In this document: positions 1 to 64,000 of the stretch, piece by piece | How the letters are laid out: every line of letters begins with the position of its first letter | Numbering within the stretch: the first letter of the stretch is position 1 | Assembly: GCA_021234155.1 (NCBI GenBank) | Contig: JAJEKV010000051.1 | Span: forward strand, 7,724,761 to 7,788,760 | DNA from: Isoetes taiwanensis | Taxonomy: Eukaryota; Streptophyta; Lycopodiopsida; Isoetales; Isoetaceae | Length of the DNA stretch: 64,000 nt | Reading direction: 5' to 3' | Translations under genes and position numbers: made by a program | Notes under the pieces: model-generated | Told to the model about the DNA's origin: nothing | Databases searched by the model: none | The model's input: only the letters and a program-made list of their open reading frames with translations

Positions 1-920
1 CATGTTTTATTTATACCCAGACAAATAAACCCAGAATTTTCACTAAAATCTCCAAACTGGTACTAGAAATCCCTTTACCGTAAGCCTACCTTCAAAAATG
101 GGGCTGCTCATGTGTTTATGCTCCTCCAAAGTGATAAGATAACCTCTGCACCGAAGCTCTGCACCAATGAATGAACCGAATGTTCTGAAAATGCAAGAGA
201 TAAGAATAATTGAAGTCTTGAATCTCAGCACTACAATTCAAGAGAAACATCATTGTGCTATATTTACAAAAAGAATAGCCAGTTGTTGCAGAGCTAGCTT
301 AAAAACATCCTATAAAGCCAAATATCAATTCCAAAAATGGGTCCTTGAAACTCAGCCAAGAGTAATGCGTCTATCTCTTCTACGTCTATGCCCTAAACAT
401 AGAGTCATGCATACACAGAAGGCCTAAAAAAGAACGATTTAAAATCAAACTCTTTTACATCCATACCATTTTTTGATTACACAAACACAGGATATGGCAC
501 AATTCATTCGAAGCATTTCGGCAATGAAGGGCAGAAAACCACTCAACAATGCATGGCAGGACTCCAGAGATAATATATTACGCTCTAGGCTTATTTTTCC
601 AGCTCAAGAAATCTGGAAGTTGCTGGAAAAAATGCACACAAAGGAAGATGACTCACACAGGTGATAAGATCTCTACAAAAATGCATAACCATAGAAGCTT
701 ACCTTTCGAACAAAGCACAAACCCTCCATTTCAACTTTACCGAAATACTCAGATTAAAGCAATGCTCCGCCACGATCCTCTGCCACGATCCTCCAGAGTG
801 AAAATGGTCGCGATGAAGCTCTGGTGCTGCTTTGCCGCATATGAAAATGCAGTTTGAACACAGAAGAATGATGAAATATAGGAAAGCTAGGGAGGGAATC
901 CATCCAAATAATTAGCCGGT
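1..920. other. Unassigned AT-rich sequence
   Basis: No open frame here resembles a known family, and no repeat or terminal structure was recognised. The short ORFs look like chance frames in AT-rich DNA. Confidence 0.5.
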
Positions 921-923
921 AGG

Positions 924-932
924 TATATAAAG
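924..932 (+). promoter_or_regulatory. TATA box upstream of an orphan first exon
   Basis: TATATAAAG lies about 97 bases before an ATG at 1,029 that sits in a good plant start context (GCCATGGCC). Transcription would be expected to begin near 955-965, giving a 5' leader of about 70 bases. This is motif-based only. Confidence 0.45.
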
Positions 933-1028
933 CAAGGCAGCCGTAGCGGGCAATTTTCAAGAGTTGGAAGATCTAGAAATCATATTTATATATCCAGGAG
1001 CAGAGCTGATCATTTCAATCATCCTGCC

Positions 1029-1127
1029 ATGGCCTCCTCCGAGCAAGGAGCGCCGGTTAGCCGGTTTCCAGAGTCTCTGCCAAGCCACACAATCGACCGA
1101 CAATTTACAGCCAACAATATGTTTTGA
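1029..1127 (+). pseudogene. Orphan first-exon-like reading frame (32 codons)
   Basis: The frame begins MASSEQGAPVSRF and runs 32 codons to TGA. Its start context and the TATA box upstream look like the 5' end of a real plant gene, but no splice donor is evident. Ten bases after the stop the sequence enters an inverted repeat (1,137-1,178), and LINE-derived sequence follows from 1,402. I do not recognise the protein. It may be the 5' remnant of a host gene cut off by later insertions, or a chance short ORF after a TATA-like motif. Confidence 0.3.
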
Positions 1128-1136
1128 GCAGTTTTT

Positions 1137-1221
1137 GGCATATTCCGGGCATATACTAGTTTATACCCGGAATATGCCATAAACCCACATGAACGAGGGT
1201 TTGCCCCCTTAGGGGCAACCC
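1137..1221. repeat. Two adjacent perfect or near-perfect hairpins
   Basis: The first hairpin has 13-base perfect arms (GGCATATTCCGGG at 1,137-1,149 and its complement at 1,166-1,178). The second, at 1,197-1,221, pairs GGGTTTGCCCC with GGGGCAACCC around a CTTA loop, with one bulged base. Such hairpins occur at Helitron 3' ends and in foldback elements. No flanking termini were found to decide between these. Confidence 0.5.
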
Positions 1222-1401
1222 AAAAAGGAGGAATTGAATCTGAGCATAACCAATGAGCACAAAAAAGTTATACATGCTTGCCATTCAATTCCAAGAGCTT
1301 AAACATGCACAAAATAGAAAGGGCGACAAAATGCGAAACCATGGTCTAGCAATGCATCTGATGTCCTCGAATTAGTCACAAAACTGAGATATCTGTTACC
1401 T

Positions 1402-1804
1402 AACTAATAGATTGAATTGAATTGAATGAATGCTTTTTTTATCATCCACGGAGACCAATCGGTCTATGTGACCTATATAAAAGCGCAACAGGCATATCAC
1501 TGCTCGGATTAAAAAACCCAGTCCTAAAGGGTTTTCGAGGGAAAAACCATAGTAGGAACAAGACTGCTAACAAGCTATACAAATATACATATGTACATGA
1601 TCAAGTATTTTCTGCTCATCAAGTGGTTGTCTAGGGGCATATCTGAACCCTCAGATCCATTATCTCCTGAATGTATGCTCCTAGTGATGCTGTATCATGT
1701 GTAGCGGCTCCTCGGGCCTGACCAAGACAGCTAGCATGTCCGGTGATCATATGCCGGGCAGCTCTAGAAAATAAGATGTTCATCCTCAATGGCTCCCATA
1801 ACAA
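1402..1804 (-). mobile_element. LINE family A, 5'-truncated 3' end (copy B)
   Basis: This is a 3' fragment of the non-LTR family also present at 5.29-9.61 kb (+) and 23.69-24.67 kb (-). Shared landmarks are the terminal block with GGTCTCCGTGGA read on the minus strand, the AAAACCC...GGGTTTTT block further in, and the 'catcctcaatgg' stretch near 1,781-1,792. On the minus strand its tail is a run of ATTCA/TTCAA pentamers rather than poly(A). The fragment stops where the transposon terminal repeat starts at 1,807, so the transposon may have inserted into this LINE copy. Confidence 0.7.
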
Positions 1805-1806
1805 GG

Positions 1807-1858
1807 TTGCAAATTAAACGGGAGTGTTGTAGCACTCCCATTTCAAAGATTCCCTTTT
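1807..1858. repeat. Terminal inverted repeat of the left transposon copy
   Basis: Starts TTGCAAATTAAACGGGAG and runs to AAGATTCCCTTTT. It is the inverted counterpart of 21,858-21,909, matching at nearly every position over about 52 bases. It contains an internal hairpin: AAACGGGAGTG, a 6-base loop, then CACTCCCATTT (10 of 11 paired). Similarity to the other ends may extend a few bases outward (ATAACAAG-like), so the exact tip is uncertain. No target-site duplication could be identified. Confidence 0.85.
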
Positions 1859-3708
1859 CAAAACACCATGCTCTAAAAATTGACCCTTTTTGGAAAAAGT
1901 TGAGAATTTCAAAAGGTTCAGATTATTTTTCCTCTCATTTTGAATCCTCATTAAGGTAGAACCTTGTTTTTGTAAAGAAAAACACTTGAAAATGGCAAAA
2001 TTCAGACATGAGTACACAATCTTTGAAAGTAAGATATTGAAAACATCAAAATAAAGTAGAAAGAATAATTTTTTAATTTTTTTTAATACATCAATTTTGA
2101 CAATAATATAGTGTTAACAATAAATATTTTAGCATAAGACAAGTCAGAGGTCCAAATCATATTCTTCCTCATTTTGTTTGCTTGTCTCAGCTTGGTCCTT
2201 CTCCGTCATTTGCTCTTTTTGTGGTGATTTACTCTTGTCTATTTCTACATTTTCTTCAGGAATAGTAGCTAGAGCTACTTCTTTCAGCTTTAAAAAGGTA
2301 GCTTCATCGTCTAGAGAGCTTGTAAATGGAGGCTGTATCTCTGAAGATGTTATCTTGGCATAATCAGATGAAGTTTTGGTGCCAAATTCTTGATTCTCAT
2401 CTGGTAAAGTTGGTAAGGCAACCAATCTCATCTTGATAAAGTTCATAACCTCCTTGTCTATGTCAATGGCTACACAATTGCGGCCCTTCTTAAGTACCCG
2501 CAATTGTTGTACCAGAGCCAGAAAAAACATCAAGCACCCAATCTCCTAGACGTGAGAACACGTCAAGAAGATTGTTGATCAGTTTTTGTGGCTTCTGGTA
2601 ATGATTAACTATCCTGCCTTGTGCACTAGGGTCCTGCAGCTTCTGCAACACTGCTGGAAACTCTACGGCATTTGAAACTTTTTGGCAGGCTGCTGTGTTA
2701 AAATGTTCCATGGTTCGCTTTCCATTGAAACAACATGGAGATATTCCATCTTGCTCAGCAACCTAGGTCCTCCACCATGGTAATTAATATTTGTTTTGTA
2801 CCTACAGAAATAAAAGTAGTACAATTATCAACAAAAACTAAACACAGATCCAATGAGGTAACTATGACTGAATGCACCGTAAATAAGAAGGTCAACATGC
2901 AAACAACTTCAACAACAGAATCAAAACATGAATGAAAGTAAGAAACAACTGTATTCCAGAATAAGAACCTTACCAGACCATGTTTTCGTAACCTGCTGCA
3001 TGTACAGGGGATCCAAAGTGATTCTTGAAGGTGGGTTCCACAAGTCCTGCTTGCATGTTCGAGTGAAACACAACAAGATGCCAATTCTTGGCTGTTGTGA
3101 TCTGTTTAATGCCAGCAATGAATGCATTAAATTCAGAGTTTCTGAAGGGCTGGTCATCGTAGCGGCTGTCCTTTAGTTTGAAGCCATATGGAAGGTCTGC
3201 TATGACCAAAGTGAAATCCTGTGGCTTTACAGATCCAACCAATTTCGTGCAGCCCCCATGAATGATCGAAAACAGGTTGTTTTGATCAAACATACTAAAT
3301 CTCTCGTAGTCGGACGGCTCAGCATCTACAATCTGCCTGTCCGCTAATGACCTCTCCTCCCAGGCTGTCCTTACCAAGTGCATGGAGCCCTTTGGTAGGT
3401 CTTTGTTCTTCTTTTTGCTCTGTAACAAGAAAACGTTACTGCGACAATGTAAAACATGGAAGCTAAAGAGGAAACAGAAGAAGACGACGTTCACAACCAT
3501 CAAAATTTGGAGTGTATTGAATGATGCGTTTGTCAGAAGTGGCAATAGGGTAAAGTTCGTTACATATGTCCCAGGTGTCCACGTTTAATTATTCCATCAG
3601 ACATGTTTGACATGTTATGACATTCTTTTAGCTAAAATACAGCCAAGACAACAAAAAGTAAACCACAAACATCTTGAAAAAAGCAAGAGAAAAGATGCAA
3701 AACTAGCT

Positions 3709-3932
3709 TTGTATTCTGAAATACACATTCGCTATACAAGGGCAGCTAAAGTGTATTCTGGAATACACAATTGTTTTACGTTAAAGCATAAGTGAATTTG
3801 GGAATATACTTTTCGCTTTACACTACAGTAAAAGTGTATTCCAGAATACACTTTTGCTGTAGTGTAAATCAAACGTGTACTACAAAAACACTTTTGCTTT
3901 TCGAAAGAACTAACGTGCATTTCGGAATAACA
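3709..3932. repeat. Phased palindrome array in an intron of the left copy
   Basis: Palindromes of the type GTGTATTCTGGAATACAC are centred near 3,717, 3,759, 3,800, 3,842, 3,883 (degenerate) and 3,923, a spacing of 40-42 bases. They lie in the intron after the MFEQREL exon, the same intron that holds the array at 19.7-20.0 kb in the right copy. Single extra sites lie near 2,957 and 4,262, again matching intron positions of the right copy. Confidence 0.85.
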
Positions 3933-5289
3933 AGTTGTTTACATATTGAAGTTAAGGTCAAACTTACTTGTGTAAACTTCTTGGACATTTCTTCCAACGT
4001 AAAGACCTTTGTCCACAACTTTTGTAGCAGCCTTTCTAGCAACTCCATGTCTGTAGAGCCCTGCATTTCTCTCCAGATGGTTATGGTCATCTCCTTTTTT
4101 GGTACTTCGGAGCCCTTCTTCTTGTCTGATACCTTCCCTTTGCTTTTCAATTCCCTCTGCTCAAACATATTAAAAATTTCGTTCTAGACTTCCCAGATCT
4201 GCACTTGAAAATGGAAAGCTGTTAGTGCGAGACAAGGGTAATTAAATAATAAAACTTATTCCGAAATGCAAGACATCCTTGCTCTGCTGTCTCTAAAAGC
4301 AAGTTGGAACCAATTGTCGTGGCTTATCAGTGGCTGCCTTTTATTAGCCTTGCCGTACTTAAGGCAGCATTCGATAGCATACACCTCCTTTAGCTCGAAA
4401 GAGTTGGCCGGCTTCTTGAGGTCGTCACCGAATCTTTCTTTGAAGATTATATACTCTCTGTGCATAAATCTTATCTTGTCGAGGAAGCTCATTTTAAGTT
4501 TGTACTCGTTGTCAGCATTGTGCATGTTGGTAACGATTTTTTCTTCTTCGTCTGTCAAGCCACAATAAACAGTAGAGAGGACTGAGATGTATCTCGGGTT
4601 ATTCTTTTTCTTGTATAGCTGTCTCCTTGCCTTGAAGCTGTGGTTACCTCATGAAACATAATGCATGTAAGTGTCTGCATTTTCTCTATCATACTACTGC
4701 GTTCTGTCCATAAGGACGACTATAGTAGCTACATAAGCATTGGGGATGCTCCTAATCCTGTCCTTCAGGTTCCTTAAATGGTCAGCATAAATTTTTCGAG
4801 CTTGAAGGGGCCTCCCACCAGCTTCATTCTTTGGTGGCAACCTCATTGATGTTATTGGCAAGTAAATCACACTTTGCACATACTTGTGCAAGTTTATTTC
4901 TTCCATCCTCTCCGAGGTCTTATCCACCTTCTTCTACTTGATGGCCACCCTTGGTGCCTTTCCTTTGCCTTTTTTTCTTTTGGAGCTTTCGTCTGGAATA
5001 TTTTCCACTGCAATTTGCTGCACCTTGTGTTTCTTTGATTCCTTGGCTGCAATGGTGTCTCGTAGCCAGTTCCTCTCTTGCTGCTGTTCTGATCCACTAG
5101 CACTTTGATCTTGTTGCTCTTTCGATCCACTTGAACTAGCAGCTTTGGGCCTTTCTTCTTCTACAATCTTGTTCTCTGATTCGTATGAAAAGTCCTCACT
5201 TAGAGTAGATTGGACCCTTTTTATGATGTCACCGAGCCTCTCTTTATTGACATAGTGTGCCATATACTTGTAGAGGGCTTCTGAGTTCA

Positions 5290-8200
5290 CCCTGCAAGAG
5301 CTGTGCTCCCGACTTCACAGGGCCGAGAACGCGGCTCAGACTGCTACCCCGCCACAGCCTCCACGCCGGCAGCCAGGCCCCTGCACTGCTGCCCCGCACT
5401 CCAGCCACTCCACGCCATCCCAGCCACCACCACCACCCCCCCAGCACGGGACCCGGCCCTCGCCCACCTTTGACCCATGGGCCGCGAAACTCCGGGAGGC
5501 GCCAGCGGAGAGGCCTGTCGGTAGTTCGAGGCATGCGAGAAGCGGCCCGGGGAGAGTCTGCGCCCACAACATCCGAACACACATTCTCGATCGGATGACA
5601 TTCCGGGGCAGTTCACATTTCTCGAGCAGCCCGTCATGGGGCTCGGCCGTCGTGGACCGCATTGTCATATTCACGGTTGCGGATGCAGTGCGTGATGCCA
5701 TATTGCGCCCGGGGCGGATCTTTGAAGGGGACATCCACATGCGTGGACCGACCTCACCTCACACGGCGGCATGAGGCACGCAGCCGAGGGAGCTTGTCGG
5801 GTCGAGGCATTCACCACCGTGGGGTGCCGCGGGATTGGTTCGGCGGGATGCACATTTTTCGGCGGACACCGCCTGCTGCCGACCGCTGGCCCCAACCCCC
5901 AACGGTACCGCGTGGCCACCCTCTGCTTCTCCTACCACGGCCCCCTTCTCACTCTCCCTACTCCTCCCCTCCCGACCCATGCCCTCTCGACCACATCTTT
6001 TGCCTCCGCTCCATCTACTTCTCACTCAGCCTCTGCTTCCCGTCCTCCCCCCGCGACTCAGGCTGCGCATACCATCCCTGCTGACAAATAGGAATTGTGC
6101 CTCCGGGTGGTCTCATGGAATTGTCGAGGCTTCCCTTGGCAGAAGGGGCGGTCCCGAACTCCGTGGGCGGCCGATATGGATCTCATCTTTCTCATGGAGA
6201 CATGGGAGCATCTTTGAGCCACGGGCTACGATCTGCCGGGTTACCAACATTTCTCGGTCTTCAATACACCATGCAGACGGAGGGGGTCATGGTGGAGTGG
6301 CTTGCTACTACCGGACAACCTTGGCACATTCGGTTACCCTCCAGAAGACAGACAGACACAACCGGTACTTGTGGGTTCGTGTGCATAATACCAATGGCAA
6401 CCCTCTTTTTCTGGCCGCCTGTTATTTCCCTCACGCAGAGAGCACCTTCTATCGCAGCCCACCCCGTCGCGGATAGGATGGACCCTTATGTCGATCTATA
6501 TGATGACATACAAAGCTTTCAACCAGCTTGGGTAGGGTCGTCCTTCTTGGAGACTTCAATGCACGGACAGGAGTAGAGCAGCCCATGCGACTTGACCCCC
6601 TCGCTGACGATGTCCTGCAGCTACGCCCCGCAGAAGCAACCTGGCCACGAGGATCGGATGACAGCCAGGTCACTCGCTTTGGCGACAGGTTGCTCTGCTA
6701 TGTGGTATTTTGACTTGATAATTTGCAATGGCACATCCGCGGTGGCCCGATTCTCGCAAGTGCACATGCGATGCAGGACAATCGAGGGGAAGGTCTAGTG
6801 TGGTGGACTATGTGCTCGTGGTTGCGCAAGATATGCATCTCATCGGTCGTTCCGGGTGGGCACAGATAATCGGGATGAGGAGGTCGACTTCGATCACCTC
6901 CCACTTTATTTGGACCTGGTTTGGCAAACCGCCGAACCCCCACTATGCCAGCCCCTCGCCCCTCGTTGAGACTAGATTATGAGCGGCAGAGGACTTCACG
7001 AGATGCTCATGGGCGCCCTCCGTAATTCTCATGGACCTCCACACTAGAGCGGCGTGAGCCGGACCAGTGACTTAGCTATTACGGGATCACGGACGGAGTG
7101 CTTTGGCGAGACCCCCACTGCGTCGCCGCTCCGGGATCAAGAACATTCCCGCGTAACCCGATGGTTTGATGCGAGTGTAAAAACGCATAGCGGCAGCTCC
7201 GTCACATTCGGATCCGTACCGCCTTGCGAGCCACCACACAATACCGCGCCCATCCGGAAGGAGACAAAGGCGGTACCTTCCGCCGAACATCGGGGAGATG
7301 TTCGCCTCGCTGACACTCATCCTCCCGAACCTTTTGGCGCAGAGTGCTTCAAGGCCAGCCCACCCTACGAGGGGACATCACACCCGGGCGGTGGGAACGG
7401 TACTTGCAGCGGCTCTATGACCCGCCAGGGGACGCGTGCGCCCATACCCCCACGGGATGGCCCCCATTGGTTCTCGTGGAGGAGGATGTTGAGGAGGCCC
7501 GCAACGGCCGCTAATGGGAAGGCGGTGACCTCGATGGTATGCGTGCCGAAAGTTACTCAAATGGGCGGGCGGCCGCGCTTGTGCGGTCCTCACTACCCTG
7601 TTCAGCGAGCATTGCGGGAAGGTCTCCCGGGCAATGGACCACAAGCGGGGTTGTTCCCATTCACAAGGTGGGCGACCCACCTTTGTCCGACCAATTCTGG
7701 GACGATCATGGTCGGTTCGATTTGCCAAACCGCTATCGGCATTCTCAAGCAGCAGTTGACCCGACCGGGCGAGGCGGCGGATATGCGAGCCCTCACACAG
7801 GCGGGCTTTAGACCCCGCCACTCAACGATTGACCATATCTTTACAACTGCGGGCACCGATTGAAGACAAACGGAATCATCTGCGGGGACTTGTATTCTTT
7901 GCTTTGTGGACTTCACGAAGGCTTTTGATACATTCCCCTGAAAAAGGCGTGGGCTAGGCTCGTCAGCTGGGGCTCCCGTACCGTGCGAGAATGCCATATA
8001 CACGGTTGTATGAGAGTTGTTTTGGCGGGATGCGGCCGGCGGGCCAAGCATTCACCAAGAGTATCGGGTCCCAAGCAGGGTTGCCCCCCCTCTCGCCAAC
8101 GCTTTTGGCCTCTACATTGATCGGGTTAGAGCCCCGGCTTCTGAGCATGGGGATGGCATACAGCGACTTTGCACCGGTCATCCGCCCGACTCATCTATCT

Positions 8201-9612
8201 CGAACGATGTTGGCCTGCTGGCCCACACCCCGAAGCTATGCGGTCTCACCGATGCCCTAGACACATTTTGTCGCTGATTTATGCGGCGTGAATCTAGCCA
8301 AGACCGGGTGGTTCTCATATCCTCTTCACGTCACCCCATGCATCCCCGTGACTCACATATCGGGGGCGACTGTGGAAGTCACGCCCACCTACAAGTACCT
8401 AGGGGTGGAGTTCCCCTCCTCGCTCTCTTGGGGAGGCGTCTATCCGCTTCGGGGTGACAACAGTGAAGAAAAGCGCTTTATGCCATGCGAGAACAACAAT
8501 CACCGTGCAGAGCTCTATGATTGGGGCCATCGGTCACATCTGTTCTGCCCTTACAGACGGGTCGAGGTTTGGGGCCCTGGCCGCCTCTTTGGCGACATGG
8601 AATGACTTGGAGCAGGTGTGCGAAGGCATTTTTGGCACGGCACTTGGGGTGAAACCTTCAGCCCCCTATCGATTCTCGCTGCGGAAATGGATTCTTGCCC
8701 GGTTCACGGGCAGCCCTTGATAGACACATCATCTATTTTCGAAAAGTGGTGGGTGATGCTCTGGCCCCACACCGCTTACACGTGGCAATGAGTCCGCAGC
8801 GGCTTAGGGCCCGTTGGAGGGTAAGAGAGATCGGTGGTTCGCCCGGATGGAACGTCGCGGGGAGCACGATGCATGCAGTGGACCAAATGCCGATCGTCGT
8901 GGACGGCCTCACGGGGAGTACCTAGGCGCTTGTTTCCTTGGCAAGCTCGGGGACCCCCGCTTTAGAGCAGGTCAAAACGCGACCCATTATAAGGAGCACA
9001 TCAACCCGTGTTAGCCCTGGGGCCCACAGCTCTACCTGCGTTCCCAAATGCCCACAAAAGCGGACTCATTGCCTCCATTCGCGAGTGCCCACCATCTTCG
9101 CATTGAGGCAGGCGGTGGATTGGGGAGCCCCCGCCAGACAGTGCTCTGTCGATCTTTGTCAAAGCGGGTGCCATTGAGGATGAGTCTCACACTTTCGAGT
9201 TGCCTAGCGTTGGTCGATCCGGGCGGATCACGCTCCCTTAGTCGGCGGACTTGCCCTTACATTTGCCGATGAACACACCGCCGATGCGTGCCACGGGGTC
9301 GTTACATTCGGGAGAGGTAATTGGACACCGCAAGGTCACCTTTGCCCCCGCCGCTCGGTGATTAGGCACTACGGTCTTGAGGGGCATGACTGTATATATT
9401 TGGGTGTTTACGCATTTTATATGTTAGGGACGGTTTGTCGGCCAGTGATTGTCGCCACGGTTTTTTTCCTCGAAAACCCTTCTGGTGGGGGGTTTTTAAT
9501 CCGGCAAGTCAATCCGCTTGTTGCTGCGTTTTTGTATTGGGTCCCATAGACCGATTGGTCTCCTTGGACGATAAAAGTATCTTCCTTCCTTCCTTCCTTC
9601 CTTCCTTCCTAG
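5290..9612 (+). mobile_element. LINE family A, near full-length degraded copy
   Basis: A GC-rich non-LTR retrotransposon, unlike the AT-rich DNA around it. Reading across frameshifts on the plus strand shows an AP-type endonuclease (VVSWNCRGFPW near 6,105, METW near 6,205, LGDFNART near 6,545). A reverse transcriptase follows (AGFRPRHSTIDHIF near 7,800, FVDFTKAFD near 7,905, a YADD-like SNDVGLLA near 8,200). A C-terminal Cys-His motif with AIEDESH lies near 9,170. Many stops and frameshifts make it non-functional. It ends in a CTTC microsatellite and is inserted in the left methyltransferase copy, breaking that gene at about 5,289/9,836. A GC-rich 5' leader occupies about 5,290-6,090. No clear target-site duplication was found. 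Confidence 0.85.
9581..9610 (+). repeat. CTTC microsatellite tail of the LINE
   Basis: About 7 units of CTTC directly follow the conserved LINE 3' block (GGTCTCCTTGGACGATAAAAG). Here the short tandem repeat takes the place of a poly(A) tail. The two other copies of the family end in different pentamer repeats. Confidence 0.85.
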
Positions 9613-9835
9613 CCAGTCTAAAAAATGCCTGCTCCACAACCAGGCCTCCAGATTAGATTTTGATTAAACCGGCAAAATGCCGCGCTTTGTTGCTACTTAT
9701 CGGATTTTTCAAAAAATATCCTCTAATTTTCCGGATTTAACAAGCATTTTACAAAATTTTAACCAGAAATTTTCCGACATCTGTTAAAGAAACCGGATTT
9801 TAACAACTTCAACCAGAAATTCTGGGGAGGAACCC
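9611..9835. other. Short insert between the LINE tail and the methyltransferase fragment
   Basis: About 225 bases that belong neither to the LINE nor to the methyltransferase gene. The edges carry an imperfect inverted repeat (CCTCCAGATT near 9,646-9,655 and AATCTGGAG near 9,839-9,847), and the inside repeats words such as CCGGATTTTAAC. It could be a small TIR element next to, or carried with, the LINE. Support is weak. Confidence 0.35.
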
Positions 9836-10232
9836 CCCAAATCTGGAGCCCTGTGGACCACAACTATAAACCCCTGGGACGGTTTGAAGGAGAGCCGTCC
9901 CTGTTGTCCAGACTGACTGGCAACCTCAGAAACTTCTTTTATAGTACCCATGCACTTAAACTCCCTATCATACCTTTTCTGTCCAGGACTTCCTAGACGT
10001 GCAAGAAAGTAAGGGTGCTGTTCTTTCCCGTCGTGCCCCTCGTTTTGGACCATTGCTTTTGAAAGTTTTTATAAATTGCTGGCTCAAATATGTCGTGGAC
10101 CTTTGCCTGTGGATGAGGCTTCTTGACAATCTTGAGTGTTCTTTTAGGAGCTCTTTTACTTCCTTCTTGCCTGTGGAAGAACAATTGTTAAAAGTAATAA
10201 AAGAAGATAAAACTGACACTAAAACATGCTAG

Positions 10233-13200
10233 TTATGGTGCTCGGCGTTGCCGAGCTTTACTACAATTTGAAAGGGTAGTTGTTTGATTGTTGGTTTGGT
10301 TGGTCATATTGATACATATTTACCAATCAATATACATTGAGTAATGGTGGGCATGCACATGCATGTACATGTAATATAAGACATGTTTAATAAAACAAAG
10401 GAAATGTAATGACTAACAACTCTCCTCTCTAGTAGTATAACATTCAAGCATCTCAAATTCTGACATGTAGTAAGGGGTGCCCGCATGTTTGGAAGCATGT
10501 TTGGAAGCGTCTATGAGAAAGGTTGAACTATGTGTAGGGAACTCTAAATTTCAAGTCGATGCTTTCTTTTTCACTACTATACTGGAAATAACTATATCAA
10601 GATAGCATTTAAGAACCTCAAATGGAGTATTCTGACCTATATGCATGAATCAGAAGCTAAGAATATAACTTGGGATTTCCCATTAAAGAAGAAAACTTTT
10701 TGGAATTCTCTTTAAATTATTTGGCGAAGGTTTTGATACAGATGAAATTAACAATCTGTCCCGCTTGTTTGTGACATAACGCATGTAGCTCGTAGTTATT
10801 GATAAGTGCTACTTTCTATTCCATAAAGAAAATGGCATTTTATTTTTCTATTAGCTATATTAACCATAAGTGGGTGTTACTTTCAATTCCATGAACAAAA
10901 TGCCATTTTATCTTCTCTATTCGCTATATATGAACCATAATCTTAATCATCAACTCCACAACGTTGACCTCACAATCAATCTTCGATAATCCTGTGACTT
11001 GTCAACTTCATCGCCAACTTTATTGCTCGAACCTAAGTTTTAACTGCAAATAATATTCCTTCGTCAACTTCATTGCTCGAACCTAAGTTTTAACTGCAAA
11101 TAATATTCCTGCCAAGGCTTGCATACTGGTCTTGGGATGTAAAGTGAAGGTCTACAACCAAAATCTGTGAGTGAATCTTATCATAGACTTGTTTTGTTGT
11201 CCGAAAGACACATTTTTTATTGCCTATGCATTTGGCAAAGCAAACAAAGATAGCTTTAAAATTGTGCCTCTGAAATAGAACATGAAAAGCACCCTTGATG
11301 CAGCGTCAATCTAATAGTATTTGATTAGATGAAAGTGCAACAGGGACAAAAGCAAATAAATGCATGCTTCAATTGTTGGATCTATCACTTATGCTTCAAG
11401 CCCACATACTCGACAAATAAACGCATGCTTCAATTGTTGGATCCATCTCTTATGCTTTAGGCCTACATACTTCTGCGAGAACATCGTTGAAAGAAAATTT
11501 GCAAATGCAAGGAAGAAACTATCAGATAATAGAGACAATGGTTAAACTGACAATTCAGGGCCAACTTATGCTCCAAAAAATACTACAGAAGGAATTGAAA
11601 TTCAACTCAACAAATTAGCTACAACTACAGTCAGTGTCTCCGTTCTAAATATCTAGTAGGTGTTGAGACGGGGCTCTAGTTTAGTTTGAAGCACATGGGA
11701 ATGCTACATATAAATGCCTACCAAGCAAGCCATAAATAAAACAACGCTTTCTCTATAGCATTTTTGCACACAATATACTAAGTACTCAAATGCTTGCAAG
11801 ACTCTTACCTGGCTGATCATAATGACAGTGGTAAGATGCGGCCTCCAAAGTGAGGCGTCTTGCAAACAAAAGTTTGCAAATATATGCGACATACATCTCG
11901 TATAGAGTCTATATCCTGTCAATCAGCCTATGACATGTTCATGAAAAAAATATGATGTAGAAATGTGCCTGGGTGATCAAATCTAAAAACAAATAACCCT
12001 CGAACAAATACAAATCATGGATCTTAAATCATTGTTCTTGATTCAACCAGTTTTGAGGAATGTATGTTGGAAGACTTATATGCATAATATGATTGATTCT
12101 AGAGCAATCACATCCATCAAATTACGCTGTATTGAAATAGGTGCATCACACTCCGATATGGACATGTTCAGACTGGAACCTAATTTGTTATGCAAGATGT
12201 TTCATGAAAGAGGACTCCATGATATGCTTTTATATTGATGATATGCCTTTATATTGATGGATTAGCATATATGAACAAAGTCTTAAAACATAAAATGCCT
12301 TAGAACTTTGTGGAATTTTAAATATGGTAATCCATAATATGCCTTTATGCTAAAGGATTTGCATATATGAAGAAGGGTCTTAACACATAGAATGCCTTTG
12401 CACTGTATGGAATTTTAAATATGATGAATTTGTACTATTGGAAGAACTGAGATGGAAAGGTCTACTAAAATAATAAACCAGAGTATTGGACTATCCAAGA
12501 TGCAAATGCAACATCGATTTGTTGAAATCCATTGATTATTTCACATTGTCTGTGCTCCATTAATGGTCATGATTCTTCTTTCTGCAGATCAGACAACCAG
12601 AAAATATACCTGAGAGACATCTTAATAGACTGTATTTTAGTTACAAAAGATGAAATCTCATAAGTCTTAAACATTTTATTTATCACGCATAGTGCACACC
12701 ACACAGTAAGCCAACGACATGCTGCAAGCTTGTAACAATTTAGGAGACTAATTAAAAAAAATCGCAGAGTTGCGGAGATGGAAGCCTCTTCCATGTGATA
12801 ATTCGCAAATTTAAAAAGCAAAGGGCTTACTTGTGTTTGTACTTCCATAGCTCAGTCATTTTGTGTTTTACAGCATGGATTGTGGATGCTTAGACTAATT
12901 CTAAGCCATTGGCAAAAAGGCAAGCATTGTCATAAATAAACTGTTAATACTTCACTTTCATTTAGGATCAGAATCATTTAAGATAAGAATAAACGCATTA
13001 GAGCCACCTCAATCCAAGTTGAAACATAACGTGGCATTAAAGCTTTACAAATAAACGGGGGAGATAACAATAATGGAACTTTACAAAGGTTTGAAGAAAG
13101 GCAGTTGCAAAAAGATGTCATTATCATAGAGAGATATAGAAAAAAAGAATATTCTAGTATACCTATCTATCCACGAAGTAAAACATATCCATGCTAGGAC

Positions 13201-13649
13201 AAGGATTTTTGAGAAGTTCCAATTGGTTTTCAACCATCATTGATTTATTTTGGAAATAATGATATTATGGATCACACTAATGATCAAAACCTTTTAACTT
13301 CCAAAACCATGTAACCGAACTTCTTCAGATAAATACAAGGACTTTCAATCTATAAACCATCTATATATGTAAAGAAACCACAAATTACACTATTAACAAA
13401 AGTATCGAATATCTAATTACAATGTAATAAGCAAACAACACAGATTACATTAATAATCTGTGTTCTTATCTAGTTCACAAAAACCAGCTTATGTGATAGA
13501 AGTTACACCAATAAGTTCTAGTAATCAGGCTCCAATTCACTAAAACCAGAAAATGATTCAACTCTTTGATCAGTTCGCTGCCCAACTGGGTCAATCGGTG
13601 TTAGGAATTGGCGGATTATGCAAGGCGACTGGCAATAGAATAAACAAAG
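10233..13649. other. AT-rich non-coding region with short tandem duplications
   Basis: No protein family was recognised. Local tandem duplications are visible: a roughly 66-base unit at 10,800-10,940; a 50-base unit at 11,010-11,110 (repeating GCTCGAACCTAAGTTT); a roughly 61-base unit at 11,355-11,470 (repeating GCATGCTTCAATTG); and a roughly 100-base unit at 12,235-12,430. This region separates the truncated left transposon copy from the fuller right copy. Confidence 0.6.
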
Positions 13650-13717
13650 TTGCGTATTAAACGGGAGCAAATCATTGAAACGAGAGCAAAAGGAATATTC
13701 CTCAAAGATTCCTTTTT
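13650..13717. repeat. Left terminal inverted repeat of the 8.26-kb transposon
   Basis: TTGCGTATTAAACGGGAG followed by a diverged middle and CAAAGATTCC. Same orientation as 1,807-1,858 and inverse of 21,858-21,909. The internal hairpin seen at the other two ends is lost here, and an AGGAATATTCCT palindrome sits in its place. Confidence 0.75.
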
Positions 13718-14049
13718 TTTTTTACAGAAAGGGGATAAAACGAGGTTAAAAAAAAAAGATGCATGAAATTCTATTTTGACCCCCCCAAATGACTATTTTT
13801 TTTTTTTTTGCAACGAAAGAATTGACTTTTTTAAAGTGTCACTTTTTTTAGCAAATAGAATGTTCTTAAAGTATGTTTTAAGAGAGAAACTCTAATTTCA
13901 GAGGATAAAATATTTAACAAAAAATTGAAGTAAGTCCAGAATCGAAATCGTAGTATTCTCAAAATTTGAAGATAGAATCTTCATATTCACATGCAAAATT
14001 TCTGATCTTTTTCTAAGACTTCGGTTATGTGCAAAAGTGTGAGGAGTGA

Positions 14050-17000
14050 TGAGAGAGGGATCCAGGGGCGTCATCATATTCATTTATGCCATCGTCATCA
14101 CCTTCACTTCTTTCATCATCACTTTCGAGGAAGTGCTTGAGTTATCTTCCTCATCACTTTGTCATCAACAGACGGTGAAGCATTGCCACCACCTTCTTCA
14201 TCATCTTCTTCATAATTACAAGCTTTTTTTAAGCAAATTGATAGTCCTCTCCATGAGATGATTGTCGATTTCAATTTAAAATCATAGCACAATATAGTCA
14301 CGTCATTAAGGTTCATTTCGTCCCTACAACCCACCTTCTTGGATTTTCTCCCTTTTCCTTGGCTTCTCATTTCTAACTCATATCTACCTTCAAAAGCATT
14401 TTCTCGAAAGGTGTTGCAAGTTAATGAATCTTGAGTTTAGTGACTAAGCCTTCCTCCTTGACTGTGTCAAGCACTTTTGCTATCCGAATCGGCCGACCTT
14501 TGTCATCCTCCTCGGTCGGAAGAGCAATTAGCATACCTTTGGTAATTTACGTGATATTACCTTGAGGCTCATTCTGCGTCTTGGTCCGAGATACATGACT
14601 CGATCCTCCCTCGTCTTCTCTCATCAAGGTGAAAATGTAGCCTTTGCTTGGACCTTGCTTTGGTTGGGGTTGATGGAAGGTGTCGCCATTGAAATGGTTC
14701 TTGCAACTGTCTTAGAGCTATATTTTGTACAACAATTTTCTGTTCGAGAAAGAAATTACTCCACTACATCCGATCTTCTTCTAAGAAGTACTTAAAGCCT
14801 GAGGAAATTCCATTTTCAATGGCTTTTAAGGATGACTCTGGGGTACTTTTCTTCTGCTTGGACTCCTTAGGATTTTTGAGAGGAAGTTGCTCAGCACGTT
14901 CTATGAAGGAAGTGTCTGGAATATATTTAAGGAAGCGTAATCCCTCTGGTGGACTCCAGTCTTTAGTTGTGGTATACTTCTTCCCCTGTAAGAAGCTTTG
15001 GCCATCCTTCAAGTAGAACTTGATGTGATGTTGAAAGGTGAGATCATTCAACTTGTTCACAGCTTGTTCTCTGTTTGAACGTTGAGAGAAAACAAACTCT
15101 CTGAAATCAGCAGTCTCTTTAAGAAGACCAACCACTGGAGTAGGAGTGTAAGAATCTTCAATAATTCGAACTAAAGCAGGAAGACAGAAAGCCTTCTTCC
15201 TTCTAAGGCGCACAAAAAATCTGCTGAACATTGATCATGAGTGTGGCCTACAAGTAAGAAACCGAACTTCACTTTTCTAAAGATCCCTAGCTCCACTAAC
15301 ATGGCACAGTACACAAAGAGTGTTTGATTCTTGTTCTCCCTTGTAGTATTGTCAAGTTGCAGATAAAGCACTGGTGGTAATTGCTCTTGCTCGCACAGGA
15401 CCTTGTTAAGAATTGTAATTGTGAGGTTCGGGTCACCATGCAAGTTTGGATACGTCAAAAATACTTTGCACTTTAGACTTCCTTCGAAGACCATAGCTCC
15501 TACAAGGTGGACCTTAACAAAACATTCCTCTGGCACATCTTTAGGAATGTTCAAGAAATGTGGTAGAGTTGTTTTGTTTTTTGTCCATTCCATCAATCAC
15601 AACAGACATGTATTGCAGTGGACGTTCAAGAGCTTTTTTTCTGTGCTTGGCAAGCTTTCTTCTCTCTGCTGCTTGTTGTTCACGATGTCTGGCAAGGTTT
15701 TGTTGCACAATATCTGTAGAAGAAATCAGGTCAAAGCATTTTCTTTAAAACAAGTGAGAGATTGGAGAACATGAGCTTACTTCTTTCGACCTCTGTCTTT
15801 GTAGTTTCTCGTTGACTCTTTAATTCTGCACACCTTGAGCAAACTGACATTCTATGTTTTCTAGGAATTTTCACAAGACCGAATTCACTTTTCCACAGTC
15901 TGGTGAAGTGTGAGTAAGAGATGTGCTGAAGCTGAGTGCAAGTCTCTTTGTACTCATTAAAAACATCTTTTTTTGTGATGTTATCAGTTAAATGATACAT
16001 GTTGCTGTTAGGTAGCTTCTCACATGTTTCTTTAAAATATTTCTCCATCCATGACACAGCAGCAAGGGCATGCATGGTTACAACTCTTCTCGGTCCACAA
16101 TGATCATCGATTGCTGGATTTTTGTCCAGTCTTTTATGTATTCTAGACATTCTGGTGGACCCTAAACGGTGGACAACCATAAAGCATTTCTGGCAAACTT
16201 CTTCACGGTTAATGTAGTGCAAGAAGGTGTTGCGGTCTGGTCTTACATGATAAGCTAAGTAGGCATTCAGTGCCGCCAATGTCATGGAACTGTAGTTGTC
16301 TCTAACTGCTCGTAATTTAGCCATGTTAAATCTGTTGATGCAACCCAATGAGTAGCATTTAGTTCTCAAAAGTCTCCTCATTTTGTGTTCATCCATAAGA
16401 TTTCTTCTTCTTACAGAGGAGCACGCCCTCAAACCAGAATCCACCTTGAATTTCTTTGAAGATTGGCTGGAGAACATATAATCTCTTTGTTCCTCGTTGG
16501 TGTCTTCATCTTCTGATGAAACTTCTACTCTGGGGGTGACTTCCTCTGTCCCCGAAAGTGGTGTGTTTGTAGAGGAAAAACAGGACCACGTGAAGTTGTT
16601 CCCTAAAAGGCGGGGTACAAATGTTAAAGGATGGTGATGGCCCATAAGAGGTTGTGGCATCAGCTGTTCTTGTACCATCTTGAAAAGGAGTTCTTGCAAA
16701 CATCTCCTTTAGAGCGGACTGGAATTCTGCAAATCCATGTGTCACAACCGTTGTGTGAAGAGGAGTGCATGCTGGAGCGTCGTCCTCATTTGTAGTGAAG
16801 TCATGGTGAGAGAAATTGTAGTGAATCTCACAGTCTTCTTTACTTTCTGTGTTCCTTGTATGTTTGAGTGAAGGGGGCGAAGCTACAAATGGGGGTAGCT
16901 TGTTCTTGAACACCCGTTGTTGTGGAGCTTCTGTAGGTGGTCCAGGGGATGGAACAAAGGGTGGTGGCAACATGCTCCGAACTGGTGGTGATGCTTTGGA

Positions 17001-17221
17001 AGGAGATGCCAGTGTACTGTCTACAGGACTTGGTGACGGTTGGAAGGGTGGTGGAATGGACTCGGTGTGTCTTCGAGAAGCAACAATGATGAAGTAGAGG
17101 TAGGAGTCGGAGAATGCCGGTCTTCAGTAGAAATGACGTTGTTCCCAAGCGTGTCCTTAGAACTAGAAGAGCTTGAGACAACAAAAGGTGGTGGAAGCTT
17201 GTTCACGAAACGGTTCGTCAT
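14050..17221 (-). pseudogene. DDE-type transposase-like gene (DUF7869-like), frameshifted
   Basis: The minus-strand protein begins near 17,221 (MTNRFVNKLPPPFV) with a Pro/Ser-rich stretch that repeats PPPFV-type motifs. A conserved region follows at 15,783-16,550 (REEVCQKCFMVVHRLG, CSRCAELKS). A roughly 60-base intron lies at 15,722-15,782 (GTAAGC donor, CTACAG acceptor). The catalytic-looking region follows: VVIDGMD near 15,590, LQLDNTTRENKNQ near 15,350 and VGHTHD near 15,240. A basic segment and an acidic tail (SDDERSEGDDDG) end near 14,050. This D / DN-ENKN / HTHD layout is what I recall for DUF7869-type proteins of non-seed plants, algae and animals. Two lesions break it: a shift in the A6 run (15,577-15,582 on +) and a small deletion right after VGHTHD (about 15,229-15,235). 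The transposase role is inferred from the motifs and the position inside terminal repeats. Confidence 0.7.
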
Positions 17222-17282
17222 CTTAACAACTACAAAATAGTAAAGAGATTTGAGAAACTTTCTGTAGTGCAGAGCTTTTCTT

Positions 17283-17762
17283 ATTCCCGAATACACGCCC
17301 ACGTAGTACAAGTAGAAGTTCCAATACTAATCAAGTGAAAGTCAAAATAAACGCTATTCTGGAATACACAGGAGTAGGATAGTAAAGCTAAACGTATTCC
17401 GCTTCACATAGAAAAAGAGCAAGACGAAAATGATACCTTTAAAAGGAAATTCCGGCGCCTTCAGTTGCGTATTCCAGTCTCTGAGCTCAAGTCGCCAGCG
17501 CCAGCGTCTTCGATTAAAATATTCAGAGATCAGATTCGATCCACATAGAGAAAATGGGCGGACAGAGTAAGAAAGTACAACGTACAATCATTTGTGTGTC
17601 TGTTTCTTATTCCCGAATACACTATCGCCTTCGAGTGAAAGCGAAAGTGTATTCCGGAATACACTTTCGCCTTCACTCGAAGGAGAAAGTGTATTCCGGA
17701 CACTTTCGCCTTCGAGAGAAGGCGAAGGTGTATTACGGAATACACTTTCGCCTTCGGAATAC
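17283..17762. promoter_or_regulatory. Intergenic palindrome array between the two transposon genes
   Basis: Palindromes with core ATTCCGGAAT are centred near 17,287, 17,360, 17,400 (half site), 17,613, 17,655, 17,697 and 17,736; the last four are spaced 42, 42 and 39 bases. One site (17,641-17,670) is a perfect 30-base palindrome whose arms start GCGAAAGTGTATTCC. The DNA between sites also folds: CACTTTCGCCTTC, GAGA, then its near complement. The array lies in the shared 5' region of the divergent genes, or in a 5' intron of the methyltransferase gene. It could be a promoter/operator for both genes or a protein-loading site. Confidence 0.8.
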
Positions 17763-19375
17763 ACCTTCGTGTTTTTAGGTTTTAAAAGGTTATTTTTCCA
17801 TGAGTTTTTTAGTAATTTTAGGCGTTTTTCCTGCCTTTAGAACTTGTTTAGACCTGTTTCTTTGTCAAGATTGCAGTGCTGTTTTGGCATTTTTCTCCTT
17901 TTTTTGCCCTCTTTTTTCCCTTTGCAAGATATTTTGTATTCTGGAATAGTTTTTTGCCACTGTTTTCTCCAACAAGGTCGTGTTTACACACAATTTGCAC
18001 AGACAAGAAGGCAGCAAGAAACAACAGAAGAGGCCCCTTAAAATCCCACAGAAACCGCACCCACAGAGAAGGGTTGAGGAGACAGCTGCGCCTGCTATCT
18101 ACGAAAACTTCCAAACTCAATGGTTTTTTACAAGGGGTACTTCTGGAAAGTACAGCACCCTTACTTTCCTATATGTCTGTCGGAGCCCTGGAAATAAAAG
18201 ATACGATGACAGGGAATTTGTCTGCATGCACCATCCAGGCCGTGAGTGAAGTAGCTGGGGAGTCCGGTCAGCAAGGGAGACTGTCTTTTCAGACATCCCA
18301 AGGCTTTATTCATGTTGATGAAGCCTATCTTAGAGTGGTAAAAGTAAATCCTCAGCCTCTTTATAAGTATGTTTCTCACTACCTCAACAAGAGGTCTCTC
18401 TGTGCCATCATTAACTACATTCGAAGCACAACGAGCGAAGACTTCCCCTACAGCGAGTCATCACAAGGGGAAGAGGATAACCTACAGAGCCCGAGCAGTG
18501 CATCATCACAATCTGGGAGTCCATCACAGTCCGAAGAAAAGCCGCCGTCACCACCACCAAAGAAGCGGCAAAGGCCAACCATTGCTGCTAAAGAGCCTAA
18601 AAAGCAAACGGCTTTAATTGCAACAGAAGATGCTCCTGAGGAACCTAAGAAGAAGAAGGGGAAGGGCAAAGCACCTGGTGTTGCTATTAAAGAAAAAAAA
18701 GTTGATAAAACATATGAGAAAATGGAAGAGATTAACCTGCACAAATTTGTGCAAGGTGTCATTTATTTGCCAGTCACTTCAATGAAGCTTCCACCGAAAA
18801 ATGAAGCTGGTGAAAGGCCACTTCAGGTTCGCAAAATTTATGCCGATCACTTGAGGAACCTGAAAGACAGAATAAGGAGCAATCCAAATGCTCATGTGGC
18901 CCCAATAGTTGTCCTTGTTGACAAGGAGCAGTGCAAAACCCCCCAGGACTATGATAGAGAAAACGCAGATACCTACACTCACTATGTCTTGGGAGGAAAT
19001 CACAGCTTCAAGGCAAGAAGGCAACTTTATAAAGAGAAGAAGAACCCGAGGTACCTCTCCGTCCTCTGCGCTGTTTACTGTGATCTTACCGATGAAGAAG
19101 CAAAAATCGTTGCCAACACCCACAATGCTGACAACGAGTACAAACTAAAGATGAGCTTCGTCGACAAGATCCGGTTTATGCACAGGGAGTACGTAATTTT
19201 TAAGGAAAAGTACGGTGAGGACCTGAAGAAGCCAGCGTTTTCCTTGGAGCTTAAGGAGGCGTGTGCCATTGAATGCTGCCTGAAATATGACGAGGCCAAT
19301 AAAAGGCAGTCTCTCATTGGCCACGATAACTGGTTCCAATTAGCTTTTAGAGATGGCAAGGTAAGCACAAAACGT

Positions 19376-19385
19376 ATTCCAGAAT
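19376..19385. promoter_or_regulatory. Single palindrome just inside intron 1 of the methyltransferase gene
   Basis: ATTCCAGAAT lies 15 bases after the exon 1 donor. The left copy carries a similar site (ATTCCGAAAT near 4,262) at the equivalent intron position, although the surrounding intron sequence has diverged. Confidence 0.7.
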
Positions 19386-19705
19386 AACAATCCAACTATC
19401 TGACGTGAAATCTTCTTGAACAAATTTGGGAACTCCAGGACGAGATATTTACAATGTTCGAACGAGGGGAGTTAAAGAGCAAGGGCAAGGAGACAGCCAA
19501 GAAAAAATCATCTGGCGTGCCCAAAAAAGAAATGACCATTACCGTCTGGCGAGAAATGCAAGGCTTCTCCGACACAGAGCTTCTGGAGCAACTTCTCCAA
19601 AAAGTTGTTGATAAGGAGTTTAGCCTAGAAGAAATGTCAAAGGAATTGCACAAGTAAGATCTCTGACACAAACTTTACTCTTTAGATGTTAGAGTCCCAA
19701 AAACA

Positions 19706-20020
19706 TCGGCGTAGATATTCCAGAATACACATGCCTTCCTTCACATGGGCAATGTGTATTCCGGAATACACATTGCTTGTCTCTAGAAAAGCATTGTGTA
19801 TTCCGGAATACACATTGCTCCTCTGAAGAAAGGCATGTGTATTCTGGAATACACATGCCTTCTTCTAGAAAAGAATTGTGTATTTCAGAATACATATTGC
19901 TCCTCTGAAGGAAGGCATGTGTATTCTGGAATACGCATTCCTTCCTTCAGAGAAGCAATGTATATTCCGGAATACACAATGCTTTTCTAGAGACAAGCAA
20001 TGTGTGTATCCTGTAACAGA
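19706..20020. repeat. Seven-unit palindrome array, 41-42 bp period, in intron 2
   Basis: Palindrome centres are at 19,720.5, 19,762.5, 19,804.5, 19,845.5, 19,886.5, 19,927.5 and 19,968.5, with a decayed eighth near 20,010 and an isolated site at 20,076.5. The core is GTGTATTCYRGAATACAC. The unit at 19,749-19,776 is a perfect 28-base palindrome. Arms differ between units (GCAAT or GGCAT on the left) but usually match on both sides of the same unit. Spacers hold secondary dyads such as TTCTAGAA. Confidence 0.9.
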
Positions 20021-20773
20021 ACTATTTTCTGCATATTGTTTCGAGGTAGCATCACCAGTTAACCAGTTTGTATTCCAGAATACAAATAGCTTGACTTTTA
20101 TTTGTTTTCCTTCTACTTTGCCTTGTTTCTTACTTTTTAACTCATTGTTTCCTTAATGTCTACGTCGAGACATGGGAAAGGTGCAAGGAACTCTACCCAT
20201 TAGCCACTTCAGACGAGCGCATTGTGCAATATGCACCAAATTTTGAGGGCTGGGTAAGTACTCTCAAAATTCCTCGTCTTTGCACAAACGATCTCCTTAC
20301 AGTTGTTATGTTTTTCCTCAGAGCAAAATGAAAAACAAAGACCTTCCTGAGGGCTTTATGCATTTGGTTAGAACAGCACGGGAAGAGAGGTCGTTAGCTG
20401 AAAGAAGAACTGTTGAGCCAGAACCATCCGACTACGAGAGATTTTGCATGTTTGATCAAAACAATTTATATTCAAGCATTCATGGTGATTGCACGAACCT
20501 TGTCGAAACGGTTAAGCCACAGGACTTTACTTTGGTTATTGCTGATCTTCCCTACGGGTTTAAGCCTAAAGACAGCAGATACGATGACCAGCCCTTCAAA
20601 TTTTCAGAGTTTAATGCTTTCATTGATGGAATCAAGCAGATCACAACGGCCAAACATTGGCGTTTAGTTACGTTCCATTCGAGCATGCAGTCTGGCTTGG
20701 TAGAATCAGCTTTCAAAAACCATTTTGGTTCTCCAGTTCAGGCAGGATATGAAAACCTTGTCTGGTAAGTCTT

Positions 20774-20824
20774 ATTCCAGAATACAGTAACTTTTCTCTT
20801 CGATTACGTAGTGTATTCCGGAAT
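20774..20824. repeat. Palindrome pair, 41 bp apart, in intron 4
   Basis: ATTCCAGAAT centred at 20,778.5 and ATTCCGGAAT centred at 20,819.5, exactly 41 bases apart. They lie just after the exon 4 donor. The left copy keeps one site near 2,957 in the same intron. Confidence 0.8.
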
Positions 20825-21857
20825 AGTATTTCCTGTTTCTGGTTTTCGAATTGTTTACTTGTTTTTGCTAACATCACTTTAAATGTTTCACTAGGTACAA
20901 AACGAACATCAACTACCATGGTGGAGGACCAAGGTTGCTCAGCAAGGTAGAGTACCTTCATGTAGCTTATTAGAGTCTTGATGGGAAGAGGACCATGGAA
21001 CACTTCAACACTGCCGCCTGTCAAAACTTTTCAAACGTCCTAGAGTTTCCAGCAGTCTTACAGAAATTGCAGGACCCAAGTGCACAAGGCAGGATTGTGA
21101 ATCACTACCAGAAACCACAAAAGCTCATCAACCATCTCCTGGACATGTTCTCGCGTCCAGGAGATTGGGTGCTTGATGCTTTCTCTGGTTCTGGTACTAC
21201 TATCGCATGTGCACTTAAGAAGGGCCGCAACTGTGTTGCCGTGGATATTGATAAGGATGCTGTGCATTTTGTGAAGATGAGACTGGCTGCCTTACCTACT
21301 TTACCAGATGAAAATCAAGAGAGAGGGGCCAAGTCTTCATCTGATTATGCTAAACTAACGTCCTCAGAGATACAGCCTCCATTCTCGAGCTCACTAGACG
21401 ACGAGGCAACCTTTGCAGAGCTTAAAGAAGTAGCTTTAGCTACCATTCCAGAGGACAAGGAGGATACAAAACTTAAGTCTCTAGCAAAGGAGCAGACGGC
21501 ACAGAAGGACGAGACGGCAGAGAACAACAAAAAGAATGATGAGGACTATGATGTAGATCTTTGACTACTGCATATTAAAACTATCATTATTTATTACAAT
21601 GAATCTTCCATAATGATGTACAAAAATTTATTAAAAACATAATACTTTTTTTTCCTTTCTATTCTGGTGCTTTTTTTTTGTCATGCTTTCAGTCTCTTCA
21701 AGTCTATGCCTAAATTTCGCTATTTTTATGATTTCTGTTTCATAAGTACAAAGTTATTGCCTAATGATGGCCCAGAATGACATGAAAAAAAATGCGAACC
21801 TCTATAAATTCTCAACAACTATAAAAAAAGGCTTATTTTAGAAACATGATGTTTTTT

Positions 21858-21909
21858 AAAAGGGAATCTTTGAAACGGGAGTGATGCAACACTCCCGTTT
21901 AATTTGCAA
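21858..21909. repeat. Right terminal inverted repeat with 11-bp hairpin
   Basis: Reverse complement of the 1,807-1,858 end. It contains a perfect hairpin at 21,873-21,900: AAACGGGAGTG, loop ATGCAA, CACTCCCGTTT. The element ends at TTTGCAA or a few bases beyond. Confidence 0.85.
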
Positions 21910-23689
21910 TCGTGTTAATAACTTCACAAGCAGAATAGCAAGATCTTCTTATCTGTACAAGACGTAATTTCCAAGTCCCTTTAGAATAGCAGGAAATTGT
22001 TGGGCATTCAAGTGATAGTAATCGGCTCTGCAATCTGCCAAGTCTTGCAGTAGAAAGTTCGATTTGAAACAATCATAGCTTCTCATCCAAAAATGGCCAT
22101 CCATGTATTACTGTAGCACCCCGTCCCCTTTTAATAGCAAATCGCCCTCTTCTCTTAATTATCCGCTCTCTTTTGCCTTAGATCAGTTCTATTCTAGCCT
22201 TTTAAGCATAAGAATATTATGAATTAAGAAATAATATTAAACCTTAACTATTATAAGGTTTTCTTTTGCCATTCAATTGCCTTGCCTTGCCAATTATTTG
22301 CGAAAACTAAACATCCATGCTAGTCCACCAAGACTAACATCCAAGATCGCACCCTCAAACTACTATATTCATATCAAACGATATGCAATATACTATAAAA
22401 GATAAGTGGCTCCACGATTAAATCATATCTATGGATTATACAGGAATGAATAGAAAAAGTATGGAAGAAAAAGCAATGTATTTGTATTTGACTTGGACAT
22501 TTGAATAAAAAGACGTGTTTGTGTGTGACTTGCCTACTGAAAAAAAAAAAAAAAAAATATTTCCTTGCTATCCTGATTGGTGCCTATATGTGTCAGGTGT
22601 TGCAAACTGCTTGCTTGCATGGGGCAATTCAACTATTTGAATAAATGCTTGAAATATATATTATTTTTTGGAATTGAGATTATTGTGAATATGCTCAAAG
22701 AGGATAGAGAAAATACATGTATGTAGTATAGTGACATGAAATACCATGTTCACACTTATGGGCAACAAATGTAGTTGAATGAAGTTTTAGACAAATGCTT
22801 CAAAGGAATATGGTTTTTTGAAATGCCATGCTTTAAACCCCAGCGATTCAACTTTATATAGTGGTGCTATATGTCATCTGTGTTCCTTGAAATTGGATAG
22901 AACACTCCTTATAAAGATGCCTACTAAGAAAAATCCTCCTTATACAGTTCCATATTTCCTCAAATTCTATACGCCTACCTTCGCTTTACCCCCAACTTTG
23001 TTAATTATGCTACCTTATAGCACTTATTGCCTCAAACTTCATGTCCTTATATATCTCTTCCCTTAAATTTACAAATTTAAAACAAATAACCTTACGTATA
23101 TGTACGACAATACATAGTACAAAAAAAAACCACCCAAGCACTCATGTTTTTTTTTAAGGTTCAATGGTATAAATCCCCCTTGGCTTTTAGTTTATATTTA
23201 ACATGGGAAGATGAAAGAAGCTCTGAAATTATTTGAGAAAAATGCAAAACAAGAATGTTATTGTATGGATTGTCATTTAAACTAAAGTCGATGATGGATT
23301 TTCGGGCTCATCCACAAGACAAACAACAATTAGGAGAACCAGTCCATTCATTGCATCTTATTGTAGCCAAGAAGTGGTAGGAGACTTTTTTACATCCTCT
23401 ATGGCAACCATTTGCAAGATTTTATGAGTCTATATATTGGGTTGGAGAGCTTCCATATTGATCGTTGTATTATTTGAAACATGATGTGTGTTTTATGTTT
23501 TTGAGCTATAAAATAGCTATATTTTTTCATGCCACCTTTAATAGGTAGACATATGTTTCTTATGATTCTCTCAAGGATTAACTATGCTATGCAAGCCTCA
23601 TCATATGTATTTGCTTGCCACCTCCTTAAGCTTGAGGAAGGCATTTTAAACAAGAGTTGGAAACTTTTGAAGCAATAGACTATTTATTT
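21910..23689. other. AT-rich region without recognised genes
   Basis: Flanks the right end of the transposon. It contains homopolymer runs (A18 near 22,541) and no coding similarity that I can recognise on either strand. Confidence 0.5.
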
Positions 23690-24668
23690 GAGAATAGAAT
23701 AGAATAGAATAGATTTTTAGCGTCCACGGAGACCGACTGACCTATAGGACCCAAACAAAAAAGAGAGCAGCAAACATATTACTGACAGGATTAAAAAACC
23801 CCCGCCCCGAAGGGTTTTCGAGGGAAAAACCTTAGCAGTAATAAGTCTGCTGGCATGCTGTACAATTGTGGACAGTTCAATGCCATCCTAGAAGACACAA
23901 CTGAGTCCGTGCATCCATAACCTCCTGGAGGTATGACCCCAACAAACCCACTGACGCCGTATTCAACAACTCATGCAATGGTTGGCCAGGCACTAGTAAT
24001 CGAACATACCGCTCTCTGATATGGGCAAACGCTGGGTAGATCTGGAGAGCATGACATTCATCCTCAATGGCGCCCTGGTGGCAACATTGGCAAAGCCTTT
24101 GCTCTCGTGCTTCCCGAGCCCAACGTCCTGTCTCAATACGGAGGCGATGTGCACCCGTGCGAATGGAAGCTATAAGTCTGCGCTTCTTCATGGGCAACTG
24201 GGTGTATAAGTACTAGTGTGGGCCTCTCGTGAGCCTGGGATTGACTTGCTGCTGATAGTGTGCCAGCTTAACGTGCGTCAGAGCATCTGCATCCCAGAGC
24301 TTGCGAAGGAAAGTAGCATCTAGGTACAACTTAAGTGCCTTGTGATCTTTCTTTGTCCTTACATGTACACATCTGTTTGCCTGTACACCCCAGCGTGAGA
24401 ACCACTAAGCTTGCTTGTCCTTCTAGCAGGCTTTCAGGTGTTGGGGACCCATCGCCATGGCCAAAGCAAGGTTGGGCAAACGTGTATCACCCATAGCGAC
24501 CACCTTCTGGAAGTAAATGATATGGCGTTCCAAGTAGCCCGTTGAAGGGGCAGAAAACCTGTCTCCTCGAGTAGGATCTGGTATGGAACTGTGGACTTTA
24601 CCCCAAGGGCTCGTGCCAAGAAGGCTTTCTGCACCTGCTCAAGGTCATTCCAGGTGTTGAGAAGACTT
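23690..24668 (-). mobile_element. LINE family A, 5'-truncated 3' end (copy C)
   Basis: The minus strand encodes the C-terminal part of the same LINE protein as at 5.29-9.61 kb: FLARALGVKSTVPYQ near 24,600 matches FGTALGVKPSAPYR there. The Cys-His motif reads CQCCHQGAIEDECH near 24,070. The 3' non-coding block and hairpin follow, and the tail is a CTATT-type pentamer repeat (23,695-23,716). Frameshifts separate the pieces. Confidence 0.8.
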
Positions 24669-25934
24669 GTGGAGATAATTTTCTAATTTCTCTACTCGTT
24701 GGATCAAGAAATAAGGATTAATCCAAGTGTGGATACTAATCCGCGTCAATTTTTAAGCGAGGTGATTAGGCTAAGAATTCAAGAATTCTTGTACCTCATA
24801 AAAGGCAAATCTACAAAAAAATTAATGTTTACGTTTTAGCAGTTGCATTGAGATCACAAGTTCTTGCATTCATACATTCATGCTATAAAAATTCAATTAG
24901 TTTCATGTTTATTTACTATTGAGCAATAAAGCAACGTATTTTTGACGTTCATGGGAAACTAATGATCTATGAGATGCACACGCCACACTAACTTTGCTTT
25001 ACAGGTCCTATGCGTGTGTATCATGTAGTCCAATTGGTCTGGACTAGTCCAGTTGGTTACTCCAATTAGTCAGTTGGTCTGCATGTTAAACACACTATTC
25101 TGTTTAATTTAGGATTAGAAAGCAAGGAATATTTCTCTTCCTAGAGAGGGCCTATCATCTAGGTCCTTCAATATGAACTCCAAGCTTAGCCACATATTCA
25201 ACTCATCCAACTTGGTACATACTAGAAATACGTTGAGATGCTCTCCTAGTTACCTTAGATCGTAGGAGTTTAGAGTTCATTTGCAAGTGCAAGATTACTT
25301 CCACATTTCAACCAAATATTAGAACTCCAAAATATATGACCCACATCTTAAATTTACTAGGGCTCCCGTCTGCGAAATGGAAATCGTTCAATTTTGCTCT
25401 AAGCTTCTTTCATTCTTGAGTAAAAATCCAATTTCTATGTTGTAGGGAAATGAAACTGGGTTGCCCATTCTTAGTACCCGCTCCAGGTTAACATCAGTCG
25501 CAAGATACCTAAACCGTGTTCCTCAATTTCTATTCCCCTTTACATCCCTCCCTACCTCTTAAAACCCAGGATGTTGTAGGTTAACCTAATTTAACTGATG
25601 TCCACCGTTGGATTACGACAAGATTATCTTGCATAACCTCCCAAATATTAGAATATTTGACTGATTATTGTGATAATCACTCATGGCTTTGTTTTTTATT
25701 TGTTTTAGCTATGTCAGGTCTCTCTCATTTCTGTTTTCATATATGCATTATGGATATGGCGAACAAGTCAGGTATTATGATCCGGTGTTAAGAAGGGGAT
25801 AGATACCCCTGAGAACCCATTACCTCATATAAACTGGCGTGCCTAGAGGGGCGAGCCCGTTTATCCGAGGTAATGGACGAGCATGGGTGGTTATCCCCTT
25901 TAACCGGATAGGCAAGTTTCCTCATTCATAGCTG
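24669..25934. other. Unassigned AT-rich sequence
   Basis: No recognisable coding, RNA or repeat feature was identified on either strand. Confidence 0.45.
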
Positions 25935-26052
25935 GATTATCAGAGGTTCGAGCAGGCTGTAGATGGATTATCAGAGGTTCGGCAAGCTGTAGATAGATTA
26001 TCAGAGGTTCAATAGGTTGTATATCGATTATCAGAGGTTTGGCAACCTGTAT
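25935..26052. repeat. 30-31 bp tandem repeat, four units
   Basis: Units begin GATTATCAGAGGTT at about 25,935, 25,966, 25,996 and 26,026, with the variable part GCAAGCTGTAGAT. On the minus strand the frame stays open as a PLII-x-LQ decapeptide repeat because the period is a multiple of three. No protein family is implied. Confidence 0.8.
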
Positions 26053-26059
26053 TATTAGC

Positions 26060-26237
26060 ACGCTTGACTTAGGAGGTTGAATCGACATGTCGCTGCCCCT
26101 CCCCAGAGTTTGCTTGCCTGTTGTGCCCTATAACAGGGCCACGACCATGAATGCTTCGATCCAAGAGCATGCCAGTTAAGAAATAGGTAAATCTGGGCTA
26201 TTTTTGTTTCTGACAAAAATAATAGATCTATCTGCAT
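26060..26237 (-). pseudogene. Possible LINE endonuclease relic
   Basis: The minus-strand frame starts MQIDLLFLSETKIAQ. IDLLFLSETK resembles the DIxFLxETK motif near the start of L1-type AP endonucleases. Only about 55 codons remain and no reverse transcriptase is nearby, so this is a short relic at best. Confidence 0.35.
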
Positions 26238-26644
26238 ACCTTATCCCATTCAAATTTTAACTGACAGAACATATGAAGATTTCTACAAGCACACTATAAA
26301 CTTTTGACCCATGTTGATGAAATGAGGCTCTATTATGCAATAGCTATCTTCTTACCGCCTCTCATATCTATCATAGCTCATTCCTACTTGCTTACTCATC
26401 CTGACTTTTTCTTAACTTGCTTGCACTTGGGTTTACGGGAGGTCAATCTCCCCTTCTCATGGATTATGCAAACCACCCTCATAACCCTCTTAAGAGGGAG
26501 TTTAACCTCCTCTTCTCCACTAGTATTTACGAACACCAACCAGCCACGAGTCATCTCATACATGAATTGCAAGTTAAATGCCCAATAGATCTCAACAACC
26601 AATAAAGCTAGATGAGTGGTTTATAGGGGTGGTGTATTTGGCAG

Positions 26645-27090
26645 AGACTTTTCGATTCTGGTTCTGATTCTTATTCTGATTGTGATTGTGATTCTGATTC
26701 TGATTAAACATTAGAGTGTGGGCGCTATAGTTCAGCATCTGGGCTACAACCAAAATTCCAGATTTCGATCAAATCTGCCCTATCAAGTTTTTGACTAATT
26801 TTTCTACCCTTTATTGTTGCAATCATGGCGGGTGTGGAGTGATTTCTGGAGTAGACACAAGGCTTTACAAATGCGGATGCCCTTGTTCATGTATCTTTGG
26901 AGAATGTTAGTTGCAAGGGCAATGGTGAAGCAGGGGCTATGACTATGGCTATGGTAGGAATTGGACTCAGGAAGTTACAAGGGTGATGGCAGAGCAGGGG
27001 CCATAGCTATGTTATTAGTTGGACTCATGGAGTTACACTGGCAATAGGGGAACAAGGGTTATGGCTATGGTATGAGTTGGACTTGTGGAG
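26645..27090 (+). repeat. GATTCT simple repeat and a 58-bp tandem repeat
   Basis: About 26,651-26,706 is a run of GATTCT/GATTGT hexamers. At 26,905-27,090 three diverged copies of a unit containing TTGGACTCATGGAGTTACA recur about 58 bases apart (26,961, 27,019, 27,077). Confidence 0.6.
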
Positions 27091-27574
27091 CGTATTGGGG
27101 GGCCCGACAAGTGCAGGAAAAGATGTTAGTGTGCATGGGAAGCCCTATTCTGCAAACCCAGTAGTAAGAGATTTGTTTTTTAGTTATAATCTTTTGCAAG
27201 TTCGAGAGCGGAATCATCTCACACAAGATATCCTCTTTGTAGCACTACTTTGTAACACAGCTGGGTTGAAAACTACAACATGCATGTGATGATTAAATAT
27301 CTGCTTGATTTACATATGGATGCTCTATTTTCTCAAAGTTGGCTTAGCAACATCATCTTCAAGAACTTTGCCACAGTTAATGATCTATTCCGTTATATAC
27401 TCAAAGTGATATTGCTTATCCTTGTCGTATGGAATGTGGAGGCTAGTGATAGCCTGGTTGCCTGTGAATGTGAGGCAACTTCAATTCTTTATATGCTGCT
27501 AACCTTTTCCAACAATATCGCGCAGAGTTGGAGACCAGCACAAGACAGGTGGAAGATGAGCTCGCTTGATATAC

Positions 27575-28000
27575 TTTGAAAGGCAGCAGAACAAGCAAGA
27601 TGTCACTGACCTACGTGCTCACCTGGACTCCCTATCCACCACCATAGAAGCCATAACATAGGGCAGGCAACATGCCGTGCAAGAGATGATGGCAACCATC
27701 TCTCAACTTCAATAAGAGGTTGAGGAGGTTACCAACACGACAGTAGGAATCCAGGACGGTTTTGAGGAGGGCCAGTCACAGCTGAAAGCCCTTCAGATTA
27801 GGGTCAAGTCATGGGAAGTGCCCTCTTTCGCAACAAGCCCGGCTTTGGAAACCCGCTTGCTGGAACCCTAACGTAACCTTACTACTCGAGACCGGGAGTT
27901 GTGGGAGCTTCGGGAGGACATCACCAAACAAGCAAGGGCCTCCGTGCCGAGGCTCATGAACAGTTGCCGCAGTGCATGCACGAGATCGCAAAGCAGCAAC
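27575..28000 (+). pseudogene. Degraded coiled-coil, gag-like coding relic
   Basis: The plus strand reads, across in-frame stops, as a heptad-rich helical segment (QDVTDLRAHLDSL, then VQEMMATISQLQ and QSQLKALQIRVKSW). This composition is common in retroelement gag regions, but no zinc knuckle, protease or polymerase lies next to it. It could equally be a decayed host coiled-coil gene. Confidence 0.35.
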
Positions 28001-28439
28001 AATTTCAGCAGGAGCTGAGCTTCAGCTTCGCAGAGAAGAGGCCGCAGCACAGGTCGTGCCAGTCCCACATGCCCAACAGCCTACACAGCCTGCACGATGT
28101 CAACCAAGACCATGCATTGCCGCACCACCAAGCTTCCCCATGCCACCACCACCCCGACGCAGGCCGCAGCCCACCGCAGCCCCACGCCTCGCCAACCGCA
28201 AACATCACTTGCACAATAGACATCAGAAACTGTCACAGATTTTATGGAATTCTAACCATGGATCTCCAGCATATGCCGGGTATCATACCAGATTGGTGGC
28301 CAGCATCTTTTTGGAAAAAAATAATAATCACAAGACACTTCCTAAGGTCTCGATTGAACACATGGTTGGCAAACACAAAAGAACCAAACAAAAAATTTAA
28401 TCAATAACCGAACCAGGCTGCCGTCTGCCTCCAGAAATC

Positions 28440-28560
28440 AATACTGGTAAAAGTAACACAACCAAGGTTGGAGGATTCAAACCTCCAAGCCAACGCGGCG
28501 GCCTCACCAAAACCCTTCCAATTACATCCACGAAACAAAGCAAGAAAAGAAAACCGTAGC
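28440..28560 (-). repeat. Possible tRNA-derived SINE fragment
   Basis: Read on the minus strand, TGGTGAGGCCGCCGCGTTGG looks like a pol III box A region. It is followed by GGAGGTTTGAATCCTCC, a T-arm with a box B core (GGTTTGAATCC). No acceptor stem pairs, so this is not an intact tRNA. A SINE head is the likeliest reading. Confidence 0.4.
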
Positions 28561-29183
28561 TCCTCTTCTTTTAAATTTTTTGGCTTCTCTTTTAAACTGG
28601 TCTGTTCCATCTTATGCAATATCTGCATCACTTGAATGCAATACCCTGCAAAAAACATAAGGATCAATGCTGCTCGAGCCATGGTAGGAACCTCTGTTTC
28701 AATCGGTTTCAGGCATTTGCTGCCCTATCGCATAATCTAGGCTTCTTCCTCCTCAACAAACTTGATGTGTCGCATCAAGTCGCACTCCCCTCCATTCTCT
28801 GCCTAAGCCACCTTCTGCCCCTCCGCTCATCTGCCCATCATACTGCTGCCCTTGCCAAAACAGAAGGGAGCATCCGTTCTTATCCACGCCCTAACAAAAG
28901 GGGCTCCAAAAAAATTTATTCTTACCATTCAAAAGAAAAGCCGTCTAAAAACCCAAAAAAGAAACATGACCTCTAAATGATATTAAGCTCCTCAAACATG
29001 GCAACATATACGATTTTCTTTACAATACATCACCGAAATCATAGTCCCAACCATTGCTAGAAGCTCCTCCCACAATACCGAACTCAAACATTGGAGGTTT
29101 ATAGGATAAAGGTATCTGCTATGTGGTTACTCCTACATACGAGTGCTTGAGAAATGTACTATCAAGATAATACAAACAGTGTT

Positions 29184-29396
29184 GGGCAAAGTTTTTAAAC
29201 CCAATCGGAAATTTTCCTACTCTTTTACCAAATAGCCGGATATTTTCAGTTCCCAATCGGAAATTTGCATTACTCTTATACAAATATGCATAAAAATCTA
29301 CTGAATTTTTTCCTGCAATGCGCTAACTCAACCGAAAATTCTTAGTTTCATCCGGAACAAACCTTCTCTACCCCAGAATTTGCCCAACAACGAATA
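29184..29396. mobile_element. Small TIR element (MITE-like)
   Basis: GTTGGGCAAA at the left and TTTGCCCAAC at the right are perfect 10-base inverted ends about 210 bases apart, enclosing AT-rich, non-coding DNA with repeated CGGAAATTT words. No target-site duplication is evident. Confidence 0.45.
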
Positions 29397-29722
29397 CAAA
29401 TATCTAAATATGGGCAATCACAAATGCAGAAATTCTGGTGCAGCATACGTATTTGAATGTGATGACACGACATGTTGAACTATTGGTATTTGTCTATTGA
29501 AATTTTGAGATCCTTGTAATGGTTTTATACGTGTCGAAAAAATATGAGTTTTAGGTCATGCTATATTGGGAAAGTATGTGGCCTTTCATGTTCCACGGTG
29601 AATGTAGACGTTAACACAGTGGACTCATTCCACCTTGCAATTTTACTGCGGAAAACATTTTTATCCAACACGTGTTGAAACGTGTCAATAAGCATACTGT
29701 CGTTACAAATGAAGTAGGCTAC

Positions 29723-29730
29723 TATAAAAA
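29723..29730 (+). promoter_or_regulatory. TATA box of the STAY-GREEN gene
   Basis: TATAAAAA places the expected transcription start near 29,750-29,760. That is after the first ATG of the frame (29,744) and before the second (29,771), so 29,771 is the better start codon. Confidence 0.55.
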
Positions 29731-29770
29731 GAAACACTGAGGGTTGGTTTTGCAACAGAAGAAGAAAAAC

Positions 29771-31009
29771 ATGCTCAAGCAGATCTGGTCGTCTAATTTG
29801 TTGTTGGGAGTTCAAAAGATTGAGCAAAAGAAGGCGTTGTGCAGGCATCCTTTCTACCCTACTGTGGTAAGCACAGCCTGTGAGCATTACTTATCATGGT
29901 TTTCACTTGCTTCATTTCCTACATAGCAGGTTCTGAGCATTACCACTCTTTCAGAGATGATTGTTCTGGTGTATGGTTTAGTTGCTACTTATGGTGGTTT
30001 TCCTGCATTAACTTACCATGGTTTCAGCTCTTATGCTTGTTCAGAATATGGACATTACTATTGCTTGTGTTGTATTGGCAGAATGCAAGGCTTTTGGGTC
30101 CATCCACATTTGATGCTTCCAAGCTCTGTGTCAAATTTGTTGGAACTGATAAAGAGCAGCATCCTGCCAGGCTTCCTAGAGCATACACTTTAACTCACAG
30201 CGATCTAACCGCGCAACTCAATCTTGCAATTTCTTGCGAGATCAACAAAGACCAAGTAAATGCCTTGCACATTCAATTCCATTTCCATTTCCATTGGATT
30301 TGTTGGCCAACGTTTTGTGGGCTGTTGGTGTAGATAAGAGGTTGGTATAACCGCTTCCAACGAGACGAAGTCTTGGCTGAATGGAAGAAAACAAGAGGCA
30401 CCATGTCTCTCCATGTGCATTGTCATATCAGCGGTGGCCATTTTCTTTTAGGCGCCATTGCTCAGCTGAGGCGCCATATTTTCATCAAAGAGTTGCCCTT
30501 GGTATTTACTATATTATGTCGTCTTTCTTTATTTCCCATCAAATGTATATTCATTACCATTATTTCTGCTTCTTGTAGGTGCTCCAAGCTTTTCGACATG
30601 CTGATCGGGCATTGCTAGAACATCATCCAGGCACCCTACTTCATAACTTTTTTAGCTTAGAGTTTCTAGAACCTTGACGTGTTAAAACTTGATAAATGTG
30701 TTATAAATATTGAGATTTGATGAATATGTTGCAATGCAGAGCTGGACTATGCAAACGTTTGGGTACACTTCCATTCCAATTTTCATGCCTACAATCGTGT
30801 AGAGTGTTGGGGACCGCTTGTCAAAGCATCAAAGGTGAAAGTTTTTTTCTAAGTTTTTTTTTATTTTATTTTATTTTTCAGTCGTCTTTTGTTGCAGTGT
30901 TAATAACACAACACAATTCTTTCAGGGGCAACATGCTAGCATGGTCCCAAGTGCAATGAGTTGGCAAGCTTGCCCTCACTCATCCATGCAATTGTTGCAC
31001 ACGATTTAA
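29771..31009 (+). CDS. SGR: STAY-GREEN family magnesium dechelatase
   Basis: Removes Mg from chlorophyll a to give pheophytin a, starting chlorophyll breakdown in the plastid. Six exons fit in phase: 29,771-29,866, 30,082-30,255, 30,334-30,501, 30,579-30,630, 30,740-30,834 and 30,926-31,009, about 222 residues. Family landmarks are NARLLGPSTFDASKL and LPRAYTLTHSDLTAQL (exon 2), GWYNRFQRDEVLAEWKK and SLHVHCHISGGHFLL (exon 3), and NVWVHFHSN with VECWGPL (exon 5). Intron 4 has a GC donor (CAG|GCACCC); using it restores the HPELDYANVW junction expected for the family. If the exon 5 donor is not used, translation stops at 30,852. The first exon is short and Ser-poor for a transit peptide, and the total is below the roughly 260-270 residues of the flowering-plant proteins, so the N-terminus is the least certain part. 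No frameshift or stop is seen in the core. Confidence 0.88.
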
Positions 31010-31769
31010 TGTCATATCAACATGCTAATTTCCATGCAAAAGTATGGAAGAAGCATCATATAAAATCTTAAGCAATGGCACAACTGTACATAGTTATCAC
31101 TAAGCTGTCGTGTGCTTCGAAGCACTCATGACACCTTCTATTGTATATAATGTATGTAAAGGAGCCAATTTATATGCAATGTTCCATGAACCTGTGCATA
31201 CATAATAGCAATCCATGTGACCTAGACTTTGTCTATGGTTAAGTTCCCGAAATGTTGCAAGGGTAGTTTATTACATAAGATTTAATAAGGTTGGAGGGCG
31301 TATTGGTATGTGAAATCCATAGAATGCTGATGTCAACATATGGGGTTTGAGAATTCCATGTCTTGGTTTCTTTCCGCGGACAGGGTTTCTTATTGTGGAG
31401 CACGATCTGGGTTTCTTTCTTTGCAAGGTAGGGTTCGTGGCAATTTTGTGCGACAGGGCAGGGCAGCGTGGCCATGGCGGCGTTCTTCTGGCAATTCATG
31501 GTCGACTGCCTGGCCATGACAGAGTTGTTCCGACAGTCCTTTTCTATCCTTTTTCCTTACTGTGGCTTTTTTTTACTGTGTCAGAGCTGGCACGATCTTG
31601 TGCTGAGCTTTTTTCTTATTGTAACAGAGCTTTCTATTTATTTTCTTACTGTGGCAGAGGTGGCCTTATGCCGATTTTAGGCATACAAGTCGAATAGCGA
31701 GAGCCCAGATTTAGCTCTATTCTCATATGTCAAAAGCTATGTTGAGAATGTGGATGACCTGGTAATGAA
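31010..31769. other. Non-coding, low-complexity sequence
   Basis: Downstream of the STAY-GREEN gene. About 31,530-31,670 holds degenerate repeats around CTTACTGTGGCAGAG. No gene was recognised. Confidence 0.45.
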
Positions 31770-32220
31770 GCGCCCTGAGTTATGGCAAGGCGTTTGAGCA
31801 TTTGTTGATGTACAAAGGTTCTTGTTGGTTTATTGTTTGTAGGCAGCACATCACATATAATATGATGCTCTTGTAATGCAGCACATTTGTTTTGTAGTTG
31901 TTGATGTGTAGACGTTTGTGGGCAGCACATCATGTGATGTGCGCTTTGAGTTATGGTAGGGTTGTTTGAGCATTTGTTGATGTACAAAGGTTCTTCTTGG
32001 TCTATTGTTTGTGGGCAGCACATCATATATAAATAATAATAATAATAATAATTTATTCAAGCCATTTCGGACCCTCACTGCTATTGTAATGCAGCACAAT
32101 TGTTGTGTAGTTCTAGATGTGAGATGTGAATGGAGCCCCTTGAGTTATGGTAGTGCTGTTTTTGAGCATTTGTTGATATACACAGTTTATGAAGTATAGC
32201 ATATGTGATGTGCTTGTGTT
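31770..32220. repeat. Diverged tandem repeat, about 172-193 bp units
   Basis: Units contain GAGTTATGG, then GAGCATTTGTTGATGTACA, then GGGCAGCACATCA. They start near 31,777, 31,949 and 32,142 and the third is incomplete. An AAT trinucleotide run (32,033-32,052) lies within the second. Confidence 0.7.
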
Positions 32221-34900
32221 GTACTTAGATTCAGGTCGATTGCGAGCAGACCTCATATTAATGAATAGCCACTTTCAAATGTTGATCTGAATGATGTAAT
32301 TGGAAAGTCAATCTCTTAGAAACCATTGACTTGGGGACCATTGTCCAGAATCATAGTGTGATGTGGAAAAGGGGGTTTGACCCCATCTTATTTTCCAGCG
32401 GATGGCCCAAGATGATGGGAAGGGAATATTCTGACAATATTCCCTGCATCTATGGCCAGGAATGAGCGATTATAAGGAATGAGCAAAAGTTCTTCTTTAC
32501 GTTATATTGAGCAAAAGTTCTTGTTACCGTCTTGGTCTTTGTGTTATATATTAAAATGATATATAACTCATGTTGCCTTAGGGGGTTGCTAAAATTGGAT
32601 TTACAAACCATCCAATCTTACTATGGACATCCTCACACTCCCTCTAAAAAAGAAAAAAGAGAGCCAAGCTCACATACCCACATTCAATTTTAGATATTCA
32701 TCTTCGTGAGCTTCTTTTTCTCTAGGAATGCCAAGGATGTTTGTTATCGAAAATTTTATAAGGTATCGTTAATTTCTAGCCTATCCACGTGTTATGCAAT
32801 GCCAGCTAAAGTTTCACCGAAGCACGGGAATCTATGGTTCATTGGATCTAATTTGCACATCCCAACTGAGGAAATTAGAAAGCCCATGGAGAATTAACTC
32901 AGCTTTCTTCAAAAATCTTCTTTTGACGATGGGCAGATTACAAGGAATCCTCTACATTTCCTTTGCAAGAAAAAGAAGCTTCAACCTATCAATTCCACCT
33001 GTCATAAATGACATAGCTCATCATAGGGTTCTCTTTTGAGTTTACCTATGGATCAGTGGGTGAGGTTACTATTCATGCAGTCTATGTAAGTGCTTTAACA
33101 TAGCTTCATAGTTCCAACCATATATAAGTGACCAAACCTCTAGGGGGTAGATTCTTAAAAAATGAATAAGGTTGCCTCTGATGAAAAACTCGCAAGCTTC
33201 TCTGATCCAAGAGACCGCATAAAGGCACAGTTCCTATTTGCTAGCATAAGATGCAAATGCAAAGTCAATTGTAGCGGCAGAGTGAAAAGATGATAGAAGC
33301 AGAAGCAGCATGCGGCACATGGGCAATCGGGGTTGAGGCAGCCCGAGTAGGACGTGGAGCTGGAGTGGGAGGAGCATGCTACAAAACTAGAATCAAACAC
33401 ATACTCCCTCTTGAATATGCACACGAACCTCTTCACATCCGACACAGACAGAATGCAGCAGTCAGACATGGGCATTTCCATCTCAGGATTCCTGCCACCA
33501 ATTACCTACCGGCCCCTTCCACAGATGAACTACACCTTCCAAGATAACCTGTAACCCAGCTCTTCCCAAGAGCTGCAAGGACAGAACCACATCCGGCTTC
33601 GCTGCTCGCCAAGGTCGGGCTGCTTTTAGCAACCCCCGTGAAGAGGGAACTTGCCCTCTATGGCCATGCATAGATGTGAGAAAAAATGGCTACGAACACC
33701 AACCATAGGGAAAAAAAAAACACCAAACAAATGCACACACACCCCCTCCCTCCCCCCTTCCCTTTTTTTTTTTTGCCCAACCTTTGGCCAAATCTAGGAA
33801 ACTGGTCATTTCGGGATGTATTGACCTCAATATGACTAAGCCACACAAAATCATCAACCAATATCTCTTATTTTATACCTCTATTTCCCAACAACTACTT
33901 AGCTTTTTTTATTATTTTAGCTTTGTAGATGTTCTCTAATATTGTGTTTGTGTTCTTAGAAGCATGATCAGGAGTGGCAGGACCTTCGACAAAAGGATCC
34001 CGAGGGTTTACATCAATGTTTGGTATCGAAGATCGCATACCTCGAGACCAGGTCCCTCGCGCCCCCACCGAGTTGGCGGATGCCCTTAATCTGAGCCAAC
34101 CCATGCCCGCACAACTCTTGTTGTGTTGGAGTGGGATCTTGATCAACATAAAGGCTTGTCCCCATCAACTACTTGCTTTGGCGCAAAATAGCTCCTCATA
34201 CTTGCACTTCTACGATCGTGAATGTGACAATACTATGGCGATATGGCATTAAGCACCATGGCGGCTTGCTTGAGTACATGCACATGAAACATCACACGGG
34301 CGATGATCAGCATCTATAGGCATTCAATGAGGTTCTTCCTTGCTTCTTCCTACAGGCCACGAGCCACCAAATTATGGCTCCTTTGTCTGAGCTCTTAGAG
34401 CTCTCTGATTCAAGTCAACATTGAAAGCACTATTTCATTACCTGTGGACTTTGCTTTGATCCATTTTGATCCCAAATTACCACCATATAGTTATAATATA
34501 TGGTTTCATTTTTATGGCAAATGAACAATCACAAGCCTGATTTGCTTGGCCACCTCAAATTGGATGATTGCCCAATGTAGCAGGTCTGTGAAGCCCTTGC
34601 AAGGAAAAAAAAAGATCCAAAAAGTCATGGAAGAGAAGCAACGAAAAAAAGTTAATCTCATTGAAGAAAATGACGAGCAATATTCATATGGTTAAGCAGC
34701 ATTCATACATTTAGACAAACAAATTGGGCGCCCACCCAATTTGATGCAAATATTACAAAATAAATACATAGATGCGAACTAAAATTACGAGCGGACGCCA
34801 ACTTTCAGGTTCATATCATATATTAGTTTTTATAGTTTGGGCTACACTTGACTACACCTCCAGATTACTTTCCACCTGCACATCATTTAGGGCAGCACCC
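32221..34900. other. Unassigned sequence
   Basis: No gene family was recognised. A GC-richer, coding-like stretch at about 33,960-34,250 and another at 33,280-33,660 have open frames but no motifs that I can identify. Homopolymer runs occur near 33,711 and 33,765. Confidence 0.4.
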
Positions 34901-35345
34901 ATTTTCTCCTCAGAACTCTTTAGAATCCAAAGAGGCATTCTCCTCCCCATGTTCTTATAGTTCCTCTTCTTAAAGGTCACTTCCTCCTCGTCTCCCTGGT
35001 TCTGTTCCTCCCCGTTAGTCTCTTTGTCGAGTGTGTTTCCCCCTGCTCCTTGTTGAAGTTCTTGTTTACAACTATTTTATCCTTTTCATGGTCCGCAGTG
35101 CTCGTATCTTCTCCATTTGGAAATCTTTCTCCAGACTTATGGGGTCGACAACTGCAACTGTGGGTCCACGTTCCACGAACAATTAGAATCTAGTGCTCGC
35201 GTCAACCACATCCTGCGTCAAGACAACATCTTGGCCGACAACAGCATTGATATTGTCCTTCTTTCTCTTGAAAGCCTCGAGCTCTTTCAGCCCAAGTCTG
35301 GCCACTCCAATGATGCCCTTGAACTGCTCCATAAGACTGCCTCTA
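34890..35345 (-). pseudogene. Unrecognised coding-like relic
   Basis: The minus strand reads as protein-like sequence in pieces: EQFKGIIGVARLGLKELEAF (near 35,300), and after a frame change an acidic-then-basic stretch with DEEEVTFKKRNYKNMGRR and SSEEKMGAALNDVQVESN before a stop near 34,850. Low-complexity acidic linkers of this sort occur in transposase and chromatin proteins. I cannot assign a family. Confidence 0.3.
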
Positions 35346-36044
35346 CTTATTGATTCACGAACAGAGAAGAAATTATATTGTTGGATGAGCTTTTGGAGAA
35401 TTTACAGAAGGATCTTATTACAAAAGAGTTGAATAAGAAGAAAGTGGAAATAAGAATAGAGAGGACACATCAGAAACAATTTCACTGCAAGCATCAGGAA
35501 ACCATTTTAAAACAACTTCAAACTCGTTTCTTGCTTCAACAACCCATCAAACCTACCAGGCTTCTTCAATACACAACTTTTAGATCTTATTTCTATTCTA
35601 TTATGTTATAAACTATATTCTTTGTTTGCAGGTATCCCAAAATTCCAATAATTTTGTAAGCCAGTTTCTGAAGTCTAAACCTTAAATTTGGATTGTCGCT
35701 AGATTTAAATATCTAGCGGCTTTAGTGAATTACCCTATTCATAAGCCTTTTCCAGATTTGCTTTGTGCTGGAGAGTGTTCTCCAGTGGTTATATTGAATT
35801 TTCCTCTGATGGCTTTCCTTCAAAACCAAAAGCCAAATTTTGAATATTTGTGTTACGTTGACTAAGAGGATTCTAAGGTGTTTTCTCCCTAACTTCTTTT
35901 ACTTTCTATAGCTGAAACTTTGTTAGTAAAGATTGCCTGTACCCACAGATATGAAAGCTTGATGCTGCCATAAACCTTGCCATAGGTGAATGCAGAGAAC
36001 CTCAACAACTGGAGTACAAAGTATGAGACTCATTCCCTTCTTAT

Positions 36045-36208
36045 CTCCTGCTCCATCTAGAACTGTGGTTGCATCCCTAGATATAGTAATATGTTTTCTG
36101 GCATTAAATTGCAAGTGACTCAAGGATCTCCTGCTCCATCTAAAACTGTGGTGGCATCCCTAGATATAGTAATATGTTTTTTGGCATTAAATTGCAAGTG
36201 ACTCAAGG
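36045..36208. repeat. 83-bp tandem duplication
   Basis: CTCCTGCTCCATCTAGAACT at 36,045 recurs at 36,128 with few mismatches. Both copies continue through CTAGATATAGTAATATG and TGCAAGTGACTCAAGG. Confidence 0.85.
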
Positions 36209-36720
36209 TTAACAATAGCTCCCAACATTTTAGAAATATATGCATCTTTTCTATTGTCCATTGCTTGACTAACCTCCAGCTTTAAGCCAATACCACTTTC
36301 AATGACATACAACATGGCTAACCTGCATTCGTTAAAAACAACATGCAGCCCATATACAAAACAACATCACGGTATTATACCTGTCATCGGTTTGTGTTGA
36401 ATTAGTCTCCATTTTTTATGATGGAGCTCAAAGCGGATTAAGTTCCCCGACCAAATCCGTGCCAGCCTTCATCTCAAAATGCCTATGCATCCTAATGCTA
36501 AATATGCTATGCCGCTACCTATGAAAGTGTTGCTAGACGAACACCTAATTGTTTAAAGATCTATAATGCTAGCTAAGATAACTAGAAACTTGCTATGAAA
36601 AGGTTAGATCTGGCAGCACAGAAAACTGGAAACTTGCATGCCATTCATATATAATCAATATGCAATAACACGTAGGTGGATTTCATTGAAGGAACTTAAT
36701 GTGTCTCTGATATACCAAAG

Positions 36721-37029
36721 ATGGAGATTGAAGTTGCTGAGTTGTTATGCATCTTAGAGCGAGACTTTTCTACTAGCTTCTTTGATCTTCAAGTACATCT
36801 TCTAGAGGAGATTGGTTTGATGGGATCAGCTCCTGGACATTGGATGTTCTTTTTGGAAATATATTTGAAAGTTCTAGAAGGTTTTGTTCGTCAAATGGCT
36901 AGGCCAGAAGGGTGTATGGCAGAAGGGCATTTGGTGCAGGAGATCCTTTTCTTCATGATGGATGCCACCACATGCTCCACATATATGGAAAAAAGAACAA
37001 CGTGTGGAAGATATGGCAGAAGATCTTGA
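36721..37029 (+). pseudogene. CACTA (En/Spm) transposase relic, DUF4218-like
   Basis: The plus-strand frame reads LQVHLLEEIGLMGSAPGHW, then KVLEGFVRQMARPEGCMAEG. This matches what I recall of the DUF4218 C-terminal region of plant CACTA transposases (HLxxEVxxxGPVxYRWMYxxERYxxxLKxxVRNxAxPEGSxAEGY). About 100 codons remain, with no upstream transposase core in the window. A CACTA terminus lies 250 bases downstream at 37,282, which supports the assignment. Confidence 0.7.
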
Positions 37030-37257
37030 AGGCCTTGGGGTAAAACACAGTCTACCACTGCCACTATATATGTAACAACTGGTGGCGCTATGTTTTGATG
37101 CTAATAGCAACATCTATAGCGTCATAACAAAATTATTGACACTTTGGATGACATAAATTGTGACTCTACTCCTGACAGAAATTGCGCCACCTATAGCATC
37201 ACCTACGTATAGATGTCAGCAATAATGTTATAATGTATATTTGCCACTTTGCTGACA

Positions 37258-37282
37258 CTAATTGACACCTTCTCTTGTAGTG
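37258..37282. repeat. CACTA-type terminal repeat (right end)
   Basis: Read on the minus strand the end is CACTACAAGAGAAGGTGTCA, the canonical CACTACAAGA start of En/Spm elements. Subterminal DNA at 37,085-37,250 repeats motifs such as GTGGCGCTAT, TATAGCGTCA and CGCCACCTATAGC on both strands. The matching left end was not found in the window. Confidence 0.75.
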
Positions 37283-39056
37283 AGGGGCAATGACCAAATT
37301 CTTTGTTGCAAAATGACTAAAAGCATTACTTCTAGAACTATGGTTTATTCTTAGTCCTGTTGTATAAAAAATAGCAAGCCCTTTCTTCTTGTCTAGCTAG
37401 GAATAGAATAGTCCACAATTTGGAAGCATGTGGCCACTCTTCTATGAAATCACAAAAATTGCTTCCCAATTGAGTATCTAAATGTAGGAAAAAGCCTATT
37501 CTGGTCACAGAGACAATGGCAGCATATCATCTTGCACCAGTTCTTTTACTGAAAATTAACCTAAATTTCACAGCAATGATTACAGTCACAGACGAATTCC
37601 ACAGCGATAATTACGGTCTGTTTTTCATTCTTATCTCATATTCTACCTGTTTTTACCTCATAATTTGCACATCGTTAACCTAGAATAGCCTTTTGCCTTA
37701 CATTCATGTTTCAAAAATACCCCAGGCCTAATTCTCGGCACTGCTTCCACCTCAGAATCCAAGCCCCGGGTGTGTCTTGTCTACGAAAAACATAGATATC
37801 TTTATGTTGTTATCATGCAACCTTGAATTATCCAAATAAAAGGGAATCATTTTTAAAACGCACTCTAAGAGGAGGCAACGTCCTTGCCACTTTGCACAAC
37901 AGGCTTGAAACGAAAGGGTAGATATACAATTAGTATATCAGCTACCTGTATATATATGTTAAAGGAAAGTAGGTACTAAATTGTACTATCCTGACCTAAC
38001 CAGAAAAGTCAAAGCCATCAAATTGGATGCATCAAGTTGAGAGTTTTTGCAACGCACCACAAAGATATCAAAGATATGCTACTAATTCCTAGTTAATTGC
38101 ATGATTGTAAATGTGGCCTAGGAGTTGTGAAACATGACAAAAACTTAAGCCCCTCTTGTGTCTTTAGTAGGGAGCTTTTTCCAAACTTAAGCCCCTTTTC
38201 TGTCTTTAGCTAGGAAGATTTTTTCCATGACTGTCTTTTTCCATTGTTGAGATCATGACCATGAATTTGTCCTTTTCTTTTTTCTTAATATAGTATCCTA
38301 GGCCAATTGATTTTTGCAGACGATAAAGATCAATTTAATTCTCCTTAAATACAATATCTCTACATGTTAAATCTTTTGGTCATAAGACTATTATAAATTT
38401 ATACTTTCCCTTTATTTGAAGTCCATATATTAGAATTTGAAGACTTTGCTCCTTGTGAACATGGACATTTATTTGGACATTTATTTGCTAATGTTAATCC
38501 ACCTACTTGATCTTTGTCTACTAACCTTTTTTCCCTCATGGAATAAATTTAGGCACTTCTAGCATCAATTGGACTATATATAAAGTTTCATTAGATGCTC
38601 TTGAAGATTGCGTCCAATGCTAAACAATGTACCTATCAATGTTTAGGTCGAAGATATAAAGTTCACCAATATTCTAAATATCATGCTACAGTTACTAGAC
38701 ATTCTGAAAATAATGTTTCATAAACCTTTCCATAAGCTTCCAAAACTTCAAACATCATGCTATAGTTGCATACATTTCGAAGAATATGGTCCAAAAACTT
38801 GTAAGTTCAATAGTAAGTAACAACATTTACATAAATCTCTCTCATTATATAATGCAACACACGACTTCCTACATAAATCTCTCTCATTATATAATGCAAC
38901 ACACGACTTCCTTGATAAGTTACTAGAGTCATATGTACACATCATGTTCACTATATAGACATATCACACAACTTCCTCAAAAAGTTCCTATAGTCGTATG
39001 TACACACATCATGTACAGGATCAGGTTTACAAAATCGCCAATGTGAAAAGTTATAA
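37283..39056. other. Non-coding AT-rich sequence with a 42-bp tandem duplication
   Basis: ACATAAATCTCTCTCATTAT repeats at about 38,830 and 38,872, a 42-base tandem duplication. No coding feature was recognised before the 3' end of the CBS gene. Confidence 0.5.
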
Positions 39057-40203
39057 TCAATCTCCATTTTCTAAAGCTGCAAAAATGTCTGTCCTAGTCA
39101 CAATTCCTGCAAAATTCACCATATCAATGGCTCAATATTGAATCAAATCTCTTTGGTTTATTTACTTAGAGACTGAACTACGATTTCATACCTACAACTT
39201 CATCCAACTGATTGACAATAGGGATCCGGTGTATCTTATTCCTCAGCATTGCAACAGCAGCATCTGTTAAAGGCAGATTGAAAACATGACATTGCTGCCA
39301 CCAAAAGAAAGAAGAAAAGAAAAATGGGAAAAAAATCAACAGGATGTGAAATTAAAGAAATTGGCACCTGAGACAGTCTTATCCGCAGTTAGCGTAATGG
39401 CAGGGGAGCTCATTACTTCTGAAACCTTACATTCTGACTGCAAAAACATAATCCAATGCCAGAATAAGTAGACTACAAAGATAAGGCCTAATAAATCTAG
39501 AGACATACCCCAGAAGGAATTTTTTTCCTGTCACTCTTGGAAATAACTCCAATACACCTTCCTTCTTCATCAACAACTGCAAGTCCAGAAATGTGCTCAA
39601 AAAATTGATCAAGATCTTTAACCAGATCAGACGGCCTTGCACAGTAGATATTCCTAGACATCATATCAGCAAGTGAAGAAGAAGGATGAGCCTGCAAAAA
39701 ATATCATAAAAATTACACATCTATTAGATCCATGACTAAGAAATTTCCATATTATGTATCAGATCAAGATTCCAGATACCACATACCCCACTTTTGAAGA
39801 TCAGAGGAGCATAGTGTGCAAACATATCCTCAAAATTAAGAATGGAAAAATTGAGAGGCCACTCTCCAGATGGAATAATTTCTACATCTGTGTTCTGCGA
39901 ATCTTCCGTTTTTTCCACATTCTCTCGCAATTCTTGTGTCTTATCATCATCATTCTCATCATCAGCCACAATGGTTGGCTCTATATAATCCAAAAGATCC
40001 TGAAAATTGAGAATGGATACATTCTCAGGCCATTCTCCAGATTGAACATCAGCATCTTCCCGTTCTATCTTCAAATCCACAAATGCATGCCGACTAAAAG
40101 ACTCAAACTTACTTCTAAGACAAAAATCGGGGACAAAATTTTTGGATCGGAAACCCAAAGGGCTAAAATTTGCGCCCACATTCAAGCATCCTAATGCAGC
40201 CAT
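39057..40203 (-). CDS. CBS-domain-pair protein, probably plastid-targeted
   Basis: Five exons (40,203-39,787, 39,691-39,509, 39,437-39,368, 39,263-39,192, 39,106-39,057) join in phase to 263 residues with no stop. Residues 1-45 (MAALGCLNVGANF...) look like a transit peptide. A middle region carries GEWPENVSILNFQDLL and, about 55 residues later, GEWPLNFSILNFEDMF. The tandem CBS pair follows: SSLADMMSRNIYCARPSDL...GLAVVDEEGRCIGVISKSDR, then SEVMSSPAITLTADKTV...IHRIPIVNQLDEVVGIVTRTDIF. CBS pairs bind adenosine nucleotides and regulate partner enzymes. The GEWP-SILNF plus CBS layout fits, from memory, a plant family that includes a small Arabidopsis chloroplast CBS protein. Introns are 71-104 bases. 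The gene appears intact. Confidence 0.85.
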
Positions 40204-40258
40204 AGATGTTTTTTAGCGGATCGCTAGACTGATGGCCACCGCTGTAACAGGGAGGAAC

Positions 40259-40266
40259 TATTTATA
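40259..40266 (-). promoter_or_regulatory. TATA box of the CBS gene
   Basis: Read on the minus strand it is TATAAATA, 56-63 bases before the ATG at 40,203. This gives a 5' leader of about 25-30 bases and supports the chosen start. Confidence 0.6.
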
Positions 40267-40619
40267 GCATAGGCCCATAAGAAAGGAGCAGGGATATTTG
40301 TTCAAGTGGGGAATGGCAACTTGCCCTAATTTTTTTTACGGGGTTTCGGCTGCCGCCATGGAGGCGCAGCCGCAACCGACACGTGTCGACATCTGAGGCG
40401 TACAACTTTTCTGCATGGACAATGTGTGACAGGGTCCTTCTTCACGTGGGTGCCTTTTAAATTGTTCATACATGTTCATTTTTGTGGGATCCATATGTAG
40501 ATTCAATATATCTATCATTAGGAAGCAGAATCAGCCCATCCTTTGAAGAAGCTTTTTAACTCTTTTCTATTGCCTGCCACCACCTTCTCGGCCTCCTCAA
40601 AGATTTTGTATCAATTCGA

Positions 40620-41245
40620 ACCATTCAATATTCCCATAGTGCCTTGCTAAATTTAGATAGATTGTAGCTTCTTACGACATGCATCGTGCTTGTTAGTTAT
40701 GCGTGTTGCCATATCGGCTCCAGTTCAACATTCTTAGCAATGCTCAGGAGTATGTATAACAGATTCCTACAATGAACCTTTGCTAATTTAGTAGGTACAA
40801 ATAATAAAATTCCAAGTTGTAGGTCCTTCCATTATATAATATAGATTCAGAGAATCGCCTTAGGGTGCTCGAAAGCCATATGAAGGTCTATGAAGGGTCG
40901 CAGAGTGTTTAGTACCTTACTAAATTTAGATAGATTGTAGCTTCTTATGACGTATCAACTCCAGTTCAACATTCTTAGCAATGCTCAAGAACATGCACAA
41001 AAGATTCCTACAATGAACCTTTGCTAATTTAGGTACAAGTAATGAAATTCCAAGTTGTAGGTCCTTCCATTATATAATAAAAATTTAGACAATCACCTTA
41101 GGGTGCCAGATCAACTCCAGTTCAACATTCTTAGCAATGCTCAAGAACATGCACAAAAGATTCCTACAATGAACCTTTGCTAATTTAGGTACAAGTAATG
41201 AAATTCCAAGTTGTAGGTCCTTCCATCTTTTATATTATACAAGAA
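40620..41245. repeat. Triplicated 150-270 bp segment
   Basis: A block containing TCAACATTCTTAGCAATGCT, ACAATGAACCTTTGCTAATT and AATTCCAAGTTGTAGGTCCT occurs three times (near 40,727, 40,973 and 41,120). The leading part (TTAGATAGATTGTAGCTTCT) is present only in the first two copies. Similarity is high, so the duplication is fairly recent. Confidence 0.85.
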
Positions 41246-41442
41246 ATTTATCGCAGCGGCCAAGGCCGCCACGAACATTTTTTTTGTCCAACTTGATGCA
41301 AAAAGGTTTTGTAAGTAAATCTTAATTCTGGACATGTGAAAAGTGAACTTGGAGAAAAGCATATGGATAACATAACTCGTTTACCCCATAGCACATGCAC
41401 ATGCATTAATTTGTGCAAACGACTAAGACATGCACCAAAGCG

Positions 41443-41887
41443 AGGATAGTCTTACCCCTCGATTGGGGGATCCTGAGGTGTGGATCCTGTGAGGATCTGG
41501 ATCCTCTCGAGGATCGCGGTGATCCCTGAGGACTCCGGAATCCTCTCATCAAGCAAGTAAGTAGCGAATCAGATATTTCTTTTTGGCCTCTTGAAAGGAA
41601 AAAATGGGGCATTTCGTGGGATTTTTTCCCTATCTAAACCAAATCGAATGGGATCAGCTTCGAGGATGGCTCAATGGGCCGGATCAGAAGTTGTGTAAGA
41701 GAAAAGAAGGAATTGAAGCGAAGCCAACAGAATCAAGAATGCTTCCAATCGCCAAAATCAGCCCTAAACTCAAGCAAAGAACTCCATTACCGCGCTAGCT
41801 GACTTTGTGATCCCTGAGGATCTGATTCGGCGGTGATCCCGAGAACAGGATCACCTCCGATCCCTCAATCCGTGGTAAGACTATCCT
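41443..41887. mobile_element. 445-bp TIR element (MITE), rich in GATCC
   Basis: The ends are AGGATAGTCTTACC...GATTG-GGGATC and its inverse, about 30 bases with few mismatches. Subterminal DNA on both sides repeats GGATCC/GATCC words (41,468-41,540 and 41,806-41,868). The interior codes for nothing recognisable. No clear target duplication is seen. Confidence 0.7.
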
Positions 41888-42189
41888 ACGCCCCATGCAC
41901 CAAGAGAAGGTACATTGTTATCGTCATTTCGGCATATGCTACGCCAGAGTGGAAGTCCGCATATGCTTTCCATCATTATTAAGAAATATCCACATTGTGT
42001 GCGGGATATTGGCCGAAGTAATGGGCAAGTATATGTTTGGAACCTTAGAGCATATACAAAGATTAAATTCTTTACCTAAGTATGCATGTATCAATTTCTT
42101 GAGTTCCAAGGGTTAAGTAGATCCAACGGTAGAGATCGATGGGATCTCCAGTTACCGAGAGGTTAACTTGTCAAAATTACTATTTGTAT

Positions 42190-42578
42190 ATCTCGATTGG
42201 CCACTATATTTTGCCTCTAGATATGTTTCCTAAGTATAATTTTTGGTCAAAAATGCTGTTCCTGCCCCATTCTGTCTCTGTCAGTTCGTCTCCTGTCATT
42301 CACCGTCCGTCTCACTTGCCTCAATTTATCTATCCAAGAAAAGGACTTGGAATTTGGGCTTACTTTTATACGGTATAAAGCCCTAGTAGATTACACTGAT
42401 CCATATCCATCAATAATAGAAGATTAGACCAATCCATAGTTAGCCACGCAATTGATTTGCCACTAGGATTTGCCTCCACGTATGTTTCTTACATATTTTA
42501 CCAAAACTGCTATTCTTATATATCGATTGCCCACTATATTTTGCGTCGAGTATGTTTCTTACATAAATTTTGTCAAAA

Positions 42579-42650
<72 letters not shown>

Positions 42651-42667
42651 CATCTATCCATTCATTC

Positions 42668-42749
<82 letters not shown>

Positions 42750-42885
42750 TTTTCTATCTATCTATCAAAAAAAGGGACTTAGAAATTGGGCTTACTTTTA
42801 TATGCCAAAGCCCTAGTTGATTACATTGATCCATATCCATCAATAATAGAAGATTAGACCAATCCATAATAGCCACACAATGGAT
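42190..42885. repeat. Duplicated segment (about 430 bp apart) carrying an ATCT microsatellite
   Basis: The sequence from CACTATATTTTGCCTCTAGA to CCATCAATAATAGAAGATTA is present at 42,200-42,440 and again at 42,530-42,880. The second copy holds the ATCT array where the first has ordinary sequence ending in ATCTATCC. Confidence 0.8.
42580..42766. repeat. ATCT microsatellite, about 187 bp
   Basis: About 45 ATCT units, interrupted once near 42,650-42,668 and again near 42,749. The long YLSI-repeat reading frames over it are an artefact of the tetranucleotide. Confidence 0.97.
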
Positions 42886-42889
42886 TTTT

Positions 42890-45800
42890 GATACTCTTTA
42901 AACAAATAAAACAAAAACAACTAGCTCCCCTTAGTGTGCTTTGTACTAGATTTTATTTATTGCTATTATTTAATCTAATGCTATTTAATATAACCAACTT
43001 CACAAAAAAAAAAAAAGTAATGCACATAAGAGAAGCAACAACCACTGATATTCCATTACGGGCAACATTTTCAACAATAATTATAAATTCCTCTTTCTTC
43101 TCCTATACAATGCAATATCATAGTTGGGTCATGAATTCCTCTGGTGATATATTTTGTTGTTGCCATGTGGCATTGCAATATCCCAGAATGGTAATTGGGT
43201 CGAGAGATTCCTGGTTACATGTTGAGCAGGTCGATAAAACAGAGAAATTTGTGATATACATCCTCTTACCCTTATACATCCTCCGATTTTTCTAAAATTG
43301 GCAACCAAACATTAAGCATACTAAACTACCTACAACTGACAATTTACCATTATATTCGATGAGGTTTTTCTTACTACAATTCGTCTCATCATCCTCAATT
43401 TGTTTGTCCTCGCTAAGATACAACACTCAAATCTTCCCAAAATTGGCAAGACCTATTGAGAGAATTGGATACCACCTACAGGGCACACATTTACCATTAT
43501 GTTTGACGAAGTCTTGCTTATCACAATATATGTCATCATCCCCAATTTGTTCGTATTCTACGGGGTTTCCTACACCCCAATGGGCTGCATAGGCAAACTA
43601 TCGTTCAGACTTAACAATATATATAAGAAGACACAGAATGCTAACCAGGCCATAACCATAACTTTCTATCATCGGGCCCATGTAGATCCTTCCCACCTTC
43701 TTATCAGGTTGTTTGTTGTTGCTTGCTTATAGTCATGGCCTTCTTATATAAAGAATGCATAGTTTTCTTTTTTAACGATCTTTGACCTTTATGTATCATA
43801 CAAGAATTTATCATGTATGCCAAGGTCGCCGCTTTAACATTTCTTTATCAAAATTATGCTAAGCCTAAATGATATCAATTCTCGACCTCGCGGAAAGCCA
43901 AAGCAATACCTATGCTTGAAGAGTTCTAACCTCCATATGTGATAGTCTAGAGCACACGTATGCTCATTTACACGTAAACACATCGGCGAAATTAGCTCAA
44001 GAGAAATAGTAAACATGTGGTTACGATGCATTAGCTCAAGAGAAATAGTAAAATATGTGCGTTTGTATGGGCACAATGCAACTCTAAGTATAGAGTGGAT
44101 CTTTCCATTCGTTCGTGGAATCCAATGTATACAATAATTGGGCCTCCATTTAATCTCTCAATATAATGCTTCTTAAACCATTTTATAGCTCTAAGATGAT
44201 CAAAGTAATGATTCTTTGAATATTTCTTAAGTCCATTAAACCATTTGACATAAAATACTTTACATTTCAAAGTGCATTGCATAAACCTTGCTAGGGTTAT
44301 TTTTATATAGCCTTGTTAATAAGCACATAGTAAAAGTTGCATCAATTTCAACTAGAGAAAATATCCAATACCCAACCACGCATTTCCTCTCAGACAATTG
44401 TTAAAGGATAAGACTCAAGGAAATTTACCTATAGAATCAAACTTTGCTTGTCTTGTACATCTAGTCATTTATATTTCAGACATCTAGTCGTGTATATTTG
44501 CCCGACTTCAACTCCTCCATCTTTTTGCTTTTAGAAGCCGAATGCATTTGGAGAATCTCAAACAAATGCTATGTATATTTCCACTTAAAAATTTCAACAC
44601 TTAAAGAAAAACAACAAAAGCAACTTGTGCTCGGAGGAGGCGTAAAAGCCAGAGTGTGCATGAGGCGCAGATCTTCAAGGTATCACAAAGAAAAACATGT
44701 ATCCAATTGAAGGTAGTAGTAATAATGATATGATAACCTCGTCGCTAGACGGTCAATTGAATTTTAATTTGTTATTCCCATTCTTTTCATGTTCAAACGC
44801 CAACTTTTAAACATCGATTCTCGGGAGGAAGGAAACAATGTTATATTTACTTTCCTTGCTCGACACACAATATTTCAAAATGTTGTTAACCTACATATTT
44901 CATTCATGGTTTTGTTTTTCATCTTATCTTATCTTCTAAAAGAGCACGTTCTTGAAAAGTCAGCCATTTTATTGAGATCAAAAGAAACAATTTATATGAT
45001 GATAGGCAGCCTTGCCTTTTTAAATAACTCCGCACTTTCGGCCATGAATACTGTACCTTCTATTAAATAGTACCCTAAAAGATGCCTCTGTTTTGTATCC
45101 TTAAGAATTCTTGCTAGTTAGATGCCAATGATTCTTTAAATACCTTTATAATGAAGACTTTACTTTAATGCTTTAGCTCCTGACTCTTGCAATTTGATTT
45201 ATCATGTAACCTCCCATTATTTTCTACCGCAAGCAAAAACCAAGAAGGATGCGAGAACATACTTGATGTATTAGACACTTCCCTACTAATGGAATAAAAT
45301 TTATACTCTCAAGGGCCTTCCAATGGCTATGTGCAATGATGGAAGCTTTCTTGGGAGTTATTTCTTGAGAGCCATTATGCTCAAACAATCTACATAAATC
45401 GCCAAACATATAGTTAGCAAGACTTGGTTATATTAGATGCATAAACACTAATGTTGGTTTTATGCTTTAAATAATTTTTTAGTTCTTCTTCAATTCTCAA
45501 AAGCCTCAACTCATTCCTTCACAATTTTGTTGCACTAAAAATACGCTTATAGTCTCCCCTAAATCATGGCTACTGCTTTGTCGGACTTCAATCAATTAGT
45601 TATCACCGCTACGTAGGAAACAGAGGAGATTAAATATAAATGCGCTGTCGAATCGAGATCAACAGAATTGTAATTTAGCCTGCTCAACGAAAGGAACTTA
45701 GAACAAACCTTTTATCCAATGGGTGGAGGCCCCTACGTGTCCGGACTAGCTAATTTGCTGCCGCATCCTACGCAGTGCAAATGCTACGTATCAAGCCTCC

Positions 45801-46410
45801 TGCTATTAGAAGCGCATATCATAGCCGGATGTTAGGCACACCGCTAGACCTTTATCCCCGATGCCAAGAACATGATCGGTGAGAAATTAACACCAATTTT
45901 CTCGCTCGCTTAGATCGCACAGTTTCCATCTCGCCCGCTTTCCTTCTTGTCCCAAAGCAGTTTGTTGAGTTTCCTTCCGATGCCGCTTACTCAAGACCTA
46001 CGGTAAGGATCTAGGTGCAAAGAACGCGAAAAGAAATGAACAGAGAAGGAAAAAGGGCAAGGACGCAGCTTTCTCCCTTCAAAAGCCATGCTATAACCGA
46101 AAAGCATTGTCAATTATACTGCTCAAACAGCAACCTTCCGCCAGAGGATGATTCAGAGCAAGAACATCAAAATCAAGAAGCTTCGATCATTTTTGAGCCA
46201 AGCATAAACATCAAATCCTAAGAAGAATATAAGAACAAAGTGTGGTTTTTCTAGACCTCATGGATTTGATGTCGCTTTCCCAAGCTGCCATGGCGCATCC
46301 GACCTCTAATTCTTATCCTTATTTTTCCCTTCACGGAATTTAAACCATCGTCGCTACACGGGATCGCATTAACGCGTTCCCATATCACGCTGGATGCATA
46401 CTTATATGCC
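42890..46410. other. Unassigned AT-rich sequence
   Basis: No protein, RNA or repeat family was recognised on either strand. The open frames are short and lack splice-phase support. Confidence 0.4.
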
Positions 46411-46412
46411 TG

Positions 46413-46612
46413 ATATAATCTTTCATTAGGAGGACATTGCAGTAGCGGCCCGACGGCTCCCGCATCGCAGGTAGCCAAGAGCGCAAGCTACGAGTGTGCC
46501 GCCGAAGTTCAAGGCGACAACGCCGGGCCCTGCATGTGTAATAGCCTCCTAATGAAGATTACCGCATCGCGAAAATCGCTTTTGGAGAAATTACGCTCAT
46601 TAGAAATTTGCC
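46413..46612. mobile_element. Short TIR element, copy 1 of 2
   Basis: TAATCTTTCATTAGGAGG at the left is matched by its inverse (CCTCCTAATGAAGATTA) at 46,545-46,561. A related unit lies at 58,423-58,573. Similarity between the two copies continues about 50 bases past the right inverted repeat, to CATTAGAAATTT. Confidence 0.6.
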
Positions 46613-46737
46613 ACGCTGCATCCAAAGAAAACTGCCTAGAAGATTCCAAATTGACTATGGCATCGGGCGTAGATTGGCGCTGCGAGATAGCACCGACTTA
46701 GATCGCGGTTACCAGACTGCAGCTGTTTATTAGAACC

Positions 46738-46906
46738 CAAAGAAACAAGAACTCGCATTTACTCGACTGCGGCGCTTTGCTCTCAAAGAAGACATGCTTT
46801 TCTATTAATTTCACCCGTTAAATACTAAAGTACAAAGGTAATCCTATGTTTAGTTAATCAACGCTTCTACTCTTAAAATGCTGCGTCTCCCTAATGATTG
46901 TTTCCT
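46738..46906 (-). repeat. 3' LTR of copia element 1
   Basis: About 168 bases, matching 50,961-51,127 with many substitutions and small indels, which points to an old insertion. Borders are approximate. Confidence 0.6.
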
Positions 46907-49900
46907 CCTACAACAACTTCTTGTTCCAACACCTCCTCGTGAGGAAACTTCAGAACTTATGATTTCTTCTTCATCCCAAGTTCACCAAACATTCCCAAAA
47001 TTTCTCCTTGGAAGTGGCTTTGTAAATACGCCTGTGTCATCTTTTGTGTGTTCTTGCCACCGGACTGCAATCTTTCTCTTCAATCTTCTCTTGTAAAATG
47101 GTATCGACTTCGAGTATGCTGCCTTGGACCAATTATTGGGTTCTTGGCCAAGGAAATAGGCCGCTTGATTATCACAGCATGTTATCACGCTTTCCTCGAT
47201 CCTCCCCTATCTCATTACATAATCATTGTAGCCAAATTGCCTCTTTGGCGCTTGCACATAATGCTATATTCTCCGCCACAGTTTGATAGCAATGGCTTTT
47301 GCTTCTTGCTACACCAACTCACTACTCCTCCTTCATGTAGCGCCGCTATGAGTAGCTCGCACAAGGTCACCGCATAATCAAAGATCCGCGAACTGAAGAT
47401 GGCACCCCAGAGGAGACGTGGACGCATGGAAACCGAGCACAAGGTCTCCTCGAGATAACGGAGAATCGCATACCGCCTTCCAATGTTCAAAGCCCCGGGC
47501 AACTCAAGAATTGGTCATTGCAGAGGTGCATGAGACTTCCAACCCGCGACTGTAAGGAACGCCCGCATGTAGGCTACTTCTTCGATCGAGGGACCTATAT
47601 CACGAAGTGAGATGAATAGTAGGAGCGTATCGAGCGGAAATCCTCTATCACAGCGGAAATCAAACTTCTTCAAAGACCGGGGCTCACGTTCTCGAGGTCA
47701 CCAGTTGGAGAACCCACAGATCGATCTCGGTGACTTGCATTCCCAAGAAGAAGCCGAGCCCCTAAATCACATTAAACCGAAAGGCTAGTAAAGGGATTTC
47801 AGATGATCTTAGCAGCTCCGACCGCATCGCCAAGAAATCGCATCGTCTACATATAAGACAATGATAGCCGTGCCGCAACATCCTTCTAGATAAATGTTCC
47901 AACTGCATGAGACCGTTTAAATCCAAGGTCTCAGAAAAAGAGTTGATAGTGTGGTACCATGCCCGGGATCAAGTGAGACTATAGATTGCCAAGCTTGCAT
48001 CAGAGTGGGTGAGCTTCCGACACTTCAAAACCTTTGAGGCAGAGATGTATACATCTTCTCAAGTTAGATCACCATGAAGAAATGCCGCCTTCACATCCAT
48101 CTCGTCCAGCCTATGTCGTGAGTAAAGCAGCAAGTGCTAAGACAACCCAATAGAAGACAATCGTGGCAACAAAAGATCTCTTTGAAGTCAACACTGAAGC
48201 CGGAGCAACCTTGGAGCTACCAATCAGGCTTTGTAGCGCTCCACTTGATTTTGAGCATTGAACTTCAAGCGTAGATCCATTTATTACCACCAAACGCCTA
48301 CTACCGGGTAAAGGGACTAAATCCTATGTGTATTTATTTGGAGGGATTGAAACCTCCTCCATAGCTTCTGAATCCAAGTTGAGAAGAGTCATGTCCCTAA
48401 CGGTTTGCTGAAATGTAGCGGTGCTCGTGAGGATGAACAGAGCAAAATTGAGGGCAAACCGCTCAAGATCAAGGCCAAGAGGCTTCCAGTCCGTTATGAT
48501 TCCCATCAATGTAGTAGCGTGGAATCAAGATTAATCAACCAGCATCAAAGGAAGTGATCAGCTGAACAGATGGAGGAACCGGGATTCGCCCGTGATCAAG
48601 ATCACTTGAGATGTCACTTATCACCGCCACCGCCACTACCGCCTAATGTCATCCAGATCTAATCTGATCATACCAAACCTATCAGCCTTGCCTATGCCGT
48701 TCCTGCTTCATCAATCCACACACCGGCCATTGATAATCCGCTTGCTAGCTGGGATCCCAAAGCTTATAGCCTTTGTTCGGGCTTCACAATATCCCACAAA
48801 TATACACACTTGAGGCTTTACCTTCCAGCTTTCCTTGTTTTCGCTTCTTCCCATCGATAGCGTGAAGTGCACCAAAATTTGAAGTGTTTGATGACGGTTT
48901 GGTTCCACTCCAAGCCCGAACCATGGCCTCAAGTGCTTTGGTGGGAAGGCAGGATTCAATATACACGGCCAAGGAAACAAACTTCAAAAAATCCCAGCCA
49001 TGGGAGCGTAGATCCTCCACCAATCGGTCTCATTTCCCTACGCTCAATCACTCCATTCCGCCGGGTGTCGTGGAATAGATGTTGCAATAATGCCATTATC
49101 TTGTAAGAATCCTCTTGAAAGATGTTGCCTATGAATTCGCTTCACCGGCCCTCATCTGCATTCTCTTGATTTTCGATTCTTTTCATTTTCCATACTACTC
49201 TCCAATCGCCTAAAGTGCCTATAAGCTTGGGACTTCTCTCGCTTTCAAAATAAAACCTACGCCTTCGATGATCATCACCTATAAGCATGAAATACTTATC
49301 ATTTCCAAGAGACAGAAAATTCGTCAGGTCCCTACAAATCGATATGCATCGTGCCCAAGAATTTGGCTGCTCGAGTGGCTACCCTTTTGGAACAAGTACT
49401 CGCTTACTTGAATTTTCTCTTTATAGATGGCATATCCCCAACCAGCCCAAGAGTTGACATTCTTTCCATGAACTGAAGTTTGAGTGCCCTGCCGCCATGC
49501 CATAATTGTGATGTGCTCCCTTAGCTCCCATGCTACAAATGCTTGGGGAGCCTCATGTCCATAAAAGCAATGACAGATTGCCCACTGCGGCTCCATTTGG
49601 CTACAACCTCCCCGACGGATCCTTTTACAACACATCACCAAATTCAAGCTTCACATGTGCATCATCCATCTTGGCTACAGACAAGAGATTTCATCAAAGT
49701 CCAAAGTAATATAAAAGTACTCCACCTAATCTCCAATTCTTCTTCTGCCATCCTATTTTGATGACCTGCACCCTTCCACTTTCAATCTGCCTTTTCCAGC
49801 GCTAGGAACAATACGCCCCCTCGCTTTCTTTAGGGCTAGCAAACAATTCTTCCCTACTTGTCATGTGATCTCAGAGCACCCGAGTCAAGGTACTAAGAAT

Positions 49901-50960
49901 TGTTTCATGTGCAATCATTGCACATGCATCCTCATCAATCTCTTTACTTTTTAGTAGCCCGCAGCCGCTTATGGAACCATTTCCCACTACCTCATCAAGA
50001 CTTATCCTTTCCTCAAACATTCCCCATCCTAATGCTCAAAGGTTCTAGCCAGCAGAAGCTATCACACTTGAATTTCCTCTTCCTCATCACTTCTCCACCG
50101 CCTCCACAATTACGCAGGGGCACGAAGCTTCAATTGCAGCCGCCTCCCGCCTCCATGATGCTTCGCTTTTTCTTTTCCTCTCTTTGCATGCCCGCCTCCT
50201 CGGCATGCCCATCTCCCTTTGCTCGTGACAGCCGAGCAATGTGTCCACTTTGTTGCAGAATTTGTAATGTTCTGCCCTCGGCTCTCCCTCCCAAAGATAG
50301 GCTGTGGCTGATGCATCTTTGCTTCCCCTCTCTTTCTCCTCGTCGCCTTCACTTGTTCGCGACCGCCTCCCAATCAATCATATAACTTCCAGCCCCTCCA
50401 ATCACGTTCTCAACAACCCATCAAATGAAGGGGCACCCATCATAGTGCTCCCAAACAATTGTATCCTCGTGGAGTGCTTCCATCCCTGTACTGCTTGGCA
50501 AAGAGTTCTGTGATCCTTCAATGTAACTGGATGCATCTTCACATTCATTCAGCTTTGCCGAAGACTGAGCATACGCCAAAAGATAACCGGGCCGTGAAAA
50601 CTGGTCCTTCCAAATGGCTGACAAGATAATCCCATGCTTCTTTGCCGCGTTCTCCTCAACACATGGATTTGCGCCATTTAGATACTTCATGATCGGACAT
50701 TCTTGACCCGGCCAGCTCACTGTTCTTACTCTGGCCATCTCTTCTTTATACCAGCCCCATCCTTCTAACAAAATAGTGAGCCGCTTTTGCCCCGAGCAGT
50801 ATGCCCCAGAGCTCCCCTTTCTCAGCCTTAACACCCTTACTTTGATGAACCAAATATAGGAGTTGGATGCCGTAAGCTTCTCCAAATGACCTTTTCTCAC
50901 CATCACGATATCCCTTGCACTGATTGATCCTTTGGCTCTAGAGATGGCTCGGACAATTAT

Positions 50961-51127
50961 AAAGAAACAAGAACTCAGACGACTGACCCGTAAGGCTGGT
51001 TTCAAAAGAAGACATGCTTTTCTATTAATTTACCCGTTAAATACTAAAGTACAAATGTAATCCTATGTTTAGCTAACTCTAACGTCTCTACTCTTAAATG
51101 CTATGTCTCCCTAATGATTGTTTCTCT
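50961..51127 (-). repeat. 5' LTR of copia element 1
   Basis: Partner of 46,738-46,906. No tRNA-Met primer site is visible next to it, so the inner border may be eroded. Confidence 0.55.
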
Positions 51128-51179
51128 CGCATCAACTTTGTTCCAAAAGAACCATTTCTATTTTCTTCTGTTATTTCAT

Positions 51180-52400
51180 TCTCGCATAAAGACCGGCGAC
51201 GTGGATCCACTAACCATAGGAGGGCAAATGTATTGCCCATTGTCTCCAACTTGTTTGGCCTCTTCATAGAAGAATTGGAAGAATGGATGCGGATCGCTTT
51301 TGGCAGAACAAAATTGGTATGCATTTAATACAATTGTTATTGTATGTCGATGATGTGGTCTTGTTAGCAACAGAAGAAGAAAGCATTGCGTGATCTCTGA
51401 CATCTTGGTCCTTTGTGAGGGAGAAGGCAATGCGAGTAAATACATCAAAATCAAAGATACTGGTCTTTGGAACAAGGGATGTGCCAGCATTTGTCTATCG
51501 TGACAAGAACTAGGAACAAGTGGAGCTATAAATACTTGGGGCTAGATTTCTAAGAAAATATAATTGGAAGGAATGTATTAAGAGAAGAGTAACCGAGAAA
51601 ACCGTCATATAGTATGCTTGTAAATGCTCAAAGGCATCACTGCATTAGCTCAAAAAGATCTTATATAAGACCTTAGTGCAACCGGTTTTGCTTTATGAGC
51701 ACCAACTTGGGGCCAAGTATCTCTATCTAAGCTTTGGGGACAGATTGAATTCGTGCGTGTAAAGTATTCATAATGAGGAGTTAGGCATTAAGGCACGCAT
51801 ACCATATGCAATAATGTTTGCAAATGTGATGTTCCCACTTGAGCTTGAAGCATTATTTCTGTGCAATCAATTTTGTCAATGTGGCTTAAGAATCAAGCAT
51901 CGGATCGCATATCATATCAAGCATTTGTGTCCACCCGGACATCAGCGGTGGGATGGTTACATGATCCGGGAATTGGGCAAGTAAATGGGGGTAATCGATA
52001 CCTAATTGGCCGTAAAAATAAGGAAGATAATAAGGACATCGCTTGAGCAAATTTCCATTGAACGCTATGGGCGCTTCAGTAGCTTCTAAGCACATTACAT
52101 ATCATGTAAATTCAATCAAAGGAGTATAAGAGCCGGTGACTATATAAATGCTAACAGTTAAAATATTTCAAGCAAGTTACAGCGACACAGACGAGCCTGG
52201 CCACGTATCTCACAGAATGGAGACAGATGTTGGTATAAAATCCCTGCTGAGGAGAGGTTATGTGCAAAGTTTGTGAGTCGATAGCATTGAGGATGAGCAC
52301 CATGTTTTACAGCGCCCCGCTTTACAAGTGAGATAAGAGACAAGTTCGCATTCAAGCATCCGGAGATTTTAAATCTTATTTCGCTTGTCACCTCTAACAT
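51180..52400 (+). pseudogene. LINE fragment, C-terminal reverse transcriptase
   Basis: The plus strand reads LYVDDVVLLATEEES near 51,340 (the YxDD catalytic motif), then NTSKSKILVFGTRD, YLGLDF and KTLVQPVLLYE near 51,680. A C-terminal stretch WYKIPAEERLCKVC near 52,235, with EDEHH shortly after, resembles the C-x2-C...EDExH motif of LINE family A. It is heavily frameshifted and lies between the two copia elements. Confidence 0.6.
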
Positions 52401-52601
52401 TAGGGTTCATATTTTAAGGCGCAGACTCCACACCGCTCTTTATTATGCAGTTGTAAATTGGCTTAAACTGCACTTGAAGCTCCATGGTCTTTTCAAGGCC
52501 CAAAGTGAGCTTGACTACTGCCATTACATTACACATATTTCCCCAACCGGGATTTTATATGAACCGATCTTGCAATTCTTCTATCCGTTCGCTGAGTATT
52601 G

Positions 52602-53250
52602 TGTAAAGATATGAAAAATCTCTCAGAATAGCTTATTCACAATAATAACAATCAGACTTCACAAACAAAGCAACTCTCCGTGAGACAACTCAAAAGATAA
52701 ATGTGAGCAATGAATCAATTCAAAGAACTAACTTGGCTTAACAAAAAGTAAAGAAATTTGGCTGCAGATGGATAGCACAATCCATGTGAGCTTTATCTAC
52801 CGCAATTAAAGCAATCCGTAACCAAACCCGTGAGCAGGAGAAGTACGTACCGCAGCCTATTCAATCCGCCAGACTAGAAGAAGCCCGGCAAAGAAGGCGC
52901 GGCGCGTAAGCTTTCCATCATAAATCCGATCAAGCAGAACCAAGCAAACTGACGGCAGAGTCGACGTGCAAACTGATCACAGTAATCCAAAGCAAATTCG
53001 GGTTGCAGATTCCATCGCTAAATCCGGGTCAGATGAGAGGTTAATAACTGGGTCAGCCATCCTCTAAGCAAATTCGGCTGATCCGATCATCACCAGCTGA
53101 TTCAAGAAAATTTTCGATACTAAAGCCGTAGCCTGTTCTTGACGTTTTATTCTTTGATTTTGTCGGTCTGGTTAATGTATTCCTGCCACGTGCAATTATC
53201 CATGCACATCTTAATATACAAATATTTGTGACATGATAAACATTCTAACA
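52602..53250 (-). repeat. 3' LTR of copia element 2
   Basis: 649 bases, aligned with 57,449-58,073 along its length but with many substitutions and small indels, so the element is old. It ends in the shared AACATTCTAACA read on the plus strand. Confidence 0.85.
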
Positions 53251-53262
53251 CTCCTCCTTCAT
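53251..53262 (-). promoter_or_regulatory. Polypurine tract of copia element 2
   Basis: ATGAAGGAGGAG on the minus strand lies directly before the 3' LTR, where plus-strand DNA synthesis would be primed. Confidence 0.75.
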
Positions 53263-56200
53263 GTCACATTCCTGTTTCATAATGCCAATTTCAAGTTTGT
53301 GCTTGCTACATTTTTCTTCTCCTAAGGCCTTAGTGAGCAAATCTGCAATTTGATTGTCAGTTGACATATATACTACTTGTATCAAACCTTTTTGAACCAA
53401 ATCCCTGACAAAATGCATATGTAGCTCAATATGCTTCGTTCTTTCATGCATTATAGGATTTTTTGTCATTGCTATGCAACTCATGCTATAACTTGACCGA
53501 TTATCCTCGTGGTTATCCCCAAAATTTTCCCAATAATCCTTTTAACCATACAACTTCTTTAGCCACAAGAGACACCGCTATATATTCCCGCTCTCACAAG
53601 ACATGGCGATCAAGATTGCTTTTTACTTCCATCACCTAACATAGTAACATACCCCGACATGTGGGATTTTCGAGAACCGTGATCTCCCCGCCTAACTGCA
53701 TCAGCATATGCTTTCTCGTGAGTTATGCCAGCTTTGTTCCATTTGTATCAGAGTCTATCACTAAGTGTTCCTTCTTCAAATATCCGAGAATTCTTGTCGC
53801 TAGCCAATGTACCGTCCCTTTGATTGTTTTGCAAAGCAACTTAGAAAGTTAACTCCATAAGTAATGTCGTAGACGGTACAAATAGCGCTACAGAGTAGAC
53901 ACCTCAATTAGTTCTTTGTACTAAGACCTTTCCATAATGCAGTTTGCTCGAAATCGCTTTTGGGCACATTTCATTACTTAATTTTGCCCCAACTACCATG
54001 TGGGTGTTTTAACTACAAGTACATGTCAGCCATACCTAACCTTTCTAAAAATGCCCTCAATATTTTAGTTTGTGTAAGTATCATCCTTTTTAGCTTCTTT
54101 CTACGACTTCCGCATCAAGAAAAACTTAAGATTCCTAGATCTATCATCTTAAATCTCTCTTTAACATTGGTTCTACAAATGATCCGGGCAAATTGCATTC
54201 ATTTGATGCCATACGCTATCTACATAAAGCGCTATTATGCAAAATTTATCATTATTATGTAAAACGTAGGAAAAGATTACTACTCTATTTTTTAGTTTTC
54301 AAACCTTGCACCTTTTAGAGTAATTGTCTATGCATATGTACCTCATTGTCTCTAGGCTTGTCTCAAACCATAAATCGCCTTCCTTAGCTTCCATACTATG
54401 TCCTCTCCTTGCTCGTGATCCCTCGTGCTGTTTTACAAAGATTTTCTTTTCTCAATATCCTGCGATTAAGAATGCCGCATTTCTACATCCATATGATGTA
54501 ACTCAAGGTTACTGCATTTGCATATGCTAAAATGGCCCTAAACTAGTTAGTTTAACAATAGGAGAAAAGCTTTCATAATCTATGCCTTTTTCCCGAGAAA
54601 CCCCCGCGCGATGTCCGCTTATACTTTTGTAAGTTTCATCCGATCCCCGCTTAATCTTATAAACCCATTTGTTCCCAACTATATTTTTCCTTCGTGTATG
54701 CTTTACTAACTCATATATACGCCCTGATCATGCTAGAAATGACTGCATCTCATTGTTCATTGCACGCTTTCCATTCTTCTCTGTGATCTTCTCGCACTAA
54801 TTGCTTCCATTAAAATCATTAGGTATTCCGTGACTAAACAAAGGCTACTATTATGAACACTCATCATCCGCAAAAAAAACTGCCTGCAATCTTCTACTTT
54901 TTACCCCATTCTTGTCTTCCATATAATTCTTCGCCTACTTGCAAATTTTCTTTTAAACGCTCAACTTCACTCTTATGCTTCTTAGGAGGTTGAGAATCTA
55001 TTGCCTGCGACTTCCATCGACTATTGGTGTTTCTACGAACTGACTATGATCCGAACCTCAATGCTATTATCATCATCTATATCTATAGGAATTTCAGATT
55101 TTATATTATCTACATTCTCCTCCTTAACTTTGGTATCCTTAGCATCTTTTATATTCTTTTCTATCTTTGTATAAAACTCCATTCACAAAGGTTACATCTC
55201 CTTAATATATACCTTTTTGGAATCCTGATTGTACAATCGATAGCCTTCGGCTTTCCATCATAGCCAACGAGAAACGCCTCGCTGTTCGATCCTCAAGCTT
55301 TGTCCGTGATTCCTCCTCGAACATGAACATAAGCGACATCCATATGCTTTGAATTTATATCATAATCGCTGTTCCCGCCGTCCATATTTCTTCTGGAGTG
55401 CCACCGCCAATGCTAATCAAGGCAACTGCTTTTGATATAGAATGCCGTTTTTAATCGGCTCGCCTTATAAGTAATTAGGCAGCTTTTGCATGTTTTAGCA
55501 TTGCTCTTGCAAGATCTAATATCGTTTCTATTTTACGCTCTCAACCCATTCTCGCCGAGGACTATATCCGCAAGTAAGTCAGCTTCCGATTCTTTCTAGG
55601 CAAAAACCCTTGAACCTTGACAAGTATTCACCACCTCTGCCCTGACCTATACATTTAACCTTTTTACCGCCACATTCAAATTTCCGTCAGAATCGCTTAA
55701 ATGCTTCTAGTGCTTGCCTTTTCTCTGCTAAAAAATAGCATTTGGCCCTTCTATCAGAGTCATCAATAAATAAAAATGTAATAATTTCTTTCCACTTTAC
55801 ACTTCTAATATTCATAGCCCAAAGAAGGTCTCAGATGTACTCAATTCAAGCAAGTCACTTGCACTGCTTACTTTTTTAAAAGGTATTCTTTGTATGCTTT
55901 CCCTGTAGTATGCATCCACGGCAAATAAATTCATGTTTTTCATCCTGCAATCTATTAATCCCTTTTTAGCCATGTATTCAACATTCTTGGATATGTGTGT
56001 GAGCTTAGCCTTTCATGCCACAACTTAATCTGATGGGCTTATGACCGTATTCACACTAATTACCTCATCTTGTTCAACTCAAATAAATCACCATTTCTTT
56101 AGCCAGAAATACCAGCTTTATTATTATGCAAGATTTCACATACTTTCTTGTCAAATATCACTCTATATCCCAACCACTCAATTGACTAACTGAGCATCAA

Positions 56201-57435
56201 ATTTCCTAGATCAAGTTTGGCACACACAACACATCTTTTGCTTACTGTGTTTCCATCAAGATCAAATAACCCAGCAAACCCACTCCTCTACTCTGTTGCA
56301 AATTTCTCGCTGCCTAATTGAATATGCCTCGCTTCTAATTTCTCGAAAGCATCCTGTAGCATTTCCGAGAGCAGACTACTTGACGCTTCGCCACCCACTC
56401 ACACCTAATATAAGAGAGTTAGTATGCTGTATTACGCTTAATAGCAAGAAAGGCTTTATGAATTACCTCATCATCGCCTTTCTTCCACATTTGCTTTAAA
56501 CACACATTCACAAGACTGATTTATTCTACCTCTTCCTCTTACACTTCCACGCAACTCCTCCTCTTCTCTTGATTCTTTGGACTAGAGCACTTAGAGGAAA
56601 TATGTCCTCTCCCACCACAATTATAACAAAAATCTCTTTAGTTGGGGCCTTGACAAATTAGCCTTCATATGACCATACTCATTGGCAAGCAAAACATGGA
56701 CCACCCCCGCCTTCCTTACCTCCAATGCACTGGATCTACTAGCATATAAAACTCCTCGCCCTAATATTCTCATCTTTTACTTAATTTTTCTGCTCAATCT
56801 CAGACAAGCAATTCTTCTCGCTTTTCTCACTTACTCTTTTGCTACATTTCTATCGTGATTGCAATTTGTTCATAATCAGAAAATGCCTTTTGAAATAGCT
56901 AATAACCTTCTTTTGACAAAACAAAGACCAACAAATTTTTAAATCAAAACAATATCATATCTAAAGTTTGAAAGAAACTTCCGCATTATCACCTTCATGA
57001 TATTTAAGACGCCTTAGTTCTCCAAAACATCAATCATGGCGATGATTTACTTCTCATAATTTTATAGAAGGTATAACCACATATCTTGTATGCATGTTCT
57101 GCAAATTTCAGCAAAATACTAGAGCCTACCTTGCTACAGATAATACCTTTAGCCTCAAGTGGTTTTGTCATGTTCTCACCAGACGTGACGCTCCAGCCTT
57201 GCTTTTCTATTTGCCTTTCTTCTTCTTGATTCCTCTATCGCTAATTTCAACTTCAAGTTCCTCGCCATTGCCTCTGCAGCCTTTTATCTCATTTCTTTGG
57301 CTGCTTCAATGATATCCCAAACCCCTTCGATGGAGAACCTCTTGATCTCGTTTATATTCTGGGAGTGCCGATCCACCATTATAAACTTCTACGGCATTTA
57401 GCAACGATGCTCCAAAGTGGGTGGTCATGGTGCTG

Positions 57436-57447
57436 GCTCTGATACCA
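57436..57447 (-). promoter_or_regulatory. Primer-binding site (initiator tRNA-Met)
   Basis: TGGTATCAGAGC on the minus strand, one base after the end of the 5' LTR. This is the standard plant copia site complementary to the 3' end of initiator methionine tRNA. Confidence 0.92.
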
Positions 57448-57448
57448 A

Positions 57449-58073
57449 TGTAAAGATATGAAAATCTCTGTAACAGTTATTCAATAATAACAATCTGTAC
57501 TTCACAAACAAAGCAACTCAGAGACAACTCAAAGATAACAGATAATGAATCTGTTCTTCTGACCAGCAACTAACTTGGCTTAACAGGTGCAAGAAATTTA
57601 CAGATGGATAGCACAATCCATGAGTTTATTCACCGCGAATTAAAGCGCATCCAGTAACAAACCCAGAAAGGAGAAGAAGGTGTTCGGCCGCAGCTATTCA
57701 ATCCGCATCAGAAGAAGTTCGGCAGCAAAGGAAGTATGTGCAGAAGCTTCATCAAGCAAATCCGACCGCAGTAACTGCTAAATCGCTGCGCGAGCTCCAT
57801 CGTGCAACCGCATCAGTAATCCAAGCAAATCCGCCGAGCTCCATCAAGCAAATCCGCCAGGCGAGAGGTTATCAATCAAGCTCGCCATCTCTAAGCAAAT
57901 TCAACATCCGATCATCAACAAATTTATCCAAGAAAATTTTCGATACCAAAGCCGTAGAGCCCGCTTCTTGACGCTTTATTCTTGATTTTGGTTTCCACCG
58001 TTAATATTCCTCGCCACGCAATTATCCATGACCTTAATATACAAATATTTGTGACATGATAAACATTCTAACA
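57449..58073 (-). repeat. 5' LTR of copia element 2
   Basis: 625 bases, with ends TGTTAGAATG...TTTACA on the minus strand. Partner of 52,602-53,250. Confidence 0.85.
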
Positions 58074-58422
58074 AATTTCGTACAAGTCACAAAACCGCGG
58101 CTCCTCGAAATTTTCCGAGGCTCTATTCTTGAGTTTCTGCTCATGCTTTTGCATAGTTCGCGACAATCGCTTTGTTTGATTTAATTCCTGTGATGATCTT
58201 CAACAATGAGTCAAGGATCTCCTAAATCCAAGATTTCGGACAAAAGTACAACAGAGAAACAGAGGGATTCGAGGGCAAAGGAAAACAGTGGAAACAGAGA
58301 AATGGTATTAATAGGATCTGGTGGGCAAAGGAAAACATAGAAACATGGGCTCCCCAATGAGGGAACTTTACTGTGATAAAAATGGCCTATAATCCCCTAA
58401 TTTCAACAAACTATTATGTATC

Positions 58423-58573
58423 GGTAATCTTTCATTAAAGACATTACGCCATGTAAAAGGGCCCTACGGCTCAGCCGAAGTCCGCGGCACCACCCCACCC
58501 CTTACACGCATAATGGCCTCCCTAATGAAGATTACCTGGACGCACAACCGCTTGGAGAAATTAATACCCATTA
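58423..58573. mobile_element. Short TIR element, copy 2 of 2
   Basis: GGTAATCTTTCATTA at the left and TAATGAAGATTACC at the right form inverted ends about 118 bases apart. It is related to 46,413-46,612. The shared downstream stretch ends in CATTAGAAATTT, exactly where the L1-like element begins. Confidence 0.6.
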
Positions 58574-61500
58574 GAAATTTTTTTTGAAGAACTCGTACAA
58601 GAATATATTAAAAAGAATGGTAATGTTACAAAGCAAGTGAGAGGAAGGAGAATCACCGCAAAGAGACAAAGTGATACCTCGACACTCCACAACAATCGCA
58701 ACTCTCTATCAGCCAGACAAACCTACATCACCATCTACCACACCTAAGAAGTCCTCCGGCCAATGGAAAACTTCCGCCTACTAATCCTCGAACACCCAAA
58801 AAGCTTTTGAAATAGCTTCAGACTGAGTCGCAGGAATCGTGAGAGGCCGCAGGCCGAATCCCCCGAAAGATCCACAACCGCCGCCTAAATCAATCAACCA
58901 CACCAACCAAGCCACGACAGATGCAGGCTTGCTGCATTTAGCCGCTAAGCACCGTGGATATACATGAAGCGCGAATCGTTGGCTATTCAATCTCACCTCG
59001 AATTGCAGCCCCTCGGCACTCCAAACTTCGTGCAACCCGCAAAGTGAGGGCATAAAACCGCATAATGCCCACGCCTCACATGAAGGCCACAACAAGGGCA
59101 AAGAGGTCACACCGGCCTAAACTCGACTCACAAGGAATTCACCCGATACAAATGGGCACCACTCCGCCATTTAAGCACCGCTGAACCTTCTGGGGAAGTG
59201 AGCTCCATGTCCACGCCCAAACCGAAAGGCCATCGAGAACCCTGGCCGCAGAGACCACTTCACCCAAGGGGCAGAGTGTCATGAATAGCCAACACCCGTA
59301 ACAAGACCAGCACAAAACAAGAAGATACAACATCCTGATGAACCTTCCAAACCTGCACCACCACATCACCCCAGGACTATAGGTGTGTAGCTAATACTCC
59401 CCGGCCACTCGTTCCCTGCATAGCCCGCCACGCTTCAGTAAAAGTTTAACTCGAAGAACTCCCACGAAGCTACTGACCATCCCAATACTCAATCCTCCAA
59501 GGTGAGCAGCTCAGCTTCTCCAACCGCCTCGGCCCCGAAAGCATGCACGCGGCGTACCAAGGGCAGCACACAGGGGGTAGAGGAACCCACAAGAAAGGAG
59601 AAGAGTGGTGATAAACCGAGGCATAATCTAGCCGGGAAGAGCACACTCCACGCGATCCCAAGCCCAAGAACACCCCCGTGAGTAGTGCTGGGATGCATGT
59701 GGAAAGGCCTGAGACCATACAACAAAGGCCTTGGCAACTCTACATGCACGCATCTACTTTCCAAATGCCACACAATGGCTAAGAGATTGCCACAATAGTG
59801 CCGCACTGTGAGAAGATGCCCATCCTAATGCTCCAAATAAACTTAGAGACCAACACCTTACTATGCAAAGGCTAAATCCGTAATGGCTAAGCCCTCTATC
59901 TCCCGGGCGAGACACTTCCACTGCCACTTTAACAACCGCCTTCATCATCCCCCACACAAAAATTTCAACAATCTTATCCCAAAGCCCGTGATCTTACCCT
60001 CAGAGCTAACATCGCATGCCGAGTACACATGAGTGCTACAAAGCACCGACTTGGCAATAGTGACTTACCCTCGCCATGGACAACTTGGTTACCCTTCCAC
60101 CAATGAGTGTTTCGCAACCCCCGCAAAATCTCATCCCACACCCTCCCATGGAAACATCCCTCCAAAGGAATACCCAACAGCTTAGGTACACACATTACCG
60201 AAGCACCTTCCAAGGAATAGAGCCAAACAAGGGGAGAGGCGGAGTCAATCAAGCCCATAATGCGAGCATTTGCCCCAATTCGTAAGAATGCCTCGAGGCC
60301 AAGGAGAAAGTATCCAAAGAAACCTTCACATTCCGGCAGAAATTTCTTCGCCAATTAAGAAGAGAAAAGTGTCACCTGCTGAATCGTTAATAATCCACTA
60401 CCATCCCGTGATCCGGCCCATCCACCACCCTCCCTCCACCGCGTACCAAAAACAACAGACAAAGGCTCCGCCACAATCAGAACAAAATGGTGCCAAGCGG
60501 CACCTCGACGCACTCTCCGCCTAAGGAGAAAAGCGCGAGGGACTACCCCGCACACCACCGCAGGCCCGTACGACCTATGCGTACCATGTGATCGTTCTCA
60601 GAAGCGTGACCACAACTCAACGCTAACATCATGGCGCATAAGAACTCCCAATCTGACACTATCATAAGCTTTGGCAAAGCCGTTTAAGATAGGCAATGCC
60701 TTGACCTCCGTTTCTCCTCGCCCAATAAAGGCCCTCATAAGTCACAAGAATATTAGTCAAAATGTTCCTCCCAGAACAAACCCGCATCAGACCTTACTAA
60801 TGGAAGAAGTCAACACGCTTCAACTTCGCCGTGGCTTAGTCAATCTTGTACACGTAGGACAACAAAGGATATAGGCCTCCAATCATTAATAGTAGAAGGT
60901 CAAGCTAACCTAGGAATCAAGGAATGCATGCCAGATTCAAGATCCTATCCATGTGAGTAAGATCAAGAAAGAACTCAAGATACACCCGTACAATGACTCA
61001 CCAAACCCCACTCCCAATAAGTTCAAAGAACTCCACAGTGGATGCCATCCACCCCCGTGACATTTATCCTGCGGGCTGGTTTTGCCATACATGCTCCGCC
61101 TAAATCCTCTCCGAGAGCTTCCCGGCCCAAGCTCCACGCTGGTGAGGCAAAATAGGATGGCTTAACAAAATTTCAAAACAAGCTCCCGTGATCTCCCCGC
61201 CATAGGGAAGAGGCCAGCAAGAAAACCTCGAGAAATGAGCATGCACATACCGCGAACTCGATCCTCCAAAGTCCTACCATCAGCAGCGGGACGCATAGAT
61301 GCCGCGATATCGCCAGCTTAGCCGCTTCCTAAGAACACCGACTTAACTTGTATCCCCCTCCTTCAACTGTATGGGCTGCCTTCACACGCCATTTCATGCA
61401 CTTTTAACCTCGCTTCCAAAGCAACAATATACTTTCGCAACACTGCGATTCTCCTAATGCTACCGAAGGTCAGCGCTCCAATCTTCCAAATTCTCGATAA

Positions 61501-63900
61501 AGACTATGCAACTCCCTGGGCCACCTCACGCACACGCTACCAAAGACCTTTAGCAAAACGCCCACCCCTCGCTAACGCTAGCCACCATACCGCATATACC
61601 CTTCCAGATGAAAGGTATCGTTACAACTCCCCGCACTGCCGAACTGCAGATCGTACTTAAGGCCGCAAGTGTTCAAACTAACACCGCCCCGAGAAGGCCG
61701 AGTACCGCACTCGACCGACAAAACCCGAGGGTAATGACGCAATGGAGGCAGATGCACGTTACCCGGGCGCAGCGAGGGCACACCATCCACGCGCATGGGG
61801 AAGCATAGTGACCGTCATGCCTAGCATACTTCCTACTGCTCAACTGCCATTACAATAGGTGAAAGATAAGTCCCTGTGGACCTCAACTACAAACTTAACA
61901 AATCCAGACCATCGGGTCCTCTCAAATCCCTCGCATAAGCTGGTGCTGAACTGCAGAGCAATCTTCTACCGCCTACCATATTGAAATCCCTAACAACAAC
62001 TAAGCAACCTGAACCCACCAAGGGCTCTCGCCAAGAACTTATTCCTCCGGACCGTGGGTCTACAAAGCACCCTCACTGAGAAGGCTGATTAGGCATAAAC
62101 ATTAACGACCCCACTCTTGCCCGCCTCCAACCACTTAATTACGCTCACCAACAAACCTGCTCGGCCGCAGAGTATGTGACCTCGCATTAATCCATCTTCC
62201 AAGCAATAAGAGTACCCCCACTAGTCCGCCTTAAGAAGAAGCACAAAGCCAAACCGGGCCACCAACCATATTCATGAGCCTCGACATATCACCCCAGGAC
62301 ACTTATGCTCCCCGACGCAAATAATATCGACGAATCAGCTGGCGCTTAAAGAAATACTCGCCCTCTTACTACTAGAGTGACCGCACCCCCCATTCCAACC
62401 GAGGATCACCTATTCATATCTCGTGAGGAGAAGTATCCAAACACATGCCTACCACTGTGCCATCACCACCTACGAGTCAAAGATCTAGAGCCGAGGATTA
62501 ATCACAAAGAATGCGACTCCACAAACATTTACGGAGACATGCCCACTCCCAACACGGTTGAAGTCCCCTGTGCACCTCCCACAGTAGTCACAAGGGCCAC
62601 AACTGTGATATTCCACTTCCAACACGGTTGGAAGTCCCTCGTGCACTCCATAGAGTCATGGGCCACTCAGTTCTACCTCCAACCGGTTAAGTGCCACCAC
62701 CTCATGCTCAAGACATACCGCCATCGGGATATCCCGTGCTAGATCACCAAATTTCACAACCCTCGGCCTCCCCCTCGTGATCTACACACAACCAAATCAT
62801 CCGAAGCCTCCTCCCCAGCCACCACGCCCCTAGCCTCACATCAAAGGGCGCCAAAGAAGAAGCTCAGCCTGCCTCGCCCCACACCACCTCTCCCAACCAC
62901 ACCACTCGCCCAACGCCACTTCACCGCACTACTCTGAAAGTCTCTCGCTCGCGGACCTCGGGGAATCAGGAATCCTGCCCTCAGAGATCAACACCTCGCA
63001 ACCCCTACCACATCACAAGCAATCTGCAAGCAGGACTAGCAGGATCATCAATGTGGTCAAATGGTAGCACAATAGATGGAAACATCCGGATCTCGTGAGC
63101 CATTCAAAAGCTTCCAAACTAAAAAGAAAATGCCGTGACCACTAATGCGACTTGAAGAGAAGTAGGCACAGGCCGCAAAGCAGTGTGAGCAACACAGATT
63201 CGGGGGACCGCATAAATAGAATGAGACAATATACACCTGTGCCACAATATAGAAACTAAGAAATCAGGGTAACCATCAGTCGAGGAAGATCCCGGACCGA
63301 ACCAACACGATTTTAACCGCCAAAGAACCGGGTGGACATTGCCGAGTATAATACTAATACAAATACATATGAATTTCACCAACGATCCACCCCCACTAAC
63401 CACTGTCGCGACAAGACTCCAAATTTCAAACATGATTATTAGGAAGAAATTATTTGGTAAGAATTCCCAGAGAGACCTATACCTAGTAAAACCAATCCGC
63501 CTCAGATGTCCAAAGAAGCCAAGAGCTAAACCTCCTCGCGGTCCAATACGTGAACCCGTGAAATAGCCCAACACCTAAAATGAAACTAGATTCTCACAAT
63601 CAACATGCCCGGTATGATCACATCTATCCATGGAGTCTCCGAAGAGTCATAGTCAACAAGAGTGATGATCCTCCACAAAACTTCGTGAGTTTTGAACACC
63701 TGCAGCTTCTACACCGGAAAGCTCATGCTTTAATCCAATTCAAACCCCTACTGAAAGTGGATGCGAAAGGCAACAAGGTTGCTCCGCCAGTCGGGCGCGA
63801 CAGGATTTGGGCCGCCAGCCTGCACCCCCTCGAGAGGTATCCGTGAGGCACCCCAGAGACACATCAGCTACATGCACCCTAGAAGAGGGCGATCACTGCT
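58574..63900 (-). mobile_element. L1-like LINE, long degraded copy
   Basis: The 3' end is a short A8 tail (58,573-58,580 on the plus strand), and the element reads leftward on the minus strand. Reverse-transcriptase block near 60,640-60,790: NILTNILVTYEGLYWARRNG, then in another frame FAKAYDSVRLGVLM, typical of plant L1. An endonuclease motif resembling VVGDFN (VVVRDFN) lies near 61,980-62,002, preceded upstream by GVVNVYA near 62,100. Many stops and frameshifts are present. The 5' limit is uncertain; sequence beyond about 62.4 kb may be ORF1, but no diagnostic motif was recognised. Confidence 0.7.
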
Positions 63901-64000
63901 AGTGATCCCTTCCCGCTACGCGCAGGGTATCACGTGCATCCAGCCTAAAGGGGCATGCTTGATGGAATCAAGACCGAGTCTCCAAAACACAATCTACTTG

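Follow-up and report, generated by a model that had tools for sequence, protein, structure and literature searches.

The locus examined here raises two questions: whether a ParB-like protein fused to a DNA methyltransferase belongs to a genuine plant transposon, and what such a protein might do for it. The window, to which all coordinates refer, is the whole 64,000-nucleotide stretch of an Isoetes taiwanensis contig that was analysed. It contains a complete DNA transposon of 8,274 bp (13643..21916), delimited by terminal inverted repeats (TIRs), an AATA target-site duplication (TSD) and copies elsewhere in the genome. The left TIR, AACAAAGTTGCGTATTAAACGGGAG (13643..13667, plus strand), starts with AACA, and the right TIR, AACACGATTGCAAATTAAACGGGAG, lies in reverse complement at 21892..21916 (minus strand). 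The two TSDs occupy 13639..13642 and 21917..21920. A subterminal palindrome, GGAATATTCC, is found near the left end (13692..13701). The AACA start is shared by the window copy and loci L015, L019 and L020; the palindrome is identical in L013, L015 and L020, with one change in L019.

Taken alone, the TIR is modest evidence for transposon ends: its two ends in the window agree at 22 of 28 bases, and 15 shuffles reached 20 at most. The genome copies decide the matter. In the 1.66-Gb I. taiwanensis genome, the right end is present in all 13 copy stretches examined; both ends were located in eight of these, and all eight have matching 4-bp TSDs. A chance TIR around two unrelated neighbouring genes is ruled out by the copies, the TSDs and the gene linkage described below. 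The element is thus confirmed as a real multi-copy TIR DNA transposon. The first-pass annotation of this DNA had proposed a TIR transposon with two divergent genes and a genome-wide search for copies with the same repeats, and the search bore the proposal out. Its TIRs do enclose the element, but it placed the ends at 13650 and 21909, a few bases short of the true ones.

The two genes are divergent. The minus-strand gene occupies 14024..17221 (intron 15714-15780), and its N-terminal part (16652-17221) is uncertain. It encodes a DUF7869 domain (PF25273; 14971..15530, minus strand) that scores 115.5 bits in Pfam against a cut-off of 26 (E 2.8e-33), and a BAH domain at the C-terminus. In a model of the relative P0006, the DUF7869 domain is predicted to adopt an RNase H/integrase-like catalytic-core fold. 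Three aspartates of P0006, D336, D417 and D459, are invariant or at least 90% conserved in 42 sequences and sit near the expected strands and helix, making them putative catalytic acids. Catalysis would rest on a three-acid RNase H-type core, and the protein is read as a transposase, consistent with the DDE-type transposase-like neighbour suggested earlier. Pfam scans of the transposase gave no KDZ family match. Literature searching found nothing on DUF7869, and none of the literature matches listed contained the term BAH domain. A DUF7869 family can now be assigned to the transposases, its BAH domain being a putative reader of chromatin.

The plus-strand gene consists of five exons, at 18173..19360, 19439..19653, 20181..20253, 20322..20764 and 20895..21564. 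The start codon in exon 1 is uncertain, since exon 1 carries a 2-base gap in 8 of the 12 other copies when they are aligned with the window copy. Splice sites were checked in these 12 copies, which in principle offer 48 donors and 48 acceptors; wherever they could be read, the donors were GT (42/42) and the acceptors AG (44/44), the remainder falling at edges without alignment. The methyltransferase domain (N6_N4_Mtase, PF01555) scores 63.4 bits in exon 5 against a curated cut-off of 26.7 (E 3.8e-17), and the match in L015 reaches 58.3 bits. DLPYG (20544, exon 4) and FSGSGTT (21181, exon 5), which we take to be motifs IV and I, follow each other in the beta order. The DxPYG motif presumably points to N6-adenine as the target. 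The window's copy of the element is broken: exon 5 has an in-frame TAG at 20971-20973, and the transposase gene has frame breaks and lacks the position at which the third of the putative catalytic aspartates would stand.

The ParB-like domain (18758..19231, plus strand) lies in exon 1 and carries the motif YVLGGNHS at 18983, with GGNHS within 18983-19006. PF02195 (ParB) gave no match in the Pfam scans, and the plasmid/ICE ParB family TIGR03764 matched at 21.9 bits (E 1.1e-4), below its curated cut-off of 143.75. Profile alignment with hhalign, for which the ParB templates were picked from weak profile matches, gave 23.2 against TIGR03764 where the maximum of 149 decoys was 10.2, with the GGN motif and the following helices collinear; a second such comparison gave 17.9 against a maximum of 12.7 among 100 decoys. 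The domain therefore appears to be homologous to ParB, remotely but beyond chance. AlphaFold gave no usable model of the ParB half (pLDDT 38). The earlier description of an intron-split gene with ParB-like motifs followed by beta-class methyltransferase motifs is borne out, and the Pfam search it had proposed recovered N6_N4_Mtase and DUF7869 above their cut-offs and ParB not at all. The outcomes it had named as counting against the idea, two genes never sharing terminal repeats or a lack of ParB or methyltransferase similarity, did not come about.

The ParB-methyltransferase has a relative in the fern Adiantum nelumboides, and a Trichormus MAG also includes contigs, probably Azolla fern DNA, that carry one. 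Transposase relatives occur in Adiantum and the liverwort Riccia sorocarpa, and the relative P0004 has 84% identity across 58% of the query. The same head-to-head gene pair is present on five of eight related Trichormus MAG contigs, and in the remaining three the contig starts at a point 90-615 bp upstream of where ParB matches; the two genes are thus linked in all five testable related loci. In related copies the genes are open and under purifying selection, the ParB half like the transposase. The relatives from Adiantum, R. sorocarpa and the Trichormus MAG contigs are indirect evidence, but they make a plant origin of the element likely. A second, profile-based search for ParB-methyltransferase proteins brought in no new member. 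We also considered a viral source and rejected it: pattern scans of viral_contigs revealed no relatives of either protein, and searching phages with the ParB half gave no match. Three long phage methylases that were examined (L002, L003 and L005) showed no ParB domain.

Between the divergent genes lies array A (17280..17950), which consists of the palindrome TGTATTCCGGAATACA and its variants. Array B (19714..20084) lies in intron 2 with a mostly 41-42-bp period, and its arms form a long inverted repeat that could base-pair. Two more palindromes are found in intron 4 (20771..20827). Such arrays, mostly with 40-54-bp spacing and located between the genes, are present in all six testable related loci as well as in the window family, which has the intron palindromes in addition. 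The core in the related loci is GTCGATGC-N3-GCATCGAC. The core sequence varies between host groups while the layout is kept.

On balance, and by a narrow lean, we favour an accessory methylase that recognizes its own element, most likely through the palindrome array, and methylates it, keeping it active or timing its transposition. The transposase would act on ends beginning with AACA and make a 4-bp staggered cut (cut-and-paste), with its BAH domain reading host chromatin. The ParB-methyltransferase would be guided to the element by the array beside its promoter, as ParB is on parS or sopC-like arrays, and its amino-methyltransferase would methylate the element DNA. The mark may then oppose silencing or delay transposition until after replication. 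Array binding, methylation and the effect of the mark are inferred, as are the roles that the annotation had suggested: marking of the element, coupling to replication and escape from silencing. A bolder version, which we hold only tentatively, is that a land-plant transposon carries a functioning counterpart of a plasmid partition site. The ParB-like adenine methyltransferase that it encodes would nucleate on a parS/sopC-like array within the element and deposit 6mA there as a self-made epigenetic identity independent of host cytosine methylation, the specificities of protein and array changing together between host lineages.

Alternatively, the transposase or a host factor may bind the array, which would then control only the divergent promoter, and the methyltransferase would act on the element without it. 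The array does sit between two promoters, and its half-site in the window, GGAATA, resembles the subterminal palindrome. The related loci argue against this: their core differs while the subterminal palindrome is kept in L013, L015 and L020, so the array there does not follow the end motif. The palindromes in the introns of the window family also speak against promoter control alone, and we consider this explanation rather unlikely. It is still less probable that the arrays are hairpin repeats producing double-stranded RNA or cruciforms, as silencing triggers or structural DNA, with no ParB-like role. The inverted arms in intron 2 (117 nt, 87% complementary) would fit hairpins, as would the outer palindrome arms, which vary and yet stay self-complementary (related loci 5.91, shuffled maximum 5.32; window 5.00, shuffled maximum 4.90), although duplication of whole units can also yield paired arms. 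Also in favour of hairpins, a comparison over 10 of the 13 window-family copies, L031, L036 and L040 having been dropped when their flanking anchors did not fit, showed no stronger conservation of the cores than of intron 2 outside them. Against hairpins, the recurring core and a spacing near whole helical turns suggest protein binding. That the ParB-methyltransferase gene is a mere passenger, captured or nested and without a part in transposition, we regard as very improbable. An undamaged gene pair was seen in none of the 13 I. taiwanensis copies checked, but the linkage to the transposase, the purifying selection on the ParB half and the 11 genome places that cover the whole query (the window's own included) all weigh against it.

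The favoured self-recognizing methylase can be compared with known systems. The sopC site of the F plasmid is built from roughly 43-bp tandem repeats, each containing an inverted repeat, next to a ParB gene. The layout here is similar, with candidate sites mostly 40-54 bp apart, but unlike sopC or ParB-parS systems the element has no known partition function. The remote likeness to TIGR03764 ParB proteins is also qualified, the protein here being eukaryotic, intron-split and fused to a methyltransferase. TSDs of the Sola superfamily are 4 bp, as in all eight copies with both ends, a likeness in TSD length.

To the annotation, this kind of element did not seem to have been described. That does not stand: PMC12477816 describes Sola1-1_Ec32 of the brown alga Ectocarpus, a DNA transposon with a 1104-aa ParB-like/N4C-or-N6A methyltransferase, and cites green and red algal parallels (Iyer 2011 and Petroll 2025). 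As described there, Sola1-1_Ec32 likewise combines both domains in one protein encoded on the strand opposite the transposase, and this protein too is proposed to bind the element and modify it. It measures 21.5 kb against about 8 kb here and has an algal rather than a land-plant host; the transposase here is the DUF7869 protein with its BAH domain. The main text of that paper nowhere uses the stem 'palindrom', and the arrays between the genes appear new relative to the published cases. An accessory that we found in print only for algae is thus extended to land plants, a result with a bearing on the debate over adenine methylation in plant DNA. The idea of a self-binding, self-methylating transposon now has candidate binding sites and is therefore directly testable. 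According to PMC12730594, Kyakuja, Zisupton and other fungal DNA transposons also carry DNA-modifying enzymes, though these are TET/JBP dioxygenases with other transposases, whereas a methyltransferase is found here. The bdelloid rotifer N4CMT, as presented in PMC8885841, is likewise an N6_N4 methyltransferase of bacterial type whose gene, in a eukaryote, has introns, but it is a host gene that helps to silence transposons.

The other half of a second copy was not found within the window. What is present of this truncated and decayed copy (1800..5290, minus strand) comprises the ParB-methyltransferase gene, four palindromes and the right TIR, which terminates it at 1800.

The element spans 13643–21916 of the window (8,274 bp) and is bounded by imperfect terminal inverted repeats (TIRs) starting AACA, with AATA flanking each side. 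The TIR alone is modestly above shuffled sequence (22 of 28 bases match, whereas 15 shuffles of the flanks never exceeded 20), and the identity as a transposon was settled by the copies in the Isoetes taiwanensis genome. In 1,658,258,908 bases on 1110 contigs, the ParB-methyltransferase query found at least 119 matching pieces, with 40 of 2073 first-look candidates scored, and full-length coverage at 11 or more places, the window's own among them (identity 86–100%). Thirteen stretches were compared with their flanks: the window's own, nine of the ten other whole-query places, and three partial ones. The right end was seen in all 13 and both ends in eight; the left end was not recognised in L029, L033, L037, L039, and L040. 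With borders set from the TIR motif, without regard to the TSD, the four bases outside the left end equalled those outside the right end in each of the eight two-ended copies (AATA, TTCA, TCAA, TGAA, CAAA, CCAC, TATC, and CTCG). The first-pass annotation had placed both genes within terminal inverted repeats, and the two-ended copies with their agreeing 4-bp TSDs bear this out. The anatomy of the element and its past mobility are nearly certain. The window also contains a second copy, in decay, running from 1800 to about 5290; no transposase half belonging to it was detected in the window.

The minus strand of the element encodes a DUF7869 protein, and the plus strand carries five exons for a protein that is half ParB-like and half amino-methyltransferase, as expected from the earlier description of an intron-split gene beside a divergent transposase-like gene. 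Across 12 other copies, all readable donors were GT (42/42) and all readable acceptors AG (44/44). The window copy is broken. In its methyltransferase gene, an in-frame TAG stands at the position of a tryptophan in another copy (L034), and its transposase has frame breaks and is without the stretch holding the third putative catalytic Asp of the related protein P0004; exon 1 shows a 2-base gap relative to the window copy in eight of the 12. A rough check of the 13 copies, which counts alignment gaps and exaggerates damage where exons diverged, found none with both genes undamaged.

Relatives of the ParB-methyltransferase comprised three proteins among 5.8 billion, one from the fern Adiantum nelumboides. 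The transposase had 74: many come from the liverwort Riccia sorocarpa, a few from animals, and one carries the name Adiantum. Among prokaryote genomes, the ParB half matched eight loci (L013–L020), every one on contigs of a single MAG titled uncultured Trichormus. Because Trichormus is the Azolla cyanobiont, the GC of these contigs is 0.37–0.41, and L015, the one locus read through, has introns, we infer that they are Azolla fern DNA within the bin. This GTDB MAG (CAKZGI01), carrying plant-type transposons on these contigs, therefore appears contaminated with host DNA. The DUF7869 gene stands head to head with the ParB-methyltransferase on five of the eight contigs. The contig starts 90 bp (L016), 322 bp (L017), or 615 bp (L018) upstream of the ParB match, and the ParB gene of L019 has lost its first half. 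Paired TIRs starting AACA were seen in L015, L019, and L020, with a matching TSD in L015 (TGTT) and none in the other two. ORFs are open for the ParB half in six of eight loci (562–594 aa) and for the transposase in four of five (873–898 aa); the methyltransferase exons of L015, the sole locus inspected, are also open and keep DIPYG and FSGTG-GTT. The dN/dS was 0.07–0.12 in 6/6 transposase pairs and 0.07 and 0.08 in the two unsaturated pairs, of 15, for the ParB half.

The methyltransferase half, read from motifs in the first-pass annotation, was confirmed by a strong match in the domain search. The ParB-like motifs fared less evenly: a remote likeness held up, but TIGR03764 matched the window sequence at 1.1e-4, well below the model's cut-off, and the relatives P0001 and P0002 had no match to it. 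Eight of nine weak plasmid hits (E 0.8 to 7) are annotated ParB. Using hhalign against four of five fetched plasmid records (the hypothetical protein L009 excluded) gave 23.2, compared with a maximum of 10.2 in 149 column-shuffled decoys; a larger family alignment gave 17.9 against 12.7 in 100 decoys. These tests are not fully independent, since the templates were picked among weak hits. A PDB profile search with the ParB half gave no match, and its predicted fold was of low quality. From the profile comparisons, the domain is probably homologous to ParB. The conserved region ahead of it (N-terminal part of L013:4305-6041) has beta strands in a low-confidence model and is possibly a Tudor-like module.

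A model of the transposase relative P0006, built from 42 sequences, aligned with retroviral integrase and Mos1 cores in 44 of 50 rows (Argonaute being one row), and its residues 691–808 aligned with the BAH domains of EBS, SHL, DNMT1, and MTA1 in six; no Foldseek match had E≤0.001. DUF7869 transposases seem to carry a BAH domain, a module that reads histones, at their C-terminal end.

The window contains 20 palindromes matching TGTATTCCGGAATACA with at most three mismatches: the element accounts for 16 and the second copy for four, with none elsewhere (shuffled expectation 0.27). The 13 stretches hold 191 such sites, 11 to 18 each, counts that may take in part of a neighbouring copy (for example, L037). 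The spacing was 41 or 42 bp in 86 of 121 spacings of ≤130 bp. The central pair was CG in 95 sites, CA or TG in 77, CC in 18, and GG in one, as decay of the CpG would predict. At the corresponding place between the genes, six of the related loci (L016 and L019 left out) hold 44 palindromes with the core GTCGATGC-N3-GCATCGAC: 15 in L014, 10 in L013, eight degenerate ones in L018, five in L015, and three each in L017 and L020. They are spaced 50–52 bp in L013 and mostly so in L014, 50 and 31 bp in L015, and mostly 40–43 bp in L017, L018, and L020. The outer arms are variable, yet paired beyond shuffles, a signal weakened by whole-unit duplication. In intron 2 of ten aligned copies, the cores are conserved no better than the remaining intron, which counts against a binding role of the palindromes.

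An intron-bearing ParB-methyltransferase inside a plant TIR transposon had seemed undescribed in the first-pass annotation, but the kind is already known, because Sola1-1_Ec32 of Ectocarpus, with a ParB-like/N4C-or-N6A methyltransferase, is in print (PMC12477816). That paper also points to examples in green and red algae and suggests that proteins of this type bind the transposon that encodes them and modify it (PMC12477816). Our element is alike in architecture and likely belongs to this algal kind; a land-plant occurrence, a DUF7869-BAH transposase, or palindrome arrays were not found in searches of open-licence papers. The ParB-methyltransferase would be guided by the array and would methylate its own element. 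Such array-guided self-methylation is the best reading of the mechanism, at roughly an even chance, with binding and modification both putative.

A palindrome with 14-bp arms (21873–21900) lies within the element's right end and is a possible terminal hairpin. The stretch at 4000–10000 is GC-rich (0.51–0.58 in 2-kb windows vs. about 0.36–0.38 either side) and adjoins the point where the second copy breaks off; its ORF at 7048–7863 resembles, by eye, a reverse-transcriptase fragment, so the stretch is perhaps a retroelement insertion. A long ATCT microsatellite occupies 42579–42766.
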